Of a stretch of 34,006 bases of DNA, positions 1-34,006 are shown piece after piece. Position numbers and translations under genes: made by a program. Below the pieces are notes generated by a model. The model had not been told where the DNA came from. It did not search any database and saw only the letters and a program-made list of their open reading frames with translations. Location: NCBI GenBank assembly GCA_903827265.1, contig CAIKHN010000013.1, positions 1-34,006 on the forward strand, given 5' to 3'. This stretch comes from Candidatus Uhrbacteria bacterium. GTDB lineage: Bacteria > Patescibacteriota > Patescibacteriia > UBA9934. Numbering within the stretch: the stretch's first letter is position 1; each line of letters opens with the position of its first letter.

Positions 1-1
1 C

Positions 2-157
2 GCAAACTTCGACGAGCGCCGATACACGCAAGCCGATCACCTCGCACGAACGCTCGAGCTCGTGAGCACCATCTGCAGCGTGAACATTCCTGGGTTCTAC
101 GACAACGTCGAGCGTCGTCGTCGCCTGCGTAACATTGGCCGCCCCGGAGACGAGTGA
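2..157 (+). CDS. 3' end of an unknown + strand gene (partial)
   Basis: An open frame enters the window and stops at TGA 155-157, giving a 51-residue C-terminal piece rich in Arg and acidic residues (it ends RNIGRPGDE). I do not recognise it. A perfect GC-rich hairpin begins 8 bases after the stop, which supports this being the true end of a transcription unit. Its higher-GC codon use resembles the other short orphan genes of the window (10718-11155, 14231-14602, 24684-25202, 31209-31868). It could be chance reading, but the terminator position argues otherwise. Confidence 0.55.
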   Translation, partial: ANFDERRYTQADHLARTLELVSTICSVNIPGFYDNVERRRRLRNIGRPGDE

Positions 158-203
158 AAAAAACGCCGCGGCGCCGAGTGATCGGCGCCGCGGAATTCTT
201 TTT
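157..203. terminator. Bidirectional rho-independent terminator between the partial gene and rpoD
   Basis: A perfect 12-bp stem (166-177 with 182-193, CCGCGGCGCCGA and its complement) closes a 4-nt loop. Seven As (157-163) precede it and TTCTTTTT follows it, so it has a U-tract in both directions. It can end both the + strand gene at 157 and rpoD, whose stop codon is at 202-204. Confidence 0.9.
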
Positions 204-1515
204 AGTAATCTCGCAATTTCTGAATAATGTCTTTCTGCTGAATCTTTTCGAGCGCCTTTGCCTCAATCTGACGAATACGTTCGCGGGTGACATCGAATTC
301 ACGACCGACTTCTTCGAGTGTGTGTGATACACCATCTTCAAGACCGAACCGCATTTCCAAAATCTTCTGTTCGCGAGGAGTAAGGTCACGCATCGCTTCG
401 TGCACGTAGTCACGAAGCAGCTGGCGAGCTGCGGCCTTATCCGGTGCAAGGTTCTTGGTGTCCTCGATGAAATCCTCGAGCGTTGAATCGTCATCGTCGT
501 CGCCAACGCTCGTGGTAAGCGAAACGGTTTCCTGGGAAATCTTTTGGATGTGCTGAACCTTTTCAAGCGACATGTCCATTTCCGCAGCGAGTTCCTCGAG
601 AAGCGGCTCGCGACCGAGGTCTTGAATTAACCGACGCTCGATCTGTTTAAATCGGTTAATCGTTTCCACCATGTGCACCGGAATACGGATGGTTCTGGAC
701 TGATCGGCGAGTGCACGGGTGATTGCCTGGCGAATCCACCACGTTGCGTACGTGGAGAACTTGTATCCCTTGCGATACTCGAATTTCTTCACGGCACGGA
801 ACAACCCGACGTTTCCTTCCTGAATAAGGTCGAGCAGCGAAAGTTGTTTTCCAACGAACTTCTTTGCGATAGAAACGACGAGTCGCAAGTTCGCCTCAAT
901 TAATCGGCGCTCTGCCTCTTTCTCATTGCGCTCTTTGCGCTTCGCGAGCGCAACTTCCTCATCAGCCGTCAGCAATGGAATCTTTCCAATTTCACGCAAG
1001 TACATCTGAATGGAGTCCTGCGTGAGCTCCGTCGATACTGACATATCCGCCTTTTTGTCGACATGAATACGCAGCTTATCGTACACGTCGTCGCGCGACT
1101 TACTTCCGCCAAGGAAACCTTCTTTCATTTCTACAAAGTGCAATCCCTTGCGTTCCAAACGATCGAGGAACTCCTCGAAAAGCTCGAGGTGATCTTCAAC
1201 GAAACCAAAGGCAAAGAGCACCTCGTTCTCTGTGACGAATCCACGCGTCATGCCGCGCTCAACAACACGGGCCAATACTTCTTCTGTTGGCGGCGCTGAT
1301 TTTTTATCAGGATGCGGGACAAACGGTTTCCCTTTTTGCACCGGCTTTTCTTTTACTTTCACCGCGACCGACTTCTTTGGCGCAGCCTTCGCGACTGCCT
1401 TCTTCGAAACCGCAGGCTTCGACACTTTAACGGTCTTCGAGATTTTTTTCACGGTGTTCTTTAACGATTTTACAAAAGCCTTTCCAGTCATCTTCTTCCC
1501 TTTCTTTGTTGGCAT
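202..1515 (-). CDS. rpoD: RNA polymerase primary sigma factor (sigma-70)
   Basis: Housekeeping sigma factor that directs RNA polymerase to promoters. From the ATG at 1515 the protein is 437 aa. A Lys/Ala-rich basic tail (about 1-75) precedes a region 1.1-like acidic segment (about 75-140). Region 1.2 is at about 166-194 ([16 protein letters not shown]). Region 2 is at about 206-276 and includes [14 protein letters not shown] and [11 protein letters not shown] for -10 recognition and melting. Region 3 follows, and region 4 carries the helix-turn-helix ([20 protein letters not shown]) near the C-terminus. An in-frame GTG at 1531-1533 would add six residues, but its GGAG lies too close; the ATG has a GGAG about 18 nt upstream, so neither start is well marked. 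It lies just downstream of dnaG, the classic dnaG-rpoD pairing. The promoters read here (TTGnnn-17-TAnnnT, often TGC before the -10) fit such a sigma factor. Confidence 0.97.
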
Positions 1516-1560
1516 AAACGGGCAAAAGGACACGCTCCCGAAAAGCCGCGACGGATCGCA

Positions 1561-3459
1561 TTACTTTCGAGAAACAATGTCGCGATAAGCGCGCATCAAC
1601 TGCTGAAGCTTTTCGTCGTCTCCCGACAACTCCGCTTCACGGATGTCACGCTCCAAGGCGGATCGCAACATGCGATTCCGCTCCTGGGAAACAATCGTAA
1701 TATTTCTGTCCGCTTCTTGTCGCACCTCTGTAGGCGAAAGTCCGACCAAGAGCTCGTCCATGCGGAGGGCCAAGGCGTTCACTGCGGATGTCTCCCGCAA
1801 TTTTCCTTGTGCATCGAGCCAGGTCCGAAGTCGCGTAAAAAGAGTTTGTTGGGGTGCCGACGGTGTGGGAAGCTGTTCGGCCGCATGATACACAATGCCG
1901 AGCGCGTTGTACAGCGTTTTCCACAAGTCACTCGAGAGCATTTCTTCGCGAATCACAGACAAGATCTCCTTCGTGAAGCCCTCATATCGAAGCGCGACAC
2001 CAAACAAAAATGCTGCCGCTTGATCGATTTTCGTGTCCGGAACAATCGGCAACGCCACGATCGGCACCGGCGAGATCGGAGCTTTCCCGACCGCACCCTT
2101 CACTGGCGCCACTCTCGCCGCCAGCATCTGCTGAAGCGAATCGATGTCAACGTGCGTCGCATCGCTCATCCGAAGTAAATACAAATGTCGCGAATCCGGT
2201 CGTTGGAGTTTTGCGACGTACGGCAACAACTCGTCGACAAGTGCCTTTCGCGCCTCGATTTTGGCAGCTCCCGACCCGTCCTCGAATCCCCGAAGACGCT
2301 TCGTAAAAACATATTCAATGACGTCTTCCGAATGCACAGCGATCTTGCGCCACAAGTCGGGATCTTTTTCGACGATCTCGTCGGGATCTTTTCCTGCTCC
2401 ATCTGGAATAATCAAACACCGAATTTCGAATTGCGGCGCATTGGGATCCTTTTGAAGCTCAAGCGCAAGATCGAGCACGCGCTTTGCCGCGGCAAACCCC
2501 GCAGCGTCCTCGTCGAGCGCGAAGATGATGCACTTTGTGTATCGCGCTAATGTCCGAAGCTGCGATGTGGTGAGCGCAGTTCCCGACGATGCAACAATAT
2601 TTTCGACGCCGGCCTTGTGCGACGCAATAACATCAAGGTTCCCCTCAACAACAATAATCGACTTCTTTTCTCGCATTCCCGCCTTCGCCAAATGCAGTCC
2701 GTACAACATGTCGCCCTTCTTGTAGATGGGCGTTTCCGGCGAATTCATGTACTTCGGCCCGTCATCCCCCCTCCTTTCCAAGGAGGGATCGGGGGTGGTT
2801 GGAACAGGCAATTGACGCGCAGTAAACGCAACAACATTCCCTGCCGCATCGCAGAGTGGAATCATCATTCTATTTCGGAAGCGATCAACAATTCCCGATC
2901 CGCTCTTTCGCTGTAGGCCGAGTCCGCCTTGAAGAATCTCAGCATCGGTAAATCCATTCCGTTTTAGACACGTTACGAGTGCATCCCACGAATCTGGTGC
3001 CGCGCCGAGTTTAAATTTTGCGACGAGTTCTGCAGGAATATTGCGCTTTGCAACATACGCACGAACCGCTTCGCCAAACGGTGCATCGGCGAGCGTTGAT
3101 GCATAAAACTTTGCGGCAACGTCGTGCATCGCAATCAATCGTTCCTTCGTATGATCCTCCGGTCGTGGTTTGTATGCCGGAAGCTCAACTCCAGCTTTCA
3201 GCGCTAAATGACGAAGCGCCTCCGGAAACGTGAGGCCGTCAATCTCCATCACAAAACTAAAAATATCACCGCCTTTGTCGCAACCAAAACAATGCCAGCT
3301 CTGGCGTTCGCGCGACACGTGAAAACTCGGTGTACGCTCCGCATGAAACGGGCACAGTGCCTTTAAACTCCCCACCCCGGCCGGTTTTAACTGAATATAG
3401 TCGCCAAGCACCTCGGCGACGTCCAATTTCTGTTTAATCTCATCTTTAGGCTCGAGCAT
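1561..3459 (-). CDS. dnaG: DNA primase
   Basis: Makes RNA primers at the replication fork. The 632 aa show the N-terminal CHC2 zinc finger (C36, H39, C57, C60), the polymerase core, and a TOPRIM domain starting near residue 266 with VVEGNLDV (E272) and the DED metal motif in FALDEDAAGF. The C-terminal third is the less conserved helicase-binding part. An extra 15 or so residues (about 219-233, PTTPDPSLERRGDDG) sit between AFTARQL and GPKYMNSPETP, where family members run straight on. They are encoded by a GC-rich palindromic repeat inserted in frame. The start is ATG 3457-3459, with a TACAAT box ending 6 nt upstream and no Shine-Dalgarno, so the mRNA is probably leaderless. rpoD follows. Confidence 0.97.
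   Translation of the reverse strand: MLEPKDEIKQKLDVAEVLGDYIQLKPAGVGSLKALCPFHAERTPSFHVSRERQSWHCFGCDKGGDIFSFVMEIDGLTFPEALRHLALKAGVELPAYKPRPEDHTKERLIAMHDVAAKFYASTLADAPFGEAVRAYVAKRNIPAELVAKFKLGAAPDSWDALVTCLKRNGFTDAEILQGGLGLQRKSGSGIVDRFRNRMMIPLCDAAGNVVAFTARQLPVPTTPDPSLERRGDDGPKYMNSPETPIYKKGDMLYGLHLAKAGMREKKSIIVVEGNLDVIASHKAGVENIVASSGTALTTSQLRTLARYTKCIIFALDEDAAGFAAAKRVLDLALELQKDPNAPQFEIRCLIIPDGAGKDPDEIVEKDPDLWRKIAVHSEDVIEYVFTKRLRGFEDGSGAAKIEARKALVDELLPYVAKLQRPDSRHLYLLRMSDATHVDIDSLQQMLAARVAPVKGAVGKAPISPVPIVALPIVPDTKIDQAAAFLFGVALRYEGFTKEILSVIREEMLSSDLWKTLYNALGIVYHAAEQLPTPSAPQQTLFTRLRTWLDAQGKLRETSAVNALALRMDELLVGLSPTEVRQEADRNITIVSQERNRMLRSALERDIREAELSGDDEKLQQLMRAYRDIVSRK
2765..2803 (-). repeat. GC-rich palindromic repeat inserted in frame in dnaG
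   Basis: On the minus strand CCAACCACCCCC is followed by a palindrome CCCTCCTT-gga-AAGGAGGG and a G-run. Related copies occur at 14740-14785 (hypothetical gene), 23686-23725 (ligA) and 25316-25352 (intergenic). Here the copy is translated as PTTPDPSLERR inside the primase core without breaking the frame. Confidence 0.8.
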
Positions 3460-3465
3460 GAAGGG

Positions 3466-3471
3466 ATTGTA
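3466..3471 (-). promoter_or_regulatory. -10 box for dnaG, leaderless start
   Basis: TACAAT on the minus strand ends 6 nt before the dnaG ATG. At the 17-bp spacing the -35 is TCGCCT (weak). Transcription would start at or next to the ATG. Confidence 0.55.
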
Positions 3472-3497
3472 GGCGAAAATCGGTCTAAAGGCGAATA

Positions 3498-3529
3498 CAA
3501 AATCCGGAGCCTTTCGGATCCGGATTTTG
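3498..3529. terminator. Hairpin between dnaG and RNase J gene
   Basis: An 11-bp perfect stem (CAAAATCCGGA 3498-3508 with TCCGGATTTTG 3519-3529) with a 10-nt loop lies 7 bases past the RNase J stop. The U-tract is only TTTT, so it may be a modest terminator. Confidence 0.65.
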
Positions 3530-3535
3530 GTTGAT

Positions 3536-5365
3536 TTACTGTGCGATGGAAAGTGCGACGTACGGCGCAGCTTTCATGTCGGTTTCGATCATCTTTTCCA
3601 AACGATCCTGGAGCAATCCTTGCGGATCTTTCTGGAGGCGAACCTTTGGAAACTCGCGTTTCAGGAAGTCAGTAACCGTCTTCTCGACCATTGGAACCAG
3701 CGATTCCTTTCGGAAGCCGAGTGTTGCGATGTTTACCTGGACAATATTGCCGTCCTTGGCAATAGCATCAATAACCATCACACCTTCGTCGCCCAAGCGC
3801 TTACGCTCACGGAGCGTTTCGCCGTCGACGACGTCGTACATATTGCCATCAACGAAGATTGGAGCGACTGGAACCTTTTTCTTCGTGAGTGTTCCGACGC
3901 CGTCTTTCGTGAACTCCATAACCTGACCGTTGTCAGCGATCATGATCTTGTCGCGCATGAAGCCTGTTGCTGTTGCTGCAGCAGCATGGTGATGCAAGAA
4001 CGCATGATGACCTTCAATTGGAATGAGGTACTTTGGACGAATCATCTTCACCACCTCGCCGAGATCAGCCGCCTTCGCATGACCGCCGGCGTGAATATTC
4101 AACATGCGGTAGTTCACCACCTTTGCACCAAGGCGATAGAACTTGTCAGTAATAAACTGCACGGTGCGCTCATTTCCAGGAATAACGGATGACGAGAAAA
4201 CCACAGAGTCGCCAGGCATCACGCGAACGTCGCGCAAATCACCATCAGCTAAGCGGTAGAACGCCGCATTCTGTTCGCCTTGTGCGCCAGGGAAAATAGC
4301 GAGCACTTTGTTTGGTGGGAAATTTCGCACCTCTGAAATGTCGAGCAATGTTCCTGGCGTTGGATTGATGTAGCCGAGATTCTGCGCAATTTCGAGCGTC
4401 GTCTTTAAGCTGAGTCCGCCAATGGCGACGTACCGACCGTACTTTTCCGCAAGCGTAATAATCTGTGCCAAACGAACGACGTTTGTGCTAATCATTCCGA
4501 AGAGCAATCGGCCTTTTGCTTGCGCAACGATCGTATCGAGGTCGTGCATGACTTCGTGCTCCATGGTTTGCTTTCCAGCCTGTGGTGCGTTTGTCGAGTC
4601 CGAAAGAAGCGCAAGAACATTCTTGTCGCCAAGCGACTTCATTTGTTCAAGATATCGTGTTGCCTGAGCATCTTTAGGATCAAGATCGACTTTAAAATCT
4701 CCGGTGTGAACAACAGTTCCGCACGGCGTTTGAATAATCGCCGCAAGTGACGATGGAACCGAATGCGAAACGCCAATAAATGAAACGGCAAAGTTTCCAA
4801 GTTCGAGTGTCGTTGCTTCGTCGATTGGGCGCATGTCAACTTTCACGTCTGGCGTGTATTCCAATTTCTTGGCAATGAGTGCGAGCGTGATTGGCGCAGA
4901 GAACAATGGCACGCCAGGAAGCAATGGCATGAGGTATGGAATACCGCCAATGTGGTCCATGTGCATGTGCGTAATAATCACGGCACGGACATTTTTCTCG
5001 CGACCCTTAATATACGAAAGATCAGGCACGATGCCGTCGATTCCGCGCATGTGCTCCTCGCCGAACTGAATACCCATGTCGATGATAATAATATCGTCGC
5101 CGTATTCCAGGATGGTCATGTTTTTACCGACTTCCTCATTTCCGCCCATCACAATCACGCGCAGGGTGTCCTGTGCGTTGTCTGGCTTGTGGATGGAATA
5201 ATGATCCTTCGGCGTCAGCTCAAGCTTGCCGTATGCCACACCATGACCGGTGCGTGGGTGCTTTGTATCTGGAGTTTTCCAGGCTGCGCCGCGGCCACCG
5301 CGACGGCCACCCCTGCCGCCTCCTGCTGAACGTGGACCTGATGTTGAACGTGGTGAGTTAACCAT
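3536..5365 (-). CDS. rnj: Ribonuclease J (metallo-beta-lactamase/beta-CASP RNase)
   Basis: Endo/5'-exoribonuclease of mRNA decay and rRNA maturation. The 609 aa begin with a low-complexity Arg/Gly tail (about 1-30), then a metallo-beta-lactamase core with the zinc motif HMHMDH (133-138), further conserved histidines (GVSHS, HTGDF), the beta-CASP part (SDSTNA, FSSSVIPGNE), HAGGHA and IPIEGHHAFLHHH, and a C-terminal domain typical of RNase J. The RG-rich N-terminus is an unusual extension and may bind RNA. The gene is monocistronic with a terminator hairpin just downstream. A gap of about 350 bp upstream has a candidate promoter and could be a long 5' leader. Confidence 0.95.
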   Translation of the reverse strand: MVNSPRSTSGPRSAGGGRGGRRGGRGAAWKTPDTKHPRTGHGVAYGKLELTPKDHYSIHKPDNAQDTLRVIVMGGNEEVGKNMTILEYGDDIIIIDMGIQFGEEHMRGIDGIVPDLSYIKGREKNVRAVIITHMHMDHIGGIPYLMPLLPGVPLFSAPITLALIAKKLEYTPDVKVDMRPIDEATTLELGNFAVSFIGVSHSVPSSLAAIIQTPCGTVVHTGDFKVDLDPKDAQATRYLEQMKSLGDKNVLALLSDSTNAPQAGKQTMEHEVMHDLDTIVAQAKGRLLFGMISTNVVRLAQIITLAEKYGRYVAIGGLSLKTTLEIAQNLGYINPTPGTLLDISEVRNFPPNKVLAIFPGAQGEQNAAFYRLADGDLRDVRVMPGDSVVFSSSVIPGNERTVQFITDKFYRLGAKVVNYRMLNIHAGGHAKAADLGEVVKMIRPKYLIPIEGHHAFLHHHAAAATATGFMRDKIMIADNGQVMEFTKDGVGTLTKKKVPVAPIFVDGNMYDVVDGETLRERKRLGDEGVMVIDAIAKDGNIVQVNIATLGFRKESLVPMVEKTVTDFLKREFPKVRLQKDPQGLLQDRLEKMIETDMKAAPYVALSIAQ

Positions 5366-5664
5366 AGTGAATGAATGATGAGCTCGCGATTAATAATCGG
5401 ACGCTCGAATGAAAGAGTTTTATAGATAGAACTTGCTTATTTTAGGCTAGTTTCGATAATGCAAGTCGAAAATAGACAAAATAAGAAAGTTCTATTAAGA
5501 CGCTCGCGTTTGCGGATTTCGAGGCACAAAAAGGCACAATCGAAACAAAATGAACCGCAAAAGTGAAGGTCGTAACATGTAAAAACTCCCAATCAAACCA
5601 GGATAATTCGTTATTTTGGACGAGAGCAACAGGAGAAGGCACCAACAAGAGCACCAGCACTCAA

Positions 5665-5686
5665 GAATATAGTATACCCTATATTC
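5665..5686. promoter_or_regulatory. Palindromic operator-like site over a -10 box
   Basis: GAATATAG (5665-5672) and CTATATTC (5679-5686) form a perfect 8-bp dyad with a 6-bp centre. The minus-strand -10 box TATACT (5671-5676) lies in its centre, with TTTACG 17 bp upstream. A repressor binding here would block the promoter. Confidence 0.45.
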
Positions 5687-5699
5687 GCCAATGCGTAAA
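5671..5699 (-). promoter_or_regulatory. Candidate promoter upstream of RNase J
   Basis: -35 TTTACG (5694-5699), 17-bp spacer, -10 TATACT (5671-5676). Its transcript would start near 5664 and run toward RNase J. Confidence 0.45.
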
Positions 5700-5712
5700 G
5701 TCAGGGGGCATT

Positions 5713-8280
5713 CTACAGATCAAACGGAGCACCGTCGAACGTCGTCTTCCGAGCCTCTGCAGTGCGGAGTTTAGCGGTGCCGGAACGGGCGTACATTTCG
5801 TCTTCAACCTCTTGCCTATCGCGACCGTACATCAGGCGGGAAATCTGTTTCAAGCCGTCAGCCATTTCTTTGTTTCCTCGAATTTGCGGGAACGCTTTCA
5901 ACGTAAATGGCTTTTCCTGACTACCATTGACCAAAACCTTTGCGCTCCACGTCCACGCCGCCGCATTCATTAAGTCGTATGGGCTGAATGTTGGCTCAAA
6001 AATCTTTCCGAGAACTTCGGTGTCGTCTGGTCCAACTTTTGCCACAAGGAACGATCCGACGTTGCCAAGCACGGCATCGCGAATCTTTGTATCGCCGTTT
6101 CTTACCAACTGTCCCATGTACTGGTGCGCCATCACCAAACTCAAACGATACTTACGCGCTTCGGAAAGAATCGTTGCAATGGACGGATTCACGAAATTCT
6201 GGAACTCATCGATGTACAGCACAAAGTCCTTGCGATCCTTCTCGTCCGTATCACCACGCGTAAACGCTGCAATCTGCAACTTCGACACCAAAATTCCACC
6301 AATCAATGCTGTACAAAGCTCGCCGAGTTTTCCTTTGCTCAAATTAACGATAAGAATCTTTCCCGAATCAAGAATTTCTCGAAAATTAATCGAGCTCTTT
6401 TCTTGCGAAATAATTGGACGGATAAACTCGTTGTTCACGAACTCGCTGAACTTTGACGTAATGTACGGCACCATGTTTGCCAGTGCGCCCTCTCCCCCAG
6501 CCTTCTCTGCCTGCTTCTCCCAAAAATCAACCACCAAACGACTCTTACACTTCGATAACTTCATCTTGCGATACGCGTCGTCTGTAAGCACCTTTGCGAT
6601 TTCAATAAGCGTCGACCCGCTATCAGGATCATCCATCAAAAGCAACATTGCGTTGCTGACGTATTGAATAAACATCGGGCCGCCTGTTGCCTTCAAATCG
6701 TACAGCTGATCAAAAATCGCGAGCATTTCATTCACTACCTTTGTTTTCTGCTCTGGATACTGCGGATCGAACTCCAACATGTTCAAACCGAACGGTCGCT
6801 CGATATCGCCAGGATTGAAGTAAATGACGTCGTCAACGCGATCCTTCGGCACCAGTCCAAGGCAACCCTCGGCCAAATCACCGTGCGGATCAATCACTGC
6901 AACGCCAAGACCATTCGCGATATCTTGCGCAACAAGGTTTTGAATGAACTCCGATTTTCCAGATCCTGTTTTACCGATGATATACAAATGGCGGCGGCGA
7001 TCGGCCATACCAAGCCGCACCACCGTCTCTTTCCCACGATACGTGTTCGTTCCAATCCGCAAACCTTCCGTTGGAAGATTTAATGGAGCCGGCGCAATAC
7101 GCGCAAGCATCCATCGAATATTTGGCGTATCCGTTGATGCTAGCGGCATGTGCCACAGCCCGGCCATTTCTTCAGTGTTCAAAATAATCGCATGGCGCTC
7201 TGAGAAACGTCGATAAATAAAATCTCGAAGAATCCCATCTTTGCCGCGTGGAATGACTTTGGTGAATGAATTTCCAAACTCGTAAATGTTGAATTGGTTA
7301 AACGCAGAGAATACGTTTTCCAAATATGACTTCGCAACATCTGGCGTAGAGCCGCATGCGACAATGCGAATATTCACTTCCATTCCCGCTTTGGAGATTT
7401 TATTTTCAATTCCCTCAAGCATCTTTGTTTCTGCTTGACTGAGTTTTCGTTCCCTGCGTTTCTGCTCCTCTTTCTCCTTCGACTCTTTTGTACCGAACCA
7501 TCCCGAAAAGAAATTCCCACCATTCTCGGCTTCATGAAGTGTCATGCCTTCCTGCATGTGACGGACAATCTTCGCCCCAGTGTCGCGCCAACCGTGATGC
7601 GTTGCACGAACAATATATTGAATTGCGACGCCGTCGTTTTCTGCAACTTTCGACATGGCGTTTGTGAGCGGATTCAATGGATCGCTTTCAAGATCTTTGT
7701 ATGTTTTAATAGGAAATACATTCCGGCGCTTCAACGTGACGTACCCGCCAAGCATCGTGCCTTGCGGCGAAAACATGTTGTAATCCACGACTTCCTCAAA
7801 CTGCGCATCGCTCCACTGCGCATGAAGCTGCTGCTCAAAAAACTCGCGCATGTTTTTTGGAAGCGTGACATAAAACGTGACCAACTTTTTATGCGCAACA
7901 ATCTCAAGCGCAACAGCATCAGACCTGCCCAAAAACCACGACACAATCCCGTGATGCGGCTTCAGTCCACCAAGCGCGGAATACATGCCTTCTGCAAGTG
8001 CGATATGCTCCTTAATTTGCGCAGCGCCTTCGTTTTGCTTTGCGTCTTCCTGATTTCGGAACCGCGGAATCGTCACCATGAGCGTTACCGTTGCGTCTTC
8101 CCCGCCGCGAAGATGACTTTGCGCAATAAGACGTGAGCGAATGAATAGCACAACGGCAACAAGAATACCGGCGCCAACGCCGAACATAATCAATGTTGGC
8201 AAAATATCGCCAAGCACCGACGTTGCCGACGACGGTGTTAACACTGGAGAAAGATCGTTCACGCCGTAGGTGTTGGCCAC
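5713..8280 (-). CDS. DUF87/TraG-like type IV secretion coupling ATPase
   Basis: Membrane-anchored AAA/FtsK-like ATPase of the kind annotated as type IV secretory system conjugative DNA transfer family protein in Patescibacteria. The 855 aa have one N-terminal membrane helix (about 26-48), a long domain of about 350 residues, Walker A GKTGSGKS (436-443), VAVIDPHGDLAEG, and Walker B FVLYIDEFQNF (about 686-696) followed by SEARKYRLSLVMAHQYMGQL. This is the TraG/VirD4 motif order. The start is GTG at 8278-8280, two bases after the stop of the upstream partner gene, so the two are co-transcribed. No relaxase or other conjugation gene is nearby. A role in DNA uptake, export or envelope transport is inference. 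Confidence 0.88.
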   Translation of the reverse strand: MANTYGVNDLSPVLTPSSATSVLGDILPTLIMFGVGAGILVAVVLFIRSRLIAQSHLRGGEDATVTLMVTIPRFRNQEDAKQNEGAAQIKEHIALAEGMYSALGGLKPHHGIVSWFLGRSDAVALEIVAHKKLVTFYVTLPKNMREFFEQQLHAQWSDAQFEEVVDYNMFSPQGTMLGGYVTLKRRNVFPIKTYKDLESDPLNPLTNAMSKVAENDGVAIQYIVRATHHGWRDTGAKIVRHMQEGMTLHEAENGGNFFSGWFGTKESKEKEEQKRRERKLSQAETKMLEGIENKISKAGMEVNIRIVACGSTPDVAKSYLENVFSAFNQFNIYEFGNSFTKVIPRGKDGILRDFIYRRFSERHAIILNTEEMAGLWHMPLASTDTPNIRWMLARIAPAPLNLPTEGLRIGTNTYRGKETVVRLGMADRRRHLYIIGKTGSGKSEFIQNLVAQDIANGLGVAVIDPHGDLAEGCLGLVPKDRVDDVIYFNPGDIERPFGLNMLEFDPQYPEQKTKVVNEMLAIFDQLYDLKATGGPMFIQYVSNAMLLLMDDPDSGSTLIEIAKVLTDDAYRKMKLSKCKSRLVVDFWEKQAEKAGGEGALANMVPYITSKFSEFVNNEFIRPIISQEKSSINFREILDSGKILIVNLSKGKLGELCTALIGGILVSKLQIAAFTRGDTDEKDRKDFVLYIDEFQNFVNPSIATILSEARKYRLSLVMAHQYMGQLVRNGDTKIRDAVLGNVGSFLVAKVGPDDTEVLGKIFEPTFSPYDLMNAAAWTWSAKVLVNGSQEKPFTLKAFPQIRGNKEMADGLKQISRLMYGRDRQEVEDEMYARSGTAKLRTAEARKTTFDGAPFDL

Positions 8281-8282
8281 AA

Positions 8283-8756
8283 TTATGCATGAGCCGATTC
8301 CGCGAGTATCATGACGCGATCGGTTTTAATTTTAATCTCCTGCTCGAGAAAGTATTTATTCATCCCCGGCAAGCTTCCAAGCCATTCACGAAGTAAGCGC
8401 CAAACTGCTTTCACTTTTGTAACCCCATGAAGAATCATGTCAGTAATTGTGCGCGCAACAGCTTCGCCCTTTTGTTTAAATACTTGTTTTCGATCCGCCG
8501 GCAACGTGAGATACACCTCTTTTAAACCATCAGAAAGAATGTCTTCGACATCTTTCATCATCGAAGACTGTGGGGTGCTCGCAGCTGTCGACAACGCAGA
8601 ACGCGCCGAAGACTGCGCAACTGGCGCATTACTCACCTGCGTCTCATTCCGCTCCAATGCAATACGCGATTCTTCCTCAGCACGAACCTCCACCGAACCC
8701 ACATTCGGCGTTTCCTGGCTTGGCGGAGTATTCAACACGCGTTCAACGTCTGGCAT
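8283..8756 (-). CDS. Conserved hypothetical partner of the DUF87 ATPase
   Basis: A 157-aa protein. A Ser/Ala/Glu-rich, probably disordered N-terminal half (about 1-80) is followed by a helical C-terminal domain containing REWLGSLPGMNKYFLEQE. I recall similar proteins beside this ATPase in Patescibacteria. I chose the ATG at 8754-8756: TATACT ends exactly 6 nt upstream and no Shine-Dalgarno is present, while the longer frame to 8819 would start upstream of that promoter. Translation of the ATPase begins 2 bases after the stop. It has no signal peptide or membrane helix. Function unknown, possibly an adaptor of the ATPase. Confidence 0.8.
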   Translation of the reverse strand: MPDVERVLNTPPSQETPNVGSVEVRAEEESRIALERNETQVSNAPVAQSSARSALSTAASTPQSSMMKDVEDILSDGLKEVYLTLPADRKQVFKQKGEAVARTITDMILHGVTKVKAVWRLLREWLGSLPGMNKYFLEQEIKIKTDRVMILAESAHA

Positions 8757-8762
8757 GAATGT

Positions 8763-8768
8763 AGTATA
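8763..8768 (-). promoter_or_regulatory. -10 box for the ATPase operon, leaderless start
   Basis: TATACT on the minus strand ends 6 nt before the ATG at 8756. A weak TTCAAT lies 17 bp upstream of it. Confidence 0.55.
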
Positions 8769-8831
8769 CAACACTCGACAATTGCATTGAATTTGACGCA
8801 TCCTATACGTCGCGGTCACTCTACTACGCAG

Positions 8832-8863
8832 AACGCCCCGGCTCGAAAGAGCTACGGGGCGTT
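8832..8863. terminator. GC-rich hairpin downstream of the 96-aa gene
   Basis: Stem AACGCCCCG-GCTC (8832-8844) pairs with GAGC and CGGGGCGTT (8849-8863) around a GAAA loop, with a 2-nt bulge. The T-rich tail lies on the + side, so as a terminator for the minus-strand gene at 8877 it is imperfect. Confidence 0.5.
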
Positions 8864-8876
8864 GTTCTTTTGGTGA

Positions 8877-9167
8877 TTACGCGAGTTGAAGGTGCTGTTT
8901 TATTTTGACGATTTCAATGCGATGTTCTTCGATTTGCGGAAGAACACCTTCGTCGATGACTTCGGTAATTCCACCGATAATTTCCTCCTTGATCTCATCC
9001 ATTCGCTTGATCAGTCGCTGTTCTGACGCAAACACTGCGGCGTTCACGATAGAATACGTTTCGTCACAAATTTCTCGCTTTAATTGACGGCCGAATATTT
9101 CATTGTTTTCGATCAGCAGTTCACAGAACATCCCTCTGAGAATCGCGATATCTTTTTTGTTCAACAT
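8877..9167 (-). CDS. Small coiled-coil hypothetical protein
   Basis: A 96-aa, charged, mostly helical protein (starts MLNKKDIAILRGMF, ends IEIVKIKQHLQLA) with heptad-like spacing of I, L and V in its second half. It has no membrane segment. Short proteins of this pattern are frequent in Patescibacteria, but no function is known to me. A TATTCT box lies 15 nt before the ATG, and no Shine-Dalgarno is seen. It is a single-gene unit between the hairpin at 8832 and cysS. Confidence 0.75.
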   Translation of the reverse strand: MLNKKDIAILRGMFCELLIENNEIFGRQLKREICDETYSIVNAAVFASEQRLIKRMDEIKEEIIGGITEVIDEGVLPQIEEHRIEIVKIKQHLQLA

Positions 9168-9219
9168 ACAAACAAAACAAAAGAATAAGCGTCCTTAGTG
9201 GGGGTCAGACTTTTGTAGT

Positions 9220-10617
9220 CTACCACACCTCCTTCAACTTCTGTCCGTCAGCCGTGTCTTCGGCGATGAAACCGAGCGTCGCGATTTCATCACGTAGCTC
9301 ATCGGACTTCTTCCAGTCCTTACTCGATCGCGCTACCTCACGATCGGCAACAAGTTTCTCGACAGCATTTGGGATCATTATCGGTCGCGCAACAACGTCT
9401 TCAAGTGCGAGGCCGAGAATCTCGTCCATCGCAAGCAATGTCGCCGATTTCACCGAACGTTCCATCGATGCATGGTTCAGTACGCCATAGAAGATCGCGA
9501 GCGCACTCGGCGTGTCGAGATCGTCGTTTATTCGATCCATGAATTGCGCCATCGATTCTGCATCAGCTTCGCCCGGCTTCGGCAAATCACGAACCGCGTT
9601 GCGAATATTTCCGAGCGCGGTATGTGAGGCACCGACCGCGTCCCACGTAAAATTCTGCGGCGTTCGATAATGTGCGCCAAGAATGAAGAGACGGAAGCTC
9701 AACGGATGAATCTTATGCGTCTCAAGATCCGCGACTGTGTACGTGTTGTTCAGTGACTTACTCATTTTCCCGCCATCGATCTGCAAGAACTCATTGTGCA
9801 TCCAAAAGTTCGCCTCTAAGCAATTCCGCGCCGCGAGTGTTTGCGCGATTTCGTTTTCATGATGAACCGCAATGTGATCAATGCCACCGGTGTGAATATC
9901 GAACGGAAGACCGAGATACTTCTCACTCATCGCGGAACACTCAATATGCCAACCAGGGAATCCGACACCCCACGGCGACTCCCACTCCATCTGTCGCTTC
10001 TGGACTGCAGCGTCCGAGCTCGGTGATGGTGAAAACTTCCACAATGCAAAATCTGACGCATTCTTTTTGCCTCTCATCGATACGCGAGCGCCACCTTCTT
10101 TCTCATCAAGCGACTGTCCGGAAAGCTGGCCGTACGATGAAAGCTTCGACGTATCAAAATACACGCCGTCAGCAATCGTGTACGTGTAGCCATTCTTCTC
10201 GATTGCCTCAATCATCGCGATCTGTTCGGCGATGTGATCGGTCGCCTTTGGACTGACGTGTGGCATGAGTATGTTGAATTTCTTCATGTCCTCAAAGTAG
10301 AGCGCGGTATATTTCGCCGCGATGTCCCACGCGCTTTCCCCAGTCTTCTCGCTCATCATCTGCAATTTCTCTGCACCGCCATCAAGATCGCCAACCAAAT
10401 GCCCAACGTCGGTAATATTAATCACCTGCGTCACCGCGTAGTCATTCGCCTCGAACATTCTTCGCAACGTGTCCGCCATCAGGAACGCTCGAAAGTTTCC
10501 GATGTGACCGCGACCGTAAACGGTAAGGCCGCAACTGTAAATTCCAACTTTTCCTGGAATAAGTGGCGCAAAGGCTTGCTTCTTTCGTCCGAGAGTATTG
10601 AAAAGATGAATCGCCAT
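9220..10617 (-). CDS. cysS: Cysteinyl-tRNA synthetase
   Basis: Class I synthetase charging tRNA-Cys with cysteine. The 465 aa show the zinc ligands C29, C227, H252 and E256, the HIGH-type motif RGHIGNF (about 36-42) and KMSKS (284-288), then a helical anticodon-binding region and the DELR-containing C-terminus. The frame is open to 10641, but MAIHLFNTLG at 10617 matches the usual family start. An extended -10 (TGC-TTTAAA, 10630-10638) lies 12 nt upstream and there is no Shine-Dalgarno. The length is normal and all motifs are intact. Confidence 0.96.
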   Translation of the reverse strand: MAIHLFNTLGRKKQAFAPLIPGKVGIYSCGLTVYGRGHIGNFRAFLMADTLRRMFEANDYAVTQVINITDVGHLVGDLDGGAEKLQMMSEKTGESAWDIAAKYTALYFEDMKKFNILMPHVSPKATDHIAEQIAMIEAIEKNGYTYTIADGVYFDTSKLSSYGQLSGQSLDEKEGGARVSMRGKKNASDFALWKFSPSPSSDAAVQKRQMEWESPWGVGFPGWHIECSAMSEKYLGLPFDIHTGGIDHIAVHHENEIAQTLAARNCLEANFWMHNEFLQIDGGKMSKSLNNTYTVADLETHKIHPLSFRLFILGAHYRTPQNFTWDAVGASHTALGNIRNAVRDLPKPGEADAESMAQFMDRINDDLDTPSALAIFYGVLNHASMERSVKSATLLAMDEILGLALEDVVARPIMIPNAVEKLVADREVARSSKDWKKSDELRDEIATLGFIAEDTADGQKLKEVW

Positions 10618-10678
10618 AGATGGAGGAAGTTTAAAGCACAACGCCGAAAGCCGAAAGCGCGCGTGGGGAAAACAGCAA

Positions 10679-10698
10679 CGGAGCCCGTGAAGGCTCCG
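10679..10698 (-). terminator. Terminator of the 145-aa orphan gene
   Basis: A 7-bp stem (CGGAGCC/GGCTCCG) with a 6-nt loop, read on the minus strand, is followed by TTGCTGTTTT. It lies 20 bases after the TGA at 10718. Confidence 0.7.
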
Positions 10699-10717
10699 CG
10701 CGATGGCGCACCGTGAC

Positions 10718-11155
10718 TCAATCCCTGACGAACGACTGGAACCGCGAACCGTAGCGCACGCCCATCAACTCGAGCATCTCGTTGTACGGAGTACTCCGCG
10801 ACGAGATCTCGATGGAGCACGGATTTCCTTGCGCGTTCCGCATCATCGGCTGCCCGAATTCGTGAGTCATGACGCGGAATTGCTCCGCACAGGACTCGCC
10901 GAAACGAATGACGAGGAGCCCATCCTTGGCTTCCCACGACGTGATGATTCCGAGCGCAGCGCAGATCCGCACTTCCGCCACGTCGTCCACTGCCGGCAAC
11001 AGCGCGAACGCGCCTTGTCCGACGAGAGGAGTCATGTAGTGGTAGTTGTTGAGGACGCCGACGGACGGCATGTTTCGGAAGCCGTTTCTGGCGAGCGTCG
11101 CGATCGGCGGCGGACCAGCATTGAAATCGATACACTGACAATCATCGAAGGACAT
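10718..11155 (-). CDS. Orphan hypothetical protein with own promoter and terminator
   Basis: A 145-aa protein from ATG 11155 (MSFDDCQCIDF). It has two nearby Cys, a Pro-rich turn and no membrane segment. I do not recognise it. This frame is preferred over the overlapping minus-strand frame 10479-11141 because it has a full promoter (TTGCAA-17-TAGGGT, 11185-11213), a GGGG purine run 5 nt before the ATG, and a terminator hairpin after its TGA. The frame is open to 11194, but that start lies inside the promoter. Base composition is more GC-rich than in the neighbouring housekeeping genes. Confidence 0.7.
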   Translation of the reverse strand: MSFDDCQCIDFNAGPPPIATLARNGFRNMPSVGVLNNYHYMTPLVGQGAFALLPAVDDVAEVRICAALGIITSWEAKDGLLVIRFGESCAEQFRVMTHEFGQPMMRNAQGNPCSIEISSRSTPYNEMLELMGVRYGSRFQSFVRD

Positions 11156-11184
11156 GCGCACCCCAGGGAGAGTTGTGCGGCAAC

Positions 11185-11213
11185 ACCCTACCACAATTTC
11201 GCGAACGTTGCAA
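11185..11213 (-). promoter_or_regulatory. Promoter of the 145-aa orphan gene
   Basis: TTGCAA (11208-11213), 17-bp spacer, TAGGGT (11185-11190), about 30 nt before the ATG. It sits in the gap after the stop of the 748-aa gene. Confidence 0.6.
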
Positions 11214-11220
11214 TAAAAAG

Positions 11221-13467
11221 TTATTCAGCTAGCATGCTGCCCTGAAGACGAGATTCAACACTATACACCGCAGATCGATAATCAATTGCATGAGTTTTTG
11301 CGCGCCTTGCTTCAGCAACCTTGTTCCACGCCATTGCGATATCTTCATCTGCCAGTTTTATCGCTGAAGTACGGAATACGCTCATGAACGACCCCTCAAG
11401 ATCAACCTTCTTTTTCTTTGCGAACTCAAATGCTCGCTCTGCATCCTCAACTTCTTTTTCACATAATTTCACTTTTGCCTCAGCGTCCTCACCAACATTT
11501 TTAAGATACTCACGCGCTTCTGGAAGCGTTTCTGTGCGTAGCGAATTAAGTATGCTATCAGGTAATGGCAGTACTGTTGCAATAGTTGCTTTTATTTGTG
11601 TTTTACATGGAGCAATTTGCTCACGGAACGTCGCCGATGCACGATCCATCATGCTCTCGGTTTTTGGCCACCATTCCTTTGCATCGGCCTCGTTTCTTTC
11701 CATCACCGCCTCTGACATATGTTCGATGCGGCGGTCGATCTCATACTTCGAAACAACTTTTGAAATATTCCAGACGTCTTCTTTTGGTAACATGTTTTGA
11801 AGAACATTAGAGAGGCGATCCTTCCACTCTCTGTGTTCCGTTTCACAAATCTGTTGCACACGTGGCGCGATCAAAGCCGCACCTCCGTCGTTATTCACGA
11901 CCGAATGCACACGTGATTCAAGAGAGCGAACGAACGTCCGATATTTCTGAAGCCCTTGTGCGGCTGCATGCATATCATTCAATCGCGAATTCCATGTATT
12001 AGCATCAAAATCTGTCACCTGTTCCTGCGCAAGCGAGTGAATTTTTGCAGAACGTTCCGTAACGGTACCGGCAAGACGCGTTATTTCACTAAGCGCAATC
12101 TGCGCATCTCCCTCAATTCTTCCCACATCCGCAACGACTCCTGCGGCGCGATCATTCACCGCAGCATCGACGCGCTTTTGCGATGCAATCGTCCAATCCT
12201 CGCGAACAACCTTTTCAACAACACTCTCTGCTTCAGTAAGTTTTGTAAGATACGATTCGGCATTCTGGAGTATGTCTACCGCATCATTCATGAGCTTCGA
12301 TGGCCCGTTCCAATCAACACCGTGTTTTTCAAGAATCGGTCGAGCCTCGGGAGCTACCCCTGAAAAAGACTTTCCACCTCGCGCAGCAACAATAATTCGG
12401 CGTTCATCGTCCTTCATGAAGCGCGGCAAATGCGAATTACCAACGTTCGAATCCTCAATCGCAAACGTCGCGAGCACAAAACGAAGCTCGTCGATGTTCG
12501 CCTTTCCTTCGCGGAGCGCAATTTCTCGTACCGCAATTTGTGCAGCATCTGGGCCGATAAAACGGAGGAGCTCTTTTTCTGGAGACGTGTCTGCGAGATA
12601 TGCATCAACAAGCGCTTTGCGTACGTCTGGCGTGTTTTCTTTTTCGTATACTGATTGTTCCAAGCGTCCGCGAAGCGACACGCCCACAATTCCGCTCCGT
12701 GTATGCGCGACATGACGACGAACGAGCGCATCGACGGCGCTCTTCACGCTGCCGAGGAGCGTCGGCGAAAGCGACGTCTCATTCTCAACGTATTGTTTGA
12801 GCACAAGATTCGTCACCGCCCCTGGCACGAGATACGTTTCCTCAAGGTACGGGACAAATTTTTCAAACGCGCTTTTCTCCCACTGGCCGTCATACGGGCC
12901 CTGCATTCCGCCAAGAAGCGCTTCAAATCGTTCTTCTTCGCCAATCCGTTCGTTCATCTCCCATTCAATATTCGAAAGTGCGGATGCGTGCTCTTTCGCA
13001 GACATCTTTTTCATTCTCGGCTGTTTTGCAGCTTGTGTTTCGAGCGACGCGAGTGTTTTCCCCGCCTCTTCTCGCTCAATATTCAACGTATCCCGCATTG
13101 AGATCATGGCAGCAAGCATGCCATTCTCCTCCGTTCCTGACGCAACGCTCTCTTCGACGTCTTTAAGCGAACGCCCTTCGGCCATATCGAGAATGGTCGA
13201 CGTCAATTCATCAATCTGTTGGTTGACGGATTGCATCGCAGTTCTTGCGTCTTCGATTGCTCTCGTGTTCTTCGAGACGTCCTCAACGTGCTCCGGAGCT
13301 CCACGTTTCTGCTTTTCCAGAACCGCCTTTCGCGCCAAGCGCCCAAACATCGCCTTCTTTACGCTGGAAACTTCTGGCGATTCCGTTGGAGCGATCACTG
13401 GCTTTTGCCGAGTCTTTCGCTCTCGCTTCGGCGTTTCTGGCGCGATCATTGGAGGAAGTTCCAGCAT
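11221..13467 (-). CDS. Large helical hypothetical protein, 748 aa
   Basis: I do not recognise this protein. It starts MLELPPMIAPETPKRERK with a basic, Pro-rich N-terminus of about 45 residues. Long charged helical stretches follow, with coiled-coil character around 55-130 (IDELTSTILDM, DTLNIEREEAGKTLASLE) and again near 660-690 (KLCEKEVEDAERAFEFAKKKK). A globular-looking middle (about 150-400) contains FEKFVPYLEETY and RFIGPDAAQIAV. There is no signal peptide, membrane helix or nucleotide-binding motif. The frame is intact over 2.2 kb with normal codon use, so it is a real gene. It appears monocistronic, with TATTCT 14 nt before the ATG. It could be a cytoplasmic structural or scaffold protein (inference). 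Confidence 0.8.
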   Translation of the reverse strand: MLELPPMIAPETPKRERKTRQKPVIAPTESPEVSSVKKAMFGRLARKAVLEKQKRGAPEHVEDVSKNTRAIEDARTAMQSVNQQIDELTSTILDMAEGRSLKDVEESVASGTEENGMLAAMISMRDTLNIEREEAGKTLASLETQAAKQPRMKKMSAKEHASALSNIEWEMNERIGEEERFEALLGGMQGPYDGQWEKSAFEKFVPYLEETYLVPGAVTNLVLKQYVENETSLSPTLLGSVKSAVDALVRRHVAHTRSGIVGVSLRGRLEQSVYEKENTPDVRKALVDAYLADTSPEKELLRFIGPDAAQIAVREIALREGKANIDELRFVLATFAIEDSNVGNSHLPRFMKDDERRIIVAARGGKSFSGVAPEARPILEKHGVDWNGPSKLMNDAVDILQNAESYLTKLTEAESVVEKVVREDWTIASQKRVDAAVNDRAAGVVADVGRIEGDAQIALSEITRLAGTVTERSAKIHSLAQEQVTDFDANTWNSRLNDMHAAAQGLQKYRTFVRSLESRVHSVVNNDGGAALIAPRVQQICETEHREWKDRLSNVLQNMLPKEDVWNISKVVSKYEIDRRIEHMSEAVMERNEADAKEWWPKTESMMDRASATFREQIAPCKTQIKATIATVLPLPDSILNSLRTETLPEAREYLKNVGEDAEAKVKLCEKEVEDAERAFEFAKKKKVDLEGSFMSVFRTSAIKLADEDIAMAWNKVAEARRAKTHAIDYRSAVYSVESRLQGSMLAE

Positions 13468-13517
13468 AACACAAAAAAACAAGAATAAATCTCTTTAAGG
13501 ATATCACATGACGATTA

Positions 13518-13556
13518 CATAACGATGTTATTTGCTGGCCAAATAAAATCGTTATG
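13518..13556. repeat. 39-bp near-perfect inverted repeat
   Basis: CATAACGAT-g-TTATTTG (13518-13534) pairs with CAAATAA-a-ATCGTTATG (13540-13556) around CTGGC, giving a 17-bp stem with one mismatch. It is AT-rich, lacks a T-run and overlaps the stop codon of the PEBP gene. It may work as a terminator, an operator or a recombination site. Confidence 0.75.
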
Positions 13557-14022
13557 CCGTTGCGTGTTGCATTGCTCTAATTTTCTGTCGTTGATATCGC
13601 CCTTCCAAAACGCCTTGCGCAATGACGTGTCCTTCCATCGCTTCCTCAATCACGTTTCGTGGCGCGCCGTGGCTTACGTCAAGCATGCAATCTAGCGCGT
13701 ATGCGATGAATCGATATTCATGTTCACCAACTCCAGGACACGGACCGCCGTAGCCAACCTCACTAAAATCTGTTTCTCCTTCACGAGCGCCCTGTGGCAC
13801 ATTGTTTTCACGAATGACTCGTGTGGAAGGAGAAATATTCCACACACTCCAATGCAACCAATTCCCTGATGGTGATGACGGATCGTCAACCAAAACGGCA
13901 ATGCTCTGCGTGTCTCCAGGAACGTCGTCGAAAACGAGTTCAGGATTCACATCTTTCCCGTCGCACGTATATTTCGCGGGAATCATTTCGCCACTTACGA
14001 ACGCTGGAGACGTGACACGCAT
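13552..14022 (-). CDS. YbhB/YbcL family PEBP-like protein
   Basis: Phosphatidylethanolamine-binding/Raf-kinase-inhibitor-like fold. The 156 aa contain the family signatures: IPAKYTCDGKDVNPEL near the N-terminus, the ligand-pocket segment VDDPSSPSGNWLHWSVWNI, and YGGPCPGVGEHEYRFIAYALD. Bacterial members are cytoplasmic or periplasmic with unclear ligands. No signal peptide is visible here, so it is probably cytoplasmic. It is monocistronic. A candidate promoter TTCACG-17-TACAAT (14081-14109) would give a 5' leader of about 50 nt. Confidence 0.93.
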   Translation of the reverse strand: MRVTSPAFVSGEMIPAKYTCDGKDVNPELVFDDVPGDTQSIAVLVDDPSSPSGNWLHWSVWNISPSTRVIRENNVPQGAREGETDFSEVGYGGPCPGVGEHEYRFIAYALDCMLDVSHGAPRNVIEEAMEGHVIAQGVLEGRYQRQKIRAMQHATA

Positions 14023-14182
14023 AGATGTCGATGACTAGTGACGGCGCACGAGATCGTCATGAAGCGCGTTGATGTGATGCATTGTACAAACGCATGAAGA
14101 AAGCGTGAAGTGGAAACATCCACATGTGCACTAGTCGCTTGACGAGAAAATATTTTGCACAAAATCTTTTTGAAAAAAATGA

Positions 14183-14208
14183 CGCGGCCCCATTGCGTTG
14201 GGGCCGCG
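14183..14208 (-). terminator. Strong terminator of the 123-aa orphan gene
   Basis: A 10-bp perfect stem CGCGGCCCCA/TGGGGCCGCG with a 6-nt loop, read on the minus strand, is followed within two bases by a run of seven Ts. Confidence 0.92.
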
Positions 14209-14230
14209 CACATTCGCGCGAGAGATTTCT

Positions 14231-14602
14231 TCAAGCGGTGGCGTTCCTGCGCGCTCGCGGAGTGACACCAGGGTCAGAGAAGCGCGCACTCGCGGGCGCG
14301 TTCTGGTAGACGATCGTCGCCGGATTGATGGCTCGATCATTGGGCGCGTAGTCGTCTCGGCGAACGCTCGTGGGAATGAAGCCGAGATCGACCGTGAACA
14401 CGGCACCAACCGCGAGGAGGCGGAGGATCTGCTCACGCGTCTTTCCGCCGAAGTGCATCACCCGAGGCCGACACCCAAGCGCGGTACGGAGTCGGAAGAC
14501 TTCTCCCGACGCATCTACCATGATTTCGAATTCGACCAAGGCCGGTCCTTTCTCAGGATCGACGTCACTGATGGAACGAACGACACACAGCTTCTGCGGC
14601 AT
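14231..14602 (-). CDS. Orphan hypothetical protein, 123 aa
   Basis: I do not recognise this protein. It starts MPQKLCVVRSISDVD. The middle looks like a beta-rich domain (ALVEFEIMVDASGEVFRLRT), and the basic C-terminus ends RARRNATA. The start is well supported: GGAGG stands 5 nt before the ATG at 14602, one of the clearest Shine-Dalgarno sites in the window. The gene is GC-rich and ends TGA, with a strong terminator 22 bases further on. It is a free-standing unit like the other short orphan genes. Confidence 0.7.
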   Translation of the reverse strand: MPQKLCVVRSISDVDPEKGPALVEFEIMVDASGEVFRLRTALGCRPRVMHFGGKTREQILRLLAVGAVFTVDLGFIPTSVRRDDYAPNDRAINPATIVYQNAPASARFSDPGVTPRARRNATA

Positions 14603-14695
14603 GGGAGCCTCCGGGGTTGCGATTTGCGGGTCTGAACTCCTTCTCGTCCTGAATGGACGTGTCACGCTATCACAATATCAGAAAAAATGAAAGGT

Positions 14696-15082
14696 TTACC
14701 AAATCTTCCACCATGGTCTATTTACAGACCGTTCGGTAGCTCCCACCCCCTCCGACTCCCCCTCAGAAAGGGGGAGGGATTTCACGGAGCGCACCCACCC
14801 GTCGATGCGACGCATTTCTTTCTCGATCGTCGGCCCTTCGTACTCACCGCTGTGCGCGTGATTCACTCCGTACGATGGCTTCTTTTGGTCTAGATGCAGG
14901 CTAAACGTCACTTCGTCATTCTTTTGATCGACGTACAAATGAAACCGAGGGTAAAACTCTCCCGTCAATCGCAACACGAAACTCTCCTCCCCGCTCTGCG
15001 GATCTGTAAACGCCGAATATCCCGCTTTTCGCAAAACGGCCAACGGACTATGCATCACGGATTTGTCGTAGACCACCTTCAT
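14696..15082 (-). CDS. Hypothetical protein with in-frame repeat insertion
   Basis: A 128-aa protein starting MKVVYDKSVMHSPLAVL at 15082. The frame continues upstream through tRNA-Ser, so this internal ATG is preferred; TACACT ends 6 nt before it. I recall similar proteins as uncharacterised in Patescibacteria. Its core (about 20-97) is predicted mixed alpha/beta (SFVLRLTGEFYPRFHLYVDQ). Residues about 101-118 (SLPLSEGESEGVGATE) come from a GC-rich palindromic repeat. The protein then ends in an aromatic tail RPWWKIW. The repeat thus sits between the core and the tail, a place that tolerates insertion. Confidence 0.75.
   Translation of the reverse strand: MKVVYDKSVMHSPLAVLRKAGYSAFTDPQSGEESFVLRLTGEFYPRFHLYVDQKNDEVTFSLHLDQKKPSYGVNHAHSGEYEGPTIEKEMRRIDGWVRSVKSLPLSEGESEGVGATERSVNRPWWKIW
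14740..14785 (+). repeat. GC-rich palindromic repeat copy 2
   Basis: CCCACCCC, a short spacer, then TCCCCCT-caga-AAGGGGGA. It has the same plan as the dnaG and ligA copies and is read in frame, in the opposite sense, by the hypothetical gene 14696-15082. Confidence 0.7.
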
Positions 15083-15088
15083 ATCTCC

Positions 15089-15094
15089 AGTGTA
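15089..15094 (-). promoter_or_regulatory. -10 box for the 128-aa gene, leaderless start
   Basis: TACACT ends 6 nt before the ATG at 15082. The -35 position (TCGCCT, same as for dnaG) overlaps the tRNA-Ser terminator stem. Confidence 0.45.
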
Positions 15095-15096
15095 AC

Positions 15097-15120
15097 AAAA
15101 AAGAACCGCGAAGGCGATTC
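15097..15120 (-). terminator. Terminator of tRNA-Ser
   Basis: Stem GAATCGC/GCGGTTC with a CTTC loop (15103-15120), followed on the minus strand by six Ts, just after the tRNA's CCA end. Confidence 0.85.
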
Positions 15121-15125
15121 TTTTT

Positions 15126-15213
15126 TGGCGGAAGGGGAGAGATTCGAACTCTCGATACCTTGCGGTATACACGCGTTCCAGGCGTGCGCACTAGGCCACT
15201 ATGCGACCCTTCC
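15126..15213 (-). tRNA. tRNA-Ser (anticodon GGA)
   Basis: Read on the minus strand, the 7-bp acceptor GGAAGGG/CCCTTCC encloses a D arm, the anticodon stem CACGC/GCGTG with loop CTGGAAC (anticodon GGA), a long variable arm (TATACCGCAAGGTAT) typical of class II tRNAs, and the T arm GAGAG-TTCGAAT-CTCTC. Discriminator G and an encoded CCA follow. The length is 88 nt with CCA. It has its own promoter and terminator. Confidence 0.97.
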
Positions 15214-15231
15214 CTACAAATTTGCTCCAAA

Positions 15232-15260
15232 AGAATATCTGAAAAGAACGGATTGAGCAA
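15232..15260 (-). promoter_or_regulatory. Promoter of tRNA-Ser
   Basis: TTGCTC (15255-15260), 17-bp spacer, TATTCT (15232-15237), about 18 nt before the mature tRNA 5' end. Confidence 0.7.
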
Positions 15261-15264
15261 TGAC

Positions 15265-15293
15265 TTGTTCCCGAATCTCGATTTCGGTACCAT
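15265..15293 (+). promoter_or_regulatory. Promoter of tRNA-Pro
   Basis: TTGTTC (15265-15270), 17-bp spacer, TACCAT (15288-15293), about 22 nt before the mature tRNA. It diverges from the tRNA-Ser promoter, with the two -35 boxes only 4 bp apart. Confidence 0.65.
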
Positions 15294-15315
15294 TGTTGGG
15301 TCAGTTTCGAAATAT

Positions 15316-15391
15316 CGGACTATAGCGCAGTTGGTAGCGCGCGTCGTTCGGGACGACGAGGTCGTGGGTTCGAGCCCCGCTAGTCCGACCA
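15316..15391 (+). tRNA. tRNA-Pro (anticodon CGG)
   Basis: Acceptor CGGACTA/TAGTCCG, D arm GCGCAGTTGGTAGCGC, anticodon stem CGTCG/CGACG with loop TTCGGGA (anticodon CGG, reading CCG), T arm GTGGGTTCGAGCCCCGC, discriminator A and an encoded CCA. The length is 76 nt with CCA. Confidence 0.97.
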
Positions 15392-15395
15392 AAAG

Positions 15396-15419
15396 ATCAC
15401 TCTTCATGAGTGATTTTTT
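15396..15419 (+). terminator. Terminator of tRNA-Pro
   Basis: Stem ATCACTC/GAGTGAT with a 5-nt loop, running straight into six Ts. Confidence 0.9.
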
Positions 15420-15434
15420 GTTTCTCCCCCATCC

Positions 15435-15443
15435 TGCTATCAT
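15435..15443 (+). promoter_or_regulatory. Extended -10 for the flavoprotein gene, leaderless start
   Basis: TGC-TATCAT ends exactly 6 nt before the ATG at 15450. The -35 position is weak (TTTTTG), and there is no Shine-Dalgarno. Confidence 0.6.
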
Positions 15444-15449
15444 CCTTCC

Positions 15450-16709
15450 ATGCAATTCGACGATTCAACACAGTTCGATGTCATCGTGATTGGCGGTGGC
15501 GCTTCGGGGCTTATGGCAGCGGCAACGGCGGCAAGCCGAGGCAAGCGGGTTTTGATACTTGAAAAAAATCCGGAGTGTGGACGGAAACTTTCGATTTCCG
15601 GCGGAGGACGATGCAACATCACCAATGCCGAATTCGACAAACATCTTTTTACCGATCATTACGGCGATGCAAAGAAGTTTTTGCTTTCCGCGTTTTCGAC
15701 GTTTGGCCCGCAAGAAACATTTGACTACTTTAATTCTCGTGGATTGCCGTTTGTTATTGAAGATCGAAAACGTGCATTCCCTGTTACGCACTCCGCACTG
15801 GACGTGACGAACCTTCTTCTCGCCGAATGTAAAAAACACGGAGTTCGAATTCAAACGTCCTCCCCCGTCATGAAAATCGATTTCTTCGAAAATGAAATTC
15901 TTTCGGTGTCGACCAAAAATATTACGTACACCGCCACCAGTTACATCTTTGCCACCGGCGGGTCATCGCATCCAGAGACGGGATCGACCGGCGATGGCTT
16001 CCCATGGCTCTCCAAACTCGGCCACACGGTTGTTACCCCAACACCATCGCTTGTTCCGCTTGCCGTCCGAAGCCCTGACGAAGGACGGTGGGTAACCGAT
16101 CTTCAAGGCATCACCATCAAGGACGTAAAGATCTCCTTCACGGTCGATGGCCGAAAAGCGTTCAATAAGAAGGGATCGATCCTCTTTACGCACTTCGGGA
16201 TTTCAGGTCCGACTGTGCTTCATTCCGCAAAGGGCGTTGCCGATTTGCTTCCCGAAGGCGAAGTTGTCGCGCATCTCGATCTCTTCCCTACCCTCGACGA
16301 CGGCACGTTAAGCAGAAACCTCGTGGCACTTTTTGACGCGCACAAAAATACGATGATCAAAAACGTATTCGCAGGGATGTTGCTCACCGGAATCGTGAAT
16401 CGATCGCTTACGGTCGCCGGAATCGATCCTGACGCTCAAGTAAACGGCGTCACAAAGGAACAGCGCACACGACTTGTGAAAGCGCTGAAGGATCTTTCGT
16501 TCCCTATTTCCGGATTACTCGGCATGGACAAAGCGATTATCGCCGACGGTGGCGTTCCACTGAACGAAGTGTCGATGCAGACGATGCAAAGCAAAGTCGT
16601 CAAAAACCTCTTTCTGACCGGCGATCTCTTTCACATTGTCCGCCCTTCCGGCGGATACTCCCTCCAACTCTGCTGGACAACAGGCTTTCTTGCAGGAAAC
16701 GCTGCGTAA
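15450..16709 (+). CDS. HI0933-family FAD-dependent flavoprotein (BaiN/YhiN-like)
   Basis: Flavoprotein oxidoreductase of unknown substrate, often annotated as NAD(P)/FAD-dependent oxidoreductase or aminoacetone oxidase family. The 419 aa carry the N-terminal dinucleotide-binding motif VIGGGASGLMAA (about 12-23), the family signature LSISGGGRCNITN (about 49-61), a second FAD-contact segment FATGGSSHPETGSTGDG, and the C-terminal FAD-binding stretch GGYSLQLCWTTGFLAG. The length matches the family. The gene follows the tRNA-Pro terminator and has its own leaderless promoter. The next gene on this strand has a separate promoter, so this is a single-gene unit. Confidence 0.94.
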   Translation: MQFDDSTQFDVIVIGGGASGLMAAATAASRGKRVLILEKNPECGRKLSISGGGRCNITNAEFDKHLFTDHYGDAKKFLLSAFSTFGPQETFDYFNSRGLPFVIEDRKRAFPVTHSALDVTNLLLAECKKHGVRIQTSSPVMKIDFFENEILSVSTKNITYTATSYIFATGGSSHPETGSTGDGFPWLSKLGHTVVTPTPSLVPLAVRSPDEGRWVTDLQGITIKDVKISFTVDGRKAFNKKGSILFTHFGISGPTVLHSAKGVADLLPEGEVVAHLDLFPTLDDGTLSRNLVALFDAHKNTMIKNVFAGMLLTGIVNRSLTVAGIDPDAQVNGVTKEQRTRLVKALKDLSFPISGLLGMDKAIIADGGVPLNEVSMQTMQSKVVKNLFLTGDLFHIVRPSGGYSLQLCWTTGFLAGNAA

Positions 16710-16722
16710 ATTCAGCGAATCC

Positions 16723-16751
16723 TTGCGGAAAAGGCGGATCCGTGCTATTCT
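16723..16751 (+). promoter_or_regulatory. Promoter of the DEAD-box helicase
   Basis: TTGCGG (16723-16728), 17-bp spacer ending TGC, TATTCT (16746-16751). It predicts a start near 16758 and a 5' leader of about 160 nt. Confidence 0.65.
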
Positions 16752-16757
16752 TTCCTG

Positions 16758-16917
16758 GCTTTGATTCGTCCTCAGAGGCGAATCTGTCAGTCCTCACGGA
16801 CTTCGACCGGATTTCTGTCGGGACTCCCGAACGAGAAATCAAGCACTCTATTCAAGAGACCGGCTGATTTCATCGTTACCGATTGAAAACGTCTCCCGTT
16901 CTCACTGACATTCTTTC
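16758..16917 (+). promoter_or_regulatory. Structured 5' leader of the DEAD-box helicase gene
   Basis: Three consecutive hairpins lie just after the predicted start: GATTCG/CGAATC (16763-16784, extended by CCT/AGG), AGTCC/GGACT (16789-16802) and TCGGG/CCCGA (16818-16830). The remaining 85 nt to the ATG contain no Shine-Dalgarno. Cold-shock DEAD-box helicase genes such as E. coli csdA also have long leaders; regulation by RNA structure here is inference. Confidence 0.5.
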
Positions 16918-18372
16918 ATGTCCGACACAAACTCTGCCGTGCAGAACGGCTTTGCGGGACTTGGCATTGCGCCAACGCTCCTCGAGATCCTTACAAAACA
17001 CGGATTCTCAATCCCAACACCAATTCAGCATCAGTCTATTCCCGTGGCAGTCACCGGAAGCGACGTGATTGGTATCGCACAAACGGGTACAGGAAAAACC
17101 CTCGCGTTCGGTATTCCAATGATCCAGCGCCTCGCTCAGTTTAAGGGTCGTGGATTGGTGATTTTGCCTACCCGCGAACTTGCGCTTCAGGTTGACGAAA
17201 ACCTCAAGAAGATCGGTGCCGGCATTGGCATGAAAACCGCCGTTCTCATTGGTGGCGCATCAATGCACCTGCAAAAGAAGGCACTTCAAACAAAGCCACA
17301 CGTCATCATTGCAACTCCAGGCCGTCTTATCGATCACCTTGAGCAAAAGACTATTCGTTTGGACGACGTGAAGGTCCTCGTCCTCGACGAAGCTGATCGC
17401 ATGTTGGACATGGGCTTTGCTCCACAGATTGCAAAAATTCTCGCAACCGTTCCAAAGGATCGCCAAACGCTCCTCTTCTCTGCAACCATGCCGCTCGAGA
17501 TTGTCCGTATTGCGAACACCGCAATGCGCACACCAGTTCGCGTGGAAGTTGCCCCACAAGGCACGCTCGCTGAACGCGTAGAACAGGAATTGATTTTCGT
17601 TCCGAAGCACGACAAAGAGCGTTTGCTCGAGTTGTTGCTGAAGGAGCAAGAAGGAACTGTTCTTGTGTTCTCCCGCACCAAGCATGGCGCAAAGAAAATC
17701 GCCCGTGCCGTCCATGCCATGGGATACACGGCAGATGAATTGCATTCCAACCGATCATTAGCTCAACGTAAGGCAGCACTTGAAGGTTTCAAAACCGGAA
17801 AATATCGTGTGCTCGTCGCAACCGACATTGCAGCTCGCGGAATCGACGTGAAGGGCATTGCTCTCGTTATCAACTACGACTTGCCAGACAATCCAGACGA
17901 CTACGTTCACCGCATCGGTCGAACCGGTCGCGCGGGAATGGCCGGAAAGGCCGTTTCATTCGCAACACCTGATCAGCGTGGCGATGTGAAGGGCATTGAA
18001 CGCGTCATTCGCGGACTCATCCCATTGAAGCCTGTGCCAAAGGTTCTTCCAGCGTACCGCAACCTTCCACCAGTTGAGCGCGACAACGACGCTCATGCAC
18101 GCGGAAGCCGCAGTGCGAAGAGCTACGGTGGTACAAACACATACCCTGGCGAAAAGCGCTACGCCCCAGCCCCAACCGGCGGACGTGCACCACAAAAGGC
18201 GTACGAGAAGCAATATCACAGCCGCGCAGCAAAACCAGTCCCACAAGGACAGCATCGCGCAAAACGTTATGACGTCGGCACTACTTCTCCATCGATTCCT
18301 GCGCCGCAACCGTACGTCGCGCCAGCAACGAACCAATTCGCTCCAGCAGCACCACGCAAGTTCCGAAAGTAA
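16918..18372 (+). CDS. DEAD-box ATP-dependent RNA helicase (RhlE-like)
   Basis: RNA helicase likely to act in ribosome assembly, mRNA decay or cold response. The 484 aa show the Q motif (about 10-37), motif I AQTGTGKT (54-61), PTRELALQ, ATPGRLIDH, motif II DEAD in VLDEADRMLDMGF, SAT (FSATMP), and the C-terminal RecA domain with VLVFSRTKHGA, VATDIAARGID and HRIGRTGRAG. A tail of about 100 residues rich in Arg, Pro, Ala and Tyr follows, typical of RNA-binding extensions. Together with RNase J it could form a degradosome-like pair (inference). The gene has its own promoter, a structured leader and a strong terminator. Confidence 0.96.
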   Translation: MSDTNSAVQNGFAGLGIAPTLLEILTKHGFSIPTPIQHQSIPVAVTGSDVIGIAQTGTGKTLAFGIPMIQRLAQFKGRGLVILPTRELALQVDENLKKIGAGIGMKTAVLIGGASMHLQKKALQTKPHVIIATPGRLIDHLEQKTIRLDDVKVLVLDEADRMLDMGFAPQIAKILATVPKDRQTLLFSATMPLEIVRIANTAMRTPVRVEVAPQGTLAERVEQELIFVPKHDKERLLELLLKEQEGTVLVFSRTKHGAKKIARAVHAMGYTADELHSNRSLAQRKAALEGFKTGKYRVLVATDIAARGIDVKGIALVINYDLPDNPDDYVHRIGRTGRAGMAGKAVSFATPDQRGDVKGIERVIRGLIPLKPVPKVLPAYRNLPPVERDNDAHARGSRSAKSYGGTNTYPGEKRYAPAPTGGRAPQKAYEKQYHSRAAKPVPQGQHRAKRYDVGTTSPSIPAPQPYVAPATNQFAPAAPRKFRK

Positions 18373-18377
18373 GAACA

Positions 18378-18409
18378 AAAAAACGCGCCGAATAATTGGC
18401 GCGTTTTTT
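18378..18409. terminator. Bidirectional terminator between helicase and DsbA-like genes
   Basis: Stem AAAAAACGCGCC/GGCGCGTTTTTT (18378-18389 with 18398-18409) with an 8-nt loop. It is symmetric, so it serves the convergent genes on both strands. Confidence 0.92.
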
Positions 18410-18416
18410 GTATTTT

Positions 18417-19202
18417 TTATTTTGCCTTGGCGATGGCGTCGTCGATCATCTTCTTCATGCTTGCGTATGGAACCGCGCCAGAAACCAATGTGCCATTAAT
18501 GTACGTTGCCGGAGTTCCATTTACGCCCGCGGTTCGACCAGATGCTGCGTCGGCGTCAACAACGCTCTGGTACTTTGCTGTGCTTACACAGTCATTGAAT
18601 TTCTTTATGTCGAGCTTCAGTGCGGTTGCGGTCTTATTCACGAATGCCGTTGCGGTTGCTGCGTCGCTAGAAAGATTTTCCGTCTGGCCAGCGTACATCG
18701 CATCTGAAAATTCCCAGAACTTTCCCTGCTCGCTTGCGCACTCACTTGCAAGCGCCACTGGCACTGCATTTGGATGGAACGAGAGTGGGAAATGGCGATA
18801 CACCCACGCAACTTGATCGCCGTAATCACTCATGACCTGCTGCATGGTTGGATCATGCTTGCCACAGTACGGACACTGGAAGTCCGAATATTCCACCATC
18901 ACCACCTTCGCCTTCTTGATATCACCTCGGATATGGTCTTTATCCGTCACCGGATCAAGCTTGCCTGTTGCCGCTGGCGCAGTTGCGGCAGCCGCGGCCG
19001 CAGTTGGAGCAACAGTTCCAGCGTTTGCCGCAGCGAGTGCTGTTCCCGTCGAAATAACGGAAAAGTTATTCATCAACAAAATAATCACCATTCCACATAC
19101 TAAACCGAACGTAAACATGGTTCGTGGATTGCCATCGAGGAATCCTGGTGTCGTTGACTGAATAGGCGTCGATCCCGGCGTTTCGTTCATTTCATCAGAC
19201 AT
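18417..19202 (-). CDS. Membrane-anchored DsbA-family thiol oxidoreductase
   Basis: Extracytoplasmic disulfide oxidoreductase of the DsbA/BdbD type. The 261 aa have a hydrophilic N-terminus, one membrane helix (about 29-47), an Ala/Thr-rich linker (about 54-80) and a thioredoxin fold with CPYC (110-113), an inserted helical region, and the cis-Pro loop GVNGTPATYI. It likely acts on exported proteins; the pseudopilin of the pil operon has several Cys and is one possible client (inference). A TAATAT box ends 6 nt before the ATG and there is no Shine-Dalgarno, so it is transcribed separately from lgt upstream. Confidence 0.92.
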   Translation of the reverse strand: MSDEMNETPGSTPIQSTTPGFLDGNPRTMFTFGLVCGMVIILLMNNFSVISTGTALAAANAGTVAPTAAAAAATAPAATGKLDPVTDKDHIRGDIKKAKVVMVEYSDFQCPYCGKHDPTMQQVMSDYGDQVAWVYRHFPLSFHPNAVPVALASECASEQGKFWEFSDAMYAGQTENLSSDAATATAFVNKTATALKLDIKKFNDCVSTAKYQSVVDADAASGRTAGVNGTPATYINGTLVSGAVPYASMKKMIDDAIAKAK

Positions 19203-19208
19203 ACGTGG

Positions 19209-19214
19209 ATATTA
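19209..19214 (-). promoter_or_regulatory. -10 box for the DsbA-like gene, leaderless start
   Basis: TAATAT on the minus strand ends 6 nt before the ATG at 19202, in the 30-bp gap after lgt. Confidence 0.5.
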
Positions 19215-19232
19215 CAGTTCGAGTGAAGTTTA

Positions 19233-19991
19233 TCAGCTCTCGCCCTTCTTTGCGTCTCTTTTTATCCACATTATGAAGAAGGCACCGATTCCGAAAAGGA
19301 CGATCGAAAAGTACTGCCCAGGGGTTAGTCCGAAATATCGAACATCGATAACACGCAAGAAATCCATCCCGAATCGCGTTATGCCGTACCATGTCGAAAA
19401 CACCGCAAGATACATTCCGATGGGACGCGGTTTTCTCGACATCCAAAGGAACACCATCGCAAGAATAAACGCGTTGATTGATTCGTATAAACCGAGGTCA
19501 TGTCGTACGACGCCATCGGGATACTGAACTCCAAAAAAGAAATGCGTTGCAGTGCCGGGATGATCGTGAATAAGAAAACAGCCGATGCGACCAATCCACA
19601 TTCCAAACGGCATGCCGAGCGCGACGATGTCGGTGTAGCGAAGAAGATCGACTTTTCGACGGCGCAGATACAGGATTCCCGTGATCGACGCAACAATGAA
19701 CCCGCCGTAGATCGATAGCCCGCCTTTCCAAATTTCGAAAACCTCGATGATATGCGTTGCGTAATATCCAGGATCGTAAAACAACACATGACCAAGTCGT
19801 CCACCAATCATTCCCGCAAATGCCACCCAGGCCAGCATGTCCCAAATAATCGAGGGATCGTCACCTCGCTGTTTTGCCAGTCTCGACGCCATGAATCCGC
19901 CAAAGAGAAATCCAAAAGCCACAAGCAATCCCCAAGCGTGGAGAGTGAGGGGGCCGAGGGAAAAGGTTGTTATTGCGAGGTACGGGATCAT
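19233..19991 (-). CDS. lgt: Prolipoprotein diacylglyceryl transferase
   Basis: Polytopic membrane enzyme that transfers diacylglycerol from phosphatidylglycerol to the lipobox Cys of prolipoproteins. From ATG 19991 (MIPYLAITTF) it is 252 aa with about seven hydrophobic segments. The Lgt signatures are GGRLGHVLFYDPGYY and WIGRIGCFLIHDHPGT, with GGLSIYGGFI between them. The start overlaps the stop of the upstream HEPN-like gene by four bases (ATGA), implying coupled translation; the longer frame to 20108 is not needed. It is the last gene of the ligA-gatC-gatA-HEPN-like-lgt operon. Confidence 0.94.
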   Translation of the reverse strand: MIPYLAITTFSLGPLTLHAWGLLVAFGFLFGGFMASRLAKQRGDDPSIIWDMLAWVAFAGMIGGRLGHVLFYDPGYYATHIIEVFEIWKGGLSIYGGFIVASITGILYLRRRKVDLLRYTDIVALGMPFGMWIGRIGCFLIHDHPGTATHFFFGVQYPDGVVRHDLGLYESINAFILAMVFLWMSRKPRPIGMYLAVFSTWYGITRFGMDFLRVIDVRYFGLTPGQYFSIVLFGIGAFFIMWIKRDAKKGES

Positions 19992-20428
19992 AGCGCCCCC
20001 AGCACCACCAATGCCCGCTTGAATTCCGCAATTGCCTTTTCTGCTTGCGCAATCTTCAACTCCGAACCTGCTTCGTGTACGAGCGTGTTGCGCAATGACC
20101 GCGCCCAAAAGGTTCGTTGAAGATCGTGATATTTTCTGCTCGCAAACTTCAATCGCTCCCCAGTCGTTGTTCCCGGAAATGCTTTTGCCTTCAGCGCGAG
20201 TTCGAGCACCGCATCGGCCTGAATAATCGCCAAACGCAAACTCATTATGTCACCCCGACCCGCCAAATCTTCAACCGCCTTCCAGTGTTTCGCGACAGAA
20301 TCACGCTCGCTCCCGAATCTCCACCGTCGCATTGTTCGCCGAATCCACACGGTCGCGATCACGAGAAATACAAAACCGACGACACCGATCACCACATACG
20401 GAATGATGTCAAAGCTAAGCTTTAACAT
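19988..20428 (-). CDS. Membrane-anchored HEPN-like domain protein
   Basis: A 146-aa protein with one N-terminal membrane helix (about 8-29), a basic stop-transfer RRTMRRWR, and a helical cytoplasmic domain ending in FWARSLRNTLVHEAGSEL. R113-x4-H118 matches the Rx4-6H motif of HEPN domains, several of which are RNases. I recall proteins with this segment as common in Patescibacteria. The ATG at 20426-20428 has AAGGA 5 nt upstream. It stands at the edge of a REP copy, so the first codons (MLKLSF) come from the repeat. It overlaps lgt by four bases. Nuclease activity is unproven, and the domain may be purely structural. Confidence 0.75.
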   Translation of the reverse strand: MLKLSFDIIPYVVIGVVGFVFLVIATVWIRRTMRRWRFGSERDSVAKHWKAVEDLAGRGDIMSLRLAIIQADAVLELALKAKAFPGTTTGERLKFASRKYHDLQRTFWARSLRNTLVHEAGSELKIAQAEKAIAEFKRALVVLGAL

Positions 20429-20490
20429 CTGAATCCTTGAAATATCAGGCATATCATCGTATGCCTCGAAAGGCAAAGCTAAGCTTTAAC
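20410..20490 (-). repeat. Paired REP element (81 bp) at the gatA/HEPN-like junction
   Basis: Two copies of GTTAAAGCTTAGCTTTG (minus strand, at 20474-20490 and 20410-20426) stand 64 bp apart, the same period as the pair beside the RAYT gene. The 47-bp spacer contains the hairpin AGGCATA/TATGCCT. The first copy holds the gatA stop codon (TAG); the second begins within the ATG of the next gene. Confidence 0.88.
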
Positions 20491-21906
20491 ATTCAACGCC
20501 TCAAATGCTGCGGCGACCTGCAGAACCTTGTTATCGTCGAAATTCTTTCCAAGAATCTGCAATCCCACCGGCAACCCGTGCGCCGTGCCACATGGAACGG
20601 AGATGCCTGGGATACCCGTAATATTCGCGGCAACGGTAAAAATATCGGCAAGATACATTGCGACAGGATCGTTCATCTTTGCCCCAACATCCCACGCGAC
20701 AACCGGCGACGTCGGGCTCACGATAACATCAACACGCGCAAATGCTTGATCGAATTCTGTCTTTAACGCCGCACGAACCGCGATTGCCTTTTTGTAATAC
20801 GCGTCGTAATAGCCAGCAGACAAAATGAATGTCCCGAGCATAATTCTGCGTTTTGTCTCTGCGCCAAATCCTGCACCGCGTGCTGATCGGTAGCTCTCTT
20901 CAATCGCACCCTCACCACGATTCCCGTATCGCATACCGTCGAATCGTGACAAGTTACTGCTCGCTTCCGCTGGCTGAATAATGTAATACGCCGCGAGAGC
21001 GTATGGCGAAAGCGGCAAGGAGATGTCAACAATTTCCGCGCCTGCCCCTCGGAGCTTCTCGATGTTTGATCGAACGCACGTTGCGACATCTTCATCCATT
21101 CCATCAATGAAATATTCCCTTGGTACACCAACGCGAACGCCCTGAAGACTCAGCGACAAATCAGCCGCCACTGGCTCATCGAGCACAACCGAAGTTGCAT
21201 CGAGCGGATCCTTTCCTTCGATAACAGACAAAACGATTGCCGCATCTTCAACATTCTTTGTAAACGGGCTTACCTGATCGAGACTTGATGCAAGCGCAAC
21301 AATTCCGTAACGCGAAACACGTCCATATGTTGGCTTCATCCCGACGATTCCACACAGTGATGCTGGCTGACGAACGGATCCGCCAGTATCCGAACCAAGC
21401 GCAGCAGGAACCATATCCGCAGCAACAGCGGCCGCGGAACCACCCGAAGATCCACCAGGCGTTTTTGTAACGTCTAATGGATTTTTTGTTTTTTGAAATG
21501 CTGATGTTTCGGTGGACGATCCCATCGCAAACTCGTCCATGTTTGTGCGGCCGATGATAATTGCGCCAGCGACCTGTAATCGAGCAACGACCGTTGCGGT
21601 ATATGCCGCGCGATAGTCCGCAAGCATTTTTGATCCCGCGCTTGCAACATGGCCCATGAGAAGCATGTTGTCTTTGATTGCAATCGGAACTCCAGCAAGC
21701 GGGAGACTTTTTTCTCCAGCAGCATGACGAGCGTCAACGTCCTTCGCCGCTTTGCGTGCATCGTCGGCAAATACTTCCAAGAATGCGCCGATCTCGCCGT
21801 CTTTTTTCTCGATCCTGCTCAACGCCTCGTCGACAATCGATGCCGCAGTTGCCGATCCCGAGTTCACCGCATCGCGAATTGCTCTTACCGTCCAGTTCGT
21901 GGTCAT
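20479..21906 (-). CDS. gatA: Glutamyl-tRNA(Gln)/aspartyl-tRNA(Asn) amidotransferase subunit A
   Basis: Amidase subunit of GatCAB; it releases ammonia from glutamine to amidate mischarged Glu-tRNA(Gln) and Asp-tRNA(Asn). The 475 aa contain the Ser-cisSer-Lys triad region: the Lys in VPIAIKDNML, then GGSSGGSAAAVAA and DTGGSVRQPASLCG. The length is normal. The last codons (NVKA-stop) lie inside the REP copy at 20474-20490, so insertion replaced the original C-terminus. The start follows gatC with only TCT between stop and ATG, and no Shine-Dalgarno. No gatB is in this window. Confidence 0.97.
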   Translation of the reverse strand: MTTNWTVRAIRDAVNSGSATAASIVDEALSRIEKKDGEIGAFLEVFADDARKAAKDVDARHAAGEKSLPLAGVPIAIKDNMLLMGHVASAGSKMLADYRAAYTATVVARLQVAGAIIIGRTNMDEFAMGSSTETSAFQKTKNPLDVTKTPGGSSGGSAAAVAADMVPAALGSDTGGSVRQPASLCGIVGMKPTYGRVSRYGIVALASSLDQVSPFTKNVEDAAIVLSVIEGKDPLDATSVVLDEPVAADLSLSLQGVRVGVPREYFIDGMDEDVATCVRSNIEKLRGAGAEIVDISLPLSPYALAAYYIIQPAEASSNLSRFDGMRYGNRGEGAIEESYRSARGAGFGAETKRRIMLGTFILSAGYYDAYYKKAIAVRAALKTEFDQAFARVDVIVSPTSPVVAWDVGAKMNDPVAMYLADIFTVAANITGIPGISVPCGTAHGLPVGLQILGKNFDDNKVLQVAAAFEALNVKA

Positions 21907-21909
21907 AGA

Positions 21910-22194
21910 TTATTCAGCAAAAACTCCAGGAACTTCCATCGTACCACCAACCTGCTTTGGGAACGCAGCAACAACAGCGTCGCGCTCGTTGCGAGTTGAG
22001 GTAACGACGTCTTCGCGCAACACATTCACTGCATCGGTAAGATACGCCTTCGCGTCGACTCCCGACGTGTCGACTTCCTGCAGCTTGTTGATGTATTCCA
22101 AAATATCCGGAAGCTGACGTGCGAGCATCTCCTTTTCTGCATCGGTGAGTTGTAATTTGGCTAATGTTGCAAGCCGATTGATGTCGATATCCAT
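21910..22194 (-). CDS. gatC: Amidotransferase subunit C
   Basis: Small belt subunit that holds GatA and GatB together. At 94 aa it has the usual family length, with the N-terminal pattern RLATLAKLQLTDAEKEMLARQL and the C-terminal LREDVVTSTRNERDAVVAAFP. Its ATG is separated from the ligA stop by just three bases (TAA-TCT-ATG), the same junction as between gatC and gatA. Confidence 0.95.
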   Translation of the reverse strand: MDIDINRLATLAKLQLTDAEKEMLARQLPDILEYINKLQEVDTSGVDAKAYLTDAVNVLREDVVTSTRNERDAVVAAFPKQVGGTMEVPGVFAE

Positions 22195-22197
22195 AGA

Positions 22198-24612
<2,415 letters not shown>

Positions 24613-24663
24613 CGCCCCGATCGAAGATCGAGGCGCCGTACTCGCCGAACCGTTGCCGGCGAG
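24613..24663 (-). terminator. Tandem hairpins after the 172-aa orphan gene
   Basis: CTCGCCG/CGGCGAG (24641-24663), then a 10-bp stem CGCCTCGATC/GATCGGGGCG with a 3-nt loop (24613-24635), both read on the minus strand. A T-rich segment TTTGCGTTT follows. Confidence 0.75.
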
Positions 24664-24683
24664 GGTGTCTAGTGGCCGAAGCC

Positions 24684-25202
24684 CTAGACGAAGGTACCGA
24701 AGTTCTCCCGCCCGAGGGTCTTGAACCGCTGCGCCGCAGCTTCGCGACCGTCGCCGCGCGAGCAAAAGTAGTGGAGCGGCGCAAGCATCGCGCGCACGAC
24801 CTCGGCCTTGGTACCGCGACCGATCACCGCGTAGCCGACCGAGTGCCCATCCGCGTCCACGATGATGAAACGACGGGCTTCGAAGCCGTGCTTGACGATG
24901 ACGAACCGCGTCAGGATCTTCCGCGGCATGACGTTGCCGTCGCCGTACATCATGTAGACACCGTCGCTGATGGGGCCGAAGGTGTCGAGCACGCTGTACG
25001 TCCGCCACCAGAACATCGCGAGGACCGCATTCCGGATCACGTTGAGCCAGGCCGGCCACTTGGGATTGGAGGTTGGCGGCATCTTCGGATCGCCCTCGAG
25101 CTCCTTGCCGAACTTCCCTTCCGGAAGCTCGTGACCAAAGATGCGCTCGTACGGAACGGGGATGCCGAGAAGGGAGAGGATGAACAGAGGGATGAGATTC
25201 AC
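24684..25202 (-). CDS. Orphan hypothetical protein, 172 aa
   Basis: I do not recognise this protein. A short hydrophobic N-terminus (NLIPLFILSLLGIPV) is followed by a soluble part with NPKWPAWLNVIRNAVLAMFWW, KHGFEARRFIIVDADGHSVGYAVI and a C-terminal RFKTLGRENFGTFV. The GTG at 25202 is chosen because a full promoter (25240-25268) lies about 40 nt upstream; the open frame to ATG 25295 runs through that promoter, and MPPTSNPKW is a later alternative. The gene is markedly GC-rich compared with ligA and pilD beside it. It has its own promoter and tandem terminator hairpins, like the other orphan genes. Confidence 0.65.
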   Translation of the reverse strand: MNLIPLFILSLLGIPVPYERIFGHELPEGKFGKELEGDPKMPPTSNPKWPAWLNVIRNAVLAMFWWRTYSVLDTFGPISDGVYMMYGDGNVMPRKILTRFVIVKHGFEARRFIIVDADGHSVGYAVIGRGTKAEVVRAMLAPLHYFCSRGDGREAAAQRFKTLGRENFGTFV

Positions 25203-25239
25203 GTTTTCACCGGGGGAACGAGTATTGATCGAACACTCT

Positions 25240-25268
25240 ATAATAGCATATTTCCCCACAAAAAGCAA
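25240..25268 (-). promoter_or_regulatory. Promoter of the 172-aa orphan gene
   Basis: TTGCTT (25263-25268), 17-bp spacer ending TGC, TATTAT (25240-25245). This is among the best -35/-10 pairs in the window. Confidence 0.7.
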
Positions 25269-25315
25269 CGATACGGCTAATATTAGCCGTATCATTCATC
25301 GAATCCCCGCTTCGT

Positions 25316-25352
25316 AAGCCCCCTCCTTACTCCCCATAGCTGAGGGAGGGGC
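25316..25352. repeat. GC-rich palindromic repeat copy 4 (intergenic)
   Basis: GCCCCCTCC and GGAGGGGC flank a TTACTCCCCATAGCTGAG core just downstream of the pilD stop. It is a diverged relative of the copies in dnaG, ligA and the 128-aa gene, and may also act as pilD's terminator stem. Confidence 0.6.
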
Positions 25353-25356
25353 GTCC

Positions 25357-26160
25357 CTATCCAAGCAACCCGAAATACCAAGAAACGACCGAGTTGCCAA
25401 AGAAAAGCGCAAGGAATGTTCCGATTACCATGAAAGTTCCGAACGGAACATGACTGCGGAGGTCGCGGCGTTTAAAGAAGATGAGATACATGCCGAGAAT
25501 AGCGCCGATGGCGTAGGCGGTGAGAAGAGCGAAGATGCCGAGCTCGGGACCGAGGAGGAATCCCATCACCATCGCTAAACGAATATCTCCCCCACCAACC
25601 CACGTACCGCGGGAGACGATGTATTGAATAGCGAAGAACGCACCAAGAAGGAATCCGCCGAAGAGCATCGTTAATGGATCAACGCCCATCACCGCGTTCA
25701 GTGAAAGCGCGATGATCATTGCGGGAACAGACAATCGATCTGGAATAATGCTCGCGCGATAATCGAACATGAAAATTGGCAAAAGTAGCATGGCAAGCAA
25801 CCCGTTACGTGCAAAAAGTCCAATCGCGTCAGATGCGTCGCGAGCAAACAATGGGATATTCGTGTCTTGTGCAACAATCTGGTACGCGAATCCCATAAAC
25901 AACATCATCATCGCAATTTCAAGCGCAGGATACTGCCACGGAACGATCGATTTACACATTCGACATCGGCCTTGCAAAACAAGATAGCTTATTAACGGAA
26001 AGTGATCCTTTGCATGCATCGGTCTTGCACATGTCACACACTTTCGTCGTCCAGCCGTGAAACGTAAACCGTCCGGCGTACGAAGCAAAAACACATTCAC
26101 AAATGCGCCGCAAACCAAGCCAAGAACCCCTGCAACTGCTAGTGTTGGAAAAAATGACAT
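25357..26160 (-). CDS. pilD: Prepilin peptidase / leader peptidase
   Basis: Membrane aspartic protease that cleaves (and usually N-methylates) type IV prepilins. The 267 aa have an N-terminal membrane segment, the zinc-binding four-Cys domain (CVTC...CRMC), and about seven further hydrophobic segments. The catalytic Asp motifs are FDYRASIIPDRL and GGGDIRLAMVMG (the GxGD site). The start lies three bases after the pseudopilin stop (TAG-CCT-ATG). It is the last gene of the pilM-receiver-pseudopilin-pilD operon. Confidence 0.95.
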   Translation of the reverse strand: MSFFPTLAVAGVLGLVCGAFVNVFLLRTPDGLRFTAGRRKCVTCARPMHAKDHFPLISYLVLQGRCRMCKSIVPWQYPALEIAMMMLFMGFAYQIVAQDTNIPLFARDASDAIGLFARNGLLAMLLLPIFMFDYRASIIPDRLSVPAMIIALSLNAVMGVDPLTMLFGGFLLGAFFAIQYIVSRGTWVGGGDIRLAMVMGFLLGPELGIFALLTAYAIGAILGMYLIFFKRRDLRSHVPFGTFMVIGTFLALFFGNSVVSWYFGLLG

Positions 26161-26163
26161 AGG

Positions 26164-26649
26164 CTACAGCGTTGCACAAGCACCAGCAGTGAATCCATCC
26201 TCGCTCACACAATCCAGCCCTTTTGCAACACCGAGGAGCGAGTTTCCACTTTCAAGTTCAAACTGAATGCGATACGAATCTGCGGTTCCGCTATAGCAAT
26301 AGACATCGTTCGTTCCGCCGCACGCAACGAGCTCACGAAGACCTGCAGATGGTGGAATGGTTACGACGGAAAGATACGGCGTCGGACCGTTTGATGAACA
26401 TGGCGCAGCAAAACCTTCCGCAGAAAGACATGCAGTCAGCGCTTGGCCAAGCGGAATTGCCTCCGCAGCAACAGGATACGAACTATGATTTTGGAAATAC
26501 ATTTCAAGCGCCATTTGCAACTCGCGAACGTTCGCAAGACGCGTCACGTCTCGTGTGTGACTTCGCGCAGAAAGCACAGCGTAGCCAGACACAAGTCCAA
26601 TAACACCAATGATTGCGCCCATGATGAGAATTTCTGCAGTTCGTGTCAT
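26164..26649 (-). CDS. Type IV pilin-like protein with degenerate leader
   Basis: A 161-aa protein. The N-terminal hydrophobic helix (about 7-28, ILIMGAIIGVIGLVSGYAVL) is followed by SARSHTRDVTRLANVRELQMALEMYFQNHSSYP, the classic pilin alpha-1 continuation (compare ARDxxRxxDLxxLQxALExYxxxxxxYP). The GF(T/S)LIE cleavage motif is absent: the start reads MTRTAEILIMG. The C-terminal half carries six Cys, probably in disulfides. It may be a minor or uncleaved pilin-like assembly protein, or the Glu at residue 6 may serve as Glu5 after a very short leader. It overlaps the receiver gene by four bases (ATGA). Confidence 0.85.
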   Translation of the reverse strand: MTRTAEILIMGAIIGVIGLVSGYAVLSARSHTRDVTRLANVRELQMALEMYFQNHSSYPVAAEAIPLGQALTACLSAEGFAAPCSSNGPTPYLSVVTIPPSAGLRELVACGGTNDVYCYSGTADSYRIQFELESGNSLLGVAKGLDCVSEDGFTAGACATL

Positions 26650-27029
26650 AGAAGGATCATGTTATGAAGCCGTTCCGCGATGTCACGCGGTGTGCTGTGT
26701 GGTGTAAGAATAATATCATCTGTTCCAACGCCATGAAGTGCGGAAACGAAATCGCTCGACGCACGGGCCGCAAAAACAACAATATGTAATGCTTTCGTCG
26801 TCGGCTGTTTCCGAAGTTTTCGGATTGACGAAACAACATCGTCATCCCCACCCACGCTGCCAACATCAACGACAAGAAGTGACGCATGGAGCCGAAGTGC
26901 CTGCCGCTCGAATTCAGCAATCTCCGGCACAAGAACCACTTTTGCAAAGCGTTCAAGGTGTCGTTCATACACTCTGCCAAGCGCAGCGTGCGTCGTCACC
27001 AACACAATTGTTGGTCGTATGCCCGTCAT
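26646..27029 (-). CDS. Degenerate response-regulator receiver domain protein
   Basis: A 127-aa single CheY-like domain (beta strands IVLVTT, LLVVDVGS, IHIVVFAA-like, DDIILTP). The phospho-acceptor position is kept as Asp55 in LLVVDVG. The acidic pair after strand 1 is replaced by TT, the Thr/Ser after strand 4 by Ala, and the Lys after strand 5 by Thr (LTPHS), so normal phosphotransfer is unlikely. Located between pilM and the pseudopilin, it may act as a protein-protein module in pilus control (inference). The start follows pilM by three bases (TAA-CGT-ATG). Confidence 0.72.
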   Translation of the reverse strand: MTGIRPTIVLVTTHAALGRVYERHLERFAKVVLVPEIAEFERQALRLHASLLVVDVGSVGGDDDVVSSIRKLRKQPTTKALHIVVFAARASSDFVSALHGVGTDDIILTPHSTPRDIAERLHNMILL

Positions 27030-27032
27030 ACG

Positions 27033-28118
27033 TTATTTGTCTTTTTCGGGGATAACACGCATCGCTAAGCCGATCGCAACCGCGAGCCTGCTTCCCACTT
27101 CATCAAGAACTCCGCGCGACTCTGGTGGCGTTGCAATTCGTGCCCACGGATCGCCGACGTACACATTCATATTCAGCGTTCCTGTCATTGCAGCATCGAT
27201 TCCTGCAAGGGATGCCGATCCGCCGGTAACAATGACCTTATCGACAGGTTTTGGCGCCTGCGCGCTTTCCTGAAGGTTCATATCAAGCGCGTATTTCACC
27301 TCATGCAACAACGGCTTTATCGCGGAAAGAATTGCCGGCGGCATTGCCGCACCAGTTGCGAGCACGAGATCTTTTTTTGTTGCCTCCGCTTCCGGAAGAC
27401 CTAAACTCATTGCGCTCGATAACGCTTGTGTAACAGCGCCACCACCCGATTTAATACCACGAGTAAGATACGGAACGCCTCGTTCAGCAATAACAATGTT
27501 CGTCCGTTCGCCACCAATGTCAACAATCATCGTCTTCGCGTTGTCTTTTCCAATCAACGATCGCATCAACGCAAAAACTTCTGTTTCCAAAGAAATTAAT
27601 TCGATTTTTGCAAGCGCAAAAACGGCAAGATATTTCTCGACTAACGTTTTTGGCGCAGCGGTCACTTGCACCCGAACGGTTTTTACTCCAGTCTCCCCTT
27701 CTTTCGGTAAAAAATCTTTATCGATGATATGCGAATCGATAATCATCTCTGAAACTGGCAACGGTAATAGCTTTCCCGCCTGTGACTCGACGATCGGACG
27801 AATATCTTCCTTGAGGGATTTTGGCGCGGGAATACTGATAATGGCATGAAACACGCTCTGTGCAGGCAATGAAGCAACGGCTTTCGTCGCCTTCATGCCG
27901 CTCTCCTTGATGATGCCCCGAAGCACCTGCGCGAGTTTCCTTGGTTCGTCAATGGAAATCGGCGACGTGTCAGCGCCAAACGGGACGTCGGCGTAACCGT
28001 ACGTCACTAATCGAACTCGGCCGGCGTCAGGAGCGAGTTCAACAACCTTCACCCCTGTCGTCCCAATGTCAACGCCAAGCAACGCCTGCGAAACCTCCTC
28101 TTTTTTTGCTCCAAACAT
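27033..28118 (-). CDS. pilM: Type IV pilus assembly protein PilM
   Basis: Actin-like cytoplasmic ATPase of the pilus inner-membrane platform. The 361 aa begin MFGAKKEEVSQALLGVDIGTTGVKVVEL (phosphate-1 motif) and contain MIVDIGGERTNIVIAERG (phosphate-2) and KVIVTGGSASLAGID (adenosine motif). The frame is open to 28187 through the neighbouring REP copy, but an extended -10 (TGC-TATACT, 28127-28135) ends 8 nt before the ATG at 28118, fixing that start. It is the first gene of the pil operon. PilN/PilO, PilB, PilC and PilT are not in the window. Confidence 0.94.
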   Translation of the reverse strand: MFGAKKEEVSQALLGVDIGTTGVKVVELAPDAGRVRLVTYGYADVPFGADTSPISIDEPRKLAQVLRGIIKESGMKATKAVASLPAQSVFHAIISIPAPKSLKEDIRPIVESQAGKLLPLPVSEMIIDSHIIDKDFLPKEGETGVKTVRVQVTAAPKTLVEKYLAVFALAKIELISLETEVFALMRSLIGKDNAKTMIVDIGGERTNIVIAERGVPYLTRGIKSGGGAVTQALSSAMSLGLPEAEATKKDLVLATGAAMPPAILSAIKPLLHEVKYALDMNLQESAQAPKPVDKVIVTGGSASLAGIDAAMTGTLNMNVYVGDPWARIATPPESRGVLDEVGSRLAVAIGLAMRVIPEKDK

Positions 28119-28126
28119 ATAGGGAA

Positions 28127-28135
28127 AGTATAGCA
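28127..28135 (-). promoter_or_regulatory. Extended -10 for the pil operon, leaderless start
   Basis: TGC-TATACT on the minus strand ends 8 nt before the pilM ATG. The -35 position falls inside the adjacent REP copy (28143-28159), so that insertion defines the upstream part of this promoter. Confidence 0.6.
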
Positions 28136-28142
28136 CGGAGGT

Positions 28143-28223
28143 GTTAAAGCTTAGCTTTGCGATCGAAACCGCGATCGAATACGCCAAGATTTTCGATCAT
28201 TTAAATGTTAAAGCTTAGCTTTG
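28143..28223 (+). repeat. Paired REP element (81 bp) at the 3' side of the RAYT gene
   Basis: Two direct copies of GTTAAAGCTTAGCTTTG (28143-28159 and 28207-28223) stand 64 bp apart. The 47-bp spacer has arms GATCGAAA (28161-28168) and TTTCGATC (28191-28198). The inner copy encodes the RAYT C-terminus (AKLSFN). Confidence 0.9.
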
Positions 28224-28839
28224 CCATATCTCGATGAGGAATCCACTCCCGAATGAAGACCAGATATTCTTCAGTCGACATTAACGACATCAAAAATTCT
28301 GGATGAATAATTGGGTCGATTGACGCGCCAATGTAATGACGAAGACTTGACCATGGATATTCCACGAGTTTTTCGAATCGTCCGCTTCCCTCTTCAAATA
28401 CATCGAGTTGATTCAAATGAACGTACCGCGTCGAATGTAAAAACTGTCGATCGTCCTCGATCAAAACGGATTTATACGATGATTCGAATAACGAACCGGT
28501 TCGATCGTATTTTCGATTAAAGTATTTTGTGTACCCCGTACCAAGTCGCTGCATGAATCGCGCGACTCCATCATCGACGACCTGCTTCAAAATAAAATGT
28601 ACGTGATTATTCATCAACGTGTAACAAATGATCTCGACCAGTGGAGTCGTCGAACGCAATGGATGACTACCGTCTTCCCCGAGTTCGGGCTTCCTTGCAA
28701 TAACTTCGTCGTCGTTGAAAAGAATACAACCCCGAAGAAACCGACGACGATCCTCATCACAGAGAAAAATATCCCGCCGATCGACTCCACGATTGTAAAT
28801 ATGGTAGTAGCAATCGGCCACCATCGGAGTAACGCGCAT
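28201..28839 (-). CDS. REP-associated tyrosine transposase (RAYT, TnpA-REP/Y1 HUH family)
   Basis: Single-strand-specific HUH nuclease related to IS200/IS605 TnpA, usually domesticated and active on nearby REP sequences. The 212 aa show YYHIYNRGVDRRDIF, the HUH motif in LMNNHVHFIL (H79, H81), the catalytic-Tyr helix GYTKYFNRKYDRTGSLFESSY (Y103 or Y106), and the RAYT hallmarks RYVHLNQ and YPWSSLRHYIG. All are intact, so the protein could be active. The last residues (AKLSFNI) come from the REP copy at 28207-28223, and the stop lies just beyond it. Start ATG 28839; MVADCYY at residue 6 is an alternative. Confidence 0.93.
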   Translation of the reverse strand: MRVTPMVADCYYHIYNRGVDRRDIFLCDEDRRRFLRGCILFNDDEVIARKPELGEDGSHPLRSTTPLVEIICYTLMNNHVHFILKQVVDDGVARFMQRLGTGYTKYFNRKYDRTGSLFESSYKSVLIEDDRQFLHSTRYVHLNQLDVFEEGSGRFEKLVEYPWSSLRHYIGASIDPIIHPEFLMSLMSTEEYLVFIREWIPHRDMAKLSFNI

Positions 28840-28865
28840 AATAGATTGATTTTCCTACTTCAAGT

Positions 28866-28882
28866 GTTAAAGCTTAGCTTTG
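28866..28882 (+). repeat. Single REP copy at the 3' end of rnhA
   Basis: GTTAAAGCTTAGCTTTG, identical to the other four copies. It supplies the final codons and the TAA stop of rnhA (NKAKL-stop). No partner is seen 64 bp to either side. Confidence 0.9.
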
Positions 28883-29301
28883 TTTTTTACCCCGTCCAGC
28901 GTCTCGTTCACCAACGCGTCAGCGGCCGCGTTCTGTTCACGGAACACATGGGAGAATGTGATCTTCTTAAACTTTGTGCGAAGATTATGAACCTCAAGGA
29001 ACCGCTTCGCGATTTCAGGATTCTTCACGCGATAAATACCGTTGATCTGTTTTACCGCGAGCTCGGAGTCGAGCCGGACATCAACCTCTTCGTATCCAAG
29101 ATCGAATGCTTTTTGCAAACCAATAATGATACCGGTGTATTCCGCCTGGTTATTCGTATCGATTCCAATGTACTTTGCTGCGTCAGCAACACGCTCGCCT
29201 TGCTCACCGTTCGCTGAAAGCGCAAACAGGACAGCTGCTCCTGCAGCAGGACCAGGATTTCCTCGACTTCCTCCATCTGCGTACATTCGTACTTTTTTCA
29301 T
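28867..29301 (-). CDS. rnhA: Ribonuclease HI family protein
   Basis: Cleaves the RNA strand of RNA-DNA hybrids. The 144 aa show the retained catalytic motifs: Asp in MYADGGSRGNPGPAA (D9), Glu in NNQAEYTGIIIGL, Asp in VRLDSELAVKQINGIY, and the C-terminal Asp in REQNAAADALVNE. This is the shorter HBD-less form common in archaea and many bacteria. The ATG at 29301 overlaps the recJ stop by four bases (ATGA); the longer frame to 29349 lies inside recJ. The final residues and stop come from a REP copy. It likely cooperates with RecJ in repair and primer removal (inference). Confidence 0.94.
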   Translation of the reverse strand: MKKVRMYADGGSRGNPGPAAGAAVLFALSANGEQGERVADAAKYIGIDTNNQAEYTGIIIGLQKAFDLGYEEVDVRLDSELAVKQINGIYRVKNPEIAKRFLEVHNLRTKFKKITFSHVFREQNAAADALVNETLDGVKNKAKL

Positions 29302-30998
29302 AGTCGGATATCTACGATTCTGCATTGTACATCTCTTCGTCCGTTCCACTCGTTGATTCCTGGTTCGTACGCAATGTCGACTTGTTTTCCACGAACGAGC
29401 ACTTCCGCTTTATCACCCATTCCGAAACCGACCATCTTACACACCTTCCCCGCGCTATCGAGTACGGTGAGTCGCAGATGTGCCCCCGTCGATCCCATCG
29501 TTTCTGCAATCATCACCGTCATTTTCAACGCGCCAAACACTGGCGGACGATTCCCTTCGCCAAATGGCGCGCACGCATTCAATTCGCTGATACCGTCAAT
29601 CGTGAACGTCGACGGCGCAATGATCGCATCGATAGGAAGCGTCACTGACGGTCCGTTTGCCCCGAACTTCGATCGCGCAAAAACATTCATTTGGGTTCGA
29701 AATTCATGCACGTCATCCATCGATCGTACCGATAAACCACACGCCTGAGGATGCCCACCTTTCTTGATGAAAATATCGCCGCACGCATTCATTGCTTCCA
29801 CCAGATGCAATCCACCAGCCGTGCGGCCACTCCCCACGTAGTGATCACCAACTTTTGTGAGCGCAAATGCCGGCAGCGCAAAGTCATTCACGAGACGCCC
29901 GGCAATGAGCCCAACAATCCCTGGCAACCACGAATCGCTCGCAACAACTACCACGTTGCAATCGTCATCAATCATGGACTTTGCGATCTGTTCTGCCTCC
30001 TTGTACGAATCTTTAAAAATCGACTGACGTTCTTTGTTCAGTGCCTCGAGTTTGGTTGCCGCAACCTCAGCAGCCTCAGCCGTTTGCGCGGTCAGCGTGT
30101 CGAATGCCAATTTCGCGCTCGATAATCGCCCCGCAGCATTCAGTCGAGGTCCAATCCGGAATCCGATTGCTGTCGTATCAATCGTGCCGAGATCGGTCCC
30201 GGACATCGCAAGCATCGCACGAAGCCCAGGGCGACGCGTCTTGTTGAGTACCTGCAACCCAAATGTTTCGAGCACGCGATTCTCGCCAAGAATCGGCATT
30301 ACATCGGTGACAGTTGCAATTGCAACAAAATCAAGAAACCATTTCTCGTATCCCTCAGGAATATCGGCTCCTCGATTCCGAGCTTCGTGAATCAAGGCTG
30401 ATGCAAATTTGAACGCAACGCCCGTCCCGCACAATGTTTTATTTGTATACGTCTCCCCCGGCGCTAACGGATGCAGCACCGTCGCATGACTTGGAAAATG
30501 CGTACCCATCTGATGATGATCACAAACAACGACATCGATCCCCGCCTCAAATGCGCGGCCGAGCTCCAACCCATTCGCGATTCCGCAATCAACGGTGACG
30601 AGCAACTTCTTCTTCTCTTGAATGAAGCGTTCAATGGTATGCATTGCGACGCCGTATCCATCTTTTTCACGATCCGGAAGAAACACTTCAACGTTAAAGG
30701 CAAACTTCATCTTCTCGGTAATATATCGCAACGCCTCAAACAACAACGCCGATCCCGAAACGCCGTCCGCGTCATAATCACCATGAATAACCACTGCGTC
30801 ACCACGCTCGATTGCGCCGAACATTGCAACAACAGCGCCATGCATTTGCGTGAAATCGAACGGCGAGTACGTATCACGTTCCCAATTTGGCGCCAAAAAT
30901 CGCTCGCGATCTTCGACCGCAACGCCTCGATTCACTAAAAGCTGCGAAACGAGATCATCCTCGCTCCGCGGCGCAATGTTCCATGCAATCGTCGCCAC
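29298..30998 (-). CDS. recJ: Single-stranded-DNA-specific exonuclease RecJ
   Basis: 5'-3' ssDNA exonuclease of recombination and mismatch/base-excision repair. The 566 aa have the DHH phosphoesterase motifs: HGDYDADGVSGSALL (about 72-86), VTVDCGIANG, VVCDHHQMG with the DHH triad, and FVAIATVTDVMP. The DHHA1 part follows with GSGRTAGGLHLVEAMNACGD and KKGGHPQACGLSV, then an OB-like C-terminal domain. The length is typical of the core enzyme. The GTG start at 30998 comes one base after the TAG of a 32-codon upstream ORF, so its translation is probably coupled to that ORF. Confidence 0.96.
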   Translation of the reverse strand: MATIAWNIAPRSEDDLVSQLLVNRGVAVEDRERFLAPNWERDTYSPFDFTQMHGAVVAMFGAIERGDAVVIHGDYDADGVSGSALLFEALRYITEKMKFAFNVEVFLPDREKDGYGVAMHTIERFIQEKKKLLVTVDCGIANGLELGRAFEAGIDVVVCDHHQMGTHFPSHATVLHPLAPGETYTNKTLCGTGVAFKFASALIHEARNRGADIPEGYEKWFLDFVAIATVTDVMPILGENRVLETFGLQVLNKTRRPGLRAMLAMSGTDLGTIDTTAIGFRIGPRLNAAGRLSSAKLAFDTLTAQTAEAAEVAATKLEALNKERQSIFKDSYKEAEQIAKSMIDDDCNVVVVASDSWLPGIVGLIAGRLVNDFALPAFALTKVGDHYVGSGRTAGGLHLVEAMNACGDIFIKKGGHPQACGLSVRSMDDVHEFRTQMNVFARSKFGANGPSVTLPIDAIIAPSTFTIDGISELNACAPFGEGNRPPVFGALKMTVMIAETMGSTGAHLRLTVLDSAGKVCKMVGFGMGDKAEVLVRGKQVDIAYEPGINEWNGRRDVQCRIVDIRL

Positions 30999-30999
30999 A

Positions 31000-31098
31000 C
31001 TAGTATCCCAGCTTGCTCATTGATGCCAACATCGAAACGAGGACCAATAGCGCAACGATTGCCCAAACCTTTCGTGCGTGCTTTCCTTGGAATTTCAT
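31000..31098 (-). CDS. 32-aa membrane microprotein upstream of recJ
   Basis: ATG 31096-31098 to TAG 31000-31002. The product begins MKFQGKHARKVWAIV; a basic head of ten residues precedes one hydrophobic helix (VWAIVALLVLVSMLASM) and a short tail SKLGY. A promoter fits it: ATGACG (31128-31133), 17 bp, TACGCT (31105-31110), ending 6 nt before the ATG. Its stop is followed after one base by recJ's GTG, so it is the true first gene of the recJ-rnhA operon. It may be a leader ORF or a functional single-pass peptide. Confidence 0.6.
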   Translation of the reverse strand: MKFQGKHARKVWAIVALLVLVSMLASMSKLGY

Positions 31099-31104
31099 GA
31101 CAAT

Positions 31105-31133
31105 AGCGTAACAACGATCGCGAATTCCGTCAT
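31105..31133 (-). promoter_or_regulatory. Promoter of the microprotein-recJ-rnhA operon, leaderless
   Basis: ATGACG (31128-31133), 17-bp spacer, TACGCT (31105-31110), 6 nt from the ATG at 31098. Confidence 0.6.
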
Positions 31134-31157
31134 TAACCGGTGGGGATGAACGCCGAG

Positions 31158-31186
31158 TTGAAAAAAATCTGAAAAATCGCTAGAGT
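31158..31186 (+). promoter_or_regulatory. Promoter and Shine-Dalgarno of the 219-aa orphan gene
   Basis: TTGAAA (31158-31163), 17-bp spacer, TAGAGT (31181-31186). GGAG then stands 5 nt before the ATG at 31209. Confidence 0.7.
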
Positions 31187-31208
31187 TTGGCGGCCACATG
31201 GAGATTTC

Positions 31209-31868
31209 ATGCGTCGCGAATCTGAAGAAGTCTCAAATCTGTTCAAGCTCTCCTTCGGTGATCACTTCACCGTCGACGCCGAAAATGAAGAGCAATACAC
31301 TGCGCTCCTATCGATCCACGCCGAGGACCGGTCGGGAATGCAGCTTGTATGTCTTCGTGGGCACCAGGACATCGAAGTAATCGACATGAGCAATGGTGAC
31401 GAAGTGTACTTCGATATCACCATTCTCCCAGACGACTCCATGGAAATGTCGGCGCTCGAGGGAGAAGATCGCGAGGAACTCGAGCAGAAATTTCACATGT
31501 TTCTTCTGCTTCTTACAGCAGACCGCATCACGGCCAACGAACAGCCTCGACGTCTCACCGACGGCACATGGACGATGCACGTAAACGATGTCGAGATCGT
31601 GTGTCAGAAAACCATCGACCTGCTATACGGTGAGGTTGGGGAATACACCGCGCATCTCTTCATTGGAAGCGAGAAGAGGGACGCCGACGACATCGTTAAG
31701 GTGTACCTCGTCTTCCTAGAAGAAACCGAGAACGATCCCGTGCACTACGAACCGATCGATGAAGTGACTCGAGAAATGCTCTATGAGAAGCTCATGAAAA
31801 GCCTCGGCCTGGCCAACGAGCTCGAAGGGCCTGACGACGAATCTGAGCCCAACGAATTCGTGTGCTAA
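31209..31868 (+). CDS. Orphan acidic hypothetical protein, 219 aa
   Basis: I do not recognise this protein. It is strongly acidic (ends ELEGPDDESEPNEFVC), with alternating beta-like strands (MQLVCLRGHQDIEVIDM, EVYFDITILP, WTMHVNDVEIVCQKT, AHLFIGSEKRDADDIVKVYLVFLEE) that suggest two related halves, and no membrane segment. The start is secure, with a full promoter and a GGAG site 5 nt before the ATG. A hairpin follows the TAA. It is GC-richer than lepA and recJ beside it and lies on the opposite strand from both. It belongs to the same class as the genes at 10718, 14231 and 24684. Confidence 0.75.
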   Translation: MRRESEEVSNLFKLSFGDHFTVDAENEEQYTALLSIHAEDRSGMQLVCLRGHQDIEVIDMSNGDEVYFDITILPDDSMEMSALEGEDREELEQKFHMFLLLLTADRITANEQPRRLTDGTWTMHVNDVEIVCQKTIDLLYGEVGEYTAHLFIGSEKRDADDIVKVYLVFLEETENDPVHYEPIDEVTREMLYEKLMKSLGLANELEGPDDESEPNEFVC

Positions 31869-31878
31869 CGACAAACGA

Positions 31879-31910
31879 AACGGCGACCTCCCTGTTGGGC
31901 GGTCGCCGTT
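31879..31910. terminator. Hairpin between the 219-aa gene and lepA (convergent)
   Basis: A 10-bp perfect stem AACGGCGACC/GGTCGCCGTT (31879-31888 with 31901-31910) with a 12-nt loop. It lacks a long T-run. Confidence 0.7.
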
Positions 31911-31920
31911 GCGCATTCTA

Positions 31921-33735
31921 CTAACGTTTGAGCACTTTCATGTACGCTTCGCTCGGAATTTCGACAGAGCCGACACCCATCGCGAGCATTTTCTTTTTTC
32001 CTTTCTTTTGCTTCTCAAGCAGCTTCAGCTTTCGCGTCGCGTCTCCGCCGTACAATCCCGCAGTCACATCCTTTCGCATCGCAGAGATTCGTTCACCGGC
32101 AACCACCTTTCCGCCAATCATTGCCTGGAGCTTGATGACGAATTGTTGACGAGGAATGCTGTCTTTCAAAATTTCGAGCACACGTCGACCAACACGTTCC
32201 GCCTCATTGCGATACACAATCATTGCAAACGCATCGACAGCGTCGTCAGCAACAGAAATATCGAGTCGACACACATCAGCCTCACGATACACGAACACGT
32301 CATAGCTCATCGATGCGTAACCGCTTGATGCACCCTTCAGCTTGTCATTAAAATCGACGATGATTGCAGACAGCGGAAGCTCATAGTGAATAAGCGCACG
32401 ACCTTCGGAGAGATAGTCTGTGTTGATGTAAATGCCGCGACGATCCTGTGCGAGCGACATCACATTTCCGATGGAATCGACCGGCGTGATGATGTCGACC
32501 TTTGCCCATGGTTCATCGATGTGATCAATGAAGCTTGGATCAGGAAGGTCAAGCGCGCTTTTCACGGTTTCAAATTCCCCATCTTTCGCATTCGATCGAT
32601 AGACGTGATACGCCACGCTCGGAAGCGTAACCACGAGATCGATGGTGAACTCACGGCTCAAACGTTCCTTCAAAATTTCCAAGTGCAACATGCCGAGGAA
32701 ACCACAACGGAATCCGTAGCCAAGCGCCGGCGAATGTTCAGGCTCGAACACAAGCGCGGCATCATTCAATTTCAATCGATCCATCGCGTCACGAAGTGCG
32801 CCATATTCATCGCCTTGTGCAGGAAAAATTCCCGCAAACACCATTGGACGAACTTCGCGGTATCCGGATAACGCCTCAACCGGCGTTGTTACCGGCGAAA
32901 CCGTCATTGTATCTCCAACTCGACACGCACGAATGTCTTTTAATCCTGTAACGATGTACCCAATCTGACCGGTTTCAAGTTCATCAAGAGGCGCGAACTT
33001 TGGTTTCAGAGCGCCAAGCTCTAACACTTCGCCGTCCGCGTCCGTTGCGAGCAATTTCAGCTTATCGCGCTTTTTAAACGTGCCGTCCATCACGCGAACG
33101 TATGCCACAACGCCCTTGTAATCGTCGTATGCGGAATCGAAAATAACTGCGCGAGGCGGTTTTGTTTCTGATCCTTCTGGCGACGGAACACGATCGATTA
33201 CCGCATCAAGAAGCTCACGAACGCCAGCGCCAGTCTTTCCCGAAACCTCGAGAATCGAATCTGGATCGCAACCTAACAATTTCACAAGCTCGGCTTTGCG
33301 CGTTGGGACGTCGGCCGCTGGAAGATCGATCTTGTTGAGTACCGGAATAATTTCAAGATTTTCCTCAACGGCGAGGTACAGGTTTGCAATAGTCTGTGCC
33401 TGCACTCCTTGCGTTGCATCGACGAGAAGCACAGCGCCGTTTACCGACGCGAGCGATCGACTCACTTCATAGTTGAAGTCAATATGGCCTGGAGTGTCGA
33501 TAAGGTTCAACGTGTAATCGACGTTGTCCTTTTTCCACACCATTCGTGCCGGGGCGAGCTTAATGGTAATGCCGCGCTCTCGCTCGATATCCATAGAATC
33601 GAGCACCTGATCCTTCATGACGCGCTTGTCGATGGTGCCCGTTACCTCGAGCAAACGATCTGAAAGTGTCGACTTCCCGTGGTCGATGTGGGCAATAATG
33701 CAAAAATTTCGAATGTTTTTCTGGGGGACGGGCAT
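31921..33735 (-). CDS. lepA: Elongation factor 4 (LepA) GTPase
   Basis: Ribosome-associated translational GTPase. The 604 aa from MPVPQKNIRNFC show G1 AHIDHGKST, G3 DTPGHIDF, G4 NKIDLP, the EF4 domain II-III region (GYGFRCGFLGMLHLEI) and the EF4-specific C-terminal domain ending KKMLAMGVGSVEIPSEAYMKVLKR. The frame is open to 33747, but the ATG at 33735 fits the family start. A promoter TTGCAG-17-TACGAT (33748-33776) ends 12 nt upstream, leaving at most a few leader bases. It is monocistronic. Confidence 0.97.
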   Translation of the reverse strand: MPVPQKNIRNFCIIAHIDHGKSTLSDRLLEVTGTIDKRVMKDQVLDSMDIERERGITIKLAPARMVWKKDNVDYTLNLIDTPGHIDFNYEVSRSLASVNGAVLLVDATQGVQAQTIANLYLAVEENLEIIPVLNKIDLPAADVPTRKAELVKLLGCDPDSILEVSGKTGAGVRELLDAVIDRVPSPEGSETKPPRAVIFDSAYDDYKGVVAYVRVMDGTFKKRDKLKLLATDADGEVLELGALKPKFAPLDELETGQIGYIVTGLKDIRACRVGDTMTVSPVTTPVEALSGYREVRPMVFAGIFPAQGDEYGALRDAMDRLKLNDAALVFEPEHSPALGYGFRCGFLGMLHLEILKERLSREFTIDLVVTLPSVAYHVYRSNAKDGEFETVKSALDLPDPSFIDHIDEPWAKVDIITPVDSIGNVMSLAQDRRGIYINTDYLSEGRALIHYELPLSAIIVDFNDKLKGASSGYASMSYDVFVYREADVCRLDISVADDAVDAFAMIVYRNEAERVGRRVLEILKDSIPRQQFVIKLQAMIGGKVVAGERISAMRKDVTAGLYGGDATRKLKLLEKQKKGKKKMLAMGVGSVEIPSEAYMKVLKR

Positions 33736-33747
33736 AGTTTGATGCAA

Positions 33748-33776
33748 ATCGTACGGTATTTTACGAAATTCTGCAA
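33748..33776 (-). promoter_or_regulatory. Promoter of lepA
   Basis: TTGCAG (33771-33776), 17-bp spacer, TACGAT (33748-33753). Its -35 abuts the -35 of a divergent + strand promoter. Confidence 0.6.
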
Positions 33777-33805
33777 TTGACGTATCCTCCGTTTTAGGCT
33801 AAGAT
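33777..33805 (+). promoter_or_regulatory. Divergent promoter for the gene at the right edge
   Basis: TTGACG (33777-33782), 17-bp spacer, TAAGAT (33800-33805). The predicted leader to the GTG at 33861 is about 49 nt. Confidence 0.65.
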
Positions 33806-33860
33806 AAAGCGTTTCTTGGATACTCTCCAGGAATGCCACCTTCCCAACCCCCGAGGATTC

Positions 33861-34006
33861 GTGAACACCAAGAATGAGCCGTCTCGCCGCGGCACACCTA
33901 CTTCGTCCGCTACCATGTCTCTACTGCTGTACAGCAGCGGAGTACTCGGATCTGCTCGCGCGATGCCGTCATCGGCGTGCGATGTCAGGCATCGAACGCC
34001 CGAGGA
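33861..34006 (+). CDS. 5' end of an unknown gene (partial), possible signal peptide
   Basis: A frame from GTG 33861 stays open to the window end (48 codons). GAGG stands 4 nt before the start, and a full promoter lies at 33777-33805. The N-terminus has charged residues (NTKNEPSRRG), then a weakly hydrophobic stretch (MSLLLYSSGVLGSARA) that could be a signal peptide. Function cannot be told from this piece. It fits the pattern of orphan genes with a promoter and Shine-Dalgarno. Confidence 0.5.
   Translation, partial: MNTKNEPSRRGTPTSSATMSLLLYSSGVLGSARAMPSSACDVRHRTPE

Follow-up and report, generated by a model that had tools for sequence, protein, structure and literature searches.

A short repeat with the layout of an intrastrand triplex motif lies in frame in the DNA primase and other genes of a patescibacterial genus

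An in-frame insert in DNA primase

The window analysed here, a stretch of 34,006 nucleotides, carries on its reverse strand a dnaG gene (1561-3459), identified from its open reading frame (ORF) and domain matches. The encoded DNA primase of 632 amino acids matched the Pfam domains DNAG_N, zinc ribbon and Toprim as well as NCBIfam TIGR01391. Its motifs AFTARQL and GPKYMNSPETP are separated by the residues PVPTTPDPSLERRGDD; the surrounding ORF segment reads AFTARQLPVPTTPDPSLERRGDDGPKYMNSPETP and the linker carries PVPTTPDPSLERRGDDG. Four DnaGs of the same genus, 89-95% identical overall, have PGATE(L/I)DG instead, the site reading ARQLPGATE(L/I)DGPKYMNSPETP, and since none of them contains these residues, the insert is private to one genome. 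Comparison with these sister species places the inserted residues PTTPDPSLERRGDDG at 2763-2807 (reverse strand), in place of a native linker of the GATEL type. The net length change is +27 nt, or +9 amino acids, and the frame is kept. The initial annotation had reported about 15 residues interrupting the protein. The insert is indeed real and in frame, with a net gain of 9 residues rather than 15 because the native linker was partly replaced.

The position is variable in more distant DnaGs of the same order, where the FTxR and KYMNSP motifs stand 7-26 residues apart with unrelated sequence between them, and the solved primases 2au3, 5guj and 5vaz show a gap of 12-13 residues there. Conservation of these residues in DnaGs of genomes that lack the repeat family had been named as what would overturn the reading as an inserted repeat; they occurred in no other DnaG compared. 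An AlphaFold model (pLDDT of 84 overall) placed the insert, at a pLDDT of about 47, between confidently modelled strands. We infer that, once translated, the inserted residues form a loop ahead of the invariant KY motif, probably neutral to the enzyme. A DnaG match in a genome labelled Uhrbacteria (G027; L039 / L329) contains one in-frame TAA.

At the DNA level, the insert coincides with a candidate triplex-forming element at 2768-2800, delimited by its sequence and hairpin architecture, whose G-rich strand is the forward strand and hence antisense to dnaG. Its forward-strand layout is CCCCTCCTT-TCC-AAGGAGGGA-TCG-GGGGTGGTT. The C-rich stem CCCCTCCTT (2768-2776) pairs at 8/9 positions, with a single mismatch between C2768 and A2788, to a first G-rich stem, AAGGAGGGA (2780-2788), across the 3-nt loop TCC, and the palindrome itself covers 2769-2787. 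Behind a second 3-nt loop, TCG, lies a putative third strand, GGGGTGGTT (2792-2800), assigned from its sequence, the covariation code described below and published triplex motifs (PMC4666352). Laid antiparallel to the first G-rich stem, it would form five G.G-C and three T.A-T triads with one mismatch. A 30-base pattern describing the element found no match in 100 dinucleotide shuffles. For its base composition, the dnaG copy has an ordinary hairpin energy (z of about -0.4, against -2.5 for the ligA copy). Plain hairpin stability was discarded as evidence, as the dnaG copy did no better than shuffles; what supports the DnaG case is that the element belongs to a repeat family and that the corresponding sites are empty in sister species, independently of hairpin energy.

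Two further elements lie in the window. The first, ACCTCCCCC-TTG-CCCCCTCCTT-CGT-AAGGAGGGGG (23684-23718, forward strand), sits in frame within ligA (22198-24291, reverse strand) and encodes a 15-residue peptide. The second (14745-14776, forward strand), a covariance-model match of the ACCCCCTC-CGA-CTCCCCCT-...-AGGGGGAG subfamily, lies in a small ORF (14696-15172, reverse strand), close to the 3' end and in frame, where it reads KSLPLSEGESEGVGA. The dnaG repeat, initially described as occurring elsewhere in the window, does recur there in the form of these relatives, not as identical copies. An Rfam scan of the window returned two tRNAs only.

A repeat family in the genome and the genus

A 17-base palindrome search recovered the dnaG copy together with many relatives, and with a 141-base query a copy in another gene matched the dnaG stretch at 92% over 37 nt. 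We built a covariance model from 15 copies and accepted matches up to an E-value of 0.1, the weakest of which are uncertain. It matched the dnaG element at 2761-2807 and gave 26 matches in this genome (G000) and 7, 69, 17 and 18 in its sister genomes G001, G002, G003 and G004, respectively; other genera of the same family yielded few. The genus belongs to Patescibacteria, and its order includes two metagenome-assembled genomes named Candidatus Uhrbacteria, a placement taken from matches at identical positions (G219 with G027, G218 with G054). An assembly artefact was dismissed, as the family occupies the same loci in independent sister genomes.

Roughly one in two of the copies inspected at the DNA level (37 of 71) lie inside ORFs of at least 250 amino acids, as do 15 of 25 in this genome. 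Here the carriers include dnaG, ligA, leuS, valS (two copies), sufS, radA, mnmA and secA as well as EpmA/LysRS-like, PEP-synthase-like and MurL-like genes; in the sister genomes, gene names were judged by eye from short peptides. This abundance of in-frame copies in unrelated, mostly essential proteins fits the analogy, drawn at the outset for the dnaG copy alone, with protein-coding insertions such as the Rickettsia palindromic elements (RPEs). Copies are 33-37 nt long. One 37-mer, ACCTCCCCCCGACCCCCTCCTTCGTAAGGAGGGGGAG, is common to five of them and is read as two different 12-residue peptides or left untranslated. Since the identical 37-mer occurs in different frames or outside genes, it is the DNA that was copied, not the peptide. 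Of the 37 in-gene copies, 29 are oriented with the G-rich strand as the coding strand, dnaG being among the exceptions; this orientation leaves all three frames open in the common loop, and part of the strand bias follows from that. One copy, near position 1500 of L008 (G000:C4:65285-65332), lies directly upstream of an ATG, with an AAGGAGG arm at the place of a Shine-Dalgarno sequence.

Anatomy of the element

We searched the bare core CCCCCTCCTTNNNAAGGAGGGGG, which is neutral to orientation, across 84,980 species and found it in many phyla among the matches listed. Within these listed matches, a tail close to ACC(A/T)CCCC directly precedes the stem on its 5' side, on one side of the palindrome in 107/131 cases and on both in 8/131. 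Overall, 115/131 palindromes from many phyla carried a C-rich tail, as against 1% of random 18-mers, while the 3' end of the stem formed a sharp boundary in aligned flanks. Tail and stem arm are mirror images, and a different arm goes with a different tail: CCCCCTCCTT is accompanied by CC(A/T)CCCCC, CTCCCCCTT by ACCCCCTC, CTCCCTCCTT by CCTCCCTC, CCCTCTCCTT by CCTC(A/T)CCC and CCTCCCCTT by ACCCCACC. Across 268 alignable hairpins, the tail had A or T at 377/402 positions opposite an arm T and C at 1717/1742 positions opposite an arm C. The mean A/T fraction across arm types was 0.83, compared with 0.53 and at most 0.66 when arms were exchanged, a permutation that yields no clean probability and overstates independence because the arm types are phylogenetically related.

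Read on the G-rich strand, this match is the code of an antiparallel purine-motif triplex, with G on G-C and A or T on A-T. Published criteria for class II intrastrand triplex motifs allow stems 6-15 nt long, loops of 1-6 nt and at most one mismatch (PMC4666352). The dnaG copy falls within these limits (stems of 9, loops of 3 + 3, one mismatch), and in the 268 hairpins, set against exchanged arms, the putative third strand matches the G-rich stem by the purine-motif code in mirror register. On these sequence grounds, the element is very probably an intrastrand triplex motif. Its G-rich strand could fold into a purine-motif intrastrand triplex, and the conserved feature would be that structure. 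A G-quadruplex on the same strand is possible, yet it leaves the position-by-position mirror match of tail and arm unexplained. The element is in any case more than the plain palindrome initially described: a stem with a mirror-symmetric third strand, present in many phyla, which in DnaG partly replaces the native loop.

In an even sample of the phylum, the exact core occurred in 10/145 genomes, and a reversed control pattern gave almost no matches. G155, one of these ten and a member of another family, also has copies in long ORFs that we read by eye as conserved proteins, an IleRS and a prepilin peptidase among them. Across phyla, 40/79 palindromes lay in ORFs of at least 250 codons compared with 78% of random positions, which therefore indicates only moderate avoidance of genes. 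A role as a DNA uptake sequence was set aside, the copies being too few and the 35-nt unit strongly structured. Among IMG/VR contigs, a few carry the element (L361-L368), two with an ACCACC tail and six stretches with a long core; these 2 and 6 stretches give no support to viral contigs as vectors.

Sister species differ in which linkers are occupied

We searched the flanks of 15 further sites in the four sister genomes and compared them as protein and DNA. Typically, some species had a short native linker where others carried a different repeat in the same linker, and by our count, made by eye, the linker was re-used by a different repeat-like insert in another species at 10 of 16 compared sites. 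The LigA linker holds a CCTCC-type element in G000 and G004 and a CTCCC-type element in G002, and is empty in G001 and G003; linkers in SufS, RadA, ValRS and SecA behave in the same filled, empty or swapped manner. A Nomurabacteria LigA with only 42% identity holds an element of this kind in the corresponding loop. Measured length changes were multiples of three between +21 and +39 nt. These net changes vary in size, and the compared sites showed neither a target-site duplication nor a clean boundary such as would mark a classic insertion event.

Other repeats appear in the same proteins. The Candidatus Nomurabacteria ligA (L206 4439-5700, forward strand) apparently contains three repeat-like inserts, PPSPLQGEGQGG, NPLLNKEGVGG and SSPLVKGGIEGG, one of them in the loop that is also occupied in the window ligA. 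Repeat-like peptides VIPAQAGIQ, ASVAKQS, HSEQSEES and EATDGK were found in the C-terminal linker of SecA in G001-G004 (L176, L178, L179, L163), in LeuRS (L153) and in ValRS (L177), genes that also carry the triplex element, and some of these peptides share its linkers. Several unrelated repeat families thus seem to share tolerant sites.

Relation to known elements

Holder et al. (2015) described class II intrastrand triplex motifs as PIT elements, whose best-studied form, TM_ECO, occurs 3610 times in 262 proteobacterial genomes (PMC4666352). TM_ECO folds in vitro by CD and NMR, in vivo footprinting did not show the fold, no mobility genes lie nearby and in E. coli it is always intergenic (PMC4666352). 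Our element shares the order of parts (C-rich stem, short loop, G-rich stem, 3-nt loop, second G-rich stem), the class II purine motif, a high copy number, the lack of an adjacent mobility gene and tolerance of one mismatch. It is nevertheless no TM_ECO subfamily: the TM_ECO consensus is CCCTCNCCC-N3-6-GGGNGAGGG-N3-GGGNGAGGG, whereas the arms here are CCCCCTCCTT or CTCCCCCTT rather than CCCTCNCCC, and about half of the examined copies are in frame inside long genes, in Patescibacteria and many other phyla, instead of being intergenic.

With RPE-1, RPE-4 and RPE-6, in turn, the element shares a repeated palindrome translated in frame within unrelated, often essential proteins, and tolerance at surface loops is probably common to both. 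RPEs, reviewed in PMC10969869, differ in that they are described as about 150 bp long, with a conserved peptide, and belong to the Rickettsia lineage, whereas our element is 33-37 nt, is read in several frames, carries a mirror third strand and occurs in Patescibacteria. It therefore works like an RPE and is built as an intrastrand triplex motif. Short intragenic REPs have also been reported by Di Nocera et al. (2013), many of them in replication and repair, DNA ligase and tRNA synthetase genes, with those of R. conorii equated with RPE-4 and RPE-6 (PMC3733652). These GTAG/CGTC REPs, likewise palindromes of 20-40 bp in genes for replication, repair, tRNA synthetases and DNA ligase, in some cases recur at roughly one site across related genes (recB). 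In place of a GTAG/CGTC end tag, our element has the C-rich mirror tail, the only conserved end in aligned flanks, and no adjoining REP-associated tyrosine transposase (RAYT). A literature search of incomplete coverage gave no account of the motif or of triplex motifs translated in frame; work on palindromic repeats in Patescibacteria does not describe the element, and searches with the motif letters gave unrelated papers only.

Possible routes of spread

The insert in DnaG is almost certainly an insertion of the repeat element. That the DnaG loop simply varies in length and is GC-rich by chance is hardly credible: the loop does span 7 to 26 residues within the order, but the insert matches the genome's own repeat family at 92% over 37 nt and is absent from four sister species. 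It is also improbable that the host selects a structure, be it triplex, quadruplex or hairpin, to regulate expression or replication of dnaG and other genes. The coding orientation of the G-rich strand in 29/37 copies and the many information-processing genes among the carriers would suit such a role; however, a single species has the dnaG copy, one repeat can stand in for another, in-gene positions track linkers rather than control regions, and the three frames that the G-rich orientation keeps open partly account for the bias. More improbable still is an RPE of the RPE-1, RPE-4 or RPE-6 type in another phylum, even though short in-frame inserts in many unrelated genes, with replication and repair genes struck as by RPE-4, RPE-6 and other intragenic REPs (PMC3733652, PMC10969869), resemble those elements; judged from their description, the RPE length of about 150 bp and the conserved RPE peptide (PMC10969869) contrast with 33-37 nt read in several frames, and the element has its mirror third strand.

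As regards the mover, an REP-type element mobilized in trans by a RAYT (Y1_Tnp), in the manner of GTAG REPs, seems rather unlikely. Short hairpins of patchy distribution are REP-like (PMC3733652), and this genome has two Y1_Tnp genes, one of them in the window (28201-28839). Yet the repeats on either side of these two genes are different ones, TGTTAAAGCTTAGCTTTG in the window and GGGGTCAGGTCTTGAAT at locus L091, and we discarded mobilization by the window's own RAYT on account of that other palindrome. The element was near none of 40 Y1_Tnp loci from relatives and palindrome-bearing genomes, nor at L091, with the window serving as a working positive control. G002, the genome with most copies, gave no Y1_Tnp match, although at 97% completeness its assembly could lack a transposase gene.

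Overall, we consider it probable that a short, repeated, triplex-capable element has given rise to in-frame copies retained in tolerant loops. Folded single strands may be the form in which copies spread, host replication or repair being the likeliest agent of their placement, by way of template switching or illegitimate joining where forks stall; selection would then retain only in-frame copies in flexible surface loops. Host replication and repair are proposed because no dedicated transposase was tied to the copies, and are favoured over a RAYT because 40 transposase loci lacked the element and G002 lacked a Y1_Tnp match. Spread with no dedicated transposase falls somewhat short of an even chance, and an undiscovered transposase is a possible mover. 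Only tentatively, and with doubt, would we speak of a mobile element, pan-bacterial and some 35 nt long, with its triplex as the main conserved feature, driven by structure with no transposase of its own and repeatedly shaping loops of essential Patescibacteria proteins in frame.

The element joins two literatures, those on protein-coding palindromic elements and on intrastrand triplex motifs. It suggests that recurrent odd peptides of uncultured bacteria are translated DNA repeats, not domains, which bears on annotation and structure prediction. Filled, empty and re-filled sites in sister species make the spread of transposase-less repeats directly testable and reveal insertion-tolerant loops in DnaG, LigA, SecA and tRNA synthetases.

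The RAYT-like gene of the window (28201-28839, reverse strand) is bracketed by TGTTAAAGCTTAGCTTTG palindromes at 28136-28159, 28200-28223 and 28859-28882, and two more inverted TGTTAAAGCTTAGCTTTG copies lie 8 kb away (20405-20430 and 20472-20496). At L091 (G000:C24:12500-17000), a Y1 transposase of 288 amino acids (positions 1473-2336) is bracketed by inverted GGGGTCAGGTCTTGAAT copies. The window RAYT with its TGTTAAAGCTTAGCTTTG palindromes looks like the REPtron of a second, unrelated repeat family.
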